DNA of 64,000 bases from Natrinema amylolyticum (GTDB taxonomy: Archaea; Halobacteriota; Halobacteria; Halobacteriales; Natrialbaceae): positions 1,798,001 to 1,862,000 of the forward strand of contig NZ_JAIWPJ010000001.1 of NCBI RefSeq assembly GCF_020515625.1, given 5' to 3'. Both the position numbers and the translations under genes were made by a program. Of the stretch, positions 1 through 64,000 are shown piece by piece (position 1 is the first letter of the stretch; the number at the start of each line of letters is the position of its first letter). A model generated the notes under the pieces. That model did no database searches and was not told the DNA's origin. It was given only the letters and a program-made list of their open reading frames with translations.

Positions 1-123
1 GAAAAGACGGTCAGCGAAGCAGTCGACGAGTCGTCCGACGACGACTCGGTCGAGACGGACGACGACGATTCGGAGTCCGATGGACGAAAAGAACCGCGTC
101 CCTCGAGTTCGGGAGCGAAGTAA
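1..123 (+). CDS. C-terminal tail of an acidic protein (partial, 5' end outside window)
   Basis: The reading frame is open from base 1 and ends with TAA at 121-123, giving 40 residues. The tail is almost entirely Asp, Glu and Ser (for example VETDDDDSESDG) and then a short basic-polar end (GRKEPRPSSSGAK). Such acidic tails are common on haloarchaeal proteins and carry no family signature, so no function can be given. The frame is supported only by its composition and by the absence of competing genes here. Confidence 0.6.
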   Translation, partial: EKTVSEAVDESSDDDSVETDDDDSESDGRKEPRPSSSGAK

Positions 124-184
124 CCCGGAACTGGGTCGGCTGGATCCGGATCCAGCGACCGCCTCGAGACGCCAAGCGGACGGA

Positions 185-817
185 CTACTCCTGTGACGTG
201 CGGAACGCGCGGACGGTATCTCGCTTCCCCGACTCGGCGTCGACCTCGTGGAGGCCCAACTCGGTGAACACGCGGTTCCAGTCGCGGTGATAGAGCGGAA
301 AGTCGTCGTTGACGTAGCTCACGTCGGGCTCGGCCGACTCCGACTGACCGCTCTCGCCTTCGTTCTCGACGGTAACGAGGAGGTCGTCGGTGATCCGGGT
401 CAGTTCCTCGAGCACCCACTCGGCGTCCGGGTGGATGTGCTGGAGCGTTTCCACGGAGTAGACGACGTCGAACTGACCGTCCTCGAAATCGCCGACGACG
501 GCTTCGATCGTGTCGTGGTAGAACGTCCCGTCGGCGGCGAGGTCGGGATAGGTCTCGTCCATCACGTCGAACGCGTCGTCGTTGACGTCGATTCCGTGCA
601 GGTTCTCGAACCCGTTATCGTGGAGGTGTGCGAGGTGACGACCCGAACTACAGCCGAGTTCGAGGACGGCCGCGTCTCGATCGACGAACCGCTCAAGTCG
701 ACTGCGGACCGCCTCGCTGCGCTTGTCGGGGCCGTAGTAGGCGTAATATTCCGGTGAGTACGCGCCGGTCCGCTCTGCCCACTGGCGACGGACCTCGTTA
801 GAATTCACGTGTGTCAT
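185..817 (-). CDS. Class I SAM-dependent methyltransferase
   Basis: A protein of about 210 residues with a Rossmann methyltransferase fold. Motif I is VLELGCSSGRHLAHL near residue 45, followed by the acidic strand GIDVND, and the post-I segment DVVYSVETLQHIHPDAEW is typical of methyltransferase family 11/25. The substrate is unknown; no target-recognition domain is visible. The ATG at 817 was used. A GTG at 808 (giving NSNEVRRQWAERTG) is attractive because a TATA-like CCTTTAGG at 830-837 lies about 26 nt upstream of it, so the true start may be nine bases later. It stands alone, divergent from the downstream channel gene. Confidence 0.85.
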   Translation of the reverse strand: MTHVNSNEVRRQWAERTGAYSPEYYAYYGPDKRSEAVRSRLERFVDRDAAVLELGCSSGRHLAHLHDNGFENLHGIDVNDDAFDVMDETYPDLAADGTFYHDTIEAVVGDFEDGQFDVVYSVETLQHIHPDAEWVLEELTRITDDLLVTVENEGESGQSESAEPDVSYVNDDFPLYHRDWNRVFTELGLHEVDAESGKRDTVRAFRTSQE

Positions 818-1042
818 TCCCGGCGGACACCTAAAGGCTAGTCGACTCCGCCCGGACCGCACGGACAGTCTCGGAAACGTCCCTCTCGTCGCCACCGAAA
901 GCCACTGACACCTGATCGCATTCGAGAAACGGCCCGCGGATCGGGCCGGTGAGCGACCGGCTGAGCCGGACGCGTCGAGACCACACTTTCCGGCCGAGAA
1001 CCCGAGAATCTACGTGTCCCCCTCGAGGAATGGGAGTGTCGA

Positions 1043-1879
1043 ATGTCCACTGATTCGTCGCGCGGCGGCCGCGATCGACGCGAACTCGTCCGCTTCTACT
1101 TACTGGACCACCGGACGCCGCTGGGGAAGGCGATCGACATCGCACTGCTGACGTTGAATCTGGTGTTCGTCGCCGTCTTCGTCGCGGAGACGTATCCGCT
1201 CTCCGAGGGGCTTCGGTCGACCCTCTGGCGACTCGAGGTCGCGATCGCGGTCGTGTTCCTGGCGGAGTACTTCCTTCGGCTGTACGGCGCTGCCGATCGC
1301 CTCGCGGAGTTCTTCAGCGCGTACACGATGGTCGACCTGGTCGCGATTCTCCCGACGTTCCTCGTACTGCTTCTGCCCGGAGCGACGGTCGCTAACGTCG
1401 GCTTCCTCCGCGTGATCCGGGTCGTTCGAGCCCTCCGGTTCTATCGCTTCACGCAGGACGCGGAGTTCTTCTTCGGAACGATCTCGGACAACGCCTTGCG
1501 CGCGTTGAAGTTGCTGTTGACGGTGCTGGTCCTCCTCTTCGTCTCCGCCGGTCTATTCTACAGCGCGGAACACGCGGTTAATCCCGACGTCGGGACGTTC
1601 GGCGACGCCTTCTACTACGTCGTCGTCGCGCTGTCGACCGTCGGATTCGGCGACATCGTCCCGATCACGGTCGCGGGGCGGTGGGTCACGGTGGCGGCGA
1701 TCCTGGCCGGCATCATCGTCATCCCGTGGCAGGCGAGCAAGATCGTCCGCGAGTGGAGCCGGCGGGAGAAGATCGACGTCACGTGTCCGAACTGCGGGCT
1801 CTCGTCGCACGACCGCGACGCGTCACACTGCAAGGCGTGCGGCCACGTCATCTATCAGGAGTCCGACTCCGGCCAGTAG
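1043..1879 (+). CDS. Voltage-gated-type potassium channel with C-terminal zinc ribbon
   Basis: A 278-residue membrane protein with six transmembrane segments of the ion-channel superfamily. S4 carries regularly spaced arginines (RVIRVVRALRFYRF, about residues 122-135), and the pore loop has the K+ selectivity filter TVGFGD (about residues 199-204) between S5 and S6. This is the KvAP-like plan: a voltage sensor followed by a pore, working as a tetramer in the cell membrane. After S6 there is a short basic linker and then a compact four-cysteine zinc ribbon (CPNCG ... CKACG) ending the protein. The ribbon is unusual on a Kv-type channel and may be a regulatory or assembly domain. The channel assignment is strong; gating properties cannot be read from sequence. 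Confidence 0.92.
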   Translation: MSTDSSRGGRDRRELVRFYLLDHRTPLGKAIDIALLTLNLVFVAVFVAETYPLSEGLRSTLWRLEVAIAVVFLAEYFLRLYGAADRLAEFFSAYTMVDLVAILPTFLVLLLPGATVANVGFLRVIRVVRALRFYRFTQDAEFFFGTISDNALRALKLLLTVLVLLFVSAGLFYSAEHAVNPDVGTFGDAFYYVVVALSTVGFGDIVPITVAGRWVTVAAILAGIIVIPWQASKIVREWSRREKIDVTCPNCGLSSHDRDASHCKACGHVIYQESDSGQ

Positions 1880-2331
1880 TCCGACCGTCGCTGCCGATGC
1901 GGGCCGAAACCGATCACCCGACTACGGATGTCGTCGGTGGAGTTTACAATTTCCATGCAGTTCCTTCCCGTTTCACCGGAGCGCCGACGAGGTATCACAG
2001 TTCGCACACAGGTCTTCGCTCTCCGACTCGAGGCGAACGCGCCTCCCGGTACGTCGAATGTCGAGACTGTTCGACCCGATACCGATACGACAATCGGGAC
2101 GAGAGGCGAGGCTGAGAGCGTGAAAACGGGGAATATCTGATCCATGAAGGGATGATAGAGGGGCCGGATCGTCCGAGACACGGCTTTGAGCCCCTCCTCG
2201 TTGACGGTCTCTCACGCGCGAGGATTCAGTCGTCGATAGGGGTTTCGTCGACCGTCGAAAGTTCGATCGAAAAAATATGAGTTATAGGTCTGGAGTCGAG
2301 CGGTTGATATACCGACCCACACGATCCAATA
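1880..2331. other. Intergenic region upstream of malate:quinone oxidoreductase
   Basis: About 450 bases with no convincing gene. Short open frames on both strands contain single CxxC motifs (YVECRDCS on the plus strand near 2060-2080, DLCANCDTS on the minus strand near 1980-2000), but neither frame has a second cysteine pair, a supported start or typical haloarchaeal composition. The 3' 80 bases are AT-richer and carry the promoter of the next gene. Confidence 0.5.
2304..2313 (+). promoter_or_regulatory. TATA-box promoter of the malate:quinone oxidoreductase gene
   Basis: The sequence TTGATATACC is centred about 24 nt before the ATG at 2332, the spacing expected for a haloarchaeal leaderless or very short-leader transcript. 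Confidence 0.6.
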
Positions 2332-3714
2332 ATGTCTGGTAAATACGACTTAGTAATCGTCGGCGGCGGTATCAGTGGTGCGTCGCTTCTCTACACGACC
2401 GCGAAGTTCACTGATATCGACTCGATCGCACTGATCGAGAAGGAATCGGAGATCGCAGCGATCAACTCCCACCACACGAACAACTCCCAGACCCTTCACT
2501 TCGGGGACATCGAGACTAACTACACGCTCGAGAAGGCCGAGGAGGTCAAAGAGGGCGCGGAGCTCCTCGCCGGCTATCTGGAGAATCAGGACCCCGACCG
2601 GGAGATGCACGCCAAGCGCAGCAAGATGGTGCTCGGGGTCGGCGACGAGGAGGTTGCGGAGCTCGAGGAGCGCTACGAAGACGAGGGCTTCGGCGACCTC
2701 TACCCGAAGCTCCGTCCGATCGACCGCGAGGAGATCGGTGAGATCGAACCGAAGGTCGTCGAGGGCCGCGACCCCTCGAAGGATATGCTCGCACTTCAGA
2801 CGCCGGACGGCTACGTCGTCGACTACGGCGAGACGACGAAATCGTTCGTCGAAGAGGCGAGAGACGAGGCGAACGTCGACGTGTTCACCGGAACGAAGGT
2901 CGAGGACATCACGCCGACGCTCGACGGGTACACGATCGAGACGAACGGCGGCCGCTTCGACTGTGACGCGACCGTCGTCGCCGCCGGCTCCCACAGCCTC
3001 CAGATGGCCAAGGAACTCGGCTACGGCCAGGACAAGGTCCTGCTGCCCATCGCGGGGAGCTTCTTCCTCGCCGACGACCTCCTGAACGGGAAGGTCTACA
3101 CGCTCCAGATGAAGAAACTGCCCTTCGCCGCCGTCCACGGCGACGCTGACGTCCACGACGGCAGTATCACGCGATTCGGGCCGACCGCGAAACTCGTTCC
3201 GACGCTCGAGCGCGGTCGTATCTCGACCGTGAAGGACTTCCTCGACGTCTTCGGGCTGAACGCAGCAGCCTTCCTGAGTTATGCCAACATTCTCTCGGAT
3301 CGGATTCTCCTGCCGTACGTGCTCCGGAACCTCGTCTACGATCTCCCGAACGTCGGCCGGAAACAGTTCCTGCCACACGTCCAGAAGGTCGTCCCGAGCG
3401 TCGAACTCGAGGACATCGAACGCGCCAAGGGCTACGGCGGCGTCCGGCCCCAGATCGTCGACACGAAGAACAAGTCCCTCGACATGGGCGAGGCCAAGAT
3501 CGTCGGCGACGACGTCATCTTCAACATCACGCCGTCGCCGGGCGCCTCGACGTGTCTCAAGAACGCTATGCGCGACACGCACACGCTGCTCGAGTTCCTC
3601 GACGACGACTACGAGTTCGACGAGGCGGCGTTCCGGTCGGAGACGATCGACAACTTCCCGCGTGCCGACGACTCCGACGGACCGAAAGCGGTCAAACCGA
3701 GCGCTGACGACTGA
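2332..3714 (+). CDS. mqo: Malate:quinone oxidoreductase-like FAD-dependent oxidoreductase
   Basis: A 460-residue FAD-dependent dehydrogenase. The N-terminus holds the dinucleotide-binding motif VGGGISGA (residues 10-17), followed by the NSHHTNNSQTLHFGDIETNY block, which resembles the conserved N-terminal segment of malate:quinone oxidoreductases; a further FAD strand lies at CDATVVAAGSHS. Mqo oxidises malate to oxaloacetate and passes electrons to the membrane quinone pool, bypassing NAD-linked malate dehydrogenase. The protein has no transmembrane segment, as expected for a peripheral membrane flavoprotein. It is monocistronic with its own TATA box. Related 2-hydroxyacid oxidases share the fold, so substrate identity rests on the N-terminal motif block. 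Confidence 0.85.
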   Translation: MSGKYDLVIVGGGISGASLLYTTAKFTDIDSIALIEKESEIAAINSHHTNNSQTLHFGDIETNYTLEKAEEVKEGAELLAGYLENQDPDREMHAKRSKMVLGVGDEEVAELEERYEDEGFGDLYPKLRPIDREEIGEIEPKVVEGRDPSKDMLALQTPDGYVVDYGETTKSFVEEARDEANVDVFTGTKVEDITPTLDGYTIETNGGRFDCDATVVAAGSHSLQMAKELGYGQDKVLLPIAGSFFLADDLLNGKVYTLQMKKLPFAAVHGDADVHDGSITRFGPTAKLVPTLERGRISTVKDFLDVFGLNAAAFLSYANILSDRILLPYVLRNLVYDLPNVGRKQFLPHVQKVVPSVELEDIERAKGYGGVRPQIVDTKNKSLDMGEAKIVGDDVIFNITPSPGASTCLKNAMRDTHTLLEFLDDDYEFDEAAFRSETIDNFPRADDSDGPKAVKPSADD

Positions 3715-3721
3715 GCCAGCG

Positions 3722-3976
3722 TCAGGCGCTGCCCAGCATCTTCCGAACCCTGTTCGAAATCCGTCGTAGCAGCGACGAGACGGTTTCGTCGGACCCCGTA
3801 TCTGTGGCGTTCGTCTCCGCTGGATTCGGTTCTGGTTCCGTCGACACGGAACTCGGTCCCGAACCCTGGGACGCGTGTTCACAGTACGGACAGGCGTCGT
3901 TCTCGTCGGCGTAATACGGCAGGCCGCACTCGTCACACGCCGTTCGGTCTCCCCGTGTGGACGTTTCGGTGCTCAT
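3722..3976 (-). CDS. Small zinc-ribbon protein of unknown function
   Basis: An 84-residue protein. The N-terminal third contains two paired cysteines (CDECGLPYYADENDACPYC, residues 14-32), a typical rubredoxin-like zinc ribbon. The middle is a disordered Ser/Pro/Glu/Thr linker, and the C-terminus is a short basic amphipathic stretch (LLRRISNRVRKML) that might lie on a membrane or nucleic acid. It converges with the mqo gene (8-nt gap). Many haloarchaea encode tiny zinc-ribbon proteins like this; the role is unknown. Confidence 0.75.
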   Translation of the reverse strand: MSTETSTRGDRTACDECGLPYYADENDACPYCEHASQGSGPSSVSTEPEPNPAETNATDTGSDETVSSLLRRISNRVRKMLGSA

Positions 3977-4326
3977 CGGCCCGGTCGATATAGGACTGCG
4001 AGCACAATATAGTTCAGTCCCGGCTGACGAGACAGACAGTCGTACTCACACGTTAGGAGCCGTCTCCGGTCCTCGTTCTGCGGATCCGACTGTCGTTCAC
4101 ACCGTTACTGCTCTCCTCGAGACACCGGAGAGCGAACGGTCGTGGTCTCGGTGTCTCCCTCGAGACTGCGACGATCGGAGTCGATCGAGAGGGACCGACG
4201 ACTGTCCTCCGCGCCAACGTATCCACCGTTGCTCTTCTCACGTCGGGGAAACAGTACTTCGTTCCGACCAGATTGGTTGCTACCAATTCGCATACTCTTT
4301 TACTGCCGTTCGTCGTATTCTGCTGT
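3977..4326. other. Intergenic region with an imperfect inverted repeat
   Basis: About 350 bases without a supportable gene. It contains an imperfect inverted repeat (arm CTCGAGACACCG at 4116-4127 and CGGTGTCTCCCTCGAG at 4149-4164) able to form a stem-loop. The last 40 bases are AT-rich (ATACTCTTTTACTG, about 4292-4305) and probably form the promoter of the small downstream gene, 25-30 nt before its ATG. Confidence 0.45.
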
Positions 4327-4545
4327 ATGATGGATGATACGAAATCACGGCTCGCGGAGACGACGAAAGAAGCGGCGGAACGGCAGACGGCGACTGCGAA
4401 ACGAGAGCTCGGACGGGCGATGCTCGATGCGACGAACGAGTACTTCCCCGAACAGGCCAAAAAGCAACGGCGACGGGACATGGCGCGCGGCTTTCTCATC
4501 GGTGCCGCAGTGGGCGTGCTGGTTCGCGAGGCGCTTCGCTGGTGA
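4327..4545 (+). CDS. Small basic membrane-anchored protein, unknown function
   Basis: A 72-residue protein starting at the tandem ATGs 4327/4330, chosen because an AT-rich TATA-like element lies about 25-30 nt upstream. The first 50 residues are helical and charged (KSRLAETTKEAAERQTATAKRE), and residues about 53-66 form one short hydrophobic segment (GFLIGAAVGVLVREAL) preceded by a basic KKQRRR cluster, consistent with a cytoplasmic coiled helix anchored by one membrane helix. Unlike most haloarchaeal proteins it is net basic. No family is recognised. Confidence 0.65.
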   Translation: MMDDTKSRLAETTKEAAERQTATAKRELGRAMLDATNEYFPEQAKKQRRRDMARGFLIGAAVGVLVREALRW

Positions 4546-4715
4546 GCGCGTTCGACGGCCCACCGGCGAACGAAACGGCGTCTGCTTTTTGACCGGTCGT
4601 CTCCGAGACGCGAGCGTCGCCTTCGTATCCGTCTCCCGGCTGGCCGGGTCGATCTTTCCGGCCGTGCATATGCGGCGCACAGTTTAACCACGGTGGCGAT
4701 GTCACGGAACGAGTA

Positions 4716-4916
4716 ATGAACGACCCGCCGGAAACCGTGGCCGAACTCGCACGGATCGTGACCGAACTCGAGCGGATCGCCGACGACGTCGACGACGACG
4801 AGACCGCGTACCGATTCGAAGAGGCGATCCGTCACATCGAAATCGGGGTTGGCGAGTGGGCCAGCACCGACTCCGAGGCGAGTGCCGTCGCTGGCGACCG
4901 ATTCGACCTCGAGTGA
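4716..4916 (+). CDS. Small acidic helical protein, unknown function
   Basis: A 66-residue acidic protein with heptad-like helices (PPETVAELARIVTELERIADD, about 4-24) and a second helix (TAYRFEEAIRHIEIGVGEW), suggesting a helical hairpin. Composition is typical of haloarchaeal coding sequence. It lies in the same direction as the preceding small gene but 170 nt away, with a T-tract between them, so it is probably transcribed separately. No family is recognised. Confidence 0.6.
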   Translation: MNDPPETVAELARIVTELERIADDVDDDETAYRFEEAIRHIEIGVGEWASTDSEASAVAGDRFDLE

Positions 4917-5112
4917 GGGCGACGGTGTCGGTGAACCGCGCTCGACCGCTTCGATTTTCCTGCCACGAGACGAATTCCGATGGTGCCGTCCAGAGCGGCC
5001 GTTCGTCGCTCACTGAGCCGGTCGCTCGTACCCGTCGTCGAGTACGAGAGCGTAGCCACAGCGGCGACCGATCGAAGCGGGCACTGACGGTGAGCACAGC
5101 AGGCATCGACGG
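4917..5112. other. Non-coding stretch
   Basis: Frames crossing this region are Arg/Ser-rich and lack haloarchaeal coding character. It may hold decayed sequence belonging to the adjacent broken gene. No promoter or RNA structure stands out. Confidence 0.4.
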
Positions 5113-5420
5113 TTAACAGTGGCGTTTCGCATCGACTTCCTCGAGTTGATCGCGCGTCGCCTCGCGGGACGTCCTCCAGTACGCCGCGTACGCCTCATCC
5201 AGTACGCTGCGTACGTCTCGTCGTGTGCGAGGTACGGCGTGAGTACGCACGACCGGCGGACGGACACGTCGCCGCGGCCGTCCCACTCTTTGACGGGGAC
5301 GCCGAGATCGCGTACGAACGATGCGGGCGCATCGCCGTACGCCGCTTCCCGAAGGACGATCTTCGAGGTGACGAAATCGTCGCGCACACGGGTTCCGATC
5401 GATGCGAGATGGCCTCGTAC
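5113..5420 (-). pseudogene. Remnant of an unknown acidic protein, frameshifted by a 23-bp tandem duplication
   Basis: On the minus strand the frame reading RVRDDFVTSKIVLREAAY (about 5400 downward) through WDGRGDVSVRRSCVLTPYLAHDETYAAYW has ordinary haloarchaeal protein character. It then crosses two 23-bp tandem copies. Staying in frame gives an Arg-rich nonsense tail. Removing one copy (23 is not a multiple of 3) restores a sensible C-terminus, RTSREATRDQLEEVDAKRHC, ending at TAA (5113-5115). No ATG lies near the N-terminus of the surviving frame, so the 5' end is probably also lost or starts at a GTG. Family not recognised. Confidence 0.6.
5175..5220. repeat. 23-bp imperfect tandem duplication
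   Basis: Two adjacent 23-bp units (5175-5197 and 5198-5220), 20 of 23 positions identical, each with the core TCCAGTACGC(C/T)GCGTACG. Both encode YAAYW on the minus strand but in different frames. The three mismatches suggest the duplication is not brand new. Confidence 0.85.
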
Positions 5421-5496
5421 AGCGCCCCTCTCGGCCGACTCGCGCGGCCGATCATTGCGGACACCGATCGCCCGTCCGACGGCTCGAGCCGTCCCC

Positions 5497-5958
5497 CTAC
5501 GCTGTGCGGTCGCTCGTACCCTCGCCCATCCGCTCGCTGTAGTCCCAACTGTAGATCTCTCGGGGCTCGATCCGGATCCCGACCTCCTCGCGGTCCTCGT
5601 CGAGCAACCACTCGGCGAGCGAGGAGTCCGCGTCGCCGAGGTAGCGCTCGACGAGGTCCCGCAGGACTGGCCTGCCGTCGGGTTCGATTTCGACGGTGCC
5701 GGTCCCCCTGATCCCGCGGTAGGGGATGTCGTTCGTCGAGATATCGAACGCGATCTCCGGATCGTTCCGGAGGAATCGCACCACGTCCGCGCTCGCCTGC
5801 GTCGCACACTCGAGTGCGCCGTCCCGATAGCGAAACCACAGCGTGACGAGCCACAGCGAGCCGTCCGGCCGCTGAGTGGCGATCCGAATCGGTACGGTCG
5901 TCTCCTGCAGGAAGGCCTCGACGTCGGCTTCGGTCCACGCCCCGCGGAAGTCGGTCAT
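5497..5958 (-). CDS. Pyridoxamine 5'-phosphate oxidase-like (PPOX/FMN-binding split barrel) protein
   Basis: A 153-residue single-domain protein starting MTDFRGAWTEADVEAFL at 5958. The pattern PIRIATQRPDGSLWLVTLWFRYRDG near residues 24-49 and the later RGIRGTGTVEI strand match the split-barrel of pyridoxamine oxidase-like proteins that bind FMN or F420. Such proteins act as small flavin reductases; a true pyridoxamine-phosphate oxidase is longer, so vitamin B6 synthesis is not implied. Longer upstream frames were rejected because they become Arg-rich and overlap the next gene. It is separated by about 50 nt from the WHy-domain gene. Confidence 0.82.
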   Translation of the reverse strand: MTDFRGAWTEADVEAFLQETTVPIRIATQRPDGSLWLVTLWFRYRDGALECATQASADVVRFLRNDPEIAFDISTNDIPYRGIRGTGTVEIEPDGRPVLRDLVERYLGDADSSLAEWLLDEDREEVGIRIEPREIYSWDYSERMGEGTSDRTA

Positions 5959-6008
5959 ATCTGAGACGTTCGGGGAGCAGTTTGAAAAAGCTCGACCCAA
6001 CAGCGGTC

Positions 6009-7031
6009 TCAGGACTGATTCGCGGTCGAGGGCTGATTTCGAGTCCGGTCCGATCCTTGGTCCGACGAGGCGGCCGTATCGGCGTCCGCCGACCCGGCCG
6101 CCTCGGTGTCCGACGATCCGAGCATGTCCGTCCGGACCGGCCGCTCGTAGGAGAGGAACTCCAGCGGGACCTCCCGCTCGGCTCCGGCGAATTCGAGCGT
6201 CGCGTCGAACTCGACCGACAGGTTCGACGTCTCGTCGTTTCGGAGGTGCGTCACCCACCACTCGTCGAGCGTATCGGTGTCGATCGTCGCGTTCGCCTCG
6301 ATCGTCTGCGTGCGCTCCGGTTCGAGGAGGAGCTGCTCGCCGGCGACGCCGTCCCCGACGACGATGCCGTTCAACTGGACGGTGTATCGGATCTCCGCGA
6401 TCGGGATCGGTATCGCCGTCGGGTTCGTGACCGTCGCCGAGGCGTCGATCGGCGTTCGGTTCGGGGTGGCGTTCCCCCACTCTGCGTCCGTCTCGTTGAC
6501 GACGAACAACGTCCGTCCGCCGGCTTCGAACGCCTGGTTCTCGGTCGTCCGTAACGGCTCGAGCAGATCCGTACGGACGGTCCGGGTCTGCGTCCACCGA
6601 TCCGCCGAGCGCCGAATACCGGCGTGCTCGACGACGACCTCCGGTTCCATTCGCACTGTGGTCGTCTCGTTTCGCTCGACGTGACTCGCCCACCACGCCG
6701 GAATGTCGTCGTTGTCGAGCCACGTCGAGACGGCGATCTCGCTCTCCGTACCGGAGTCTATCTGCCGTTGGCGCTCCGTGGCGACCTCGACGTCGTTCAG
6801 CGAGACGGTGTAGGAGACGTCCGCCGCGGCGTCACCGACGCGAAGCAGTCGTGGATCGTCGACGGCGATTCGGGTTTCGATTTCGGTCCGCTCGCTCGTG
6901 ACGGTCCCCCACTCGTTGTCGACCGATTCGACCTGCGGTCGATCCACTGCGAACAGCCCGTACGCCGCGGCCGCGACGACCAGGAGGATCGCGACGAGAA
7001 GCACCATCCACGTCCGACGACCGGGAGCCAT
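6009..7031 (-). CDS. Membrane-anchored protein with two WHy/LEA14-like domains
   Basis: A 340-residue protein. Residues about 8-28 (WMVLLVAILLVVAAAAYGLF) form one N-terminal membrane anchor, leaving the rest outside the cell. Two homologous beta-sandwich units follow: the first includes VSYTVSLNDVEVATE and a WASHVERNETTTVRME element, and the second IRYTVQLNGIVVGDG with WWVTHLRNDETSNLSVEF. This tandem arrangement, with the repeated WWxxHxxNxET signature, is typical of archaeal LEA type-2/WHy proteins linked to desiccation or osmotic stress. A Ser/Asp/Thr-rich tail ends the protein. It is divergent from the LemA gene. Confidence 0.8.
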   Translation of the reverse strand: MAPGRRTWMVLLVAILLVVAAAAYGLFAVDRPQVESVDNEWGTVTSERTEIETRIAVDDPRLLRVGDAAADVSYTVSLNDVEVATERQRQIDSGTESEIAVSTWLDNDDIPAWWASHVERNETTTVRMEPEVVVEHAGIRRSADRWTQTRTVRTDLLEPLRTTENQAFEAGGRTLFVVNETDAEWGNATPNRTPIDASATVTNPTAIPIPIAEIRYTVQLNGIVVGDGVAGEQLLLEPERTQTIEANATIDTDTLDEWWVTHLRNDETSNLSVEFDATLEFAGAEREVPLEFLSYERPVRTDMLGSSDTEAAGSADADTAASSDQGSDRTRNQPSTANQS

Positions 7032-7231
7032 CTATCGAAACCCCCTCGCGACCGCAGTTCGACCCGCGCGTTACACGTTCAGGCCGTTCAAGACGGGGCC
7101 GCCGTGGCTCGACGCGACCGCGCTGCCCCGCCTCCTCGAGTCGACGATTTCGGGACCGATCGAGCGCTCGCGACGGCTCCGGAGACCTAACAAAACGTAT
7201 AACTCACTGTGTCCGAACTATCGGAAAAACC

Positions 7232-7831
7232 ATGAGTCTCTTCGGAACGGTTCTCCTGGGGTTCGCAGTCCTCGTCGTCGGGTACAGTGTCGTCCGATAT
7301 CTCGGCCACGCACAGACCCGGGCCGTGGAGGCCCACGAGCGCTGCGAGAAGACCTGGGCCGACATCGAGGTCCTGCTGGAACGCCGACAGTCCGAACTCG
7401 AGCAACTGATCGACCTGACGAACGAGCACGTCGCCCACGAGCGGGACTTACTCGCGGGTCTCGTCGACGCCCGCGAGAGAGCGATCGAGGCCCAGTCCCC
7501 CGAGGAGGCCGCCGCGGTCGCGGTCTCGCTCCGAGAGACGACCCGAGAAGTCTACGCGCTGTCGGACGAACACCCGGAGCTGGCGTCGGACGACCGGTTC
7601 GCGGAGCTGTCGGACTCGATCCAGCGCCTCGAGCAGCGCCTCGAGGATCGCCGCGAGCAGTACAACGAGGCCGTCGCCGCGTACAACGCGTTGCTGAACA
7701 CGTTTCCGGAGTCGGTCTTCGCCGGGCGTCAGGGGTTCACCCGCCGGGAACCGTTCGTCGCGTCCCGCAGCGCCCGCGAGGGCGTCGACGTCGGTGACCG
7801 CCTCGACGTCGGCGCGACGATGGAGACGTGA
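7232..7831 (+). CDS. LemA family protein
   Basis: A 199-residue protein with one N-terminal membrane helix (VLLGFAVLVVGYSVVRYL) followed by a long helical region, the LemA layout. Conserved LemA features include the RCEKTWADIEVLLERRQSELEQL helix and a later REQYNEAVAAYNALLNTFPESVFA segment. LemA proteins are membrane-bound with an external helical bundle; their biochemical role is poorly known. A TATA-like ACGTATAAC lies about 30 nt upstream of the ATG. The stop codon overlaps the start of the next gene by 4 nt, so the two are translationally coupled. Confidence 0.85.
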   Translation: MSLFGTVLLGFAVLVVGYSVVRYLGHAQTRAVEAHERCEKTWADIEVLLERRQSELEQLIDLTNEHVAHERDLLAGLVDARERAIEAQSPEEAAAVAVSLRETTREVYALSDEHPELASDDRFAELSDSIQRLEQRLEDRREQYNEAVAAYNALLNTFPESVFAGRQGFTRREPFVASRSAREGVDVGDRLDVGATMET

Positions 7832-8607
7832 TCCTCGCGATCGTCATCTACGCGGCGCTGGTCCTCGGCTCGGGCGCGCTCGTCGTCGTCGGAATCGGGA
7901 CCGTTCGCTCGGGCTTCGAGCGCTACGAGGAACGGGTCGCGATCGTCGATCGACCCCGCTCGTCGCTCGAGTCGGTCGCGTTCGGCGAGACGGCGCTCGT
8001 GGGGACGGCCCGACCCGACGGGGGAGCCGAGCGGGTTCCGTTCGGCGGCCGGGAGCGAGCCGTCTGCTACGACGTGACCGTCGAGGACACCAACAAACTC
8101 GAGATGGCCCACGTCGACGAGCGGATCGCGCCGCCGTTCGTCCTCGAGGGGGCGGCCGACGACGCGACCGACGTGGCCCGCATCCGCGTCGACGCGTCGG
8201 ACCTGCGGCTGGATCTCTCCGCGGACCGCCGGTGGTCGAGGGAGGTCGCCAGTCACGAGGTCCTCGAGGAGAACCTCGCGTCGTTCGCCGAGGCGAACGA
8301 CCTGCCCGATCAGGGGCTCGAGCGCGACCGAACGTACGCCTACGAGTACCTCGCGCCCGGCGACGAGGTGTTCGTCTACGGACGGGCGGTGCCGGACGAC
8401 GACGCCGCGGCCGACGGGAAGGCCGTGCTCGTGACGGCACAGGAGGACGGCGGGGGCGTCATCTCCGATAAATCGCCCGAGACGCTGCTCGCGGAGCGGC
8501 GGCGAGTACTGGTAAAGAGCGTCTCGCTGGGCGCACTCGAGGGCGTCGTCGGCCTCGCGGGGTTCCTCTGGCTGACCGGGATCGCCCAGCTTCTGCTCGG
8601 CGCCTGA
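7828..8607 (+). CDS. GIDE-domain membrane protein (E3 ubiquitin ligase MUL1-like fold, no RING)
   Basis: A 259-residue protein starting with GTG at 7828, in a GTGA overlap with the LemA stop. An N-terminal helix (AIVIYAALVLGSGALVVVGI) and a C-terminal hydrophobic segment (GVVGLAGFLWLTGIAQLLL) flank a central domain. Motifs RVPFGGRERAVCYDVTVE, PPFVLEG and the late YEYLAPGDEVFVYGRA match the GIDE domain also found in mitochondrial MUL1/MAPL. There is no RING finger, so it is not a ubiquitin ligase. GIDE proteins are often encoded beside LemA, and the pair probably works together in the envelope. Confidence 0.78.
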   Translation: MILAIVIYAALVLGSGALVVVGIGTVRSGFERYEERVAIVDRPRSSLESVAFGETALVGTARPDGGAERVPFGGRERAVCYDVTVEDTNKLEMAHVDERIAPPFVLEGAADDATDVARIRVDASDLRLDLSADRRWSREVASHEVLEENLASFAEANDLPDQGLERDRTYAYEYLAPGDEVFVYGRAVPDDDAAADGKAVLVTAQEDGGGVISDKSPETLLAERRRVLVKSVSLGALEGVVGLAGFLWLTGIAQLLLGA

Positions 8608-8608
8608 A

Positions 8609-9634
8609 CTACGACCACTCTTCATCGGCGACGACCCGGAGGCCGTCGTAGATCCCCCCGACGATCCCTTTGACCATCCAGGCCGTGAACACGCCGAGGA
8701 CGACGCTCACCAGTACGATCCCGACAGCGGCGGGGTCGGAGAACTCGGGGCCGAAAAACCGGTCGTGGACGGACACGGTGAGGAGCAGCCAGCAGAAGAC
8801 ACTCGCGAGATAGAGGACGACGTTCGCCCAGAATTTGACGGTCCGATAGATCGTGTGTGCCGATTCCGGCAGGTCTCGAGCGGACCCGCTGCCGGGACGC
8901 GGGAGCCGATCGACGACGGGGCCGAGCAGCGCGACGAACTCGATCACTCCGATAACGACGAACCCGATCGGTGCCAGGAGATAGTCGACCCATGTCCGGC
9001 CGCTGCGACCGTCGCCGGCGGCGGATCCGTCGGACTCGGCGCGCGTTCGGACGGTCCAGTCGTCGGGCGTCGGCGGTTTCGGGAACGTCGAGGCGTCCGT
9101 GAGCGCGTTCCGGCAGTCCTCGCAGTAGGTCGCCGGTGCCGCGTCCAGCTGACGGCGGGTCGTTCCCGGCGCAACGGCGCACGGCTGGCCGTCGCCGCCT
9201 TCGTGCAGATGCGTTCGCAGCCCGAGCATGGTTCCGGCGACCGACCGAGTCTCTGTGGCCAACCGCTCGCGCTCGCGCTCGGTTGGCTCGGCGCCCTCGA
9301 GCAGTCGAGCCGTCGAGACGACCCCGACCGTCTCGAACTCGCCCGCGACGCCGAACACCGCGGTCTGATCGCGACTCATCCTGATCCTGCTCTCGGTGAC
9401 GCCGACGGCGAGGTCGACGGCCGGAGTTTCGTCCCCGAGGTGCTCCAGGACCCGCGTCGCTCTGTGGTCGTCCGACTCCGTTCGCGAGGGCTCCTCGATC
9501 GGCTCTCGGATCGGAACCTCCATCTCGAACGTCTCGCGTAACGTTTCGGCGACTCGCTCACACGCCGCCGGCGACGGATCGCCGACAGGTATCACCGCGG
9601 CGTGCGGAGTGTTGCCGTGCGGAAAGACAGTCAT
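8609..9634 (-). CDS. Membrane protein with a degenerate, probably inactive archaemetzincin-like domain
   Basis: A 341-residue protein. Residues 1 to about 185 follow the archaemetzincin layout: AAVIPVGDPS resembles the VDIVPVGNVS start of the intact copy at 31650, the middle has FGVAGEFETVGVVSTARL versus FGLAYLDGSGSVVSTYRL, and the metal-binding region aligns up to the YCEDCRNAL cysteine pair versus LCGSCQRLI. The zinc motif HEIGHTYGLEH is replaced by SVAGTMLGLRT, so the catalytic Glu and the zinc histidines are missing. Three hydrophobic segments follow (about 215-240, 265-290, 300-325), making it membrane-bound. Homology is inferred by eye. Confidence 0.7.
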   Translation of the reverse strand: MTVFPHGNTPHAAVIPVGDPSPAACERVAETLRETFEMEVPIREPIEEPSRTESDDHRATRVLEHLGDETPAVDLAVGVTESRIRMSRDQTAVFGVAGEFETVGVVSTARLLEGAEPTERERERLATETRSVAGTMLGLRTHLHEGGDGQPCAVAPGTTRRQLDAAPATYCEDCRNALTDASTFPKPPTPDDWTVRTRAESDGSAAGDGRSGRTWVDYLLAPIGFVVIGVIEFVALLGPVVDRLPRPGSGSARDLPESAHTIYRTVKFWANVVLYLASVFCWLLLTVSVHDRFFGPEFSDPAAVGIVLVSVVLGVFTAWMVKGIVGGIYDGLRVVADEEWS

Positions 9635-9739
9635 TAGTTTCCGTACCTATCGGTACTGACGAATACATTTCGGTGTTCACCGGTCCCGTGCAATATATTG
9701 AAACTTTTATGATAGTTCCGTCGGATACTGTGGTAGACA
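9635..9739. promoter_or_regulatory. Divergent promoter region
   Basis: An AT-rich stretch between two divergent start codons. On the plus strand CTTTTATGA (9704-9712) sits about 30 nt before the ATG at 9740. On the minus strand AAATGTATT (about 9662-9670) sits about 30 nt before the start at 9634. A palindromic AATATATT lies at 9692-9699. Confidence 0.55.
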
Positions 9740-11329
9740 ATGACTAGGGACGGGCGGTCGTACGACTACGTCATCGTCGGCGCGGGGCCGGCGGGCTGTG
9801 TGCTCGCGAACCGATTGTCGGCCGACGACGACACCGAGGTCCTGTTGCTCGAGGCGGGGACCCCCGACGAGGAGCGCGAAATCGGGATTCCAGCGGCGTT
9901 CTCGGAGCTGTTCCGGACGGGAGTCGACTGGAACTACCACACCGAGCCCCAGTCGGCACTCCACGATCGGGAACTGTACTGGCCGCGCGGGAAGACGCTC
10001 GGCGGCTCGAGTTCGATTAACGCGATGATCTACGTACGCGGCCAGCCCGAGGACTACGATCGTTGGGCCGAGCTGGGCAACGAGGGATGGGGGTACGAGG
10101 ACGTGTTGCCGTACTTCAAGCGGGCCGAACACAACGAGCGCGGCCCCTCGGAGCACCACGGAATCGGCGGGCCGCGGAACGTGGCCGACCTCCGGTCGCC
10201 GAACGACCTCAGCGAGGCGTTCGTGGCGGCCGGGCGGGCGGTCGGGTTACCGCACAACGAGGACTTCAACGCCGGTGATCAAGCGGGGGTCGGCTTCTAC
10301 CAGGTGACCCAGGAGGACGGCCGTCGCCACAGCGCCGCCGACGCCTATCTCAAGCCGGTACTCGACCGTCCGAATCTGACTGCAGTGACCGGCGCGCGGG
10401 TGACGCGGGTCCGATTCGACGGGGAACGGGCCGTCGGCGTGGAATACGCGCGCGATGACGGCGACGGGAGCCCCGCGACGGTCGATGCGGCCGAAGAGGT
10501 CCTCCTCTCCGCCGGCGCGATCAACTCCCCGCAGTTGCTCATGCTCTCCGGCGTCGGCCCGGCCGATTACCTCGCGGACCACGACATCGAGGTCGTCGCC
10601 GACCTCCCCGGTGTCGGCCGAAACCTGCAGGATCACCTCCAGGTCGGCGTCAACTACGAGTGCGAGAAACCGATCAGCCTCGCCGACGCGGATTCGATCC
10701 GGAACCTCCTCACATTCTTCGCCCTGAAGCGGGGACCGCTGACGTCGAACGTCGCGGAGGCCGGCGGCTTCGCGACCGTCACCGAGGACGCCGATCGCCC
10801 CGAAATTCAGTTTCACTTCGGACCGTCGTACTTCGTCGAGCACGGGTTCGAGAACCCCGACGGCCACGGGTTCTCGCTCGGTGCACTCCGACTGCGCCCC
10901 GACAGCCGCGGCCGGATCACGCTCGAGTCGGCCGACCCCTTCGACGACCCGGCCATCGACCCCCAGTACCTGACCGAGGGCGACGACCTCGAGGTGCTGC
11001 TCGAGGGAGTTAAACTGGTCCGACGGATCTTGCAGGCCGCGCCGTTCGACGAGTACCGCGGCGAAGAGGTCCTGCCGGGATCGGACGTCCGGAGCGACGC
11101 GGAACTGATCGAGTACATCCGCGAGACCGCCGAGACGCTCTACCATCCCGTCGGCACGTGCAAGATGGGCGACGACGAACTGGCCGTCGTCGACGACCGG
11201 CTTCGGGTCCGGGGCGTCGACGGATTGCGCGTCGTCGACGCCTCGGTGATGCCGACGATCACCAGCGGCAACACGGACGCACCGACGACGACGATCGCCG
11301 AGCGGGCGGCCGATTTCGTTCGGGACTGA
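9740..11329 (+). CDS. GMC-family FAD-dependent oxidoreductase (choline dehydrogenase-like)
   Basis: A 529-residue glucose-methanol-choline oxidoreductase. The FAD-binding motif VGAGPAGCVLANRLS is at residues 12-26, the GMC signature 1 block YWPRGKTLGGSSSINAMIY at about 80-98, signature 2 GAINSPQLLMLSGVGP near 260-275, and the C-terminal SVMPTITSGNTDAPT block carries the active-site His-Asn surroundings (YHPVGTCKMG). These enzymes oxidise primary alcohols; choline to betaine aldehyde is a plausible substrate in a halophile, but no betaine aldehyde dehydrogenase or BCCT transporter lies next to it, so substrate is open. Soluble, cytoplasmic; own promoter. Confidence 0.9.
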   Translation: MTRDGRSYDYVIVGAGPAGCVLANRLSADDDTEVLLLEAGTPDEEREIGIPAAFSELFRTGVDWNYHTEPQSALHDRELYWPRGKTLGGSSSINAMIYVRGQPEDYDRWAELGNEGWGYEDVLPYFKRAEHNERGPSEHHGIGGPRNVADLRSPNDLSEAFVAAGRAVGLPHNEDFNAGDQAGVGFYQVTQEDGRRHSAADAYLKPVLDRPNLTAVTGARVTRVRFDGERAVGVEYARDDGDGSPATVDAAEEVLLSAGAINSPQLLMLSGVGPADYLADHDIEVVADLPGVGRNLQDHLQVGVNYECEKPISLADADSIRNLLTFFALKRGPLTSNVAEAGGFATVTEDADRPEIQFHFGPSYFVEHGFENPDGHGFSLGALRLRPDSRGRITLESADPFDDPAIDPQYLTEGDDLEVLLEGVKLVRRILQAAPFDEYRGEEVLPGSDVRSDAELIEYIRETAETLYHPVGTCKMGDDELAVVDDRLRVRGVDGLRVVDASVMPTITSGNTDAPTTTIAERAADFVRD

Positions 11330-11440
11330 TCGAAATCGGCGGCCGACCGTGCTCTCTCCCACCGAACATGAAATATAGGTAACTATTTTGCGGATCGATT
11401 CGAAGGAGGCCGGTAGAGCCGGATCACGGCTCGGTGTCCA

Positions 11441-12105
11441 ATGAACGTCGACGAATTCGTCAGTACGAACGAACCGAAAGACGGCGGTGAAACGTTCCAA
11501 CTCGAAAACGGCAAGCTGTTAGACGTAGCCCTCGACGGCTCCGTGATCGCGAAGGCCGGTTCGATGATCGCCTACGACGGCGACATCTCCTTCGAGGGAA
11601 AATCCTCCGCCGAAGGCGGAATCACCGGCTTCCTCAAGGAGAAAGCCACGAGTGAGGGGCCCCGGTCATGAAGGCGACCGGAACCGGTCACCTCTACCTC
11701 GCCGATCAGGAGAAGAAGATCCAGATCCTGGATCTCGACGCCGGTCAGGAAATCTCGGTCAACGGGAACGACGTCCTGGCGTTCGAGTCGAGCGTCGACT
11801 ACGAGATCCGGACGATCGAGAGCATCGCCGGGTTCTCGGCCGGCGGGTTGACGAACGTCTCCTTGGTCGGTGCCGGCAGCGTCGCGATCACGACCCACGG
11901 CGAGCCGTTGGTCCTGTGAGCGCCCGTCAGAACCGACCCCAGCGCGACCGTCGCCTGGAGCGACACGACGCCCGGCAGTCACGTGGACAGAGCGATCTCG
12001 GACATGATCGGCCAGTCCTCCGACGAGACCTACCAACTCGAGTTCACGGGTTCGGAGGGGTTCGTCGTCGTGCAGCCGTTCGAGGAGCGAACGCCACAGC
12101 AGTAG
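11441..12105 (+). pseudogene. AIM24 family protein, disrupted by a frameshift and an in-frame stop
   Basis: The sequence reads as one AIM24 (DUF124/TIGR00266-like) protein broken twice. The first frame runs MNVDEFVSTNEPKDGGETF to FLKEKATSEG and stops at 11671. Adding one base in the run GGGGCCCC near 11660 restores TPVMKATGTGHLYLADQ, which continues to GEPLVL. There an in-frame TGA (11917-11919) interrupts, and the same frame resumes as APVRTDPSATVAWSDTTPG through FVVVQPFEERTPQQ, ending at TAG 12103-12105. AIM24 proteins are small beta-helix or jelly-roll proteins of poorly defined function. Two independent lesions make a real pseudogene more likely than a single sequencing error. Confidence 0.75.
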
Positions 12106-12174
12106 CAGGCAGTATCGGCATCGCACCGCATCACGTATGATCGTTCGATCAGTACGCGTTCCTAGACGATTTCC

Positions 12175-13560
12175 ATGAGACGACGAGCACTCGGCGCGAT
12201 AGCGGCCGCAGTCGCACTGACGCTCCCCTGGGTCGCCATCGAGGGAGCGACCGGTATCCTCCCCTGGCTCACGGCGGCCGCGGGACTCGAGTATCAGGCA
12301 CCGGCCGCGTTCCGGACGCTGACGACGTTTTGGACGGTGATCCTGACCGGCCTCGCCGTCCTCGGAGCCGCGTTCCTGCTCGCGTGGGCCGCCGAGACCG
12401 CCGAGAAGGACGTTCCCCAGGCGTTCGCGATCGCGGTGCTCGCCGTGTTGGCCGTCGCGCCCGAGTACGCCGTCGACGCGCTCTACGCCTGGAACGCGGG
12501 CGTGTTTGCGGGCACCGAACGCGGGATCGAAGCCGGCAACCTGGCCGTCGCCAACATGACCGGCGCGAACCGAATCCTCATCGGCATCGGCTGGGCCGGC
12601 GTCGCCCTCTTTACGATCTTCCGCCGAGGATCGTCAGCCGACCCCGCCGTCGAACGCCGCCCCGGCTTCCTCTCGGACGTCGTCGTCCTCGACCGGGAGA
12701 TCGGCCTCGAGATCGTCTTCCTCCTGCTCGCGACACTGTGGGCGTTCCTCGTCCCGCTCAACGGCGGGATCGATATCTTCGACATGCTGTTTCTGGTCGG
12801 GCTCTACGTCTGTTACATCGCGGTGATCCTCCGGGGCGAGGTCGAACCGGACATGGACCACGTCGGCGTGCCGGCGTACCTCCAGAGCTTTTCGAAACCG
12901 CTCCGTATCGCGACCGTCCTCGCGCTCTTCGCCTACTCCGGCGCGATGATCTTCACCGCCGTCGAACCCTTCGCCCACGGGCTCGAGCACCTCGGCGAAA
13001 GCGTCGGCATTCCCTCGTTCTTCATGATCCAGTGGATCGCGCCGCTGGCCTCCGAAGCGCCGGAGCTCATCGTCGTCGTCTATCTGGTGAACAAGGCCCG
13101 CTCGACCGCGGGCTTTAACGCCCTGATCTCGTCGAAGCTCAACCAGTGGACGCTACTCATCGGGACGCTCGTCGTCGTCTACTCCATCGCGTTAGGCGAG
13201 TACGGCGTGCTCGCGTTCGACTTCAAGCAGTCGGCGGAAATCTGGCTGACCGCCGCCCAGTCCTTTTTCGCCATCGCCCTCCTGATCAGGTTCGAGATCT
13301 CCGTCAGAGAAGCCCTCACGCTGCTCGTCCTCTTCCTCTCGCAGGTCCTCCTCGAGTTCGCCATCATCCGCGAGTTCGTCGTGCTCCCGGTCTCGAGTAC
13401 CGACCTCCTGCTCGTCTACAGCGCGATTTATCTGGTCCTCGGGACGGCGCTATTCGTCAGCCGCCGGCAGGCGTTCGGACGGCTCGTCCGGCGGACCGCG
13501 GGCACGATCGGTGACGCGATGTCGACCGGAAGCGACCGGCCCCACGGCGCCGACGACTGA
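12175..13560 (+). CDS. Sodium/calcium exchanger family membrane antiporter
   Basis: A 461-residue protein with about ten to eleven membrane helices and two inverted alpha-repeats typical of the Ca2+/cation antiporter superfamily. The first repeat contains APEYAVDALYAWNAG followed by EAGNLAVANMTGANRIL. The second contains APLASEAPELIVVVYLVNKA followed by SSKLNQWTLLIGTL. These acidic motifs line the ion path. The family exchanges Ca2+ for Na+ or H+; ion specificity cannot be told here. The long cytoplasmic loop between halves is short in this protein compared with animal NCX and lacks a Calx-beta domain. It stands 70 nt after the broken AIM24 gene. Confidence 0.86.
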   Translation: MRRRALGAIAAAVALTLPWVAIEGATGILPWLTAAAGLEYQAPAAFRTLTTFWTVILTGLAVLGAAFLLAWAAETAEKDVPQAFAIAVLAVLAVAPEYAVDALYAWNAGVFAGTERGIEAGNLAVANMTGANRILIGIGWAGVALFTIFRRGSSADPAVERRPGFLSDVVVLDREIGLEIVFLLLATLWAFLVPLNGGIDIFDMLFLVGLYVCYIAVILRGEVEPDMDHVGVPAYLQSFSKPLRIATVLALFAYSGAMIFTAVEPFAHGLEHLGESVGIPSFFMIQWIAPLASEAPELIVVVYLVNKARSTAGFNALISSKLNQWTLLIGTLVVVYSIALGEYGVLAFDFKQSAEIWLTAAQSFFAIALLIRFEISVREALTLLVLFLSQVLLEFAIIREFVVLPVSSTDLLLVYSAIYLVLGTALFVSRRQAFGRLVRRTAGTIGDAMSTGSDRPHGADD

Positions 13561-13608
13561 AACCGCCGGCCACAGGGCTCCGTTCTCGGGGATGGCTCGT
13601 CCCCGTCG

Positions 13609-13947
13609 ATGCTCTCGAGCGGTCCGCCGCTCTCCGACGCGGTGCTCACTCCCGCGTTCGCGCTCGCGCTCGCACTGGTCCACCTCTTCGCCGGCCGGCT
13701 GGGATTCAGTGGCCCGATTCCACGGAGTCGGTGGCTGTCTTTCGCCGGCGGCGTCTCGGTCGCGTACGTGTTCGTCCACCTCCTGCCCGAAGTCGGGGCG
13801 GCCGCGGCCGCGATCGACGCACGATACATCGTCATCGGCGGCCGGAAGCGATCCCCGACGGGGAAGGCCCTGTTCGGCAGCACGACCCAGTCCGTCCTGC
13901 TCGAGGCCGATCGGCCGGTCGTGACGGTCACGTCGGACGCGGGGTAG
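13609..13947 (+). pseudogene. Chimeric ORF: N-terminus of a membrane protein fused to the C-terminus of a UspA protein
   Basis: A 112-residue open frame made of two unrelated pieces. Residues 1 to about 67 are a membrane protein start with hydrophobic helices ([36 protein letters not shown]). Residues about 70-112 are the end of a universal stress protein, with the ATP-binding G-2x-G-9x-G-S/T pattern in [18 protein letters not shown], nearly identical to the end of the intact UspA at 25676-26098. The join falls near base 13810 in a GC-rich AAAAAIDA-coding run. The simplest reading is an internal deletion that removed the rest of both genes. It might still be translated. Confidence 0.65.
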
Positions 13948-13962
13948 TCACGGAACGGGTCC

Positions 13963-15390
13963 CTAACTCGAGGCGGTGACGCCGGACTCGTCGGCCGTCG
14001 AGGGGGCGGGCTCGGCGATGCGGACGCGCTTGATGCGCGTGTCGTCGACGCGTTCGACGGTCAGTTCGACGCCGTCGTACGCAAACGTCTCGCCGGGTTC
14101 GACCAGCCGCCCGGCGCGGTTGAAGACGAAGCCGGCGATCGTCTCGAACTCCTCGCCTTCGGGGAACTCGACGCCGATGGCGTCGGTGACGTCCTCGATG
14201 TTCACCTCGCCGTCGACCCGGATCGTCCGTTCGTCGACGGTCTCGATCGGTTCCGCCTCCTGGGCGTCGAGGATCTCGCCGACGATCGCCTCGACGATGT
14301 CCTCGGTCGTGACGATCCCCTCGGTCGTCCCGAACTCGTCGATGACGACGACCTGTCCGACCCGCTCGCGGCGCATCTCGCGGAACAAGTCGTCGACCTG
14401 CTTGCTCTCCGGGACGTGCAACGTCTCCTCGATGTGGGCCTCGAGCGAGGCGTCGTCGACCGGGTCGCCAGCCCGATAGTCGCGGACGAGATCGCCGAGC
14501 GCGACCACGCCGACGACGGTGTCGAGACTGCCCTCGTACACTGGCAGACGGGCGTGACCGCTCTCGACGCACTTCGCGACGGCGTCGTCGACGGTCGCCG
14601 TTCGGGGGACGGCGGTCACGTCCAGCCGCGGCGTCATCACCTCCTTCGCGATGGTGTCCTTGAAGCGGAACACGCGCTGGAGCATCTCGCGCTCGTCGGC
14701 CTCGATGATCCCCTCGCTCTCGCCGGTCCGGATCAGTTCGCGGATCTCGTCGCGGCTCACGTACGAGGACTCGACGGTCGTTCCGCCGCCGGTCATCCCG
14801 TTGACGATGCGGGTCAGCCGATCGAACGTGACCACGAGCGGATACAGTGCGTACTTCGAGAGCCGCAGCGGCCAGGCGACCGAGAGGGCCCACGACTCCG
14901 TATTCTCGATAGCGTACGATTTCGGGGCGCTCTCGCCGAACAGCAGGACGACGGCGGTCACGCCGAACGTCGCCGCCGCCATCGCCTGTCCCTGCCCGAC
15001 GTACATCGCGAACAGGCCGGTCGCGATCGACGACATCGCGATGTTGACGAGGTTGTTGCCGACGAGAATCGTCACCAGCAGCCGATGCGGATCCGATTGC
15101 AGCGCCTGCACCGTCTCGGCACCGGGCCGTCCTTCCTCGACGAGCGCCTCGATGCGGTGCCGGGCCAGCGAGAACATCGCAATCTCCGCCGAGGAGAAAA
15201 ACCCCGAGAGGACCAGCAACACCAGCAGCGTCCCGACGCCGACGGCGGCCACGAGGTTCGTCGGGAGATCGAGGCCGACGGCTCCCTGCGCGACCGTCAG
15301 GCTCTCGACGCCGACGAGCGCTCCCGGAACGGCCGCCGCACTCTCAGCGGCGACGACTGCTCCCGTCAGGGTCGTCTCGAGGCCGGACAT
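13963..15390 (-). CDS. CNNM/CorC/HlyC family protein (DUF21 + CBS pair + CorC_HlyC)
   Basis: A 475-residue membrane protein. After an N-terminal hydrophobic lead, a DUF21 transmembrane domain runs from about residue 50 to 230 (for example FFSSAEIAMFSLARHRIEAL and GNNLVNIAMSSIATGLFAMY). A tandem CBS pair follows (VMTPRLDVTAVPRT ... SGHARLPVYEG; IVTTEDIVEAIVGEI), then a C-terminal CorC/HlyC transporter-associated domain (RVDGEVNIEDVTDAIG ... TIAGFVFNRAGRL). Bacterial members are linked to Mg2+/Co2+ efflux or to Na+-driven Mg2+ transport; the name hemolysin is historical. The next gene on the same strand ends only 5 nt before this start. Confidence 0.88.
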   Translation of the reverse strand: MSGLETTLTGAVVAAESAAAVPGALVGVESLTVAQGAVGLDLPTNLVAAVGVGTLLVLLVLSGFFSSAEIAMFSLARHRIEALVEEGRPGAETVQALQSDPHRLLVTILVGNNLVNIAMSSIATGLFAMYVGQGQAMAAATFGVTAVVLLFGESAPKSYAIENTESWALSVAWPLRLSKYALYPLVVTFDRLTRIVNGMTGGGTTVESSYVSRDEIRELIRTGESEGIIEADEREMLQRVFRFKDTIAKEVMTPRLDVTAVPRTATVDDAVAKCVESGHARLPVYEGSLDTVVGVVALGDLVRDYRAGDPVDDASLEAHIEETLHVPESKQVDDLFREMRRERVGQVVVIDEFGTTEGIVTTEDIVEAIVGEILDAQEAEPIETVDERTIRVDGEVNIEDVTDAIGVEFPEGEEFETIAGFVFNRAGRLVEPGETFAYDGVELTVERVDDTRIKRVRIAEPAPSTADESGVTASS

Positions 15391-15395
15391 GGGCG

Positions 15396-17495
15396 TCAGT
15401 CACCCACTGAGTCGGTGTTCGCCGAGGCCGGGAACTCGTCGTCCGCGGCCGACGCGTCCGAGGCGGACGTCTCGCCCTCGCTCTCCGGGAAGTAACACGC
15501 CGCCCGGTGGCGCTCGTCGCCGGTCTCGTCGATGGCCGGTTCGGCCTCCCAGCACGATTCCTCGGCCTTCGGACAGCGCGGGGCGAACGCACAGCCCGAG
15601 GGGAGATCGACCGGGTCCGGCGGCTCTCCCTCGAGCAGGACGCGGCTCCGATCGACCGTCGGATCCTTCTCCGGCGCGGCCGAGAGCAGCGACGACGTGT
15701 AGGGGTGTTTCGGCCGCGTCGCGATCCGATCAACGTCACCCTCCTCGATGATCCGGCCGAGATACATGATGGCCAGCCGGTCGGAGACCTGCGTCAGACT
15801 CGCGAGGTCGTGGGAGATGTAGACGATCCCGATGTCCTCGGCGTCGGCCAGTCCCCGCAGCAGGTTCAGCAGGTTGACCTTCAGCGAGACGTCGAGCATC
15901 GACGCCGGCTCGTCGCAGATGAGGAAGTCCGGATCCAACACGAGCGCCTTGGCGACCGCCACGCGCTGGCGCTGCCCGCCGGAGAGCTCGTGGGGATACT
16001 TGTCGAGGAACGTCTCGGCGGGGGTCAGCCCCACCTTCTCGAGCGTCTCGACGATCGCCCGCTCTTTCTCGTCGGTGCGGTAGTCGTGAATCGTCAGCGG
16101 CTCGCCGACGAGCTTGCGGACGGTCTGGCGCGGGTTCAGCGAGTCGAAGGGGTCCTGAAAGATGATCTGGACCTTCCGTCGGAACTCCTGGAGGTTGTCG
16201 TTCTGATAGTACTCGTAGGGCTCCCCGTCGAACGTCAGCTCGCCGCCGGTCGGGTCCTCGAGGAGGGCCATGGTCTCACCGAGCGTCGACTTCCCGCAGC
16301 CGGACTCCCCGGCGACGCCGAGCACCTCCGAGCGACGGACGGACAGCGAGACGCCGTCGACCGCCTTCACGCGATCGGGATCCTCGCCGCGGAACTTGCT
16401 CACCAGCGACTGGCTCTGCTCGTAGTGTTTTTCCAGATCGTCGGTCTCGAGAATGACCTCACCGCGGTCGGAGTCGGCGTCGCCGTCGTCGGGGATGTCC
16501 CACGTCGCCGGTTCGTCGGCGTCCCGTCGCATCTGGGCCGCCTCCTTGACGCGGTGGCAGGCCGACTGGTGGTTGCGGTTCGGGAGATCGACCAGGTCCG
16601 GATGGGACTCCCCGCACTCCTCGGTGGCGAACGGACACCGGTCCTCGAAGACGCAGGCCGTCGGCTCCCCGTTGAGATTCGGCGGCGAACCGGGGATCGC
16701 GACGGGGTCCTCGCTCTCGCCGATCTCCGGGAAGGAGTTCTTCAGCCCCATCGTGTAGGGGTTCGTCGGGTTGACGAGCACGTTGTCGACGCTGCCCTGC
16801 TCCATCACCTTCCCGCCGTAGAGGATCGACAGCTCGTCGCAGGTCTCGGCGATGACGCCGATCTCGTGAGTGATGAGCAGCAGCGAGCTGTCCATCCGCT
16901 CTTGAATTTCGAGGATCTTGTCGATGATCTTGTCCTGAACGATGACGTCCAGCCCGGTCGTCGGCTCGTCGGCGATGATGAGGTCGGGCTCGAGGGCTAG
17001 CGCCATCGCGATGGTGACCCGCTGGCGCATCCCGCCGGAGAACTCGTGGGGGTAGTCGTCGATCCGATCCGGATCGAGCCCGACGATTTCGAACAGTTCG
17101 CGGACGCGGTCGCGCGCCTTCGAGTCCGTGACGTTGCGGTGGGTATGGATGGCCTGTGCGATCTGGTCACCAGTCGACATCACGGGATCGAGCGAGTCCA
17201 TCGCGCTCTGGGGGATGTAGGCGATGTCCTCCCAGAGGACGTCCCGGCGTTCGGCCTCCGAGAGCGACGTGAGATCGGTCCCGTTGAACTCGATCGTCCC
17301 GCCCTCGACGGTACCGTTCCCCGGGAGCAGTCCCAGCAGCGCCTCCGCGACCGTGGACTTCCCGGAGCCGGACTCGCCGGCGAGGCCGTAGTTGACGCCC
17401 TCGTCGATACTGAACGAGACGTCGTTGACGGCGTGGACTGATTCGTCGTCGGTCGCGTACGTGACTTCGAGGTTTTCGACGTTGAGTAGCGTCAT
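15396..17495 (-). CDS. Dipeptide/oligopeptide ABC transporter, fused double ATPase (DppD-DppF type)
   Basis: A 699-residue protein carrying two complete ABC ATPases that are usually separate genes. First unit: Walker [10 protein letters not shown], signature FSGGMRQRV, Walker [13 protein letters not shown] and the peptide-transporter C-terminal cysteine domain ([14 protein letters not shown] ... SACHRV). Second unit: Walker [10 protein letters not shown], signature LSGGQRQRV, Walker [12 protein letters not shown] and [14 protein letters not shown] ... AACYFP. The cysteine pattern is the Fe-S-like C-terminal domain of Opp/Dpp ATPases. Start at 17495 overlaps the permease stop by 4 nt. It powers peptide-type import with the two permeases upstream. 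Confidence 0.92.
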
Positions 17496-18412
17496 TGGTC
17501 GGTCTGGATTTCGGGGTTGATGACTTCCTCGTAGGCCCGTCCGATGAGGAACACCGAGGTGGTTATCGCGGCGATACCGATCGCGGGCGGGAGCACCCAC
17601 CACCACGCGACGCGCATGCTCCCCGACGCGAACACCTGCCGGAGCATCCGACCCCAGCTGGTCATCGTCGGGTCGCCGAAGCCGAGGAAGGCGAGACTCG
17701 CCTGCGCCGCGATCGCCCAGGCGACGCCGTAGGCGGTGTAAAGGAAGCCGATCGGCAACACGTTCGGCGCGACGTGGTACAGCATCGTCCGCAGGTCGCT
17801 CGCGCCGCTGGCTCGAGCCGACTTGACGAACGTTCGCTCGCGGACCGACAGCACCTCCGAGCGGACGACTCGCGCCGGCATCTTCCAGAGGAAGCCGGCG
17901 ATGATGGCCGTGATCAGCCAGATGTTCGGCGTCATGAACGTCAGCAACAGCAGCGCCATGGGCATGAACGGCAGCGAGAACGTCAGGTCGGTCAGCCGCA
18001 TCAGGAGTTCGTCGACCCAGCCGCCGTAGTAGCCGCTGACGACGCCGACGGCGAAGCCGAGCGCGCCCGTTCCCAGCCCGCCGAAGAGACCGACGATGAG
18101 CGTCGGCCGCGCGCCGGCGAGGAACTGGCTCAGCACGTCCTTCCCGTAGGCCGTCGTTCCGAAGTAGGCGTCCGCGCTCGGAGTCGAGAGCCGGAGCACG
18201 GAGCCGGTGTCGCCGCGGACGGTGTGTTCGATCGGATCGTGGGGGGCCAGGAACGGCCCGAACAGCCCGAGGAAGACGAACGCCGCGACGACGAGCATGC
18301 CGGCGAAGGCCAGCGGGTCCCGCCGCAGGAACGCGAACTGGTCGCGGACGGTCGTCCACAGCGCGTCGACGCGCCTGTACAACTCTGCTTTGGGTTTCGT
18401 TTCGGTACTCAT
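17492..18412 (-). CDS. Dipeptide/oligopeptide-type ABC permease (DppC-like)
   Basis: A 306-residue permease with a cytoplasmic N-terminus, one leading helix (AFAGMLVVAAFVFLGLFGPFLAP) and an N-terminal OppC_N pattern followed by FGTTAYGKDVLSQFLAGAR, the hallmark of DppC. The EAA loop, which contacts the ATPase, is VKSARASGASDLRTMLYHVAPNVLP. Start ATG at 18412 overlaps the upstream permease stop (18409) by 4 nt, and its own stop overlaps the ATPase start, so the three genes are translationally coupled. Substrate is set by the binding protein. Confidence 0.92.
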   Translation of the reverse strand: MSTETKPKAELYRRVDALWTTVRDQFAFLRRDPLAFAGMLVVAAFVFLGLFGPFLAPHDPIEHTVRGDTGSVLRLSTPSADAYFGTTAYGKDVLSQFLAGARPTLIVGLFGGLGTGALGFAVGVVSGYYGGWVDELLMRLTDLTFSLPFMPMALLLLTFMTPNIWLITAIIAGFLWKMPARVVRSEVLSVRERTFVKSARASGASDLRTMLYHVAPNVLPIGFLYTAYGVAWAIAAQASLAFLGFGDPTMTSWGRMLRQVFASGSMRVAWWWVLPPAIGIAAITTSVFLIGRAYEEVINPEIQTDQ

Positions 18413-19404
18413 GCGGAGCCACCTCCGTTGGTCGACACCGTCGGATCGAAGTACGCGTAGAGGACGTCCGCAGCGAGGTTCGCGATGATGACCGCCAGCG
18501 CCATGATGAAGACGGCGGCCTGAACCAGCGGGTAGTCCTGCTGCTGGATGGCCAACACGAGTTCGCGGCCGATACCGGGCCAGCTGAAGACCACCTCGAG
18601 CAGGATCAGGCCCTGGAAGATCATCCCGAGCCGGAGCGTGAAGTACGTCAGAATGGGCAGCATCGAGTTCCGGCCCGCGCGGGCCAGTTGCTGCATCTCG
18701 GTGAGCCCCTTCGCCCGGTGGAGCTTGAGGAACTCCGAGCCGCGCTTCTCGACGACGCCGTTGCGGGCCAGCAAGAGGAAGTCGCCGCTGTAGTAGAGGA
18801 CCGCGACGGTGAAGGGCAAGAGGTAGTGATGGAGGAAGTCGAGCGAGGCGAACGTCTCGACATAGCCGTCCGGCGTCGCCCGGATCGAGCGCATCCCGAG
18901 CGCGGGGACGATCTCCAGGTTGTACGCGAAGACGATGATGAAGAAGATCGCCGTGATGAAGACGGGCGTCGAGCGCAGCAGCGTCGTCGAGACGATGCTG
19001 AACTTCTCGAGGCGGCTCCCCCGGTTCCAGCCGGCGTACATGCCGAGCACCGAACTCAGGATCGCCGTGGTCACCAGCGCGGGAACCAGCAGGATCAGCG
19101 AGTTGATCAGCCGCGGCTCGAGGACGTCCCAGACCGGCTGGCTCCGCAGGATGGAGTAGCCGAACTGGAAGGTCAGTAGACTCCCGAGGTAGTTGACGTA
19201 CTGGACCCAGATCGATTGATCGAGCCCGTACATCGCCCGGATCTCGTCGATCTGCTCCTGATTGAGGTTCCCCGAGGTCACGAGCGCCTCGAAGGGGCTC
19301 CCCGGCAGGAGCCGCAGGACGACGAAGATGACCGAGACCGCGACCAGCGTCAGCAGGACGGAGATCGCGAGTCGCTTGAGCAGGAACCGCTGGAATTTGC
19401 TCAT
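18409..19404 (-). CDS. Dipeptide/oligopeptide-type ABC permease (DppB-like)
   Basis: A 331-residue permease. It opens with FLLKRLAISVLLTLVAVSVI and the LPGSPFEALV segment typical of DppB, then the external helical stretch IDEIRAMYGLDQSIWVQYV. The EAA motif is KLHRAKGLTEMQQLARAGRNSMLPI. About six membrane helices are visible. It pairs with the DppC-like permease to form the channel. About 190 nt separate it from the binding-protein gene upstream, so it may be read through from the same promoter or a weak internal one. Confidence 0.92.
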   Translation of the reverse strand: MSKFQRFLLKRLAISVLLTLVAVSVIFVVLRLLPGSPFEALVTSGNLNQEQIDEIRAMYGLDQSIWVQYVNYLGSLLTFQFGYSILRSQPVWDVLEPRLINSLILLVPALVTTAILSSVLGMYAGWNRGSRLEKFSIVSTTLLRSTPVFITAIFFIIVFAYNLEIVPALGMRSIRATPDGYVETFASLDFLHHYLLPFTVAVLYYSGDFLLLARNGVVEKRGSEFLKLHRAKGLTEMQQLARAGRNSMLPILTYFTLRLGMIFQGLILLEVVFSWPGIGRELVLAIQQQDYPLVQAAVFIMALAVIIANLAADVLYAYFDPTVSTNGGGSA

Positions 19405-19594
19405 CGATTCCCCTCCCGACTGCTCGCAGCGTCGTTCGCTGACCGCGTCGCCGCGCTCGCTGCCGCGCGGCGGTCGAGCGACGTGCGCTCGATGCGAGCG
19501 GCACGGTCAGGGGTTCGGTTCGCCTCGGGTCGGATCCGTGCCCGCGGAATTCGCGGGAGAGCGGCCGTCGTGTGGTGCATTGGAGTCAGTCCGT

Positions 19595-21505
19595 TCATGA
19601 GAAATCCGGCTGGTCGAGATCCGAGCGGCGCTCGTTGGTGTTCTCGGGCTGGATACGCTCGACGAACGCCCCCCAGGCCTCGCCGTTGGGGAATCGCAGG
19701 TTGCCGTCGCCGTCCCAGGTGTAGCCCGCCCGCTCGAGGACGGTTCGCGCTTCCTCGATGTCGTAGCCGTACTCGGTCGTCTCGGGGTTGTGCCACGGGG
19801 TGAGCGACGAGATGGGGTTCTCGCCGGCCGGCACAGTCGCCTGGCCCTGCAGGAAGTCCTCGACGAACCCCTGCGAGTCGACCGCTTTCGCCAGCGCGAC
19901 GCGGAACTCCTTGTCCCGGATCAGCGGACAGGAGAACATGAGCTTCGCGTCCAGCGGGGCGTAGCTCCCGGCGGACATCTTCTCGATCCCGTCGGTGTCA
20001 GCCGCGCGGTCGGCCTGCAGGTCCGAGAGGTTCGTCCCGATAGCGTCGATATCGCCGCTCTGGAGCGAGCCGATCAGCGCGTCGACGTTGCTCACGTTGA
20101 TCCAGATGACGCTGTCGACGCCGGGGCCCCGTTCCACCTGCTCGCCGAGGGCCTCGGCCCGCCAGTCGTCGTCGAACATCCAGTGGCCCTCGTTACGCGA
20201 GACCTCGAACCGGGTCCCCTGTTCCCAGTTCTCGAACTGGAAGGGGCCGGTGCCGACGGGCGCGTCCGGGTTGTGCTGGGACGGGTTGTCGACGCCCTCC
20301 CATCGGTGTTTCGGGAGGATGACGCTCCGGACGACCCGCTGGGTCATGAACGACGCGTCGGGATTCGTCAGGTCGAACCGCACCTCGTGGTCGCCGAGGA
20401 TTTCAACGGACTCGATCGGTTCGTAGAACGGTACCTGACTCGTAGAGGCGTATTCCTGGTACAGGTCGACGGTGAACTTCACGTCCTCGGCGGTGAACGG
20501 TTCGCCGTCGTGCCACTCGACGCCCTCGCGTAGAGAGAGTTCGACGGTCGTGTCGTCGACGAAGCCGCCGCCGGTCGCCAGCGCGGGCGCGACCTCGAGG
20601 TCGGGCGTCGCGTCGAAGAGGCCGTCGTAGACGAACGTGAGCCGATTCGCTTCCGCGCCGCCGGCGGCCCACGGCAGGTTCAGCGAGTTCATCGACGTCG
20701 AGACGCCCTTGACGTAGGTCCGGTTGTCCGTCTCGGGCTGGAGGTTGACCTCGGTCCAGACGAACGAGTCCATCGTCGGGCCGTTGCCCGGCGTCTCCAC
20801 GTAGCCGCTCCACCGCGCCGTGTTCACGGCCGTGATGATGTTCGGGAACAGCGTGATCAGCGCCCCGACGTCCTCGGCGAATATCTCCTGAGCCCGGTCG
20901 ACGAGTTCCTCGCGGTCGGCCCGCTCGGTCGTCCGCGCCTGCTCGGTGAGGATCTCCTGCAGTTCCGGGTGATAGTAATTGTCGTAGTTCGAGAGCGACC
21001 CCTCGGTCCGCCGCATCAACAGCGGGTTCGGATCGAGCCCTCGCTGCGGGTCGGGCCCGTGCGTGCTCATCGAAATGACCGCCTCGAGTCCGTTCGCCGT
21101 CCAGCTCTGCGCGTAGAGCTGGTTCAGCGGTCGATCGTTGAGCCTGACGTCGATCCCCAGATCGGCGAGCCCCCGCTGGACCATCAGCGCGTGCTCGCGC
21201 ATCCACGGGTCGTCCTCGCTCGAGAACTCGACCGGCAACCGATCGAGCACCGATCCGGCCGTCGCACTGTACTCGAGTGGCGGCGAGTCGGCGTCGACGG
21301 TCTCCCACTCCCGCCAGTACTGCGTCTCGACGGTCTCCGGGACTCCATCGGGCACGTCGGGCTCGAGGCTCTCGCCGCGGCTGGCGCTACAGCCGGCGAG
21401 CGCGCTCGTCCCGAGCGCCGCGGCGGCCGTGGCAATGTAGCCGCGTCGTGTGAGCCGGTCGTGCGCCCCGCCGACCGAACTGTCATTATTTTCTCTTGGC
21501 GTCAT
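19595..21505 (-). CDS. ABC transporter substrate-binding lipoprotein (SBP_bac_5) with circularly permuted lobes
   Basis: A 636-residue Tat-type lipoprotein: twin arginine at residues 20-21 (LTRRGYIATAAAALG) and lipobox LAGC with Cys39. Family 5 binding proteins (DppA/OppA) normally start with the YDGL...LREGVxWHDGxPFTAEDV half and finish with the half containing PDP..., YxNPELDELLEEAR and RAELYREAQEIL. Here the order is reversed: the usual C-terminal half is at about 75-240 (HPELQEILTEQARTTERADRE at 179-199, ELVDRAQEIFAEDVGAL at 200-216) and the usual N-terminal half at about 265-610 (LREGVEWHDGEPFTAEDVKF at about 325-344). The protein ends just after EEARTVLERAGYTWDGDGNL, normally mid-protein. 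It feeds the adjacent permeases. Confidence 0.85.
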   Translation of the reverse strand: MTPRENNDSSVGGAHDRLTRRGYIATAAAALGTSALAGCSASRGESLEPDVPDGVPETVETQYWREWETVDADSPPLEYSATAGSVLDRLPVEFSSEDDPWMREHALMVQRGLADLGIDVRLNDRPLNQLYAQSWTANGLEAVISMSTHGPDPQRGLDPNPLLMRRTEGSLSNYDNYYHPELQEILTEQARTTERADREELVDRAQEIFAEDVGALITLFPNIITAVNTARWSGYVETPGNGPTMDSFVWTEVNLQPETDNRTYVKGVSTSMNSLNLPWAAGGAEANRLTFVYDGLFDATPDLEVAPALATGGGFVDDTTVELSLREGVEWHDGEPFTAEDVKFTVDLYQEYASTSQVPFYEPIESVEILGDHEVRFDLTNPDASFMTQRVVRSVILPKHRWEGVDNPSQHNPDAPVGTGPFQFENWEQGTRFEVSRNEGHWMFDDDWRAEALGEQVERGPGVDSVIWINVSNVDALIGSLQSGDIDAIGTNLSDLQADRAADTDGIEKMSAGSYAPLDAKLMFSCPLIRDKEFRVALAKAVDSQGFVEDFLQGQATVPAGENPISSLTPWHNPETTEYGYDIEEARTVLERAGYTWDGDGNLRFPNGEAWGAFVERIQPENTNERRSDLDQPDFS

Positions 21506-21632
21506 CCACTCCCACGTTACGGGCTCGCTAGGTTCGATTTACTCCCCATGGCGAGCGATATCTATCGAACTTTAAGTCGGGGTGGAAAAATCCGACTCTC
21601 CGGTCGCGCTCGAGAGCGGATTCGGTTCGGGC

Positions 21633-22361
21633 TCAATCGCGAGGCCCGTAGATGAGTTCGAGCAGGGTCCGCTCGGCGGTCCGGAGTCGCTCGTTGACCG
21701 TCGACTGGGTGACGTCCAGTTCGTCCGCGAGGTCCGTCTCCGACGCGTCCCGGGGCACGTCGAAGTAGCCGCGGGTGTAGGCCGTCTCGAGGACCGCCAG
21801 CTGGTCGTCGGTGAGTTTCGAGACGATGACCTCCGTCAGTCGGCCGCTGTCCAGTGGCTCGCCGGGCTCCTCATCCTGAGTGACCGACAGCAGCTCGAAT
21901 TCGCCCAGCGTCTCCTGGATCTCGTCGGCCATCGAGCGGAATTGGTCCCAGTCGCGCGCGGTCGTCACGACTTCGAAGACACCGTTCTGGAGGACGATCC
22001 GGTTCGGAATTGCCTCCTGGCGCAACACGAGGCTCAGGATGAACGGGTAGGACTCGTTCGCCAAGAGAGTGAGCCGACGGATCTCGAGATCGTCGGACGC
22101 GGTCGGGATTTCGCTGCTGTAGAACAGCGACGCGCCGGAAATCCCCTCGAGAACCGTCTCGGGATCGAAGCCAGCGTTCGAGGTGACGGTTAGCGACTCG
22201 AGCCACGTCCCGTCCTCGACGTAGAACGCGTTGTCGAGTTCGATGCTCCGGACGTCGTCCAGCGCCCGCTGGAGCTTCGCCATCACGCCAGTCGGCACAG
22301 TCGTGAACTCGACACGTAGAATTGGCGACCCTCCGTACAGGGTAGAGCCCGGCCCGCTCAT
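21633..22361 (-). CDS. Bat-type HTH (HTH_10) transcriptional regulator
   Basis: A regulator of about 242 residues. The C-terminus holds the bacterio-opsin-activator HTH: LTDDQLAVLETAYTRGYFDVPR followed by DLADELDVTQSTVNERLRTAER. The N-terminal part resembles the input domain usual in this family (VEFTTVPTGVMAKLQ ... NGVFEVVTTARDWDQFR); it has no known ligand. The ATG at 22361 is a guess: a later start near ILRVEFTT is possible. The gene lies 33 nt after the SLC13 permease stop and upstream of the binding-protein gene on the same strand, so it may control either transporter. Confidence 0.8.
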   Translation of the reverse strand: MSGPGSTLYGGSPILRVEFTTVPTGVMAKLQRALDDVRSIELDNAFYVEDGTWLESLTVTSNAGFDPETVLEGISGASLFYSSEIPTASDDLEIRRLTLLANESYPFILSLVLRQEAIPNRIVLQNGVFEVVTTARDWDQFRSMADEIQETLGEFELLSVTQDEEPGEPLDSGRLTEVIVSKLTDDQLAVLETAYTRGYFDVPRDASETDLADELDVTQSTVNERLRTAERTLLELIYGPRD

Positions 22362-22393
22362 ATATAGCTCACGCTTGTCGCGGTCGCCCGCTG

Positions 22394-23908
22394 TCAGCTC
22401 ACCAGCGGCCAGTAGAGGAGCCACGCGAGCGCGGCGACGACGATCGAGAGCCCCATCGTCACGAGGCCGAACGCGGCGACGTCGCGGTGTGACAGCGGCC
22501 CGCGATCCATCGAGACCAGCACTGCAGTCGTGTTGAACGGCAGGATCGTCGTCGAGCCGACGACCAGTAAGACGGTCAGCGCGAGCGGCAGCCGATCGAT
22601 ACCGAAGACGCCCCCGAACTCGAGGACGATCGGGAGCGCGACGACGATCGCCGCCGAGCCGGTCGAAAACAGGGTCCGGATGCCGACGGCGATGGCGATC
22701 AACACGGCGACGATCTGCCAGTCTGCAAGCGCCGCGAACGGGATCAACCGCGTCAGCGCGTCGATAACGGCCGTAATCGCTCCCGTCGCGTTCATCGCGT
22801 CTAGTATCGACAGCATCGCGCCGATCAGGAAGATGACACCCCAGCTCACGTTCGCGATATCTTCGGCCGTGATAACGCCGACGGACGGGAGCGAGAGCAC
22901 CGTGACCGCCGCGACCGCCGGGACCACCGTCGGAAGCCCGACGAACGAGCCGCCGATCCAGCTCGCGACGGCGCCGAAGAGGACGAGTCCTACGAGACGC
23001 TGGTCGCGCGTCAGCGCGGCCGTCCCGCCGTCCGGGTCCGGCTGGCTCTCGTCGCCGTCCGCTCGCACCTCGATTCCGTCGCCGTCAGCTCGCGTCCTGA
23101 TTCCGTCGTCGTTCGCGTTCGGCCGGGGCGCACCGTTCGCGCCGACCGTCGCTTCCCCACCGACCCGCGCGAAGAGCCCCGCGGCGACGGCCGCCAGCGC
23201 GTACAGGAGGATCGTCGGCGGCACCATCAACACGGCCCAGTCGACCCACGTGATCGGCCGCACCGACGTCGCGACGATCTCGGAGGTGACCAGCGCCATC
23301 CCGCCGCCGGTCATGAGCGCCATCGACGCGATGGGGTTGACGTGGCCGAGGACGAGAAACGCTGCGCTCTCGAACCCGTCGTCCGATCCGAACGCGCCCG
23401 CGAGTCGCTTCACGATCGGAATGAACGTGATCGCACGGGCCATCGCGGAGGGCATCACCAGCGCCAGCGCGAGGACGCTACCGGCGACCGAGCGCAGCGC
23501 CCGGCGCGGCGTGCTGTCCGCAGTCAGCAGCCGTCGCGCCAGCCGCCGATCGAGTCCGACGCTCGCCGTCGCGTCGCCCAGCAACAGGAGGCAGAGCAGA
23601 AAGAACACGAGCGTCGACGTAAAGCCCGTCGTCGCCGCACTGAACGAGTCGACGATCCCCAGCGCGAACAGCAACGTGACGCTGAGAACGCTCGAGACGA
23701 CGTACGGAACGGGCCGCGTCAGCCACAATGCGAGCGCCGACAGGAAGACGGCCAGCGTGCGTTGGCCCTCGACGGTCAGCGCCGCCGGCGGGGGACGTAC
23801 CGTTCCGGCGACGAGCACGACGACGGCCGCGAACAGTCCCAGGACCTGCCGTGACGGCACCGTCGCAGTCATCCCTCGCTCGCCGGATCCATCACCCATT
23901 ACCGTCAT
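22394..23908 (-). CDS. SLC13/DASS-family anion permease
   Basis: A membrane protein of about 504 residues with eleven to twelve helices and two repeats, each with an SNT-like hairpin: FIPIVKRLAG ... LVLGHVNPIASMALMTGGG in the first half and TLFSTGSAAIVVALPIVLEF ... STTILPFNTTAVLV in the second. This is the divalent-anion:Na+ symporter plan, transporting dicarboxylates, sulfate or similar anions. The central cytoplasmic loop is unusually acidic and internally repetitive (DDGIRTRADGDGIEVRADGDES). The start is uncertain: ATGs at 23941, 23908 and 23872 are all possible; 23908 has a purine-rich GGGAG about 10 nt upstream. Confidence 0.8.
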   Translation of the reverse strand: MTVMGDGSGERGMTATVPSRQVLGLFAAVVVLVAGTVRPPPAALTVEGQRTLAVFLSALALWLTRPVPYVVSSVLSVTLLFALGIVDSFSAATTGFTSTLVFFLLCLLLLGDATASVGLDRRLARRLLTADSTPRRALRSVAGSVLALALVMPSAMARAITFIPIVKRLAGAFGSDDGFESAAFLVLGHVNPIASMALMTGGGMALVTSEIVATSVRPITWVDWAVLMVPPTILLYALAAVAAGLFARVGGEATVGANGAPRPNANDDGIRTRADGDGIEVRADGDESQPDPDGGTAALTRDQRLVGLVLFGAVASWIGGSFVGLPTVVPAVAAVTVLSLPSVGVITAEDIANVSWGVIFLIGAMLSILDAMNATGAITAVIDALTRLIPFAALADWQIVAVLIAIAVGIRTLFSTGSAAIVVALPIVLEFGGVFGIDRLPLALTVLLVVGSTTILPFNTTAVLVSMDRGPLSHRDVAAFGLVTMGLSIVVAALAWLLYWPLVS

Positions 23909-24137
23909 CCTCGCCACTCCCGCTGAAGAATCTGATGACACCGCGTCGGGCCGGCCGCTGATCGCATCTAGACTCGCCTAGTCGAGGGCCGCCACCGACT
24001 CGAGGACAACCGCTGACTCGAGAACACCGGCGTAATACCCGATTGCCGGCGGGAAGATCCCGGTCGTACTGGGTCTGCTACCGCGCTCTCGATCGGTCGA
24101 ACGGGATCGTTTTCCCGTTCCGCTGTAATCTCTCCCT

Positions 24138-24644
24138 ATGAAACTTCGCCGACCGCGCCGGCCGCGCGATTTCCGGCTCGCGGACTCCGCCCAGCAGATC
24201 GTCGGCGGGTTCCTGCTCGCCGGTCCGTTCGTGGTCACTGAGGAGGTCTGGGTGCTCGCGGGGAGTATGAATCTCTATCAGGCGATCGGGACCGTGATCG
24301 TGGTGTTCGGGATCGGCTACGGAGCGTTGTACACGGCCGATACGACTCGCGACCCGGACGACGAACAGGAGGTCGCCGGGATCCCGCTCCGGTTTATTTC
24401 GCTGATGATCGTCTCGTTCGGCGCAGTGACCGTGCTCGCGCTCTTACTGGACGCGCCGGACACCTTCCTCGGGGACGCTAGGGCCGCCTGCGAGCCCGTT
24501 CGACTCGTTCGCACCCCCGGTCCGTTTCTCGAGACCACCGCGATCGCTTGCGAGCGGGTGCTGGTCACGTTCAAGGCCGTGAGCGTGGGATCCGTGTTCA
24601 GCGTCGTCGGCGCGGCGACGGCCGACAGCATCTTCGCGAAATAG
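24138..24644 (+). CDS. DUF2391 family integral membrane protein
   Basis: A 168-residue membrane protein. The block SAQQIVGGFLLAGPFVVTEEVW and the final KAVSVGSVFSVVGAATADSIF match the DUF2391 (TIGR02587-like) family of archaeal and bacterial membrane proteins with three to four helices. A polar, Cys-containing loop (DARAACEPVRLVRTPGPFLETTAIACE) sits before the last helix and is longer than I would expect. Function is unknown. It is monocistronic on the plus strand between minus-strand genes. Confidence 0.72.
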   Translation: MKLRRPRRPRDFRLADSAQQIVGGFLLAGPFVVTEEVWVLAGSMNLYQAIGTVIVVFGIGYGALYTADTTRDPDDEQEVAGIPLRFISLMIVSFGAVTVLALLLDAPDTFLGDARAACEPVRLVRTPGPFLETTAIACERVLVTFKAVSVGSVFSVVGAATADSIFAK

Positions 24645-24714
24645 TCGCTGATCGGTCCACTCGAGGGAGCGACTCGAGAGCGCCGACGCGATTTCGGGAC
24701 CCTGCAGTGAGCGG

Positions 24715-25539
24715 CTAGAGGTACGAATCGTCGTACGATTCCTCTGAGCGTTCCGCGTGCTCGTTCCCACAATCGCTGCACTCGAGGCGATCCATCTCTG
24801 CCATCGAGACGTCGAGCGAACCACAGTTCGCACAGTAGAACCCGTACTGTTCGGAATGCTCTTCGTCCTCGTAGGTGACGAAAAACGACGCCGCGGTCCC
24901 CGACTCCTCCTCGTCGCGAGCGATGTACGCTGTCTCGCCGTCGTCGGTCACCGTCAGGTGGCCGTCGGTCGTCTCCGCTTCGGGGAACTCCTCGTCCTCC
25001 GCGTCCTCGCCCTCGGCCCGCGACTCCGTCGGGAGAGTCACGTCAACGTCCGAATCGGCGTACACGTACTTCACGAGGGACTCACCGGCGACCTCGATGC
25101 GCCGGTCCCCGTTGTGCTCGAGGCCGAACTGTTCGACGAACTGGTGGCCCTCGGTGTTCGCCTCGAGGACGGTGACGCAGACGTGGTCGGCTCCCCGATC
25201 GCGGAGCGTCTCGCTCGCGGTCTCGTAGAGCTCCGTCCCGATCCCCTTCCCTCGGTGTTCCGGGTCGACGAAGAGCCAGTTCACCTCGCCCCACTCGTCC
25301 TCGAGTCGGCCTTCGACGAACCCGGCGATGGCCGTACCCTCTATCCCCTCGCCGGCCTCGACGATGTGGAGCAGTGTGCTCTCGTCGTCGATCTTGTCAG
25401 CGACGGCGTCGTCGCCGAACTGATCGTCGGTCATCCCGTCGATCTGTCCCGGACTGAGCCTGAACGAGGTCGTCATCGAGCTGTCTACGACTTCCCGAAT
25501 CCGCTCGGCCTCGTCCGGCTCCGGTTCCCGAATCTCCAT
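24715..25539 (-). CDS. GNAT N-acetyltransferase fused to a DUF5816-like zinc-ribbon domain
   Basis: A 274-residue two-domain protein. The N-terminal GNAT domain has the VNWLFVDPEHRGKGIGTELYE acetyl-CoA binding motif (R/Q-x-x-G-x-G/A as HRGKGIG) and a VLEANTEGHQFVEQFGLE motif B. An acidic linker (about 165-185) leads to a C-terminal domain with two cysteine pairs (YCANCGSLDVS ... LECSDCGNEH) that resembles the haloarchaeal DUF5816 zinc domain. The substrate is unknown. Start MEIREPEPD (25539) is preferred over a longer frame with non-haloarchaeal composition. Confidence 0.85.
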   Translation of the reverse strand: MEIREPEPDEAERIREVVDSSMTTSFRLSPGQIDGMTDDQFGDDAVADKIDDESTLLHIVEAGEGIEGTAIAGFVEGRLEDEWGEVNWLFVDPEHRGKGIGTELYETASETLRDRGADHVCVTVLEANTEGHQFVEQFGLEHNGDRRIEVAGESLVKYVYADSDVDVTLPTESRAEGEDAEDEEFPEAETTDGHLTVTDDGETAYIARDEEESGTAASFFVTYEDEEHSEQYGFYCANCGSLDVSMAEMDRLECSDCGNEHAERSEESYDDSYL

Positions 25540-25675
25540 ATCGAATACTCGGTATCGTCCCGGATAAGATGGCTGCAGGCGGGAACATGCGGATTTATTT
25601 GGGGTTCCCACGCTCGTCGGCGCGCCGGCCGCCGCTCGCCTCGACGTCGAGCGAATCGGACCGCTCGAGCGAGAC

Positions 25676-26098
25676 TTACGCGTCGCCGCCGCCGGTGACG
25701 ACCACCGGGCGGTCGGAGCGGAGAATGACGCCCTGTGTCGTACTCCCGAAGAGCGCCTTGCCTACGGGCGAGCGCTTCCGGCCGCCGAGGACGATCGAAT
25801 CGACGTCGTAGGCCTCGGCCTCCTCGAGAATGTCGTCTTCGGTATCGCCACTGTCCTCGAGGATCGTCACGTCGACGCCGGCCTCCTCGAGGGATTCCTG
25901 TGCGCGGCGGACGGAGCCGATTCGCGAGGCGGACTTGAACTTCTCGAACTCCTGCGGGAGGTCGTCGCTGTCCTCGGTGAAGACGAACAGGATGTAGGCC
26001 TCGACCGCCTCGGCGGCGTTGGGCAGCGATTTGACGTAGTCGGCTTGTGCCAGTGCACGGCTCTCGTTGGTATCGACGGGCAGCAACACGCGATGCAT
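25676..26098 (-). CDS. Universal stress protein UspA family
   Basis: A 140-residue single UspA domain. It starts MHRVLLPVDTNESRALAQADYV at 26098, a classic Usp opening with the nucleotide-contacting VDTNES. The ATP-binding signature is [22 protein letters not shown] (G-2x-G-9x-G-S). It is probably an ATP-binding stress protein in the cytoplasm. The longer upstream frame was rejected because its first 37 residues are non-haloarchaeal. Its C-terminus is nearly the same as that of the chimeric ORF at 13609-13947. Confidence 0.92.
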   Translation of the reverse strand: MHRVLLPVDTNESRALAQADYVKSLPNAAEAVEAYILFVFTEDSDDLPQEFEKFKSASRIGSVRRAQESLEEAGVDVTILEDSGDTEDDILEEAEAYDVDSIVLGGRKRSPVGKALFGSTTQGVILRSDRPVVVTGGGDA

Positions 26099-26205
26099 AG
26101 ACAGGCGTTCGCATGGGTGAACAATAAAACCGGCTCCGAATCCCGCCGTTTCGGACCGCTGAGCCGCGAATCGATCTCCCTCCCCCCTCTCCTCCATCCG
26201 CGTCC

Positions 26206-27867
26206 TCACTCCTCGTCGATTCCCTCACGCTCTCGCAAGGAGCGACGGCGGATCTTGCCGGTCGTCGTTGTCGGGAGCCGCTCGACGAACGTGACGTGCT
26301 GGGGGTACTCGTACTCGGCGAGTCGATCGCGAACCAGATCGCGGATCTCCGCGCGGAGTTCGTCGGCGTCGTAGTCGTCGACGGCCGGTTCGACGAACGC
26401 CTTGATCGCCTCGCCGCGGGTGTCGTCGGGGACCCCGACGACGCCAGCCTGCTCGATGGCCTCGTGAGTGAGGATCGCGTCCTCGACTTCCATCGGTCCG
26501 ACGCGGTAGCCGCTGGTGAGGATGACGTCATCGGCTCGGGAGACGAACCAGACGTAGCCGTCGTCGTCGCGCTCGACGAGGTCGTCGGTCAGGAACCACC
26601 CCGATTCGGTCCGCTTGTTCGCCGTCTTCTCCGGCAGGCCGTGATACTCGTCGAAGAAGACCCGTCGATCGCCCGGCTTCACCGCGAGTTCGCCGACCTC
26701 GCCGCGCTCGAGTCGCTCGCCTGTGTCGGGATCGAACACCGCAATCTCGTAGCCGGGAAACGGTTTTCCCATGCTGCCCGGCCGCGTGTCGAACCAGGTC
26801 GCCGAGTTGCCGACGACGAGATTGAGTTCGGTCTGGCCGTAGAACTCGTTGATCGCGACGTCCGCGAACGTCGCCTCGACCCAGTCGACGACCTCCGACG
26901 TGAGCGGCTCGCCGGCCGAGGCGAACGTCTCGAGGGAAAGGTCGTACTGCCCTTCGGGATCGTCGACGCCCGTCAGCATCCGGAGCGCGGTCGGCGGCAT
27001 GAACGCCGCGGTCACGTCGTGGCGCTCGAGCAGATCGTAGACCGCCTCGGGGTCGAACCCGTCGCGGGGCCAGCCGACGACCGGACAGCCGTGGTGCCAC
27101 GCCGCGAACAGCGTTCCGCCCAGCGCCGCGCCCCAGGCCCAGTCCGCCGGAGTCCACAGCGTCGCCTCGCCCTCGGCCAGCCCCTGATCGAAGTAGTTGT
27201 ACGCCGCGGCGGCCCGTCCGAGCCAGAGCGCGTGGCTGTGGCGGACCCCCTTCGGCGGCCCCGTCGAGCCGCTGGTGTACATGATCGCCGTCGGCGTCTC
27301 GGGGGTGGCGTCGTAGACCTCGATTCCGGGCTCGCGGGCCGCGACGAGGTCGTCGAAGGCGTGGGCCTCTCCACCGACCGAGTCGCCGTCGCCGAGTTCG
27401 ATCACGTGCTCGAGTTCGGGACACTCCGCGCAGATCTCGTCGACGGTCTCGCGGACGCTCGGATCGACGACGACCGCTTTCGCCTCGCTGTCCGCGAGGC
27501 GATACTGCAGGGCGTCGCGACCGAAGAGGACAGTCAGCGGCACCGAGACCGCGCCGAGTTTCCAGTTCGCCAGATGCGTGAGCGGGTTCTGGGGTTTCTG
27601 CGGGACCACGACGCCCACCCGGTCGCCGGCCTCGACTCCGAGGTCGGCCAGCGCGGCGGCGAGGCGATCCGACCGCTCGTCGAGGTCGTCGAACGAGTAC
27701 ATCTCGAGGCCGTCCTCGGGATCCTCGTACCGCAATGCCGTCCGACTCGTGTCCTCGTGTTTCCGGAGGAAGTCGACGGCGGGGTTGTACTCCTCGGGGA
27801 GGTCCCACGAGAACTCTTCGCGAGCGGTCTCGTAGTCGTCGTAGGTCGGCATAACCGTCCAGGCCAT
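26206..27867 (-). CDS. AMP-forming acyl-CoA synthetase (medium-chain/acetate-type)
   Basis: A 553-residue ANL-superfamily enzyme. The P-loop motif is YTSGSTGPPKGVRHSH, the adenylate-binding motif NEFYGQTELNLV, the A5/A8 hinge region YVWFVSRADDVILTSGYRVGP, and the C-terminal catalytic lysine lies in TTTGKIRRRSLRE. The YDDYETAREEFSWDLPEEYN opening resembles medium-chain acyl-CoA synthetases (ACSM) and some propionate/acetate enzymes. It makes acyl-CoA from carboxylic acid, ATP and CoA. The ATG at 27867 is favoured by a TATA-like element about 25 nt upstream; ATG 27852 (MPTYDDY) is an alternative. Confidence 0.9.
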   Translation of the reverse strand: MAWTVMPTYDDYETAREEFSWDLPEEYNPAVDFLRKHEDTSRTALRYEDPEDGLEMYSFDDLDERSDRLAAALADLGVEAGDRVGVVVPQKPQNPLTHLANWKLGAVSVPLTVLFGRDALQYRLADSEAKAVVVDPSVRETVDEICAECPELEHVIELGDGDSVGGEAHAFDDLVAAREPGIEVYDATPETPTAIMYTSGSTGPPKGVRHSHALWLGRAAAAYNYFDQGLAEGEATLWTPADWAWGAALGGTLFAAWHHGCPVVGWPRDGFDPEAVYDLLERHDVTAAFMPPTALRMLTGVDDPEGQYDLSLETFASAGEPLTSEVVDWVEATFADVAINEFYGQTELNLVVGNSATWFDTRPGSMGKPFPGYEIAVFDPDTGERLERGEVGELAVKPGDRRVFFDEYHGLPEKTANKRTESGWFLTDDLVERDDDGYVWFVSRADDVILTSGYRVGPMEVEDAILTHEAIEQAGVVGVPDDTRGEAIKAFVEPAVDDYDADELRAEIRDLVRDRLAEYEYPQHVTFVERLPTTTTGKIRRRSLREREGIDEE

Positions 27868-27971
27868 GCGGTGGCGTACCGGGGCCAGCGCATAGCGTTT
27901 TTCGACGCGCGCGAAAATCGTGCGGTACCCAGTCGATACGCCGTGCGGTTCCCGGTTGATACGCCGCTCAG

Positions 27972-28220
27972 TCAGTCCTCGTCCGTCTCTTCAGCGTCTT
28001 CCTCGTCCGTCTCCGCTTCGTCCGTCGCTTCCTCGTCGGTTTCGCCGTCCGATTCTCCATTCTCTTCGCCCTCGACTTCGACCTCCGCCTCGACTTCGAT
28101 CGTCAGTCCGTCGACCTCGAGTTCGCCCTCGAACTCGCGTTCGTCTCCGACCTCGATCTCGAGTTCGTTCGAGTCCACTTCGACTTCGACCTCGACGTCG
28201 ACGGTGACTTCGTCGTCCAT
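27972..28220 (-). CDS. Very acidic small protein with alternating Val/Glu strand pattern
   Basis: An 82-residue protein with a net charge near -40. The first half alternates hydrophobic and acidic residues (VTVDVEVEVEVDSNELEIEV, then ELEVDGLTIEVEAEVEVEGE), which would suit amphipathic beta strands. The second half is a Glu/Asp/Thr tail. No family is recognised. A palindromic TCCTTTAGGA (28241-28250) lies 26 nt before the ATG, giving a leaderless promoter and supporting expression. Confidence 0.6.
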   Translation of the reverse strand: MDDEVTVDVEVEVEVDSNELEIEVGDEREFEGELEVDGLTIEVEAEVEVEGEENGESDGETDEEATDEAETDEEDAEETDED

Positions 28221-28240
28221 ACTCGGGTTTCGCTCGCCGT

Positions 28241-28250
28241 TCCTAAAGGA
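28241..28250 (-). promoter_or_regulatory. TATA-like promoter of the acidic protein gene
   Basis: TCCTTTAGGA centred about 26 nt upstream of the ATG at 28220, the spacing for a leaderless haloarchaeal transcript. Confidence 0.55.
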
Positions 28251-28320
28251 ATGTCGCGCGTTTTCGCGGATCGAATCCGGTCGTTCGTCTCCGACCCTGC
28301 GGCGGCCCGATTCGGAACGT

Positions 28321-28329
28321 ACTTTTAGG
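28321..28329 (+). promoter_or_regulatory. TATA-like promoter of the Rieske protein gene
   Basis: ACTTTTAGG lies about 24 nt before the ATG at 28349 but only about 15 before the ATG at 28340, so it supports the second start. Confidence 0.55.
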
Positions 28330-28348
28330 CCGGCCGAAAATGGGGCGT

Positions 28349-28903
28349 ATGACCGATCCCGCCCGCGTAACGCTCGAGGACGACGACGAATCGACGTCCG
28401 TCCGCGTCTACGACGACGAGGGCGACGTGTCGACCGGCGACGCGACGTTTCGATTCAGCGTCGACGGCGGAACCGGAGGCGACTCGAGCGGCGAGGGGAC
28501 CGACGCAGCGGCCGGGAAGAGCGGAGCGGCCGACGGTGCCGATTCCCGCCGAATCGCACCGCTCGCGGACGTACCGACGGACGGGACGCTCCGGTGTGAG
28601 GCGCGACGCGACCGTCGCGGGACGGAACTGATCCTTCGACGGGCAGGGGACGAGGTGTCCGCGTGGCGGAACTCGTGTCCGCACAAGCCCGAGGTCCGCA
28701 TCGACCCCGGTCCGGGGGCGATCGTCCGCGACGACCAACTGGTGTGTCACGAACACGGTGCGCGCTTCGAGTGCGACGACGGCGTCTGTACGATGGGTCC
28801 GTGTCGGGGCGACGCGCTCGACTCGATCGCGGTTACCGTTCGCGACGGGACCGTCTATCTGACCGACGACCGCTTCGATTCGTGTCGCCTGCTGGGCGAG
28901 TAA
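28349..28903 (+). CDS. Rieske [2Fe-2S] domain protein with acidic N-terminal extension
   Basis: A 184-residue protein. The C-terminal half is a Rieske domain whose cluster ligands are in SCPHKPEVRIDPGPG and VCHEHGARFECDDGVC (C-x-H ... C-x-x-H), close to the ferredoxin-type Rieske proteins of dioxygenases and nitrite reductases. About 70 residues before it are Gly/Asp/Ser-rich and probably disordered. No transmembrane segment and no oxygenase neighbour are present, so it is likely a small soluble electron carrier or a regulatory redox protein. Start at 28349 (MTDPARVTL) was chosen by promoter spacing. Confidence 0.85.
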   Translation: MTDPARVTLEDDDESTSVRVYDDEGDVSTGDATFRFSVDGGTGGDSSGEGTDAAAGKSGAADGADSRRIAPLADVPTDGTLRCEARRDRRGTELILRRAGDEVSAWRNSCPHKPEVRIDPGPGAIVRDDQLVCHEHGARFECDDGVCTMGPCRGDALDSIAVTVRDGTVYLTDDRFDSCRLLGE

Positions 28904-29034
28904 GCCATCTGCTATCGTCGAAACCCTGTTCGAGTCTCGACTACCGCGGAGTGGTCGCTGCCACGCTGTCGACTCCTGTCACGGGTCTCGAGAAAATACA
29001 CACCTGATTACATTCTCCCCCGATAACCGTATAG

Positions 29035-29043
29035 TCTTTTAGG
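29035..29043 (+). promoter_or_regulatory. TATA-like promoter of the response regulator gene
   Basis: TCTTTTAGG is centred about 25 nt upstream of the ATG at 29064, matching a leaderless start. Confidence 0.55.
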
Positions 29044-29063
29044 ACTCCGATCCAAACAGTAGT

Positions 29064-29510
29064 ATGTCTCCACCGATCGAGGACGCGATCACCATTCTAT
29101 TGGTCGAACCGAACCCTGGCGATGCCCGCCTGTTCTCCGAATCGTTCGACGATGCGAACATCGCGAGCGAGATTCATACCGTCACCGACGGCGAGGACGC
29201 GCTCGATTTCGTCTACCAGCGAAACGATCGCACGGACAGCCCGCGTCCGGACATGATCCTGCTCGACTTCCAGCTTCCCGACGTCGACGGCGCGGACGTC
29301 CTCTCCGAACTCAAATCGGAACCGGCACTGCGTTCGATCCCCGTGATCGTAATGACGAGTTCGGCGTCCGAAGAGGACATCGCCCGCTCCTACGACCTCC
29401 ACGCGAACGCGTACGTCCAGAAACCGGTCGAACCCGACGAGTTCATCGAACTCGGCCGCTCGTTCGAGGACTTCTGGTTGACGTTCGTCCGCTTTCCCGA
29501 CGACCGATAA
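29064..29510 (+). CDS. Response regulator receiver-only protein
   Basis: A 148-residue stand-alone receiver (CheY/Rcp1-like) domain. It opens ILLVEPNPGDARLF with the acidic-pocket residues, the phosphoacceptor Asp lies in MILLDFQLPDVDG, the conserved Thr/Ser in VIVMTSSASEEDI, and the Lys in YVQKPVEPDEF. There is no output domain, so it would act by protein contact or as an intermediate in a phosphorelay. The Rcp1-type family is common in haloarchaea beside multi-domain histidine kinases, but no kinase is encoded here. Confidence 0.92.
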   Translation: MSPPIEDAITILLVEPNPGDARLFSESFDDANIASEIHTVTDGEDALDFVYQRNDRTDSPRPDMILLDFQLPDVDGADVLSELKSEPALRSIPVIVMTSSASEEDIARSYDLHANAYVQKPVEPDEFIELGRSFEDFWLTFVRFPDDR

Positions 29511-29537
29511 TACCGAACCGTTCGTGTCGCGCTGGAC

Positions 29538-30419
29538 CTACGACTCGAGCCAGTCCGGCACTGCATTGACCGACTCGAGGACCGCCGCTGCGCCCTCGCT
29601 CTCGTACTTCCGGCGGCCCGACTCGCCGGTCAGTCCGCCGGTCAGGACGCCGATCCCGTGGTACTCCCGGTCCGGATCCGCCTCGCTCGCGTTGACCGCC
29701 GTCCGAACGTCGTCTAGCGTGTCGCCGACGAAGACGACCGAATCGGCGTCGAACCGCTCCGCGAGGGTCGTCAGCGCGCGTGGATGGGGCTTCCCTTCCT
29801 CCCAGTCGTCCATCGTGAAGCGGTGCTCGAGCGCCACCGCGTCGTCGAGTCCCACTCGATCGAGGGCGATTTCGGCCTCGGCCGCCGGCCGCCCGGTCAG
29901 GACGCCCACGTCGTAGTCCGCGAGCAGCCGATCGCGGGCCTCGGGCTCGAGCACCACCGGTTCGTCGTGGATGAACCCCGGCGTCTCGCGCTCGAGGTCC
30001 GGTTCGCCCCCCTCGAGCCCGCGATAGAGTTCGTCGCCGAGATACAGTTGCTGGAAGACGTCGCGGAGCCGCTCGCGGTCCCAGCGGTCGGTCACGCGCT
30101 GGGTCGCCCGCGCGCCGATCGCCTCGCGGACGACGCTCTCGGCCGCCTCGAGGCCGCCGCCCGCGGCGGCGATATCGTCGGTAAAGGCCTCGAGCGACTC
30201 CCCGTAGCCCTCCTCGGCCGCGAGGATGTAGAGCGCGGCGGCGTACGTCAGCTCCCAGTCGTTGTTGAACCCGCCCGCGTCCTTGAATTCCTGAATGTCG
30301 TCCTTACGGATCGTCCGGTCGTAGACGGCGTCGACGGACTCGACGATCGCCCGCCGGTAGGAGTCGGCGACGTCGACGAGAACGCCGTCGATGTCCAGAA
30401 TAACGGCATCTGCGTTCAT
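29538..30419 (-). CDS. HAD superfamily hydrolase, TIGR01548-like
   Basis: A 293-residue HAD hydrolase. Motif I is [20 protein letters not shown] with the nucleophile Asp, motif II is [10 protein letters not shown], motif III uses the Lys of [10 protein letters not shown], and motif IV is [15 protein letters not shown] large helical cap lies between I and II ([22 protein letters not shown]), a distinctive block of TIGR01548-like HADs. The substrate is a small phosphate ester but not known. It converges with the response regulator gene. Confidence 0.87.
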
Positions 30420-30523
30420 ACCCGTGGGGACGGGTCGATGCGGATAAAAACCACCCGTTTACGCTGCGTTCGTTTTCGGTGCGTCCGATGAGCCATACGC
30501 ACTCTCGACTGCGCGGCGGACGA

Positions 30524-31173
30524 TCACATCACCGGTACCCCGACGACGGAGAACGCGACGACACCCAACCCCACTGCGTAGAGGACATCCGCCCAGAGCC
30601 ACGAGAGGAGGTTCGCGACGTAGATCACGACTACGAACGGGACCCCGAGCAGCACCCGCGGCGACCGCCGCCACTCGGCCCGCGATCGCTTCCAGAGGGT
30701 GTTCGCATCTCCGGTACTGGAAACGCGTGCATCCCGATCGTGAGCCCCAGCCAACCGAGAACGAGTACGGCAGCGATCTGCCGGCTCGAGGCGCCTCGAA
30801 TACCACCGCTGGTCTCGACGAGCGTTGCGAGACTGAGAAAGGCAACGAGCGCGACGATAGTGTTGACCAGAAACGGTGCGACGCTGACGACGACCGACTC
30901 CCGATACCGCTCGGGCTGGGCGTGACGGACGTACCCCGCTGGATCACCGAATCGGAAGTACACGACGTCGACGACGGGAACGCCGACGAGATCACAGGCC
31001 TGCTTGTGGGCGAACTCGTGGACGACGACGCCCGGAATCGACGCGATGCGAATCAGGAGCCAGAAGAGAGTGCTGATGCCGACGATCACTACTATCAGCA
31101 CTGCAACGGCGACTACGACGACACCAGCGTCGGTGAGATACTCGACGTTCACGGCTATCGGAACGTCTCGCAT
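30524..31173 (-). pseudogene. M50-type membrane metalloprotease, frameshifted
   Basis: The first frame reads MRDVPIAVNVEYLTD through a membrane helix, then the zinc motif HEFAHKQACDLVGVP and the YFRFGDPAGYV segment, and on to LTIGMHAFP (about 30725). There the frame shifts: inserting one base after TTTCC restores STGDANTLWKRSRAEWRRSP, followed by a helix (LLGVPFVVVIYVANLLSWLWA) and the end at 30524. The family is archaeal site-2-protease-like or M50 membrane protease, with HExxH and several helices. As read, the protein is truncated at about residue 155 and followed by an unrelated tail. The lesion is one base, so an assembly error is possible. Confidence 0.65.
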
Positions 31174-31205
31174 CCGAATAATTCATTCGAGCCAGTTCGT
31201 AGCAC

Positions 31206-31610
31206 TCACTCCGGGCGCGCTCGAGCGACGTACAGCGTCCCCGCTTCGACCGTCACCCGTTCGACCGGCACCGCGGGCTGGTCGCCGCCTAACGTCGTGA
31301 ACAGGAGATCGGCGTCGGTGTCTCGAGCCACCGTCAGCGCCGGCCGGTGAAGTTCCGGCGGCAGGTTCCGCGCGTACACCGCGTCCGCCCCGGCGTAGAC
31401 CGACGAGTCGGGATCGACGACGTCGTCGCGGACGAACGTCACGCCGTCCGGAACGTCGCGGTCGTGGACGTCCGTCGCGGTGACGGAAACCCCGCGTTGG
31501 GCGAGCGCTCGAGCGAGATCGGTCCGGCGGCCGATCCCGATCTCGACTACCTGTTCGTACTCGTCAACGTAATCGATTATTGCATCGAGATTCCGGCGAG
31601 AGTGGGCCAC
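31206..31610 (-). CDS. UPF0146 family protein
   Basis: A 134-residue protein starting with GTG at 31610 (AHSRRNLDAIIDYVDEYEQV). The core is methyltransferase-like: VVEIGIGRRTDLARALAQRG and TATDVHDRDVPDG resemble SAM motif I and the acidic strand, and YARNLPPELHRPAL follows. This is the archaeal UPF0146 family, whose activity has not been shown to my knowledge. No ATG lies near the conserved start, so the GTG is required. It is divergent from the archaemetzincin gene with a 39-nt gap. Confidence 0.78.
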   Translation of the reverse strand: MAHSRRNLDAIIDYVDEYEQVVEIGIGRRTDLARALAQRGVSVTATDVHDRDVPDGVTFVRDDVVDPDSSVYAGADAVYARNLPPELHRPALTVARDTDADLLFTTLGGDQPAVPVERVTVEAGTLYVARARPE

Positions 31611-31649
31611 GGCGGGACGTTTATGCCACCCGCGGCCATAGCCCTTGCT

Positions 31650-32171
31650 ATGCTCGTCGATATCGTGCCGGTCGGCAACGTGTCCGCCGAGGTCAAGCGG
31701 GCCGCCTCCACCGCGTTGCGATCGGTCTACGACTGCGACGTGTCGGTCAACGACTCGCAGTCGGTCCCCAACGGAGCCTACGACTCCGACCGGAATCAGT
31801 ACTCCGCGGAAACGTTCATCCAACTCGCCGAACGGGTCGGCCGCGGCGAAAAGAACATCGCGATCACCCCACAGGATCTCTTCTACCGGCGTCGAAACTA
31901 CGTCTTCGGTCTGGCCTACCTCGATGGCAGCGGGAGCGTCGTCTCGACCTATCGGCTCCAGACCTCGAGCGACGGCGGCTTCTCGAACCAGAGCGCCGCC
32001 GACATCTTCGAGGACCGCGTCCGCAAGGAGATTGTCCACGAGATCGGCCACACCTACGGGCTCGAGCACTGCGACAACAACCGTTGCGTGATGAACTTCT
32101 CGCCGACCGTTCGCGAAGTCGACATCAAAGAAGAGAACCTCTGTGGGAGCTGTCAGCGGCTGATTAGCTGA
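31650..32171 (+). CDS. amzA: Archaemetzincin (M54 zinc metalloprotease)
   Basis: A 173-residue protein beginning MLVDIVPVGNVSAEVK. The zinc-binding consensus HEIGHTYGLEHC (HExxHxxGxxH plus C) is intact, followed by CVMNFSPTVREVDIKEENLCGSCQRLI, whose four cysteines hold a second zinc. Length and layout are standard for archaemetzincin/AmzA, a predicted metallopeptidase of uncertain substrate. The gene is divergent from UPF0146, with a TTTATG element near 31620 about 30 nt before the ATG. A second, degenerate copy of this domain is found at 8609-9634. Confidence 0.93.
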   Translation: MLVDIVPVGNVSAEVKRAASTALRSVYDCDVSVNDSQSVPNGAYDSDRNQYSAETFIQLAERVGRGEKNIAITPQDLFYRRRNYVFGLAYLDGSGSVVSTYRLQTSSDGGFSNQSAADIFEDRVRKEIVHEIGHTYGLEHCDNNRCVMNFSPTVREVDIKEENLCGSCQRLIS

Positions 32172-32225
32172 GTTCTCCCCTGCGGTATCAATCTACGACC
32201 GACTACTGTCCGTCGAGTCGACGAC

Positions 32226-34040
32226 TTACGGCGCGTAGTAGTACTCGCCCTCGCTCTTCTGCTGGCGATCCAGCTGCGATTCGGGCTTGTTGATCCGCGG
32301 GCGAGAGGTGCGCTCGTCGCGGCGGAACGTGACCTCGAGGTTCGCGAGGAACTCGTTCATGCCCTCGCGCATCTCCTGTGGCTGACCGGCGCGACCGTGG
32401 ACGGCGGGTTCGCCGTCGAAGACCATCAGGCGGTCAGCGAGCAGGTCCATCATGTAGATGTCGTGGTCGATGACCATCACGGTGGCGTCCTGCTGTTCGG
32501 CGAAGCGCCGGATGGCCTTGGCGGCCTGCACCCGCTGTTCGACGTCGAGGTGGGCCGACGGTTCGTCGAGTAGGTAGAGATCCGCCGAATCGGAGAGGCA
32601 GGCGGCGATGGCGACCCGCTGGCGTTCACCGCCGGAGAGATCGGAGAGGTTCTGCTCCATGATTCGTTCCAACTGGAGCGGCTGTGCGATCTCGGTGTTC
32701 CAGTAGGAGGACCCGAACTGGTCGGTGATCGAGGAGAGGAAGGCGTCGACCCGCATGTGCTGGTCGATAGTGACGTACTGGGGTTTGTAGGAGATGTCCT
32801 GATCGAGATCGGCGTCGCCCTCGTCGGGCGTGAGATTCCCCGTGAGCAGTTTCGCGAAGGTCGACTTCCCGATCCCGTTGGGACCGACGACGCCCAGGAC
32901 TTCGTTCTCTCGGATCGAGCCGCCCTCGACCTCGAGGCTGAACTCGCCGTCGCCGTAGCTCTTCGTGAGGTCGGGATACTCCACGAGCGTGTCGGCGGTA
33001 GTCACGGTCCGCGGGGCGTGTTCCTCGAACTCGATGGGATCTGGCCGGATCCGCATGTTCTCGTTCTCCAGATAGCCCGAGAGGTACTCGTTTATCCCGT
33101 TGCGGACGGACTTCGGTGAGGTGATGACACCGTACGCGCCGGGTTCACCGTAGGCGACGTGGAGGGTGTCGGCGAGCAGATCGAGGATCGCGAGGTCGTG
33201 TTCGACGACGAGGACCGACTTGTCCTCCTCCTCGGCGAGTTCGCGGATCAGCCGCGCCGCGGTCACCCGCTGGCCGATGTCCAGATACGGCGTCACCTCG
33301 TCGAGGAAGTAGAAGTCCGTGTCCCGGGCGAGCGTGGCCGCGATGGCGACCCGCTGGAGCTCCCCGCCCGAGAGGTCGTCGATCGACTGCTCCATGACGG
33401 GTCCGAGCGAGAGCCGCTCGACGAGCTCGTCGAGGGCCCCGCGCTCGTCGGTCCGCTCGAGCAGCTCGCGGGTGTTCCCGTCGAAGGTGTTCGGAATCTG
33501 GTCGACGTACTGGGGCTTCTGTGCGATCGTGATGTCCCCGTCGCGGACGTCCGCGATGTAGTCCTGCAGTTCGGTCCCGCGGTAGGCTTCCAGCACCTCG
33601 TCCCAACCCGGTTCCTCCTCGTGTCGGCCGAGGTTCGGCTCGAGTTCGCCGGCCAGAATGCGGACGGCGGTCGTCTTCCCGATCCCGTTCGGGCCGAGGA
33701 TCCCGGTGACCTGACCCTCCTGTGGCGCGGGGAGTCCGTACAGCGAGAAGGCGTTCTCGCCGTAGCGGTGGACCGGCTCGTCCTGGAGCTCCTGCGGGAG
33801 GTTGATGATCTCGATGGCGTCGAACGGACACTTCTCGACGCAGATCCCGCAAGTCTCGCCGAGACAGATCTCCTCGGAGATGTGGATCTGCTCGGGCTGG
33901 CCCTCTGCGGCCTCCTCGCCGCGGAGGGTGATACACTCCTTGCCGGTTCGGTTCGGCGGACAGTAGTTCTTGCACTCGTAGCTACACCGATCCGGCTGGC
34001 ATCGGTCTAAGTCTACGACGGCGATGCTGTCGTCGGCCAT
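32226..34040 (-). CDS. Ribosome recycling ATPase Rli1/ABCE1
   Basis: A 604-residue ABCE protein. The N-terminus binds two [4Fe-4S] clusters (CQPDRCSYECKNYCP and CLGETCGICVEKCPFDAI). Nucleotide-binding domain 1 has GPNGIGKTT, LSGGELQRV and FLDEVTPYLD; domain 2 has GPNGIGKST, LSGGERQRV and LLDEPSAHLD. There is a hinge between the domains. ABCE1 splits ribosomes after termination in archaea and eukaryotes and is essential. The C-terminus ends in a tyrosine-rich GEYYYAP. It lies just 1 nt after the EMC6-like gene, so the two are probably one operon. Confidence 0.97.
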   Translation of the reverse strand: MADDSIAVVDLDRCQPDRCSYECKNYCPPNRTGKECITLRGEEAAEGQPEQIHISEEICLGETCGICVEKCPFDAIEIINLPQELQDEPVHRYGENAFSLYGLPAPQEGQVTGILGPNGIGKTTAVRILAGELEPNLGRHEEEPGWDEVLEAYRGTELQDYIADVRDGDITIAQKPQYVDQIPNTFDGNTRELLERTDERGALDELVERLSLGPVMEQSIDDLSGGELQRVAIAATLARDTDFYFLDEVTPYLDIGQRVTAARLIRELAEEEDKSVLVVEHDLAILDLLADTLHVAYGEPGAYGVITSPKSVRNGINEYLSGYLENENMRIRPDPIEFEEHAPRTVTTADTLVEYPDLTKSYGDGEFSLEVEGGSIRENEVLGVVGPNGIGKSTFAKLLTGNLTPDEGDADLDQDISYKPQYVTIDQHMRVDAFLSSITDQFGSSYWNTEIAQPLQLERIMEQNLSDLSGGERQRVAIAACLSDSADLYLLDEPSAHLDVEQRVQAAKAIRRFAEQQDATVMVIDHDIYMMDLLADRLMVFDGEPAVHGRAGQPQEMREGMNEFLANLEVTFRRDERTSRPRINKPESQLDRQQKSEGEYYYAP

Positions 34041-34041
34041 A

Positions 34042-34356
34042 TCAGGACGCCTCCGCGGTCAGCAGGATTCCCCACGTCACGAACCACAGCGAGAAGGTCA
34101 TGAACGCGATGAACAGGTAGTGTTTCGCCCCGAACTCGTCCTCGCCGTAGATCCCCGAGGCGTTGATGAGGACGTACTGGACGAGGATCGCCCCGACGAC
34201 GAACGCGAGCGCCTGCGTGTTCTCCGCGGCCGTCGCGGTGACACCCACCCAGTTCGCGGAGGCCAGCGCCGCAGCGACGCCCAGCAGCGCGGACAAGGCG
34301 GTCACGCTGACCGAGCGGATGTGCTCGCGCCGGTCGCTGATCGATTCGGTCGACAT
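34042..34356 (-). CDS. EMC6-like small membrane protein
   Basis: A 104-residue protein with three membrane helices (SALLGVAAALASANWVGVTAT, LAFVVGAILVQYVLINASGIY, YLFIAFMTFSLWFVTWGILL). The length and helix placement match haloarchaeal EMC6-like proteins, distant relatives of the ER membrane-complex subunit, possibly involved in membrane protein insertion. The stop codon is 1 nt before the Rli1 start, suggesting co-expression of translation recycling and membrane insertion functions; that link is inference. Confidence 0.75.
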   Translation of the reverse strand: MSTESISDRREHIRSVSVTALSALLGVAAALASANWVGVTATAAENTQALAFVVGAILVQYVLINASGIYGEDEFGAKHYLFIAFMTFSLWFVTWGILLTAEAS

Positions 34357-34436
34357 AGAGGAAAATCCGAGGCCGGAGCTAAAAAGGCGTTCGCATTAGC
34401 CGAAGTACGTCTCGACACCACACCAAGGGTCCGAAC

Positions 34437-35285
34437 TCAATCAATGATATAGAAGATGTCGCTGTCATCGCGATCGTTCCTGTTCTTCCGTTGTTCGGAA
34501 TAGGCAACCGTGTATCGCTCGCCGGAGCTGCCAACGACATTGATCCCGTCCATTCGAATTTCGACCGTTCCGCTCTCACCGCCACTAGGGTCGTAAATGA
34601 TCTGGTCACCGCCATTGTAACTGACCGTGCCGGCTCCACTGACGACGGTCGGGGATCCGGAAGTGTAGTCCACGCCGCCATTCGTCTGCGGGTCGCTGAC
34701 GTTGATATACACTTCGTCGTTGTTCTTCAGCCCGTCACCGCTGAACGAGAACGTCTGACTCGTGTTCCCGGTACCGACATCGTCCGCCTGGAAATTAACC
34801 ACACCACTGCCACTCCCCTTCTTACACTGAATGTCGACAGTGGTGTTAAACGATACACCACTGACCATGGTCGTCGCTCCGTCGACTTCGACAATTTCGA
34901 CTCCTATATCATGGACGCCGGCAGATACCGAGTCTGCACAGACGACCGTGACGTTCTCGCTCCCTCCCGATGCGATCGTTTCTCCGGGATTGGGGCTATC
35001 TACCGCAAGCGCATCGCTGTCGTTGTGGATCTTGAATTCGATGATATCGACATCCTCGTTGAGGTTATTGAAAAGCGTCGCTACTTGTTCCGGCGGATCG
35101 TCACCGCGTAACGTCCCGATGTCGTTTTCGTTGTCGACACCCAGATACGCGTTCGATTGGTCACTGGGAACGTTTACGGTCGTTCCTCGATCGGCAGCGA
35201 ACGAGCTGAACCCGAACACTGGGCCCGCCATTAGCACCGCTCCCATGGCAATAAACAGGACCGCCAGTTTACTGAGTGTGTTCAT
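34437..35285 (-). CDS. Exported beta-rich protein with TasA/DUF1102-like N-terminus
   Basis: A 282-residue protein starting at 35285 (MNTLSKLAVLFIAMGAVLMA), a signal-type hydrophobic leader. It is followed by FSSFAADRGTTVNVPSDQSNAYLGV, close to the ADR.V.V....AYL motif also found in the proteins at 36077 and 40299. The mature part is Gly/Asn/Ser/Thr-rich and beta-sheet-like, with two cysteines (about VCADSVSAG and DIQCKKG) that may pair. It is 3 nt from the wHTH gene upstream, so co-transcribed. Likely a surface or fibre component; no catalytic residues seen. Confidence 0.72.
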   Translation of the reverse strand: MNTLSKLAVLFIAMGAVLMAGPVFGFSSFAADRGTTVNVPSDQSNAYLGVDNENDIGTLRGDDPPEQVATLFNNLNEDVDIIEFKIHNDSDALAVDSPNPGETIASGGSENVTVVCADSVSAGVHDIGVEIVEVDGATTMVSGVSFNTTVDIQCKKGSGSGVVNFQADDVGTGNTSQTFSFSGDGLKNNDEVYINVSDPQTNGGVDYTSGSPTVVSGAGTVSYNGGDQIIYDPSGGESGTVEIRMDGINVVGSSGERYTVAYSEQRKNRNDRDDSDIFYIID

Positions 35286-35287
35286 CG

Positions 35288-35860
35288 TTACGGTGGCCGT
35301 TCCATCTCTCCGAGTCGCATCCGTCGATTCTGTACCACGTGAACGACTGCCGACACGGCAAACAGTGTGAACACCAGCGTCGCCCAGCCGAGCTCCGGTA
35401 CCGTCTCGGTCGGAATCACCTCGAGCCACAACCCACCCATCACGACCGAGCCAACGGCGGTCAGCCCCAGATAGTACGTCGCCCACGGGACCGAATCGCC
35501 GGGGACGATGTCGAGGTAGACGTCTAATTCGGCGGCCTCGTCGGTGAGTTCGATCGTCCGATCGTCGAACTCGATGACGTCGGCTCGCTCGAGCGTCGGC
35601 AGATGGGTCTGCTGCAGCGACGTGTAGACTCGCTTTCGTTCGGCGGACGTGATCGCCTCGACCTCTTTGTCGAGTTCCCAGGCGGCGACGTGTTCGGCGA
35701 GATCACCGAGCGGAACCGGTTCGCCCTCGCGCTTGCAGTAGTGAATGGCGTACCGGCGGCGCTGATTGCTCAACAGGTCGAAAATCTCGCCTTCCCGTGA
35801 CTGATCGTCCCGACCTGTTGGCCCCCCCGTACTCGGTTTGCTCTCGCTGGTCGTCGCCAT
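35288..35860 (-). CDS. Membrane-bound winged-helix regulator (DUF7344-like)
   Basis: A 190-residue protein. The N-terminal half is a winged helix (EIFDLLSNQRRRYAIHYCKREG ... ITSAERKRVYTSLQQTHLPTLERADVIEFDD), the pattern of haloarchaeal DUF7344-type DNA-binding domains. The C-terminus has two membrane helices (YYLGLTAVGSVVMGGLWLEVI and LGWATLVFTLFAVSAVVHVV). A one-component membrane regulator is implied. It is transcribed with the exported protein downstream and may control this surface locus. Promoter candidate GTTATGTATC near 35895-35904. Confidence 0.8.
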   Translation of the reverse strand: MATTSESKPSTGGPTGRDDQSREGEIFDLLSNQRRRYAIHYCKREGEPVPLGDLAEHVAAWELDKEVEAITSAERKRVYTSLQQTHLPTLERADVIEFDDRTIELTDEAAELDVYLDIVPGDSVPWATYYLGLTAVGSVVMGGLWLEVIPTETVPELGWATLVFTLFAVSAVVHVVQNRRMRLGEMERPP

Positions 35861-36076
35861 CCCCTGTTCAGTATGATTATCAGCGCTGTTGATACATAAC
35901 GCTTGTTGCCGGCTGAAGCGTTCGCTCGAAACCGTTTCCGGAGTTTTCAGGAGGGATTCACAGAATCGATAGCGAATCGATCCCCATTCCGGAAGTCCAC
36001 TCCTTTTCCGTCGGAAATGCCACTCGTTTCGAGGACGAGACCGTCGCAGCCGAAACGGCTGCGATCGCGACCGTCC

Positions 36077-36586
36077 CTATTCACACTGAATCGTAATCTC
36101 GCGCTCGAGTTCGATAGTGATTTTCCCATCGCTGGTTTCGATAGCGAACGCGAGAACCGTGCTGTCGGTCTGTTGGCTTCCGATCGGGGCGTCACAGTGG
36201 AACTCGGCTTCGACAACGTACTCGCCGTCGACTGCGTTCAGCTCCCAGTTCTCGAGAGACGGATTTCCGTCATTCTCGGTTTCCACGGAGAGACGTTCCC
36301 GTTCAATAGCCAGTTCGGGAGGCGGAGTTTGGTCACTGATAGTGACGATCTCGACATCGTATTCGCGATAGCCACCGAAACAAACGAACCCCTCACACAC
36401 GAAGTTCCCCTCCTCTAAGCCAATCTGATCCGTCTTCTCGAGGGCCAAGAGCGCGTTCTCATCAGTTGCGGTTTCGACACTGACCCCTCGGTCGGCGTTC
36501 GTCACGTCGAACGCACCGCTCGAGGCGGCGAGTACGAACCCGCCGACGATGATCAGTCCGAGACCGAGAAACGTGCTTGATCGCAT
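36077..36586 (-). CDS. Small exported protein with the ADRGVxV motif
   Basis: A 169-residue protein with an N-terminal signal helix (STFLGLGLIIVGGFVLAASSG) and then AFDVTNADRGVSVETATDENALLAL, the same motif as the two other small exported proteins in the locus. Three to four cysteines (VCEGFVCFGG, FHCDAP and a final IQCE) could form disulfides outside the cell. The mature domain is beta-rich. Function is unknown; it is best explained as a member of the putative TasA/camelysin-like set. A separate transcription unit from the regulator is possible, as a 216-nt gap lies between. Confidence 0.7.
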   Translation of the reverse strand: MRSSTFLGLGLIIVGGFVLAASSGAFDVTNADRGVSVETATDENALLALEKTDQIGLEEGNFVCEGFVCFGGYREYDVEIVTISDQTPPPELAIERERLSVETENDGNPSLENWELNAVDGEYVVEAEFHCDAPIGSQQTDSTVLAFAIETSDGKITIELEREITIQCE

Positions 36587-36750
36587 GGGACGTCAGTGAA
36601 GTGCGTTCGCTCGGAACCCGTGCGGGCTAGACAGAGAGCCGTCTCTTCGCCCGTCGTTCTGTCGACACGGGACCCGACACTCGGTGAGAGCACAGCTGGA
36701 CGGTCCCCCTTTTCGTTCGGAAGTGAGGGGGGTAGATCGCAGCACCGCCA

Positions 36751-39700
36751 TTAGCCGATGACGATGGTATCGGCGTCGACGTCGACGCCGGTGTCGCCCG
36801 TCACACCGTTCGTCTCGTCCGTGGTGGAATCGCCAGTTCCAACCGACGGCGAACTCCCCTCAGCGGTGTCTCCCTCGAGCGTCGGATCCACGTCCTCGAC
36901 CCCGCCCGCGTCACGGCCGTCGCCGGCGTCGACGTCGGTCGAATCACCGCCGCCGGGTTTGATCGTGATGCTGGGCGTTCCGGGGTCGACGCCCGCGCGT
37001 TCGACCTCGACGTAGACGATCAGATCGTTAAAGTCCGGATCGTTGGTTCTGTCGGGGTTTCGTTCGTAGGCCTCGACCGCGTCGTCCCAGAGTGCGTCGA
37101 TATCATCCTCGTCGCACACCCGTCCGCACTCGGCCGTATTCTCGAAGAGGAACACGAACTCGCCCGAATCGAGATCGAGTTCGTCCTCGTCCTTCACGAG
37201 GCCTCGCTCGTCGAGGGCCTCGGTGGCGCTGATCTGTTGGTCCGCACCCGCGGGAAGCGCCGGGATCGTATTGTTCTCGGCGCTCCGAACGCGGACGTTC
37301 TGTAGGTTCTCGCCCTGCGACGCGTCGATCGGACCGAATTCGGTATTTGACGAGACGTCCTTACACCACTCGAGCGCTCGGTCTTCGGGATCCGAGTAGT
37401 GGGATAGTTCGTCGGGGTCGGTGCTTCGATCGTTACACAGACTATATCTAGTATTCCGAAGAGTGAGTTCCGTCTCGTCTTCAACCGTAAAGTTATACGT
37501 GTAACTATCATCGGTCTTGTCCTGCCACGTCGGTCCGGTGTTGATATTATCACCGCCGGTCGGGTTGTCGAAGGAATGTTCGGTCCCGCCGTTCGCGACC
37601 ACGTCCAGGGTCATCGGCGCGAGGAGGTGAACGTACTCGTACTCACCTCCACCCCATCGCCCTCCTCCGGTCCACCGTCTGCTGTTTCCGGAGACCTGTG
37701 AGCCCACGACATCGACGGTCACGTTCGCGTTGTCGATTTCACCTAAGCCGACCCGACCGGGATCGATTCCGGTATCGACGACGAAATCAATGGTCTCGGT
37801 TCCGTCATCCGTCCGAATCGTCGCCCGATACTCCCCGTCGAGGAGTTTACTCTCGTTGAGCTCCAGCTCGATGGTATCCGATTCGCCGAACGACCGAGTG
37901 ATTTCCCGTTCGAAGAGGTCCCCGTACGGATTTTCGCCCTCGAGTTCGTCTGGCATCTCGTCGAGGTACTCGAGGTTCAGACTGGCGGTCTGTGAGCCGG
38001 AGTCGACGCCGGTGTTCTCGAGATCGGCCGTGATCGTGACCGTATCATCGTCGACCGTGGCGTTCCCGTTCGACAGCTCGAAGTTCGTTTCGGGTTCGCC
38101 GACGTAGAACGATCCCTGCTCGCTCAGGCCCTCGCCGTCGGCGACGATGTCGTAATTGTAGACCGTTCCCGATTCGAAGTCGTAGTCGGCGGGATCGATA
38201 TCGAACGAGACCGTGCCGTGTTCGCCGCTGTCGAGCGTTATCGGTTCGGTGCGGTCGACACCGGCTTTCGGAATCGTCACTCTGACCTCCCGTGTCTCGC
38301 CGTCGCTGGCGTAGGTGCTCGCCACTTCGGCGTCGACGGTGAACGGGTCGCCATTGACGACGATCTGATCGCCTCCGACGCCCTCGTCCTCGACGACGAT
38401 GAACGTCCCTTCCTCCCCAGTTGCTTCCCCAATGACGGTCCCGGTCGCCTCGTCGTCACCCGTCCGGATCTCGAACTCGTTCGAGCCGTACGGCAGGGCG
38501 CTCTTATCGACCGTCCAGCTGACCGTCCCGGTCGCACCGTAGTCCAGCGTGACCGTCTCGCTCGCTGTGACGTCGTACTCCTCAAAATCGATGGTCACGG
38601 TACGGTCTCCTTCCTCGAGACCGTGATTCCGGACCTCGGCGGTGATGGTGACGTTTCCGTCACCGGTCGGCGTCGTTTCGATGTCGTCCTCGGTCACGTT
38701 GAAGTCCGATCCCGGTTCGCCGAGGTAGAACTCTCCGCGATCGTTGAGCGTATCGTCGACGTTTCCGGAGTCGTCGAGCGTCTCGATCCTGTACTCGTAC
38801 GTTCGCCCCGGCGTGAGATCGTCCTCGTACGAGTCGATCTTGACTGATCGCTGTTTCGTTTGTCCGCCCGGAACGGCCGCACTGCCGCCGCTGTTTGCCT
38901 CCTCTATCGGTGTCCCAACGATAGAAACCTGCATCGTCGGTGGCGTCGCGGTATCGCTACCGGTGTTGTTCAGCGTTGCCTGGAACCGGAGATTCTTCCC
39001 GAATTCACGCCGGTGATCGCCCGGTCCATCCGTGTTTTTGAGGCCGTCGTCCGACTCGATCAGTAGCGTTTCGGTATCTGCGGGTTCCCTGATCGACGTG
39101 ATGTTCACCTCGACGGTTCGGTCGGCCTCCTTGTGTTCGACGTCAACCTCGGGGTACTCCCCGTCACCGACCGCGTCCTCGAGGTACCGGTTCCACCCAT
39201 CGTGGTACGTGCTGTTCTCGATCCGGAAACTGACATCGGTCCCCGTGGGACACTCCGCAGCGGCGTTGCCGATTCGATCGGTGAGATCCGTCGACTCGCT
39301 GTGGTTCGCTCGCGCCATCGGATCGCTCCCACCGAAATCGCCCTCCTCGAGTTGGAGGACCTGCAGCTGTAACCTGTCCCCGTCGTATCCGATCTGGGGC
39401 TCCGAAACGACGCTGGTCCGGCCGTCGGTCTGCTCCCAGACGCCACCGCCCTGGTGGGCGATCGTCCGACCATCGAGTTCGAACTCGAGTGCGCGTAACT
39501 CACCCGTGACGGGCGAACACCGGGTTCCGTCCGTCGCGTTGAACCACCTGACGGAGATATTTCCGTCGTCCGCGACCGTCGGTTCACCACCCTGCATTTC
39601 GTCGATCGGCAGCGGCTGGTCTTCACCCGTCACCGCGGCCGTCGTGATTCTGTGGTCCGTCTCGCTGACGAACTGTTGGGTCTGTTCGTTATCGACTTCC

Positions 39701-39858
39701 GCTTCGATCGCGTCGAACATCGCTGACCCGGCGACGAACACCAGTGACGCGCCCAGTATCACGAGTGCAAACAGCAATATGATTCCGATCATCGGACTCG
39801 CCCCTCGCTCCTCGGAGTCGCTCGCCTGACCCCGGAACGGACTTTTTTCACCCACCAT
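36751..39858 (-). CDS. Giant type IV pilin-like surface protein with CARDB-type Ig repeats (DUF7289-like)
   Basis: About 1035 residues from ATG 39858. Near residue 20 it has a prepilin-like segment, EERGASPMIGIILLFALVIL, which resembles haloarchaeal type IV pilin leaders (cf. AVSPVIG...) and would be cut by PibD-type peptidase and assembled or anchored by its hydrophobic helix. At least three to four Ig-like (CARDB) units follow, recognisable by GEFYLGEP and GSFYVGEP bridges and by VTITAEVRNHGLEEGDRTV and VTITADLENTGVDSGSQTA. C-terminally a domain with several cysteines and a long Asp/Thr/Gly/Ser-rich tail end the protein. A TATA element (39891-39900) precedes it. Confidence 0.8.
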   Translation of the reverse strand: MVGEKSPFRGQASDSEERGASPMIGIILLFALVILGASLVFVAGSAMFDAIEAEVDNEQTQQFVSETDHRITTAAVTGEDQPLPIDEMQGGEPTVADDGNISVRWFNATDGTRCSPVTGELRALEFELDGRTIAHQGGGVWEQTDGRTSVVSEPQIGYDGDRLQLQVLQLEEGDFGGSDPMARANHSESTDLTDRIGNAAAECPTGTDVSFRIENSTYHDGWNRYLEDAVGDGEYPEVDVEHKEADRTVEVNITSIREPADTETLLIESDDGLKNTDGPGDHRREFGKNLRFQATLNNTGSDTATPPTMQVSIVGTPIEEANSGGSAAVPGGQTKQRSVKIDSYEDDLTPGRTYEYRIETLDDSGNVDDTLNDRGEFYLGEPGSDFNVTEDDIETTPTGDGNVTITAEVRNHGLEEGDRTVTIDFEEYDVTASETVTLDYGATGTVSWTVDKSALPYGSNEFEIRTGDDEATGTVIGEATGEEGTFIVVEDEGVGGDQIVVNGDPFTVDAEVASTYASDGETREVRVTIPKAGVDRTEPITLDSGEHGTVSFDIDPADYDFESGTVYNYDIVADGEGLSEQGSFYVGEPETNFELSNGNATVDDDTVTITADLENTGVDSGSQTASLNLEYLDEMPDELEGENPYGDLFEREITRSFGESDTIELELNESKLLDGEYRATIRTDDGTETIDFVVDTGIDPGRVGLGEIDNANVTVDVVGSQVSGNSRRWTGGGRWGGGEYEYVHLLAPMTLDVVANGGTEHSFDNPTGGDNINTGPTWQDKTDDSYTYNFTVEDETELTLRNTRYSLCNDRSTDPDELSHYSDPEDRALEWCKDVSSNTEFGPIDASQGENLQNVRVRSAENNTIPALPAGADQQISATEALDERGLVKDEDELDLDSGEFVFLFENTAECGRVCDEDDIDALWDDAVEAYERNPDRTNDPDFNDLIVYVEVERAGVDPGTPSITIKPGGGDSTDVDAGDGRDAGGVEDVDPTLEGDTAEGSSPSVGTGDSTTDETNGVTGDTGVDVDADTIVIG

Positions 39859-40298
39859 TAGCTCGTATTCTCTTACTGTGAGAAATATGGATATAAAAAT
39901 ACGCATGGTGGTTCTGTTATCATAACCTGAAATATCCATCTCAGGTAACACTTGATCGCGACGAACCGCGGTGATACAGACTGTCGAATCCGGGGTTACG
40001 AGCGCTGGTCCGCCAGTGCCGGGTTTTGTGCCGCTCGCTCGAGAGCAGTGATCGACCGGCCCTGATATCGTGTCCCGTCATCACATCGCGGTGCTCTCTC
40101 GGCGGCGTTTCAGGCGGTACTTGTCCGCCTCGAGGCCCGAAAATACGCGTTCAAGACCGCCTTGAACCACTGTATGGCCGGTCTTTCGCCGGTTCCGGTT
40201 ACTCAATACAAAGGGGGTGGGGTTTGTGGGTAGGAGTAGGAACTGCGTTCCAGCACCCGGCGCGGTCGGTGCTGGGGCGTGGACTGGAAACCATAACC
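39859..40298. other. Divergent intergenic region of the surface locus
   Basis: About 440 bases between the two arms of the locus. The end nearest 39859 is AT-rich and holds the minus-strand TATA box, a perfect palindrome GTTATCATAAC (about 39917-39927) and a short inverted pair CCTGA...TCAGG, any of which could be operator sites. The middle is GC-rich with no convincing coding frame. Near 40200-40250 there is a G-rich run (GGGGGTGGGG) and a CAATACAAAG element that may be part of the plus-strand promoter. Confidence 0.5.
39891..39900 (-). promoter_or_regulatory. TATA box of the giant surface protein gene
   Basis: On the minus strand the sequence reads ATTTTTATAT, about 35-40 nt before the ATG at 39858, which predicts a short leader of about 10 nt. 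Confidence 0.6.
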
Positions 40299-40868
40299 AT
40301 GAGAATGAATCGACGCAACGTGTTAGTTGGACTGGGTACGATTGTTGCTGGCGGCGGCGCTGCGCTCGGAACGGGCGCGTTTAGTAGCGTGCGGGCAGAC
40401 CGGACCGTGACCGTCAACACCGCTGGTGACTCGAGCGCATATCTGGGTGTCAGCGTGACTGGAAATTATGCTGTGGACGGAGGAAGCGGGGACGCTGTCG
40501 AAATCGACCTCGGTGACTCGAGTACCGGTGACGGGTTTAACGACGACGCGGTGACTGACGTCACCGGGATTCTCACGCTCTCTAACAACGCTGCGGACGG
40601 CAATCAAATAACCGTGGGATTCGACGACGGTTCCGGAAGCCAGACGGCGACGAGAACGATAGTCGTCGAAACCGATAGTAGCGGCGATGTTGTGGCAGAG
40701 GTCGACTTCGAGCTCGCCAGCGATGATGGGAGCGGCAATCAGAAGACGCTGTCAGACACCACCTCCTCTGTCGACGTAAACGCGACCGTGCGAACGGGGA
40801 GTGAAACCACTGCGTCTTCGTCTACTGCAGACAAGACGAGCGGCTCTCTCACACTGATAGCGAACTAG
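40299..40868 (+). CDS. Tat-like exported protein of the TasA/DUF1102-like set
   Basis: A 189-residue protein with start MRMNRRNVLVGLGTIVAGG at 40299 (a second ATG is at 40305). The twin arginine before a weakly hydrophobic, Gly/Ala-rich stretch suggests Tat export. The mature start GAFSSVRADRTVTVNTAGD, then SSAYLGVSV, matches the motif shared with the proteins at 34437 and 36077. The rest is Thr/Ser/Asp/Gly-rich and beta-strand-like, with no cysteines. This is a good candidate for a repeated fibre subunit. A longer upstream frame was rejected because its sequence is not coding-like. Confidence 0.76.
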   Translation: MRMNRRNVLVGLGTIVAGGGAALGTGAFSSVRADRTVTVNTAGDSSAYLGVSVTGNYAVDGGSGDAVEIDLGDSSTGDGFNDDAVTDVTGILTLSNNAADGNQITVGFDDGSGSQTATRTIVVETDSSGDVVAEVDFELASDDGSGNQKTLSDTTSSVDVNATVRTGSETTASSSTADKTSGSLTLIAN

Positions 40869-40948
40869 TCTCCGTTCCGGCTGGTAGCGGTCCCTGTTTC
40901 GAGCTATCCGCTGTTCGGTAGAAATCGCTACCGCGTCACGAAAACCGA

Positions 40949-42118
40949 ATGCCATCCACAAAGATACTGCTCATCGCGGCTGCGTCCTGTTTTCTCCTCG
41001 CGTTCGCAGTCCCGACAGTAGCGATCACAGTGGATGAGGCTGCGGAACGCGATGGCGTTGGCCTCGAGCCGACCGATGCCCAATATGCGACGATCGAAGA
41101 CGACGAAATAACACTCGATCTCGAGGCCCTCAACGACCGTGCAATAACACGAGCGGACGACGTGTTCACGATCACTGTCACCGACGACAATGTCGAGCGG
41201 ATCTGGATCGATCACGACGTGTCCGGGCTCACGTTCTACCGGGGCGACCAGCCGACGGCGACGATCAGCGAATCGAATCCCCTCGAGCCGTCGGCCGGCA
41301 CCGTCGCGAGTATCGGCGTCGCGGTCGATACCCACGTCGCGCAGTCGGGGACCGAGACGTTCACGGTTACAGTCAAGTACGCAGACGACGACAACAGCTC
41401 CGCTCGGTCTGCAGGGGGCTCGAGCGGGTCGGCCCCGTCCGAATCACCGGCCATCGAACGCTCGAGCGTCGACGTTTCGCCGTCGACGGTCGGGGCCGGC
41501 GAGACGGTGACGGCGACGGCGACGTACCGAAACGTCGGCGAGACGACCGAGTCAGTAACGGCGACCCTGACGGTCGACGGGACCGCCGTCGACCGGCGGA
41601 CGATCACCCTCGAGCCCGGCGAATCGCGGACCGTCACGTTCGAGCGGACGATGGAGTGGGCGGGGACGTACGAGGTCGGTATCGACGGGACGGGGAGCGC
41701 CTCGGTGACCGTCGAGGGGCCGCCGATCGAAGTCGTCGACGCGACCGTCGTCGATCCCGATATCTCCGTCGGCGAGTCGACGACAATTCGGGCGACGGTC
41801 AGGAACCCGACCGACGAACGGGTTACGCGCACGCTCGAACCGTCGGTCGACGGGATCGTCGTGGACGGCCGGGCCGTTTCGGTCCCGGCGAACGGCGAGC
41901 GGACGGTCAGCTTCGAGCGCCGGTTCGATAAGCCCGGGACGTACGACCTCGCCGTCAGCGGCGTGACTGCGGGGACGGTGTCGGTCGATCGAGCCGCGTT
42001 CTCGATCCGTGATCGTGAGCTTTCGCCGGCGACGACGGCAGCACTTGCTCCGCCGGCGACGGCGGGGCTGTTGTTCCTGGCGATCGCTGCGAACCGCCGG
42101 TGGGCGCTCCTTCGCTAG
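40949..42118 (+). CDS. Exported DUF1102-like protein with two CARDB-type domains and a C-terminal anchor
   Basis: A 389-residue protein with a signal peptide (KILLIAAASCFLLAFAVP). The first domain has ALNDRAITRADDVFTITVTDD, a TasA/DUF1102-like strand arrangement. Two Ig-like CARDB units follow, each with a VGAGETVTATATYRNVGE or VGESTTIRATVRNPTDE opening and a GESRTVTFERTMEWAGTY or GERTVSFERRFDKPGTY end. A C-terminal helix (AALAPPATAGLLFLAIAANRRW) could anchor it. It lies between the exported subunit and the signal peptidase, fitting an anchor or cap role. Confidence 0.75.
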   Translation: MPSTKILLIAAASCFLLAFAVPTVAITVDEAAERDGVGLEPTDAQYATIEDDEITLDLEALNDRAITRADDVFTITVTDDNVERIWIDHDVSGLTFYRGDQPTATISESNPLEPSAGTVASIGVAVDTHVAQSGTETFTVTVKYADDDNSSARSAGGSSGSAPSESPAIERSSVDVSPSTVGAGETVTATATYRNVGETTESVTATLTVDGTAVDRRTITLEPGESRTVTFERTMEWAGTYEVGIDGTGSASVTVEGPPIEVVDATVVDPDISVGESTTIRATVRNPTDERVTRTLEPSVDGIVVDGRAVSVPANGERTVSFERRFDKPGTYDLAVSGVTAGTVSVDRAAFSIRDRELSPATTAALAPPATAGLLFLAIAANRRWALLR

Positions 42119-42292
42119 CACGCAGTCGGGGAGTCAGTCTACGCCAGTGCAACCGCAGCGGTCGGGCAGTTCGCCGCTTCTCGCCCGCGTTCTCAATCGC
42201 CTGATCGCGCTCTCACGACCTTTATGCTGCTGCAGGCGAAACGTAGACTACTCGAATAGTCAGTTGAATATGACCGTCTCACCTACTGATTC

Positions 42293-43468
42293 ATGACTGC
42301 CGTCGGGCTCGCAAAGCGAGGGCTCGGACTCGTCCTCGTGGTGGCCGTCCTCCTCTTGGTGGTCGGCCAGTTGCTCGGACAGCCGATTCTGCTCGGGTAC
42401 GTCTCCTCCGGGAGCATGGAGCCGACGATGGACACCGGCGACGGGTTCGTGGCGATTCCCAGTCTCGTCACCGACGTCGAGGAGGGTGACGTCGTCGTCT
42501 ATCAGGCGCGGGAACTCCACGACGGCGGGCTGACGACCCATCGCGTGGTCGGCGAGACGGAAGAGGGGTACGTCACGAAAGGCGATGCGAACCCGTTTAC
42601 CGATCAGGACGGCGGCGAACCCCACGTGACGGAGGGCCAGATCGTCGCCGAAGTCTTGCAGGTAAACGGTGCCGTGGTGACGATTCCAGGTCTCGGCACC
42701 CTCGTGTTGGCCATTCAAGGCGTGGCGGCGTCGGCCGCCGGCACCGTCACGTCGGTGTTCGGCTTAGCGACGATGTCCGCGAACGGACTCGGGGCGCTCA
42801 TGGTCGCGGTCGGCGTCGCGATGCTCGGCTTCGGAACGCTCTTCGAGCGGCTCGGCCCGTCCCAGCGCGCAACGAGGCGGTCGCGCTCGCGCGAGAACGT
42901 GATCGCCTTCTGGACCGCGCTCGGCCTCGTCTTGCTCGTGTTCGTCACGTTCGCGACCGCGGCCATGGTCGTCCCCTCGGGAACGACCGAGTACGAACTC
43001 ATCAGTTCGGAGTCACCCGACGACAATCCACAGATCGTCGCCCCCGGCGAGACGACGGGACTCACCCGAACCGTCGATAATTCGGGCTACTTGCCGGTCG
43101 CGGTCGTTCACGAGGCCGAGAGCGGCGGGATCAGCGCCGACCCGACACGGCAGACGGTCGGCATCCGCGACAGCGGCGAGACCACGGTATCGCTGTCCGC
43201 CCCCGACGAGACGGGCGAGTATACGCGCCACCTCGGTGAGTACCGCTATCTCGCCGTGTTGCCGCCGTCCGTCCTGTTCTGGCTCCACGATCTGCATCCG
43301 CTCGCCGCTATCGGTGCGGTAAACGGCGTCATCGTCGGTCTCGCCGTGGCGATCGTACTCGTGCTCTTCGGCAGCGGCGACATCCGGTTCCGGTCCGCCG
43401 GCGATCACGTCCCGCTGTCGACGCGGCTCGAGCGAAAACTCCGCAACTGGCTCCGAAACGGGAAGTAG
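42293..43468 (+). CDS. Sec11-type signal peptidase I with a long C-terminal extension
   Basis: A 391-residue S26B peptidase, nearly twice the usual length. The catalytic Ser is S41 in SSGSMEPTMDTGD, the histidine is H83 in TTHRVVGETEEG and the acidic residue is in KGDANPFTDQDGG (about D98), giving the Ser/His/Asp set of ER and archaeal signal peptidases. After the protease domain come about 230 more residues: membrane helices (VIAFWTALGLVLLVFVTFATAAMV), an external beta domain and further helices (LAAIGAVNGVIVGLAVAIVLVLF). SipW-like enzymes that process TasA-family proteins are usually dedicated, and this one sits inside the locus. Confidence 0.87.
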   Translation: MTAVGLAKRGLGLVLVVAVLLLVVGQLLGQPILLGYVSSGSMEPTMDTGDGFVAIPSLVTDVEEGDVVVYQARELHDGGLTTHRVVGETEEGYVTKGDANPFTDQDGGEPHVTEGQIVAEVLQVNGAVVTIPGLGTLVLAIQGVAASAAGTVTSVFGLATMSANGLGALMVAVGVAMLGFGTLFERLGPSQRATRRSRSRENVIAFWTALGLVLLVFVTFATAAMVVPSGTTEYELISSESPDDNPQIVAPGETTGLTRTVDNSGYLPVAVVHEAESGGISADPTRQTVGIRDSGETTVSLSAPDETGEYTRHLGEYRYLAVLPPSVLFWLHDLHPLAAIGAVNGVIVGLAVAIVLVLFGSGDIRFRSAGDHVPLSTRLERKLRNWLRNGK

Positions 43469-43604
43469 CCCGGGGCCACTACGCTTATATTGGTTGATTT
43501 CTTTCACTAATTCATGAATTGTGGGGGTGACCGATCGGTTCGAAAGCGAACGGTTCGGCCACCGAACGTGTTCGTGACGGGGACCGGTGCGTGGGGGACG
43601 ACGG

Positions 43605-44789
43605 ATGATCGATAACCCGCGTCTCGAGTTACTGCTCGCCAGACAGGGTCGTGCGATCACGATCGCGCTGATTGCCGTTGGGCTCCTCGCGATCATCGCG
43701 ACCGGCTGGGCGGTCGCGAACCCGGAGACGACGACTTCGCCGCAGTTCGACGAGGAGGCGGTCACGGCCAACGTCGGAACGAGTGCGATCGTCACCGAGA
43801 GCGGGACCCTCTGGACCGACGGCGAGGAACTCTCGAACAGTTCGGTGTACTTTCTGAACGCGTCACCGGAACTGACGGTCGCTCCGGAGACGAAGCTGCG
43901 AAACGAAACCGGCGGGACGCCGATCGAGGACGGGGACGTCACCCACGAGGTGGTGCTTCGGTTCGAAGCGAACCGCGACGGCTCCGCGTTCTGGAACGAG
44001 ACCCATCAGGTGCTTCGCGAGTCGCCGTCGGTCGAAAACGGCGTCGCGACGTCACGGGCGACGATCGACGTCGAATCCTACCGGCAGCGCCAGCGCCAAC
44101 TCGAGCGCGAGGTCAGCGGGGTCGGCTCGGTCGAACTCGTGATGGAGCTCCGCGTCGAGTACGATACGGGTCGCCATCGGGGAACGCTGACGACCGCGAC
44201 GCCGGTGACGATCACGGAGGACGCCTACTGGCTCGAGGAGTCGCTTGCCGACTCCGCGTCGCACAGCCATCGGAGCGGCACGACGCGGACGACCGAGTCC
44301 CGCAACCCGGCGCTCGTCGGGGGTCTGTCGGTGCTCGGGACGCTCTCGCTCGCCGGGGCGGCGATCGTCGCCCGCCGGTCGCCGACCGACGTCGAGGCCG
44401 CTCGCCGCGCGGTCCACGAACAGCGCTACGCCGAGTGGATCTCCCGGGGCTCGATCCCGATGTGGATCGGCGACTATCACGTCTCGCTCGACACGCTCGA
44501 GGACGTCGTCGACGTCGCGATCGATACCAACGAGCGGGTCGTCCACGACACCCAGCGGGGGCTGTTCGCGGTCGTCAACGACGGCGTCGTCTACTACTAC
44601 AGCGACCGCGGCCTCTGGGAGGAGACCGCCTGGCCGGAGATGGACCTCAAGGAGCAGCCGGCCGTGATCGACGGCGATCGGGACCTATCTCCCGAGGAGC
44701 TCTCGGAGCTCGACCCGAGCGACGAGTTCGCCGCGTCCGACGAAGGCGTCGGGTTCGACGACGACGAAGAAGTCTGGGAACAGTTGTAG
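43605..44789 (+). CDS. DUF5305 family membrane protein
   Basis: A 394-residue protein with start MIDNPRLELLLARQGRA at 43605; a GTG 18 nt earlier is possible. One N-terminal helix (ITIALIAVGLLAIIATGWAV) leads to an external region with FDEEAVTANVGTSAIVTES, DVTHEVVLRFEANRDGSAFWN and an SVELVMELRVEYDT strand. A second helix near residue 240 (LVGGLSVLGTLSLAGAAIVA) returns to the cytoplasm, and an acidic cytoplasmic domain ends the protein. This is the DUF5305 layout, a family that tends to sit next to S26 signal peptidases and DUF1102 proteins in archaea. Confidence 0.78.
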   Translation: MIDNPRLELLLARQGRAITIALIAVGLLAIIATGWAVANPETTTSPQFDEEAVTANVGTSAIVTESGTLWTDGEELSNSSVYFLNASPELTVAPETKLRNETGGTPIEDGDVTHEVVLRFEANRDGSAFWNETHQVLRESPSVENGVATSRATIDVESYRQRQRQLEREVSGVGSVELVMELRVEYDTGRHRGTLTTATPVTITEDAYWLEESLADSASHSHRSGTTRTTESRNPALVGGLSVLGTLSLAGAAIVARRSPTDVEAARRAVHEQRYAEWISRGSIPMWIGDYHVSLDTLEDVVDVAIDTNERVVHDTQRGLFAVVNDGVVYYYSDRGLWEETAWPEMDLKEQPAVIDGDRDLSPEELSELDPSDEFAASDEGVGFDDDEEVWEQL

Positions 44790-44926
44790 CGTCTCCCTTC
44801 TCACGGCGGCGTCGACCGCCAGCCCGTCTCTCCGCACAGCATCCGGCGCGTCGTCGGGTCAAGAGACCCGGCGTCGACGGCCGATCGGGTTTCCGTAAAC
44901 CTTCCTGATCGATAATAAACGAAATC

Positions 44927-44934
44927 ACTATACG
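44927..44934 (+). promoter_or_regulatory. TATA-like promoter of the acyl-CoA synthetase gene
   Basis: ACTATACG centred about 28 nt before the ATG at 44959. Confidence 0.5.
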
Positions 44935-44958
44935 ACCGATGCGCGAAAATTTCGGCGT

Positions 44959-46569
44959 ATGGAAACGCCACTCATTGTCACGGACTTCCTCGAGCAGGCG
45001 CGGGATTACTACGGGGAGCAGGAAGCGATCGTGGGAACGGACGGCGATCGATTCACCTATGCGGAGTTCGGCGAGCGCGCGGACCGTTTCGCGGCGGCGC
45101 TGCAGGAGCGAGGGATCGAGAAGGGCGACCGGGTGGCCGTCCTCGATCCGAACACGCATTACCATCTCGAGGCGGCTTTCGGCGCGATGCAGCTCGGGGC
45201 GGTGCACACGCCGCTGAACTACCGCCTCGAGCCGGACGACTACGAGTACATCCTGTCGGACGCGGGCGTCGACGCGATCTTCGCCGACTACGAGTACGCT
45301 GACAAGATCGAGGCGATCCGCGACGAGGTGCCGACGGAGACGTTCGTGACGAACGATACCGACGCGGTGAAGGGCGACTGGGAGGATTTCGACGCGACCA
45401 TCTCGGCCGCCGGGACCGAGTTCGAGCGCCCGGAGATGGCCGAAGACGAGATAATCACGATCAACTACACCTCGGGGACGACGGGGGATCCGAAGGGCGT
45501 CTGTCGCACCCACCGGACGGAGACGCTACACGCCTACCTGATCTCGATCTATCACGAGATTACCGACGACGATACCTACCTGTGGACGCTGCCGATGTTC
45601 CACGTCAACGGCTGGGGTCACATCTACGCGGTGACCGGGATGGGCGCGACCCACGTCTGTACGCGAGGGGTCAACGCGGACGAGGTCGTCGCCTCGATCC
45701 GCGAGGAGGATGTCTCACTGCTCTGTGCCGCCCCGGCGGTGCTCAACCAGTTGGTCGACTACTACGAGAGCGAGGGCGAACCCGAGATGATGGGAGATCA
45801 GCAGGTCCGGGTCACGACCGCCGGCTCGGCCCCGCCGGAGGCGACGATTCGGGCCGTCGAGGACCGCTTCGGCTGGTATCTGAAACACCTCTACGGGGCG
45901 ACCGAGACGGGGCCGCTGATCACGATCTCCGACGCGAAGCGGCTCATGACCGACGACAACCGCTTCGAGATCAAGAAGCGCCAGGGGATGGGCGTCCTCG
46001 GCACCGACGTTCGCGTCGTCGACGAGGACGGCGAGGACGTCCCCCGCGACGATCAGACGCTCGGCGAGATCGTCGTCCGGGGCAATCAGATCATGGACCG
46101 CTACTGGAACAAGCCCGAGGCGACCGAGGAGGCGTTCACCGATCGTATCGAGGGCTACTACCACACCGGTGACCTCGCCACGATCGACGAGAACGGCATG
46201 ATCGCGATCCGGGACCGGAAGAAGGACATCATCATCTCGGGGGGCGAGAACATCTCGAGCATCGAACTCGAGGACACGCTGTTCGATCACGATGCGGTCG
46301 CCGACGCGGCCGTGATCCCAGCACCGAGCGACGAGTGGGGCGAGACGCCGAAGGCGTTCGTCGTGCCGTCGAACGGGGATCCGACCGATCCGCCGGTCTC
46401 GGCCGACGAACTGACCGAGTTCACCCGGGATCGACTCGCGAGCTACAAGGTCGTTCGCCGGATCGAATACGTCGAAGACCTCCCGAAGACCGCGACGGGA
46501 AAGACCCAGAAGTACGAACTCCGCCAGCAGGAGTGGGCCGACGAGGACCGGATGATCGGTGAGGGGTAG
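44959..46569 (+). CDS. AMP-forming acyl-CoA synthetase (fatty-acid CoA ligase-like)
   Basis: A 536-residue ANL enzyme. P-loop: INYTSGTTGDPKGVCRTHR; adenylate motif: LKHLYGATETGPLI; hinge and A8 region: YYHTGDLATIDENGMIAIRDRKKDIIISGGENISSIE; catalytic lysine region: PKTATGKTQKYELRQQ. The MFHVNGWGHIYAV block is typical of medium- and long-chain fatty acid-CoA ligases and aryl/cinnamoyl ligases. It would activate a carboxylic acid for beta-oxidation or a related path. It is a different subfamily from the enzyme at 26206. Own TATA box; no beta-oxidation genes adjoin. Confidence 0.9.
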   Translation: METPLIVTDFLEQARDYYGEQEAIVGTDGDRFTYAEFGERADRFAAALQERGIEKGDRVAVLDPNTHYHLEAAFGAMQLGAVHTPLNYRLEPDDYEYILSDAGVDAIFADYEYADKIEAIRDEVPTETFVTNDTDAVKGDWEDFDATISAAGTEFERPEMAEDEIITINYTSGTTGDPKGVCRTHRTETLHAYLISIYHEITDDDTYLWTLPMFHVNGWGHIYAVTGMGATHVCTRGVNADEVVASIREEDVSLLCAAPAVLNQLVDYYESEGEPEMMGDQQVRVTTAGSAPPEATIRAVEDRFGWYLKHLYGATETGPLITISDAKRLMTDDNRFEIKKRQGMGVLGTDVRVVDEDGEDVPRDDQTLGEIVVRGNQIMDRYWNKPEATEEAFTDRIEGYYHTGDLATIDENGMIAIRDRKKDIIISGGENISSIELEDTLFDHDAVADAAVIPAPSDEWGETPKAFVVPSNGDPTDPPVSADELTEFTRDRLASYKVVRRIEYVEDLPKTATGKTQKYELRQQEWADEDRMIGEG

Positions 46570-46776
46570 TCAGAGAGCGGCCGGTCCGCTGACTGGGTAT
46601 TCAGCCTCGTTCCGGTCTCTCGCGTTCGAATCTGTCCCGATCGTCGAATATCGTCGTATTTGATTAGTTCCGCCGGATCGGCTACGGATCGCGTATCGAG
46701 TGTATCACCGACTATATGGACATTTTACGCTATCGAATATATAGAAAAATGTCGGAGTTCCCTCTCGGTAAGGCTC

Positions 46777-46787
46777 AACTTTTATAC
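46777..46787 (+). promoter_or_regulatory. TATA-box promoter of the small wHTH regulator gene
   Basis: AACTTTTATAC is centred about 29 nt before the ATG at 46812. This supports the short start over a longer frame beginning at 46716. Confidence 0.6.
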
Positions 46788-46811
46788 TGCTGGGGCCTTT
46801 CGAATCGTAAT

Positions 46812-47108
46812 ATGGCAGAGACCGACGGGGAGGAGATCGAAGACTTGCCACCGAGCGCGAAACTCGTCTTCAAGGTTCTCGAGTACGACGGGCCGTTGAC
46901 GCAGAAACAGATCGTCGAGGAATCGATGCTCTCGGCCCGAACGGTGCGATACGCGCTCGAGCGTCTCGAAGACATTGGGATCGTTGACGAGGATATTTAC
47001 TTTGCGGACGCCCGTCAGAGCCTCTATCGGCTCGAAGAGCCGGTCGCCGCCGACGGTAACGGCGGCGTCGAGGAGTCCCCGAAGAAAGACGCCTGCTGTG
47101 CCGAATAA
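46812..47108 (+). CDS. Small MarR-like winged-helix regulator with a Cys-Cys tail
   Basis: A 98-residue protein starting MAETDGEEIEDLPPSAKLVF. The core is one winged helix (LVFKVLEYDGPLTQKQIVEESMLSARTVRYALERLEDIGIV). The C-terminal tail is Gly/Glu-rich and ends KKDACCAE. The adjacent cysteines could bind metal or sense redox state; that is a guess. It is a probable dimeric DNA-binding regulator. The next gene, a membrane protein, follows 45 nt later in the same direction and could be its target or operon partner. Confidence 0.82.
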   Translation: MAETDGEEIEDLPPSAKLVFKVLEYDGPLTQKQIVEESMLSARTVRYALERLEDIGIVDEDIYFADARQSLYRLEEPVAADGNGGVEESPKKDACCAE

Positions 47109-47153
47109 CGGCGAGAGCGGCAGAACTATTTTCTAGCGGTGACCGAATTCGGT

Positions 47154-47567
47154 ATGGATAAAGAGCGGCTCCCGCGGTGGGGATGGCTGCTGATCGGTCT
47201 GTTTCTGGCGGCGCTGGTCGCGAACATACTCAATCTGCTCGTTCTGGTACCGACCGTCCTTCCGGAGGCGTATCGATCGATCACGGTCATCACGACCATG
47301 TCGCCGGTACTGATCTACGTCGGCGTCTGGTACGACGAGGAGCGCCAGTCCTACTGGGAGCATTCGCGGGCGCGAATCGTCGGTGACGTCCTCTTCGTGG
47401 TGTCCGGTGCGGCGCTTGGGTCAGCGATCACGCTCGCAGTGATCGTTGACCTGGGAGTGTCCGCGTTTCTCCAGGACGTCCTCGCGATGGCCACCGGATT
47501 TCTTCTGGCGTGGGGGCTGTTCTGGTGGCGCAATCCGGATATGTACGCCATCGAAACGGATCAGTGA
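47154..47567 (+). CDS. Four-helix membrane protein, unknown function
   Basis: A 137-residue protein with four hydrophobic helices (WGWLLIGLFLAALVANILNLLVL, ITTMSPVLIYVGVWY, IVGDVLFVVSGAALGSAITLAVIVDL, LAMATGFLLAWGLFWW). ATG 47154 (MDKERLPRWGW) was preferred over GTG 47139 because a TATA-like ACTATTTTCTA sits about 25 nt before it. No family is recognised. Composition is normal for the genome. Confidence 0.65.
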   Translation: MDKERLPRWGWLLIGLFLAALVANILNLLVLVPTVLPEAYRSITVITTMSPVLIYVGVWYDEERQSYWEHSRARIVGDVLFVVSGAALGSAITLAVIVDLGVSAFLQDVLAMATGFLLAWGLFWWRNPDMYAIETDQ

Positions 47568-47624
47568 GACTCGGGCGTCGAGTAGCGAGTCGTGGCGCGG
47601 GGGGACGGCCGTCGATCGTCGTCG

Positions 47625-48539
47625 CTACTCGCGGGAGTCCGCTCCGCCGTCGACACGGTCCTCGCGGCCGAGGATCCCCGGCGTCGGCGGCGTCGTCCGT
47701 TTGTGGGCGGTGGCGGCGTGCAGGGACGCGATCTCGTCGGCCGTCTCGCGGTCGATCCGCAGGTCGGCGACGGCCTCCTCGAGCGGGAGTCCCTCCTCGA
47801 CGACTCGGTACAACAGCGGGTCGATGACGTCGTACCGGGCACCGAGTTCGCCGGCGTCGGTCTGGGTCGCCCAGAAGCCCGCCGTCGGCTCCTTGCTGAC
47901 GATGCGACGGGGAAGGCCGATGTGTTTGGCGAGCGCCCGGACCTCGGTCTTGTAGCAATCCCCGATCGGATAGGCGTCGGCCGCGCCGTCGCCGTGCTTG
48001 GTAAAGTACCCCAGCAGCTGTTCCGAACGGTTCGCGGTTCCGAGCACGAGCCGCGACTGGCTGTTCGCGGCGTAGTAGGCGGTGACCATCCGCAACCGCG
48101 CGACGGCGTTGCCGATCTCGTGGGTCCGCTCGTCGGACCGGTCAGTCGCGTTCGACGTCGACTCGAGGGTGCTCGCGACCGTCTCCTCGAAGGCCTCGAG
48201 CAACGGCCGCAACTGGATCTCCTGAAACTCGATTCCCATTCCCTCCGCGATCGTGCGGGCCTCGCTGACGTGGGCCGCGTCGGTCTTATGACAGGGCAAC
48301 CCGAGTCCGAGAACGTTCTCGTTGCCGACGGCCTCGACCGCGAGCGCGGTCGTCAGCGTCGAATCGATACCGCCGCTCATCGCGACGACAACGCCGTCCA
48401 CGCCGGCGTCGGCGACCCGCGTCCGAATGTCGGCGACGATCCGCTCGCGTATCGCCTCGAGCGAACGACGATCGGTCAGAAACGGGCCGTTCGTGCGCTC
48501 GATATCCGAATAGACGAACGTCTTCTTATCTACGCTCAT
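47625..48539 (-). CDS. nadE: NAD+ synthetase
   Basis: A 304-residue NadE. The ATP pyrophosphatase P-loop is VVAMSGGIDSTLTTALA near residue 50, the GTANRSEQLLGYFTKHGDGAADAYPIGD block holds Mg2+ and deamido-NAD contacts, and the KTEVRALAKHIGLP helix follows. There is no N-terminal glutaminase domain, so it uses ammonia. NadE makes NAD+ from nicotinate adenine dinucleotide in the last step of the pathway. It converges with the membrane protein gene. Confidence 0.94.
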   Translation of the reverse strand: MSVDKKTFVYSDIERTNGPFLTDRRSLEAIRERIVADIRTRVADAGVDGVVVAMSGGIDSTLTTALAVEAVGNENVLGLGLPCHKTDAAHVSEARTIAEGMGIEFQEIQLRPLLEAFEETVASTLESTSNATDRSDERTHEIGNAVARLRMVTAYYAANSQSRLVLGTANRSEQLLGYFTKHGDGAADAYPIGDCYKTEVRALAKHIGLPRRIVSKEPTAGFWATQTDAGELGARYDVIDPLLYRVVEEGLPLEEAVADLRIDRETADEIASLHAATAHKRTTPPTPGILGREDRVDGGADSRE

Positions 48540-48969
48540 ACGTTGGGATCACTTTGAGTTACCTACATTATCCAAACGATCGTCCGCTATAAGAATCTAA
48601 TCCTTAAACAGCTAGTAGCCAAAACCGTGGTTCAGGCCCACACGTTTTCGATTGCGTTCTATCGGTGTCTATCCGTCCAATTACTGTCTCGAGGATCGTG
48701 GGTCTTCGGACGTTTGTCGTCCCCGGCCGGCGGGCCGACTGCGCAACGGTCCACGCACCGCGGGACGTCCTGCGTCTCACTCGCCACCGGAAAGCGACCC
48801 GCTCGCATCCGCTCGCTCGCCGGATAATTACGACAGCATGACCGTCACCGAACCCTTCACGATGGACCGTTTTCCGCTCGGGTGCACTCACTACGTTCGC
48901 GCACGACTCGCGCAAAAATACACCAAAAAAGAGCCGCTCACTCACTGCGTTCGTTCGCGGGTTGGCTGC
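48540..48969. other. Intergenic region with a decayed copy of a gene 3' end
   Basis: About 430 bases between the nadE start and the PIN-ATPase stop. The part near 48828-48866 resembles the 3' end of the PIN-ATPase gene at 48973 (TTACGAC ... GTCACCGAA.CCTTC), encoding RSIVKGSVTVMLS-stop against the true RAIDRKDSVTIVPS-stop. Between the two copies lie similar CTCACTACGTTCGCG and CTCACTGCGTTCGTTCGCGG sequences and T-rich tracts on the minus strand. No gene is supported. Confidence 0.5.
48914..48930 (-). terminator. T-rich transcription terminator of the PIN-ATPase gene
   Basis: On the minus strand, two T-runs (T6 at 48925-48930 and T5 at 48914-48918) lie 40-60 nt after the stop codon at 48970. 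Archaeal RNA polymerase terminates at such oligo-T tracts. Confidence 0.5.
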
Positions 48970-50871
48970 TTACGACGGGACGATCGTCACCGAATCCTTC
49001 CGGTCGATCGCTCGCTCGAGTTCCTCTGCGATCGCGCTGCCACGCGAGACCTGAATCTCGCCGCCGCGGCTCACCGTCGCGGTGAAGAGGTACTCGCCGC
49101 CGGCCCGCACCTCGACGGTCTCGCCGTGGCTGCCGTCGACCGGGATGACGATGTGTCTCGAGGTGATTTCCGGTTTGACCATCTGGCCCGCTTGCGCGCC
49201 GCTGCCACCGCTCCCGCCGCTACTGCCGCCCCCACCGCCGTTCGCGCTCGCGCCGCCGCCAGCGCTCCCCGCGCCGTAGTTGGGGTTCTCGTCGTGCGTG
49301 CGGACGTCGATGTCGATCCCCAGCCGATTCTCGACGTCGGTGATGCGCCCGCCGCCCTTGCCGATGACGCTCGAGATGTCGTCTTCCTCGACGTAGACGA
49401 CGGCCTTGTCCTGGCTCTTGAGTTCGACGTCGACGTAGCCCTGGGCGATCGAGCGGATCTCCCGTTCGATCTCCTGTTTGGCGATCCGGTCGACGCCGGA
49501 CTCGTTGGCCGGACCGCCGTCCTCGTCTTTCAGCGGGACGGTGACGACCTGCCGGTTGAAGGTGTAGATCTCGTACTCGGGCTCGCCGGTCTGGAAGTTC
49601 GTGACCTGAATCACGGGACGAGCGAGGTCCTCCTCGGTGAGGCCCGCGGGGACCTTGACCTCGGTCTTGACGTCGTAGACGGTCTCGACCTCGCCGGCCT
49701 CGATGTAGACGACGGTGTCGACGACCTGCGGGATCATCCCGAGTTCGACGCGGCCGACGAGCCGCTGGAGGGCGTCGATCGGTCGCGTCGCGTGGACGAC
49801 GCCGATCATGCCCACGCCGGCCAGGCGCATGTCCGCGAAGACCTCGAAGTCGTTGGTCTTCCGGACCTCGTCGTAGATGGTGTAGTCCGGCCGGACCATC
49901 AGCAGGGCGTCGGCCGTCTTGGCCATCTCGCCGCCCAACTCCGTGTACTGGGTGATGTCCGGACCGACCTGCAGGTCCCGCGGCTTCTCCATGGTCTTGA
50001 CCGAGTAGTCGTGATCCGAAATATAGCGGGCAACCGCCTGCGCGAACGTCGACTTCCCGGCTCCCGGGGCTCCCGAGATCAGGACGCCGCGCTGGCGCTC
50101 GAGCAGGCGCTCTTTCAGCTCGTCGGCGTGCTCGTAGTCCTCGATGTCGGTCTGGGCGATCGGGCGGACGGCCGTGATCTCGATGCCGTCGGAGAACGGC
50201 GGGCGACCGATCGCGATCCGGTAGTCCCGGAACTGGACGATGTTCATGCCCGGTTCGGAGAGCTCGATGAAGCCGTCGGGGGCTTCCTTCGCGGCGTCGA
50301 CGACCTCGCGAGCGTACTCGTCCATCGTCGCCTCGTCGAGCGGCTCGTCGGCGATGGCCTCGTAGGACATCGCACCGAGTTCGCCGCGTTTGGCCTTCGG
50401 CACGGCGTCGGTCTTGAGGTGGACGCTCATCGTCTGGTCGTCGAAGAACTCCTCGACGGCCAGCGTCCCGACCTCCCGTACTTCGGGGGCGACGTGTTCG
50501 ACGTCGAGGCCCTTCGCCTCGGCGACCTCGGCCTGGACGACGTCGCTCGTGACGAAGGTCGCGTCGAGTTCCTCCGCGAGGTCGCGGATCAGGGCGTCGA
50601 TCTCGCCTTCCGAGGCGTGGCCCCGCTCGATGGCGTTGGGCCGCTCGCCGACGTATCGGAGCTCGATGACTCCCTCGTCGGCGAGGTCGGCCAGCCGCTG
50701 GAGCTCCTCTAAGCCGTCCCAGCCGCTGTCGATCCCGTCGTTGGCCTGCGCCTCGAGTTCCGCGACGACCGCCTCGGGGACGCAGATCGTCGCTCCCTCG
50801 AACTGCCCGTCTTCGATAGTCGCCGAGACGCGGCCGTCGATGACCACGCTCGTATCCGGCACGACGTTCAT
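48970..50871 (-). CDS. PIN domain-PilT-like ATPase-KH domain protein
   Basis: A 633-residue protein. The N-terminal PIN nuclease domain has VPDTSVVIDGRV with acidic ligands and a later FVTSDVVQAEVAE. A secretion-ATPase-like P-loop NTPase domain follows (Walker A GAPGAGKST, YTIYDEVRKTNDFEVFADMR, MIGVVHATRPIDAL). The C-terminus has a KH domain (DISSVIGKGGGRITDVENRLG), then a Gly/Ser-rich linker (about 545-575) and a final beta domain. This PINc-ATPase-KH plan is conserved in archaea and suggests RNA binding and cleavage powered by ATP. Start MNVVPDTS at 50871 was chosen; the longer frame begins with non-coding-like residues. Confidence 0.9.
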   Translation of the reverse strand: MNVVPDTSVVIDGRVSATIEDGQFEGATICVPEAVVAELEAQANDGIDSGWDGLEELQRLADLADEGVIELRYVGERPNAIERGHASEGEIDALIRDLAEELDATFVTSDVVQAEVAEAKGLDVEHVAPEVREVGTLAVEEFFDDQTMSVHLKTDAVPKAKRGELGAMSYEAIADEPLDEATMDEYAREVVDAAKEAPDGFIELSEPGMNIVQFRDYRIAIGRPPFSDGIEITAVRPIAQTDIEDYEHADELKERLLERQRGVLISGAPGAGKSTFAQAVARYISDHDYSVKTMEKPRDLQVGPDITQYTELGGEMAKTADALLMVRPDYTIYDEVRKTNDFEVFADMRLAGVGMIGVVHATRPIDALQRLVGRVELGMIPQVVDTVVYIEAGEVETVYDVKTEVKVPAGLTEEDLARPVIQVTNFQTGEPEYEIYTFNRQVVTVPLKDEDGGPANESGVDRIAKQEIEREIRSIAQGYVDVELKSQDKAVVYVEEDDISSVIGKGGGRITDVENRLGIDIDVRTHDENPNYGAGSAGGGASANGGGGGSSGGSGGSGAQAGQMVKPEITSRHIVIPVDGSHGETVEVRAGGEYLFTATVSRGGEIQVSRGSAIAEELERAIDRKDSVTIVPS

Positions 50872-50998
50872 ACGTAAACTGGTCGACGTACGCCTATAAG
50901 GGTGTCCACAGCAAATCCGCGTTCCTCGTTTCCAGTCCACACGCCTCTATCCGTGCGACCGAGTCCCACGTTCCTATTCAGCGGGAACACTCACGGAA

Positions 50999-51006
50999 AG
51001 TTAATC
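50999..51006 (+). promoter_or_regulatory. TATA-like promoter of the HemAT gene
   Basis: AGTTAATC is centred about 27 nt before the ATG at 51030. Confidence 0.45.
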
Positions 51007-51029
51007 GATCGACCGAACACGTTTCGGTC

Positions 51030-52673
51030 ATGCAACCGCAGCAGACGTTCGGGCGCGGGGGACTCAACGGCTTTCTCGACGTCGACGAGCTCGTCGATCG
51101 TATCGGGCTCGACGAGGACGAAATCGCGTGGCGAAAGGAGTTCATCGGATTCGACGAGGACGACGAGCGGCGGCTAGCGGCCCTCGAGCCGTTGGTCCAG
51201 GCGAATGCCGAGGCGATCGCCGACGACTTCTACGAGAACGTGTTGCACTACGAGCAGACCCGAGCGATCGTCGACCGATCGCCGAAAGACGTCGACGCCC
51301 TCAAGCGAACGCAACAGGCGTATCTCGTCTCGCTGGCCGCCGGGGAGTACGACCGGGAGTTCTTCAAGAATCGGGCGCGGATCGGGAAGCTCCACGAACT
51401 GCTCGACATGCCGCTAAAACAGTACGTGGGGCAGTACGGCGTCTACTACGACCTGATTCTGTCCCGGTTGAACGAGCGGGTCCAGCAACAGGTCGTCGAC
51501 GCCATCGAGGAGTGGGCCGAGGAGCGCGACGCCGAGGGAGACGGCGGCCTCGAGCGGTTCGTCGGCGCGCTGGGGCTCGGTGGCGGCATCGAGGACGCGG
51601 AAGACGGCCTCGAGGAGTCGTTCGAGGAAACCGTCAGAGACGCCATCGACGACGGCATGATGGACGTCCTCTCGCTGTTGCGGATCATCAACCTCGACAT
51701 GCAGGTCGCGGTCGACACGTACGTCGACTCGTACGCACAGCAACTCGAGGAGTCGATCGAGCGCCGGAAGCGACTCGCCCGCGAGGTCGAGGAGGACGTA
51801 CAGGGGCCGATCGCCGAACTCCACGACTCGAGCGAGGCGATCGCGAACCGCGCCGAGGCGATCAGCGAGCACACCGAGTCCCAGGCGACTGGCATCACGC
51901 GGGCGGCGGGGGAACTCAACGAGATGAGTGCGGCCATCGAGGAGGTTGCGAGCGTCGCCGACGAGGTCAGCGAGGAGAGCGATCGAACCGAGACGCTCGC
52001 TGCACAGGGCGTCGAAGCGGCCGACGATGCACTTGACGAACTCGCAGCGATCGAGGACGCGACCGATCGCGTCGCCGACGCCGCCGACGCGCTCGCGGAC
52101 CGTACCGAGGAGATCGATGAGATCGTCGATCGACTCGACGAGCTGGCCGAACGGACGACGGTGCTGGCGGCGAACGCGAAGATCGAGTCCTCGCGAGACG
52201 GTGCAGACGGCAGCGAGACGATGAGCGTCATCGCGAGCGAAGTACGGTCGTTCGCCGAACAGACAAAGACCGACCTCTCCGAGATCGAGGAGGCCGTCGA
52301 AGCCGTTCGCCAGGACGCGACGGCGACCGTCGAGACGACTGAGGAGACGGTCAGTCGCGTCGAGACCGGAACGGACCGCGTTCGGAAAACGGTCGACTCG
52401 CTCGAGGAGATCCATGAGTCGGCGCGGACGACGGCGTCGGGCATGGAAGACGTCGCGGCCGCGACCGATCAGCAGGCTCGGGGCGTCGAGGTAACGGCGG
52501 AGACGCTCGATGACCTCTCGGAGTCGGCCGACACGGTTGCGAGCGCCGCAGAGTCGGTCGCGGCGGCGAGTCAACAGCAGACGGCCAGCCTCAGCGAGGT
52601 CCGCGAGTCGGTCGCGCGGTTGACCGACGACGAGCCCGACTCTGCGCCGCCGGTCTACGAGCGACTCGGCTGA
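51030..52673 (+). CDS. HemAT-type heme aerotaxis transducer
   Basis: A 547-residue soluble transducer. Residues about 25-180 form a globin-coupled sensor with ALEPLVQANAEAIADDFYENV and the proximal heme histidine in RARIGKLHELLDMP (about H122), then YVGQYGVYYDLILSRLNERV. The C-terminal half is a methyl-accepting signalling coiled coil; the hairpin tip reads ERTTVLAANAKIESSRDGADG, more divergent than the canonical LLALNAAIEAAR tip. There is no membrane segment. HemAT senses O2 and drives aerophobic or aerophilic taxis through CheA/CheW, neither of which is in this window. Confidence 0.9.
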   Translation: MQPQQTFGRGGLNGFLDVDELVDRIGLDEDEIAWRKEFIGFDEDDERRLAALEPLVQANAEAIADDFYENVLHYEQTRAIVDRSPKDVDALKRTQQAYLVSLAAGEYDREFFKNRARIGKLHELLDMPLKQYVGQYGVYYDLILSRLNERVQQQVVDAIEEWAEERDAEGDGGLERFVGALGLGGGIEDAEDGLEESFEETVRDAIDDGMMDVLSLLRIINLDMQVAVDTYVDSYAQQLEESIERRKRLAREVEEDVQGPIAELHDSSEAIANRAEAISEHTESQATGITRAAGELNEMSAAIEEVASVADEVSEESDRTETLAAQGVEAADDALDELAAIEDATDRVADAADALADRTEEIDEIVDRLDELAERTTVLAANAKIESSRDGADGSETMSVIASEVRSFAEQTKTDLSEIEEAVEAVRQDATATVETTEETVSRVETGTDRVRKTVDSLEEIHESARTTASGMEDVAAATDQQARGVEVTAETLDDLSESADTVASAAESVAAASQQQTASLSEVRESVARLTDDEPDSAPPVYERLG

Positions 52674-52770
52674 ATCCCGAACGGCCCGGCGAGCCGACCG
52701 CGAACCCTGTGGCGGGACACCGACCTCGAGTTTCGGTGCACTGAACAGCACAGCCGTCGATACGTCGCGT

Positions 52771-53886
52771 ATGACTCTCGTCGAGCTGACGCGCGAACTC
52801 GTCGCGATCCCGAGCCACGAGGACGAGACCGCCGCCGGCGACTTCATCGAGACGTGGCTCCGTCGCGAGACCGACGCTGACGTGACTCGAGACGCCGCCG
52901 GCAACGTGATCGCTCGGAAGGGGACCGGCGAGGAGACGCTCGCGCTGGTCGGACACCACGACGTCGTGGCGCCGGCCGAGTCACAGGTCTCGAGCGGCGG
53001 CGGAGACGATGGCGGAGACGGCGACGGGACGAGCGAGTACGTCGTCGACGAGCGCGACGGTCGCCTCTACGGCCGCGGCACGGCGGATATGAAGGGGGCG
53101 GTCGCGGCCGCGCTGCTCGCCTTCCGGGATGCCGATCCCGCCGGCGAACTCGTCGTCGCGAGTTTCGTCGGCGAAGAAGTGGGCGGTACCGGCGCACGGC
53201 ACGCCATCGAGAAGGGGTTCGCACCCGACTACGCCGTCGTCGGCGAGGGATCGACGAACTACTCCGGGCCGGACGTTACCGACGTCGCCGTCGCTCACAA
53301 GGGTCGCCGCGGGAGCACGATCACCGCCCGCGGGACCGCGGCCCACGCCAGCGAGGCCGACGCCGGCGAGAACGCCATCTACCGCGCTACCGCGGCGGTC
53401 GACCGCGTTCGCGACGTAGAGCCCCCGTCGGTCGACGTAGCGGGCGAGACGCTCGAGGGGCGGCTCACGGTCACGGAGATCGAGGGCGGCTCGGCGATGA
53501 ACGTCGTCCCCGCCCGCTGTGCGTTCACGGTCGACGAGCGGACGGTGCCGGGCGAACGCGCGGCCCTCGAGCGGGTCAAAGAACTCGAGGGGGTCGAGTG
53601 GACGGTCGACCAGGATCTACCGCCGATGCGCTGTGACGACGAGGCGTTCGCCGAGACGGTCCTCGAGGCCGCTGCCGGTTCCCAAGCGAGCGAACCCGAA
53701 CTGGTGACGAAACCCCACGCGACGGACGCGGGCTGGCTCTCGCAGGCGGGCGCGGAGTGCGTGATCTGCGGGCCCTCCGAACCCGGCGAGGCCCACACCG
53801 ACGACGAGAGCGTCTCGATCGATGTCCTCGAGCGTTGTCGCGAGACCTATCGGCGGGTCGCGGAGCGGTGGCCGTCGGCGCGGTGA
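52771..53886 (+). CDS. M20 family metallopeptidase (ArgE/DapE/LysK-like)
   Basis: A 371-residue M20 enzyme. Metal-binding motifs are LVGHHDVVAP (His and the following Asp), GRGTADMKGAVAA (Asp), FVGEEVGGTG (Glu-Glu catalytic pair) and a C-terminal GEAHTDDES with the last His. A dimerisation domain lies between (about 180-285). The substrate could be N-acetyl-ornithine, succinyl-diaminopimelate or a Lys-W type intermediate; without a biosynthetic operon around it, a general deacylase or dipeptidase role is equally possible. An acidic Gly-rich insert (SSGGGDDGGDGDGTSE) after the first motif is unusual. Confidence 0.88.
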   Translation: MTLVELTRELVAIPSHEDETAAGDFIETWLRRETDADVTRDAAGNVIARKGTGEETLALVGHHDVVAPAESQVSSGGGDDGGDGDGTSEYVVDERDGRLYGRGTADMKGAVAAALLAFRDADPAGELVVASFVGEEVGGTGARHAIEKGFAPDYAVVGEGSTNYSGPDVTDVAVAHKGRRGSTITARGTAAHASEADAGENAIYRATAAVDRVRDVEPPSVDVAGETLEGRLTVTEIEGGSAMNVVPARCAFTVDERTVPGERAALERVKELEGVEWTVDQDLPPMRCDDEAFAETVLEAAAGSQASEPELVTKPHATDAGWLSQAGAECVICGPSEPGEAHTDDESVSIDVLERCRETYRRVAERWPSAR

Positions 53887-53925
53887 GTGCGCCGCGACGG
53901 CGCGTCGACCGCTCGGTGGTCCACG

Positions 53926-54294
53926 TCAGACGCCCGGGACGCCGACCGCTTCGAAGCCGGTGATACCGAGCACCGCGAGGACGTAGAGCGCGATCAGGAC
54001 GGTAATCCAGGCGACGAGGCCGATCATCGCTGCGGCGGTCCAGTCGCCGGGATACCGCCAGTTGATGACCCCGACGTACGCGATCAGGGCCAGTAGAGGT
54101 CCGACGAGGGGGATCCAGCCGACGACGAAGCCGACGATCGTCCAGACGATCGCCCCGATCAGCGCGGTGACGATGGCGTGATCGTAGTTGCCGCGGCCGA
54201 CGATGACTCGAGCGCCCGCGTAGATACCGAGGGCACCGATCAGTAGGCTGACGACGAACACGACGGCTGACGCGATTGGCGAAGCGAGGGCCAT
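53926..54294 (-). CDS. Four-helix membrane protein, unknown function
   Basis: A 122-residue protein starting MALASPIASAVVFVVSLLIG at 54294. Four hydrophobic segments are visible (ASAVVFVVSLLIGALGIYAGA, ALIGAIVWTIVGFVVGWIPLVG, LLALIAYVGVINW, GLVAWITVLIALYVLAVLGI). A longer upstream frame (to 54348) was rejected because its first 18 residues are basic and atypical. No family is assigned. It converges with the M20 peptidase gene. Confidence 0.7.
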   Translation of the reverse strand: MALASPIASAVVFVVSLLIGALGIYAGARVIVGRGNYDHAIVTALIGAIVWTIVGFVVGWIPLVGPLLALIAYVGVINWRYPGDWTAAAMIGLVAWITVLIALYVLAVLGITGFEAVGVPGV

Positions 54295-54501
54295 AGCGAG
54301 CGGACGTACGTCAGATCGGCGGAACAGTCCGGTGCTTGCACGTTCCATCTCACTCTCATCGGTTCTCGATTGCGGCAGTACGGTCGCTTGTGATGCCCGT
54401 AATACCGGTATCGATAGTCACGGTAGTCGACATCCGACCGCTCGGTCTCGAGATGCCCGGAACCCCGACGTTGATACCGCTTCCGAGCGAACGGTACGCC
54501 C

Positions 54502-56034
54502 ATGGCGACCGATCAGGCCCAGAGCGACGCGAGCGAGGCCGACACCTACGAGCAGTTCGAAGAGCGAGTGCGACGCATCTCGAACGTCGGGAACGCCGCC
54601 GGCATCCTCCGGTGGGATCAGGAGGTCGTAATGCCCGACGAAGGAACTCCGGCCCGCGCACAGCAGCTCTCGACGCTGTCCTCGATCAGTCACGAACTCC
54701 TGACCGCCGACGAGACCGGGGAGTTGCTTTCCGATCTTGAGTCCACCGACCTCGATGAGGAAGGAACCGCCGTCGTCCGCGAGCTCCGACGCCAGTACGA
54801 CCGCGAGACGAGCGTCCCCCAGGACCTCGTCGAAGAAATTTCCGCGACGGCGTCGAACGCCCATCCGAAGTGGAAGCAAGCCAGGGAGGACGACGACTTC
54901 GACCACTTCGCGCCGACCCTCGAGAAGCTGGTCGACCTCAAGCGCGAGTACGCGAACCACATCGATCCCGACGCCGACCCCTACGCCGTGCTCTTCGCGG
55001 ACTACGAGCCTTACATCGACCTCGAGACGGCGGAACGGGTCCTCGAGCGACTGCGCGAGAACCTCGTCCCGCTGATCGACGCCGTCCAAGACAGCGACGC
55101 GGATCTCACCACGGACGCGTTCGCGGGCGAGTTCGACGACGACGATCAGGAAGCCCTCGCGCGCGATGTGCTCGACTCGCTCGGATACGACTGGGATCGC
55201 GGCCGCATCGATACCGCACCGCATCCGTTCTCCTCGGGGACGCAGTTCGACGCCCGCGTGACGACCCGGTTCGAGGAGGACGATCTGCTGGGATCGATCA
55301 CGTCGACCATCCACGAGTTCGGCCACGCGAACTACACGCAGGGCCTCCCCGACGAGGGATACGGCACGCCGCTGGGCGAGGCCCGCGATCTCTCGGTCCA
55401 CGAGTCCCAGTCCCGCCTCTGGGAGAACCACGTCGGCCGATCCCGCCCCTTCTGGGAGCACTTCCTGCCGATCGCCCGCGAGCGCTTCCCCGAACTCGAG
55501 GACGTGACGCCCGAGGAGGCCTACGAGTCGGCCAACCAGGTCTACGACGACAATCTCATCCGCGTCGAGGCGGACGAACTCACCTATCACCTCCACATCG
55601 TGATCCGCTTCGAGATCGAACGTGACCTGATCCGGGGGGATCTCGAGGTCTCGGAGGTCCCCGAGGTCTGGAACGACAAGTACGAGGAGTACCTCGGCGT
55701 GCGCCCCGAGACGGACGCGGAGGGCTGTCTGCAGGACATCCACTGGTCCCACGGCGACTTCGGCTACTTCTCGACGTACTCGCTGGGTTCGGTGCTCGCG
55801 GCACAGCTGTACGCCGCGGCGGAGGACGACCGCGGCGAGTTCGATGACCAGATCCGCGAGGGCGAGTTCGACGAACTCAACGGCTGGCTCCGCGATAACA
55901 TCCATCAGCACGGTAAACGGTACGTCACGCCCGACCTGATCGAGAACGCGACCGGCGAGGGGCTGACCGCGGACTACTTCCTCGAGTACGTCGAGTCGAA
56001 GTACGGCGAACTCTACGACCTGGACGGCTACTGA
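54502..56034 (+). CDS. M32 carboxypeptidase (carboxypeptidase Taq family)
   Basis: A 510-residue metallocarboxypeptidase. The zinc motif is STIHEFGHANYTQG (HExxH near residue 275), followed by the M32 signature HESQSRLWENHVG and the late HWSHGDFGYFSTYSLG, all typical of carboxypeptidase Taq. It removes C-terminal residues from peptides in the cytoplasm. The helical N-terminal half (FEERVRRISNVGNAAGILRWDQEVVMP) matches the family's lid. It stands alone with its own start region. Confidence 0.94.
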   Translation: MATDQAQSDASEADTYEQFEERVRRISNVGNAAGILRWDQEVVMPDEGTPARAQQLSTLSSISHELLTADETGELLSDLESTDLDEEGTAVVRELRRQYDRETSVPQDLVEEISATASNAHPKWKQAREDDDFDHFAPTLEKLVDLKREYANHIDPDADPYAVLFADYEPYIDLETAERVLERLRENLVPLIDAVQDSDADLTTDAFAGEFDDDDQEALARDVLDSLGYDWDRGRIDTAPHPFSSGTQFDARVTTRFEEDDLLGSITSTIHEFGHANYTQGLPDEGYGTPLGEARDLSVHESQSRLWENHVGRSRPFWEHFLPIARERFPELEDVTPEEAYESANQVYDDNLIRVEADELTYHLHIVIRFEIERDLIRGDLEVSEVPEVWNDKYEEYLGVRPETDAEGCLQDIHWSHGDFGYFSTYSLGSVLAAQLYAAAEDDRGEFDDQIREGEFDELNGWLRDNIHQHGKRYVTPDLIENATGEGLTADYFLEYVESKYGELYDLDGY

Positions 56035-56140
56035 TCGACCTGAACGACGACTGACCGCGGTCCCTGCGACCGTCCTCGATCGCCGCCGACCGTTCCGCGA
56101 CCCTCGTTTTTACGACCGCTGCCCGCATACGTGTGACGCG

Positions 56141-56884
56141 ATGTCAGACACGCTCGAGCAGGGAACGGCGATCGTCACCGGCGCGAGTTCGGGAATCGGC
56201 GCGGCGACGTGTCGCGAACTCGGGGCCGAGGGAGCGAACGTCGTCCTCGCGGCCCGCAGCGAGGACCGACTGACGAGCCTCGCGGACGAGCTCGAGGCGG
56301 CCCACGGCGTCGAGACGCTGGTCGTCCCGACGAACGTCCGCGAGGAGGACGACGTCGACGCGCTCATCGACGAGACCGTCGCGACGTTCGGCGGCATCGA
56401 CGTCCTGGTGAACAACGCGGGGCTGTCCCGGGGCAGCGAGGTCGAATCGCTGTCGACCGAGGAGTACGAGACGATCCAGGAGACCAACGTCGACGGCGTC
56501 TTCTACGCGTCGCGGGCGGCGATCCCCCACGTCCGCAAGCGCGAGGGCCACCTGATCTTCGTCGCCAGCTTCGCTGGCCGACACCCGCGGCCGGCCAATC
56601 CCGTTTACGCCGCGTCGAAGTGGTGGGTCCGGGGCTTCGCCAAGAGCCTCGCGGCCCAGATCGGCGACGACGACGTCGGGATCACGATCGTCAACCCCGC
56701 CGAGGTCCGTTCGGAGTTCGAGACGCCCGACGGCGAGACCTTCGCCGAGCGGTTCGACGAGGACGAGGCCAGCGCCCCCGAGGAGGTCGCCGACGCGATT
56801 CGTTTCGCCGCGTCCCAGGACCACTCGAGCGTGAGCGAACTCGATATCAACCGTCGCGGCAAGTTCGCCGATACCTTCCACTGA
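56141..56884 (+). CDS. Short-chain dehydrogenase/reductase
   Basis: A 247-residue classical SDR. The cofactor motif TGASSGIGAAT is at residues 13-23, NNAG at about 89-92, the catalytic Ser in VASFAGRHP, and the active-site Tyr-Lys pair in VYAASKWWVRG. An Arg after the second strand (LAARSEDRL) favours NADP(H). The substrate is not known. A gap of about 100 nt separates it from the peptidase upstream. Confidence 0.9.
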   Translation: MSDTLEQGTAIVTGASSGIGAATCRELGAEGANVVLAARSEDRLTSLADELEAAHGVETLVVPTNVREEDDVDALIDETVATFGGIDVLVNNAGLSRGSEVESLSTEEYETIQETNVDGVFYASRAAIPHVRKREGHLIFVASFAGRHPRPANPVYAASKWWVRGFAKSLAAQIGDDDVGITIVNPAEVRSEFETPDGETFAERFDEDEASAPEEVADAIRFAASQDHSSVSELDINRRGKFADTFH

Positions 56885-56972
56885 CGAGGGCGGCGACGGC
56901 CACCGCGATCACCTAAAAGGGGCTGTGATTGCCGGGTATGGACTCACCCGTCCCCGACCCCCTCCCTCGAGT

Positions 56973-57584
56973 ATGCGAGTCTCAATTCCGGGCGCTCCGG
57001 GCGTCTACTTCGACACCGACGCGGAGTCGACGGCGATCAATGTCGCGCTGACCGCCGCCGGTCGGCGGGCACCGAAACCGCAGGGCTACGCCATTCAGGC
57101 CCTGCCGTACCTCTGGTCGTTCGACGTCGACCTGCAGGAGGTTCCCAACGACCACCCGATCCAGTACCTCCATCCGGAGGGCGCACGGAGCCTCGGCGAA
57201 CTCTCCCCCCAGCGCGGGGTCCGCGAGGCCGGCACCGAACTCGAGTCCGTGCTGCGGTTCGTCTGGTCGGTCAACGAGGAACTCGAGACGGCGACGACGC
57301 AACTCCTCGGCGCGGGCGACGCGGCGGAGGACGGCGTCACCATCGAGATTCAGGAGGGAAGCGTCGGCGTCGACGGCTCGACGCTCGAGACCGACGAGTT
57401 CGATATCGACGAGTCCGAGACGGAGACGTCCGCCCGCACCGAGATCGACATCGACGACGGTGATGCCGGCGGAGCCGGCGATTCCGACGAATTCGGGTTC
57501 GACGAGTCAGATCCCGACGACGAAGTCGATACCGATGACGAGTTCGATCTCGACGGCGAGTCCGACCCCGACGACGAGTTCTGA
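56973..57584 (+). CDS. Haloarchaeal protein with acidic C-terminal repeat tail, unknown function
   Basis: A 203-residue protein starting MRVSIPGAPGVYFDTDAEST at 56973. The N-terminal 110 residues are a compact, well-behaved domain (for example GYAIQALPYLWSFDVDLQEV and GVREAGTELESVLRFVWSVNEE). The last 70 residues are an Asp/Glu-rich tail with repeated DSDEFGFDESDPDDE-type units. No family is recognised, but the N-terminal domain composition and lack of stop codons make it a clear gene. It may be a halophile-specific adaptor. Confidence 0.75.
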   Translation: MRVSIPGAPGVYFDTDAESTAINVALTAAGRRAPKPQGYAIQALPYLWSFDVDLQEVPNDHPIQYLHPEGARSLGELSPQRGVREAGTELESVLRFVWSVNEELETATTQLLGAGDAAEDGVTIEIQEGSVGVDGSTLETDEFDIDESETETSARTEIDIDDGDAGGAGDSDEFGFDESDPDDEVDTDDEFDLDGESDPDDEF

Positions 57585-57709
57585 ATTTCCCCGAGATCGA
57601 TTCCGCTGACCGCTCAGTGAGCGGTCGGCCGTTCGATCGGTCGAATCGGCGGCCGTCGAGACAGCGAACGGTATAACACCCTGGCACCGCTGGATCGACT
57701 CGAGAACCG

Positions 57710-58573
57710 ATGGCTCCCCGCGCGTTCCGGATCGCCTACGACGGGACGGACTACCACGGCTTCCAGCGACAGCCCCAGCCCGACGTCCCCACGGTCGAGG
57801 ACGCGGTCTTCAACGCCCTCCGCGCGCTCGAGGTGCTCGATCCCGACGCGGCCAAGCCCGCGGGCTACGCAGCCGCTGGCCGCACCGACGCCGGCGTCTC
57901 CGCGCTGGCCCAGACGATCGCGCTCGAGGCACCCGACTGGCTCGCGCCGCGAGCGCTGAACGCCGAACTCCCCGCCGACGTGCGGGCGTGGGCGGCCGCC
58001 GACGCGCCCGAGGGGTTCCACGCGACCCACCACGCGAGCCGCCGGGCGTACACCTATCACCTGTACGCGCCGCCCGCCGACGAAGCGACGCTCGATCCGG
58101 ACGCCGATGCGATCGCGCCCGCCGTCGACGACGAGCGGTTCCGCGCGGCCTGCGAGGCGCTGTCGGGCACCCACGACGTCCACAACCTGACGCCGGACGA
58201 CCGCAACACGGAGCGCTCGCTGACGCTCGCGGCCGAGCGCGACGGCGATTACCTCGTCGTCACCGTCAGCGCGGGCGGCTTCGCTCGGGAACTCGTCCGC
58301 CGACTCGTTTCGCTCGCTCGCGCGGTCGGTGCCGGCGAGTCGCCGCTCGCGAAGATCGATCGCGTCCTCGAGCCCGAGCCGTTGCCCGGCCACGAGGGGA
58401 TCGCCCCCGCGCCGCCCGAGCCGCTCGTCCTGACCGACGTGGTCTACCCCGATCTCGCCTTCGAGATCGACGCGGACGCGGCCGAGAGCGCTCGAGCCGT
58501 GTTCGACCGCCGCCGCATCGACCGACGGACGGGAGCGCGCGTCGCCGGACAGGTGGCCGACGGGATGCGCTGA
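57710..58573 (+). CDS. truA: tRNA pseudouridine(38-40) synthase TruA
   Basis: A 287-residue TruA. It opens FRIAYDGTDYHGFQRQP, and the catalytic Asp is in AAAGRTDAGVSALAQ (about residues 54-68). The C-terminal half has HDVHNLTPDD and GGFARELVRRLVSLARAVG, conserved in archaeal TruA. The enzyme makes pseudouridine at positions 38-40 of the tRNA anticodon arm. It lies 125 nt after the preceding gene and is followed by a small membrane protein gene. Confidence 0.95.
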   Translation: MAPRAFRIAYDGTDYHGFQRQPQPDVPTVEDAVFNALRALEVLDPDAAKPAGYAAAGRTDAGVSALAQTIALEAPDWLAPRALNAELPADVRAWAAADAPEGFHATHHASRRAYTYHLYAPPADEATLDPDADAIAPAVDDERFRAACEALSGTHDVHNLTPDDRNTERSLTLAAERDGDYLVVTVSAGGFARELVRRLVSLARAVGAGESPLAKIDRVLEPEPLPGHEGIAPAPPEPLVLTDVVYPDLAFEIDADAAESARAVFDRRRIDRRTGARVAGQVADGMR

Positions 58574-58657
58574 TCGGGGAGCCGGGCCGACTCGAGCCGA
58601 CCCCGTCGCCACTTGAGCGGACGAGCGTTTTTCAGCGCCGGGCACACACGTCGGCGT

Positions 58658-58894
58658 ATGGAACTGTCACCGGAAGAGTACGGTGCCTACTGGCGCGCCT
58701 CGGTCCGCGTCGCCGCGGGGCTGCTCGTGATCTTCTTCGGACTGCGTCTCACGTCGCCGCTCCGGACCCATCCCGAGGTCGGCGCGTCCGCGCTCGGCGT
58801 CGTCCTGCTCGCCCTACTCGTGGTCGTCGGTACGTTCGTCGCGACGCTCGGTCTCGCCCGCGTCGTTCGAACGGCAGTCGACGCGGAGACCTGA
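58658..58894 (+). CDS. Small two-helix membrane protein, unknown function
   Basis: A 78-residue protein from ATG 58658 (MELSPEEYGAYWRASVRVAA). Two membrane helices are visible (VAAGLLVIFFGLRLTSPL and ALGVVLLALLVVVGTFVATLGLARVV). A longer frame starting at 58613 is basic and was rejected. Function is unknown. It converges with the M28 peptidase gene. Confidence 0.65.
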   Translation: MELSPEEYGAYWRASVRVAAGLLVIFFGLRLTSPLRTHPEVGASALGVVLLALLVVVGTFVATLGLARVVRTAVDAET

Positions 58895-58914
58895 ACCCCG
58901 CCGACGGCACCCGC

Positions 58915-60342
58915 TCACGACCATACGTCGGGCCACATCTCCGCGGCGCGCATTCCGGACTCGTACTCCTGCTCCCGCAGCCGTTCGCGAAGCTCGCCCT
59001 CGTCGATCCGCGGCACGTCTCGCCCAGCGAGTTCCCGGACGAGCAGCGCCGTCAGAATCGCGTGCTCCCGGAGATTCCGCGGGTCGACCTTGTCGCGCGT
59101 GTCCGCCGTCGTGTGTCCCCAGCCGCGGCCCCGTTCGCCGCCCTCCGGGGGCTCGCTGTGGAGTTGCAGCGCCGGAACGCCGGCTCGCAGGAACGGCCAG
59201 TGGTCGCTGAACGGATGTGGGTCCAGCTCGTGGACGACCGACTGGCCGAACGCGTCCGTCACCTCGTCCGCGATCTCAGCGAGCGGCTCGGAGCCGTGAG
59301 ACAGCGCCCGCAGGTTCCGGAACCGCCCCGCGCCGTCGACGTTGACGACCGCCCGAATCGACTCTAGGGCCAACTCGTCGGCGAGCGCCTCGGCACCGAG
59401 CAGGCCGATCTCCTCGCAGCCGACGGCGGCGACCCGGACCGAACACGCGAGGTCGTCCTCGATCGCTGCGAGGACCGCCGTCGCGCCGGCGACGGTCGCG
59501 ATTCCGCAGCCGTTGTCGAGCGCGCCCTCCCCGATGTCGTGGGCGTCGTAGTGAGCGAGGACGAGCACCTCCTCGTCGGTCTCTCGCGGACTCCCTCCGC
59601 TCGACCCCCCCGAGGCGCTCGGCGCCTCGCCACCGAGCGTTCCGTGGACGTTCTGGCTCGAGCCGTCCCGCGTGGTGGCGTCGACGCGGAGGCGGGCCCG
59701 CGCGCCGCGATCGGCGTAGTCCGTGAGCCAGTCGTGCGTTTCGGCGCTGACGCCGATCCCCGGCACGGCGGCCTCGGCGTCGAACTTCAGCGCGCCCGTC
59801 GGCGGCAACTGTCCGGGGACGTGGTTGCCGAAGACGAACGCCTCCGCCCCCGCCGCCGCGGCGTGGCCGAACTTCTCCATCCGGTGGACGAACCGCCGGT
59901 CCGGCGGCGTCGTCGTACTCGCGACGGCGATCGCGCCCTGCAGGGCCGCGTCGTCGATCTCCTCAGGGGTGCCGTAGCCGACGTCGACCAGCGGGCCCTC
60001 GACGTCGGCCGCCGGGGAGTACGGCAGCGCGATCGCCTCGAACGAGCGACCGGTTCCTGCGTCCTCCGAATCCGGGGCCGTCTCGGACGACGTCTCGTTC
60101 CCGAGCACTGCGAACTCGGTCGTGCCGCGCTCCCAGTAGCGCATCGGGAACTCGTCGGTTCGAACGTCCGCGAGCCCGGCATCGGAGAGGGTCTCACGGA
60201 CGATTTCCGCGGCTCGGCGCTCGCCGCCGGAGCCGCCCATCCGATGGGGGAGTTCGGTCAGTCGGGTCAGCAGCTCCCACGGTCGATCGTCGGTCCACGC
60301 TCGGCCGATCGCGCGCTCGAGGGCTCGATCGCCGTCGTCCAT
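58915..60342 (-). CDS. M28 family aminopeptidase with inserted PA domain
   Basis: A 475-residue M28 metallopeptidase from ATG 60342. Metal ligands lie in LVLAHYDAHDIGEGALDNGCG, VAAVGCEEIGLLGAEAL (catalytic Glu) and FSDHWPFLRAGVPALQL, and HTTADTRDKVD holds the final His. Residues about 115-215 form a protease-associated-like insert (GPLVDVGYGTPEEIDDAALQG ... AEAFVFGN). There is no signal peptide or Tat motif, so it is probably cytoplasmic. It is likely an aminopeptidase. Confidence 0.9.
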   Translation of the reverse strand: MDDGDRALERAIGRAWTDDRPWELLTRLTELPHRMGGSGGERRAAEIVRETLSDAGLADVRTDEFPMRYWERGTTEFAVLGNETSSETAPDSEDAGTGRSFEAIALPYSPAADVEGPLVDVGYGTPEEIDDAALQGAIAVASTTTPPDRRFVHRMEKFGHAAAAGAEAFVFGNHVPGQLPPTGALKFDAEAAVPGIGVSAETHDWLTDYADRGARARLRVDATTRDGSSQNVHGTLGGEAPSASGGSSGGSPRETDEEVLVLAHYDAHDIGEGALDNGCGIATVAGATAVLAAIEDDLACSVRVAAVGCEEIGLLGAEALADELALESIRAVVNVDGAGRFRNLRALSHGSEPLAEIADEVTDAFGQSVVHELDPHPFSDHWPFLRAGVPALQLHSEPPEGGERGRGWGHTTADTRDKVDPRNLREHAILTALLVRELAGRDVPRIDEGELRERLREQEYESGMRAAEMWPDVWS

Positions 60343-60414
60343 AGCCGTTCTTCGGCGGCGATCGAAAAAAGTGGCCGGGCGCGTTCCTCGCACGGGAACC
60401 GCATTTCGGCTTCT

Positions 60415-61524
60415 TCAGTCGTCCGACGGCGTCGGCACTTCGGACTCGTCGATCGTGGCGTCCGGCTGGAGGATACGGCCGAAATCGAACTCCTCGAGCG
60501 AGCGGCCCTCGGCGACGCGCTGTGGCCAATCGGGGTTGGCGAGCGCACCTTTGGCGAGGGTGATCAGGTCCGCACCGGCCTCGACGGTCGCTCGCGCCGC
60601 GTCGGGATCCTCGAGCGCGCCGTTTGCGATCACGGGTGCGTCGCCGTACTCGTCGGCGAGGTCAGCGAGCGTCGGTCCCTCACCGAACGCGGGGGCGGTG
60701 ACGTTCTCTTCGGTGACGTGGAGGTAGTCGGCACCGGCGTCGGAGACCGTCTCGAAGATGACTGCGGCGTCGTCCTCGCCGCCGGGCCAGCGGTAGTCGG
60801 GGTCGTTGACCTTGCTCTGGGAGAGGCGGACGCCGACGACGAAATCGTCCGGCGTCGCGTCCCGAACCGCCTCGATCACGTCCGCAGTCAGGCGGATCCG
60901 GTTCTGGACGTCGCCGCCGTACTCGTCGTCGCGCTCGTTCGTATACGTCGTCAGGAACTGATCGAGGACGTAGCCGTTCGCGCCGTGAACCTCGACGCCG
61001 TCGAAATCCGCATCGACCGCGCGCTCGGCGGCGGCGACGAAGTTCTCGATCAGCTCGTCGATCCCCTCGGTCGTCAGCTCGGTCGGCTCGGGGAACTCGC
61101 CCTCGCCGCCGTACATCTCGAGTTGCTCGCTCTTTGGCCGCACTGCGGAGGGGCCGACCGTCTCGTCGGTGTAGCGGTTCCCCTGCGAGAGCGCGCCGGC
61201 GTGCATCAACTGGGCGAAGATCGGCGTGTTTTCCTCGTGAACGGCGTCGGTCACTCGCTGCCACGCGTCGACGTGGTCGCCGTTTGCGAGTCCGGGCTGG
61301 TCATAGTAGCCCTGGCTGTACGCCTCGTCGGGGTAGGTCCCCTCGGTGATGAGAAACGAGAAGCCGCCCCGGGAGAACTTCGCGTAATATCGCGCCATCT
61401 CTGCCGTAGCGCGGCCGTCCTCGGTAGCGCTGGTTCTGGTCATCGGCGCGAGACCGACCCGATTCGTCAGCGTTTCGTCGCCGAGATCGACCGAGTCGAA
61501 CAAGATATCGTCTGCATCTGTCAT
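60415..61524 (-). CDS. Old Yellow Enzyme family NADH:flavin oxidoreductase
   Basis: A 369-residue FMN TIM-barrel. The N-terminus LTNRVGLAPMTRTSATEDG, the barrel strands IFAQLMHAGALSQGNRY and DGVEVHGANGYVLDQFL, the substrate-binding RIRLTADVIEAVR, and the phosphate-binding GADLITLAKGALANPDW match the OYE family (NemA/OPR-like rather than the larger 2,4-dienoyl reductase with Fe-S). It would reduce activated C=C bonds or nitrate esters. The start MTDADDILF at 61524 was chosen; upstream residues are hydrophobic and atypical. Confidence 0.92.
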   Translation of the reverse strand: MTDADDILFDSVDLGDETLTNRVGLAPMTRTSATEDGRATAEMARYYAKFSRGGFSFLITEGTYPDEAYSQGYYDQPGLANGDHVDAWQRVTDAVHEENTPIFAQLMHAGALSQGNRYTDETVGPSAVRPKSEQLEMYGGEGEFPEPTELTTEGIDELIENFVAAAERAVDADFDGVEVHGANGYVLDQFLTTYTNERDDEYGGDVQNRIRLTADVIEAVRDATPDDFVVGVRLSQSKVNDPDYRWPGGEDDAAVIFETVSDAGADYLHVTEENVTAPAFGEGPTLADLADEYGDAPVIANGALEDPDAARATVEAGADLITLAKGALANPDWPQRVAEGRSLEEFDFGRILQPDATIDESEVPTPSDD

Positions 61525-61758
61525 CGGAAACGGTAGCGCTCGTATCGAAAAAAGGAGCAGCCAGTCGTGTGCTCGCGACGAATTATCGATAATAGACCAC
61601 CATAGTTGGAGCGTCCGTCCCGGTCGCTGCAAACGTCAGCCACCCGTAACCGAGCGAAGAGAGGCGGCCGGAACGACGCGTTCCCCTCGCCGTTCGACCG
61701 ACGGCCCGTAAAGTCCGGAAAGATAAGCCTTACCTCCGGGGATCGACTTACACGGAGT

Positions 61759-63561
61759 ATGAGTTCGGTATCCGAGCGCTCGGAGGTAGACACCGAGTAC
61801 AAGTGGGACCTCGAGAGCATCTACGCGACCGACGACGACTGGGAAGACGCCTACGAAGCCGTCTCCGAGCGCGTCGATGAGCTCGCCGACTACGAGGGAC
61901 GCACGACCGAGGACGCCGAGACCCTTCTCGAAGTGCTCGAGCTCCGCGACGAGATCATGCGCGAGGTCTCGACGGTCGCGGCCTACGCCCGCATGCGTCG
62001 CGACGAGGACACGACGAACCAGCAGTATCAGGCGCTGACGGCCCGGTCGCAGTCGCTCGCGGCCGACGCCCAGTCCGCCGCCTCCTTCATCGACCCCGAA
62101 CTCCAAGAACTGACCCGCGAGGAGTTCGACGCGATGATCGATGACGAGCCGACCCTCGAGACCTACGACCACTACGTCGACGACGTGCTCCGGATGAAAC
62201 CGCACACGCGCTCAGCCGAGGTCGAAGAGCTGCTGGCCGACCTGAGCGAGGTGACGGGCGCGACGGGGGAAGTGTACAACATGCTCTCGAACGCGGACAT
62301 GGCGTTCCCGACGGTCGAGGCACCCGAGGGCGACGAGGAGGACGCGATCGAGATCACCCAGAGCAACTTCACCAACCTGCTCAAGCGGCCCGACCGCGAC
62401 TTTCGCCGGCGCGTCTACGAGGCCTACTTCGACGAGTGGGAGTCGGTCCGGAACACGGTCGCGGCCAGCTACAAGAACAGCGTCAAGGCCGACGTGAAGA
62501 CCGCTCGAGCGCGTAACTACGATACCGCGCGCGAAGCGGCCCTCGACGGCCCGAACGTCCCCGTCGACGTCTACGACACGCTCGTCGATACCGTCCACGA
62601 CAACATCGACAAGCTCCATCACCACGCGGAACTCAAGGAGCGGGCGCTTGGCGTCGACGACCTGCAGATGTGGGACGTCTACATGCCACTGACCGGCGAC
62701 GAGGGCCCCGACCTCGAGTACGATCAGGCGACCGAACACGTCGTCGACGCGCTCGCGCCGCTGGGCGAGGAGTATCAGTCCCGCGTCGCAGAGGGACTCG
62801 ACTCTCGCTGGGTCGACGTCTACGAGAACGAAGGCAAACAGTCCGGCGCGTACTCCGGCGGGACCTACGACACCCAGCCGTTCATCCTGCTGAACTACCA
62901 GAACGACATCTCCTCGATGTACACGCTGGCCCACGAGCTCGGCCACTCGATGCACTCCGAGCTCACCAAAGACGAACAGCCCTACATCTACTCGAATTAC
63001 GAAATCTTCGTCGCCGAGGTCGCCAGCACGGTCAACGAGGCGCTGTTGACCAACCACCTCCTCGAGACCGTCGACGATCCCGAATTCCGGAAGCACGTCC
63101 TGAACGAGTTCCTCGAGCGCGTGCGATCGACGCTGTACCGCCAGACCCTCTTCGCGGAGTTCGAACACGAGGCTCACCGTCTCGAGGAAGCGGGCGAGCC
63201 GCTCACCGCCGACCGGCTGGACGAGCTCTACCGCGGCCTGAAAGCGGACTACTACGAGCCCGCCGTGATCGACGACCGCATCGCCCGCGAGTGGATGCGC
63301 ATCCCCCACTTCTACCGGGCCTTCTACGTCTACCAGTACGCGACCGGCATCTCCGCCGCGCTCGCGATCGTCGACGACGTCCTCGAGAACGGCCAGTCCG
63401 CCGCCGACGACTACCTCGAGTTCCTCCGTCACGGCTCCCGTGAGTACCCGCTCGACCTCCTGCGGATCGCCGGCGTCGACATGAGCTCCTCGGGGCCGAT
63501 CGACCGCGCGCTCGAGAGCTACGGCCAGCGCTTGGCGGAGTTCGAGTCGCTGCTCGACTGA
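61759..63561 (+). CDS. pepF: Oligoendopeptidase F (M3B)
   Basis: A 600-residue M3B peptidase from ATG 61759 (MSSVSERSEVDTEYKWDLES). The zinc motif is YTLAHELGHSMHSELT (HExxH near residue 395) with a downstream Glu in YEIFVAEVASTVNE, typical of PepF. The N-terminal helical domain (AYEAVSERVDELADYEGRT) matches the family. It cleaves short peptides of about 6-20 residues in the cytoplasm. It is transcribed divergently from the OYE gene across about 230 nt. Confidence 0.95.
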   Translation: MSSVSERSEVDTEYKWDLESIYATDDDWEDAYEAVSERVDELADYEGRTTEDAETLLEVLELRDEIMREVSTVAAYARMRRDEDTTNQQYQALTARSQSLAADAQSAASFIDPELQELTREEFDAMIDDEPTLETYDHYVDDVLRMKPHTRSAEVEELLADLSEVTGATGEVYNMLSNADMAFPTVEAPEGDEEDAIEITQSNFTNLLKRPDRDFRRRVYEAYFDEWESVRNTVAASYKNSVKADVKTARARNYDTAREAALDGPNVPVDVYDTLVDTVHDNIDKLHHHAELKERALGVDDLQMWDVYMPLTGDEGPDLEYDQATEHVVDALAPLGEEYQSRVAEGLDSRWVDVYENEGKQSGAYSGGTYDTQPFILLNYQNDISSMYTLAHELGHSMHSELTKDEQPYIYSNYEIFVAEVASTVNEALLTNHLLETVDDPEFRKHVLNEFLERVRSTLYRQTLFAEFEHEAHRLEEAGEPLTADRLDELYRGLKADYYEPAVIDDRIAREWMRIPHFYRAFYVYQYATGISAALAIVDDVLENGQSAADDYLEFLRHGSREYPLDLLRIAGVDMSSSGPIDRALESYGQRLAEFESLLD

Positions 63562-63724
63562 TCGAGTCCCCGTCGACCGTCGCCCTTTTAACGGTTCGCT
63601 CGCGGTCGTCGGCCGTCGCCGTTCGCCCCTGCGATTGCAGCGTGGGCAGTGATCCCATTCGACAGAAATCCCTCCGGGACCCAAAGGCACATTTACCATC
63701 GAAATCCTATCGGCGTACAACAGG

Positions 63725-64000
63725 ATGTCTCGAAGCCCGTCTATTCCCGACCGACCTCACCGCGATATCGATTCAGAGCTCCCCGACGACGAGCGGCTCG
63801 AGGCGCTCCGCGGGCACTACGAGGATCTGGTCGACGTCAACGACCAGCTCTCCGATCAGCTCGACGACGCCGAGGACCGCCGCGAACGCCTCCGGGAGAA
63901 AGTCGATCGCGTCGAACGCGAAAACGAGACGCTCAAGAGCTCCTCGCTGTACATCGCCACCGTCGAGGATGTCCTTGAGGACGAGCAGGTCATCGTCAAA
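63725..64000 (+). CDS. Proteasome-activating nucleotidase PAN (N-terminal part, runs off window)
   Basis: The frame opens at ATG 63725 (MSRSPSIPDRPHRDIDSELP) and continues to the end of the window. The N-terminus is a coiled coil (RLEALRGHYEDLVDVNDQLS and DRRERLREKVDRVERENETL), followed by the start of the OB domain (YIATVEDVLEDEQVIVK). This is the classic PAN start; the AAA+ core lies beyond the window. PAN forms a hexameric ring on the 20S proteasome and unfolds substrates. A TATA-like CATTTACC near 63690-63697 is about 30 nt upstream. Confidence 0.88.
   Translation, partial: MSRSPSIPDRPHRDIDSELPDDERLEALRGHYEDLVDVNDQLSDQLDDAEDRRERLREKVDRVERENETLKSSSLYIATVEDVLEDEQVIVK

Follow-up and report, generated by a model that had tools for sequence, protein, structure and literature searches.

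An archaemetzincin-like membrane protein that has lost its catalytic site is encoded beside the genes for LemA and a GIDE/BAM-domain protein in Natrinema amylolyticum and other haloarchaea. We analysed a 64,000-nucleotide stretch of the N. amylolyticum genome (hereafter the window) and consider it reasonably probable (about 0.6) that this catalytically dead, membrane-tethered protein, which we call a pseudo-archaemetzincin, is the dedicated third component of a haloarchaeal LemA and GIDE/BAM membrane module. The computed evidence comprises homology to archaemetzincins, loss of the catalytic site, retention of a cysteine site, purifying selection, adjacency of the three genes, their shared pattern of occurrence and absence, and the congruence of the gene trees. 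The partnership with LemA and GIDE was the most informative feature and was absent from the initial annotation of the gene. The relevant features of the window are as follows.

7232 to 7831, plus strand: LemA, 199 aa (PF04011, E = 4.9e-31), sharing 4 bp with the beginning of the GIDE gene
7828 to 8607, plus strand: GIDE/BAM-domain membrane protein, 259 aa, with the order TM-domain-TM and no RING
8609 to 9634, minus strand: membrane-anchored pseudo-archaemetzincin, 341 aa, with a soluble M54-like domain at about residues 10–180
9212 to 9244, minus strand: former active site, residues 131–141, where SVAGTMLGLRT replaces HEIGHTYGLEH in the alignment
9113 to 9181, minus strand: stretch spanning C152, C171 and C174, the retained cysteines of the structural zinc site, unchanged in all 19 members of the family
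31650 to 32171, plus strand: intact archaemetzincin gene amzA, with its ATG at 31650 and carrying HEIGHTYGLEHC; outside the module, for comparison only

The open reading frame at 8609–9634 was scored as coding by codon usage, and its nearest copies were found in the same genus, Natrinema. The adjacent LemA is the only one of its genome, and the stop codons of the GIDE and pseudo-archaemetzincin genes are 1 bp apart. The Pfam model for GIDE (PF12483) matched three of 13 orthologues of the GIDE neighbour, at best with E = 4e-6, and the window copy was below its reach. We searched 391 haloarchaeal genomes and 125 genomes of the window organism's family, samples that overlap and are uncorrected for relatedness, so that counts describe a distribution and not independent events. 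Pseudo-archaemetzincins occurred in 19 haloarchaeal genomes from 11 genera and three families, and LemA and GIDE/BAM genes adjoined them in 18 of the 19. In the usual layout the genes converged tail to tail, and at the 15 loci measured the distance between stop codons ranged from −18 to +25 bp. This orientation, found at most trio loci, is not that of a classical operon and counts against reading the trio as a module. In one genus (g5), the trio was rearranged and co-directional. Beyond the trio, the window also contains two overlapping reading frames of 76 and 83 aa at 11441–11919, whose counterpart in relatives (cluster 4) is a single frame of ~221 aa; the split suggests one or more frameshifts, or a sequencing error, in this copy.

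In the 391-genome class sample, 17 genomes carried the pseudo-archaemetzincin and 16 a GIDE orthologue (E < 1e-70), and all 16 of the latter fell within the 17 (Fisher p = 1.6e-27, uncorrected for phylogeny). LemA was absent from the four trio-negative genomes tested (G321, G375, G005 and G213), the first three of which are also Natrinema. At the G321 locus, the trio was missing as a block, with the same flanking genes present on both sides. This trio-less locus still has the gene that lies next to the trio at window 6009–7031 (minus strand) and encodes a LEA_2 domain (PF03168, E = 1.2e-13). Gene trees of the three proteins correlated at r = 0.88–0.92, a level reached in none of 2,000 permutations. 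In the pseudo-archaemetzincin tree, G233 from one family (f1) grouped with G273 and G383 from another (f6) at support 91. As these three loci also have further neighbours in common, the grouping suggests horizontal transfer.

Could this adjacency simply reflect the inheritance of a single genomic block whose genes are functionally unconnected? Congruent trees are expected under such co-inheritance, and some loci do have additional flanking genes in common. However, the flanking genes vary from genus to genus, whereas the trio is kept together in 10 genera and three families, including the genus in which it is co-directional. Together with the loss of the trio as a unit in G321 and the lack of LemA in the trio-negative genomes tested, this makes descent as a passive block an unlikely explanation.

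Viewed from the side of LemA, the association was less strict. LemA was present in 19 of 272 genomes, and a GIDE gene lay beside it in every one of these 19, whereas the full trio was found in 12. The remaining seven LemA–GIDE pairs had no pseudo-archaemetzincin, which is thus not required for every such pair. Conversely, one genome (G254) carried a pseudo-archaemetzincin but no LemA at all, indicating that the protein can exist alone there. At three of the loci lacking it, the third gene encoded a different protein of ~270 aa with two TM segments and no Pfam family (L138:3338-4174, L139:2962-3753 and L143:6707-7513), which is a candidate alternative partner of LemA and GIDE. A further genome, G300, had one LemA and five GIDE-domain paralogues close together (L103:2946-8799).

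The initial annotation had proposed that the soluble half of the protein follows the M54 archaemetzincin plan, and profile comparisons bore this out. The NCBIfam archaemetzincin model NF033823 matched residues 14–178 of the window protein over model positions 4–170 of 170 (E = 2.7e-11, with a score under the curated cut-off of the model), and it matched all 19 pseudo-archaemetzincins. Alignment of a 13-member family profile with intact haloarchaeal AmzA by hhalign gave a probability of 99.8 and E = 1.7e-28 over 161 columns, and the family profile retrieved the archaemetzincin structures 3zvs, 4axq and 2x7m from the PDB at E values of about 1e-22 to 1e-20. The Pfam M54 model, PF07998, gave matches with E up to 1 for 10 of the 13 members, the best at 4.2e-12. 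A Pfam search with the single window protein returned no match, so that the M54 relation became visible only with family-level and NCBIfam searches; phmmer with the same single sequence against the PDB gave a chance match only. An AlphaFold2 model built from three sequences had low confidence (pLDDT 48.9), and its top Foldseek match, again archaemetzincin 3zvs, was not significant; owing to this low confidence, we excluded the predicted structure from the evidence.

Compared with AmzA (MEROPS M54), the pseudo-archaemetzincin thus has the same domain from end to end, sharing the VFG region, the glycines of the active-site helix and the C-terminal CxxC. It differs in the loss of the catalytic His/Glu site, in the addition of C-terminal membrane helices, and in that the Met-turn methionine and the first zinc-site cysteine are not kept in all members. 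In the archaemetzincin-domain tree, several deep nodes had support of 40–69, which does not decide whether the dead copies form a single clade, and the G305 copy was placed beside intact enzymes (support 84). Common descent of the dead copies therefore rests on the congruent trio trees and not on this tree.

Loss of the catalytic motif was complete across the family. HExxH, and with it HExxHxxGxxH, was absent from all 19 pseudo-archaemetzincins, in line with the initial annotation of the window copy. HEIGHTYGLEHC of the intact amzA aligned with SVAGTMLGLRTHL of the window protein, and what remains of the former motif ranged from SVAGTMLGLRT in the window to KQVGHLLGLEN (G305), SEVGYMLGLEL (genus g33) and HCAGQLFEFRS (G273). 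The description of the protein as having lost its zinc motif, however, held for the catalytic site only. C152, C171 and C174, which align with cysteines 2–4 of the second zinc site (C-x4-C-x-M-x17-C-xx-C), were invariant in 19 of 19 members. The first cysteine was kept in five genomes only, and elsewhere a nearby histidine, judged by its position in the alignment, may substitute as ligand. The methionine of this motif is not kept in the window protein.

These cysteines could also be taken to mark a zinc- or redox-sensing membrane protein, in which the Cys3(His) site signals metal binding or cysteine oxidation to LemA and GIDE. The invariance of the three residues while the remainder of the protein varies, and the histidine close to the missing cysteine, would fit a sensor, and redox regulation of the archaemetzincin Cys4 site has been raised as a speculation (PMC3427221). 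Yet the corresponding site of AfAmzA is structural, and its loss destabilises the fold in intact archaemetzincins and in CarG of Myxococcus (PMC3427221), so that stability by itself would account for the conservation. In addition, the ligand set varies between members, being Cys4 in five genomes and possibly Cys3His elsewhere. We regard a sensing function as improbable and favour a structural role of the site within a non-catalytic subunit.

All members of the family have C-terminal hydrophobic segments. Three helices had been described for the window copy, and three segments were indeed present there (residues 219–237, 272–290 and 303–321), but most relatives showed one or two at the same threshold, the alignment backed a shared hairpin of two, and segment 219–237 proved to be an extra of the Natrinema group. 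A membrane anchor was therefore kept in the relatives, although not in the form first described. Between Natrinema copies, dN/dS was 0.17–0.24 (YN00) or 0.30–0.44 (NG86), and purifying selection acted to a similar degree on the soluble and the membrane half. These ratios and the conserved cysteines ruled out pseudogene decay, and, as the initial annotation had supposed, the protein is conserved as a pseudoenzyme: the gene is a functional member of a conserved family. Outside the haloarchaea, a 392-genome sample of the phylum gave no strong match at a threshold of 1e-42, so that more distant relatives may still occur there. No relative was detected on viral contigs by intact-AmzA queries, and neither the pseudo-archaemetzincin nor its GIDE neighbour was found on plasmids.

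Other archaemetzincin-like proteins of unusual make-up were also seen. A second membrane-anchored family of about 400–430 aa (L080:9731-10939, L082:7258-8466, L083:7469-8719, L084:7980-9269 and L072:16579-17787) has the motif HLVGHxLGARH, in which the three histidines are kept and the catalytic Glu is replaced by Leu. It is without CxxC, has a multi-helix C-terminus and gives no M54 Pfam match by itself. In G136, a soluble protein lacking HExxH (LHLVATMYLVDHC; L018:1492-1998, minus strand) retains all four cysteines and has no membrane part.

An inhibitory role had also been put forward at the outset, with the intact amzA lying 22 kb away in the window. As a dominant-negative inhibitor or decoy, the pseudo-archaemetzincin would act on AmzA of the same genome, and Natrialbaceae genomes with the pseudo-archaemetzincin do carry an intact amzA as well. 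The distance is correct for the window, and in Natrinema the two genes are about 12–22 kb apart, but in other genera they are at least hundreds of kb apart or on separate contigs (for example in G101, G043, G223, G408 and G233). Moreover, nearly every genome of the family has amzA, whereas the pseudo-archaemetzincin is rare and is tightly linked with LemA and GIDE rather than with amzA. As closeness to amzA is not conserved, inhibition of AmzA lacks genomic support; we consider it very unlikely and set it aside. Least probable is that the protein is still a hydrolase acting through other residues or another metal site: the fold landmarks around the cleft (F94-G95, G134 and G138) are conserved or nearly so, but of the four catalytic residues (three histidines and the glutamate) each member has at most one left, the losses differ from member to member, and apart from glycines the structural cysteines are the sole invariant residues.

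Linkage of LemA to a metallopeptidase-type protein may have a parallel elsewhere. In bacteria, a LemA-type membrane protein is associated with the membrane metallopeptidase HtpX, which belongs to M48 and has its HExxH intact. The haloarchaeal case would be similar in this linkage and differs in that LemA is linked to an M54 relative from which HExxH is missing. For an archaemetzincin domain without catalysis, the closest comparison is CarG of Myxococcus xanthus, which binds two zincs, is inactive as a protease and pairs with CarD in a tight, obligate complex (PMC8156234; PMC3427221). CarD is a transcription factor, and in CarG the Glu is replaced by Gln whereas the zinc-binding histidines are kept (PMC8156234). 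CarG and the pseudo-archaemetzincin have in common an archaemetzincin-like domain devoid of protease activity (here predicted from sequence), an adjacent partner gene and the Cys site. In contrast to CarG, which lacks only the Glu, the pseudo-archaemetzincin lacks the whole catalytic site, is anchored in the membrane and lies beside LemA and GIDE. The two are also distinct by profile, as the window protein scored 32.1 bits against the CarG model NF033824 (cut-off 250), and no carD linkage was seen at trio loci, where the neighbours are the LemA and GIDE genes.

With CarG as precedent, the pseudo-archaemetzincin is probably a non-enzymatic binding or regulatory subunit, and we infer that it forms one complex with LemA and the GIDE protein. 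It would be anchored in the membrane by its C-terminal helices, and the soluble domains of all three proteins would lie on the cytoplasmic side and come together at the membrane. This placement, judged from hydropathy and charge alone, is suggested by the absence of a signal peptide, by the Cys zinc site, which requires reducing surroundings, and by basic residues at the membrane edges; in GIDE and LemA these lie at the presumed inner helix edges, and others are in the loop that precedes the shared hairpin. The Cys zinc site would hold the fold together, and the former substrate cleft may bind a protein or peptide partner or client without cutting it, which could serve substrate selection, scaffolding or regulation for the LemA–GIDE pair. 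It may have a signalling or scaffold role, as the initial annotation had also suggested; which process it serves is a matter of speculation, membrane-protein quality control and stress signalling being two examples. That the three genes represent a so far undescribed, co-inherited haloarchaeal trio in which the dead metalloprotease domain is the recognition or regulatory subunit is a tentative proposal, to which we give somewhat less than even odds.

Open-licence full texts on LemA with GIDE and on LemA in haloarchaea contained no description of a LemA–GIDE–pseudo-archaemetzincin module. LemA is widespread, and none of the literature found establishes its role. For the BAM/GIDE domain, common to prokaryotes and mitochondrial MAPL, the ancestral function is a stated open question (PMC4457424). 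By its sequence, the pseudo-archaemetzincin would be the second case, after CarG, of an archaemetzincin domain retained without catalysis and with a partner. If the proposed module is real, the trio would offer a simple prokaryotic setting in which to learn the function of LemA and of the BAM/GIDE domain, which mitochondrial MAPL/MUL1 also has, and, as the trio is small, optional and co-inherited in the cultivable genus Natrinema, questions about LemA and GIDE could be tested there by clean deletions.
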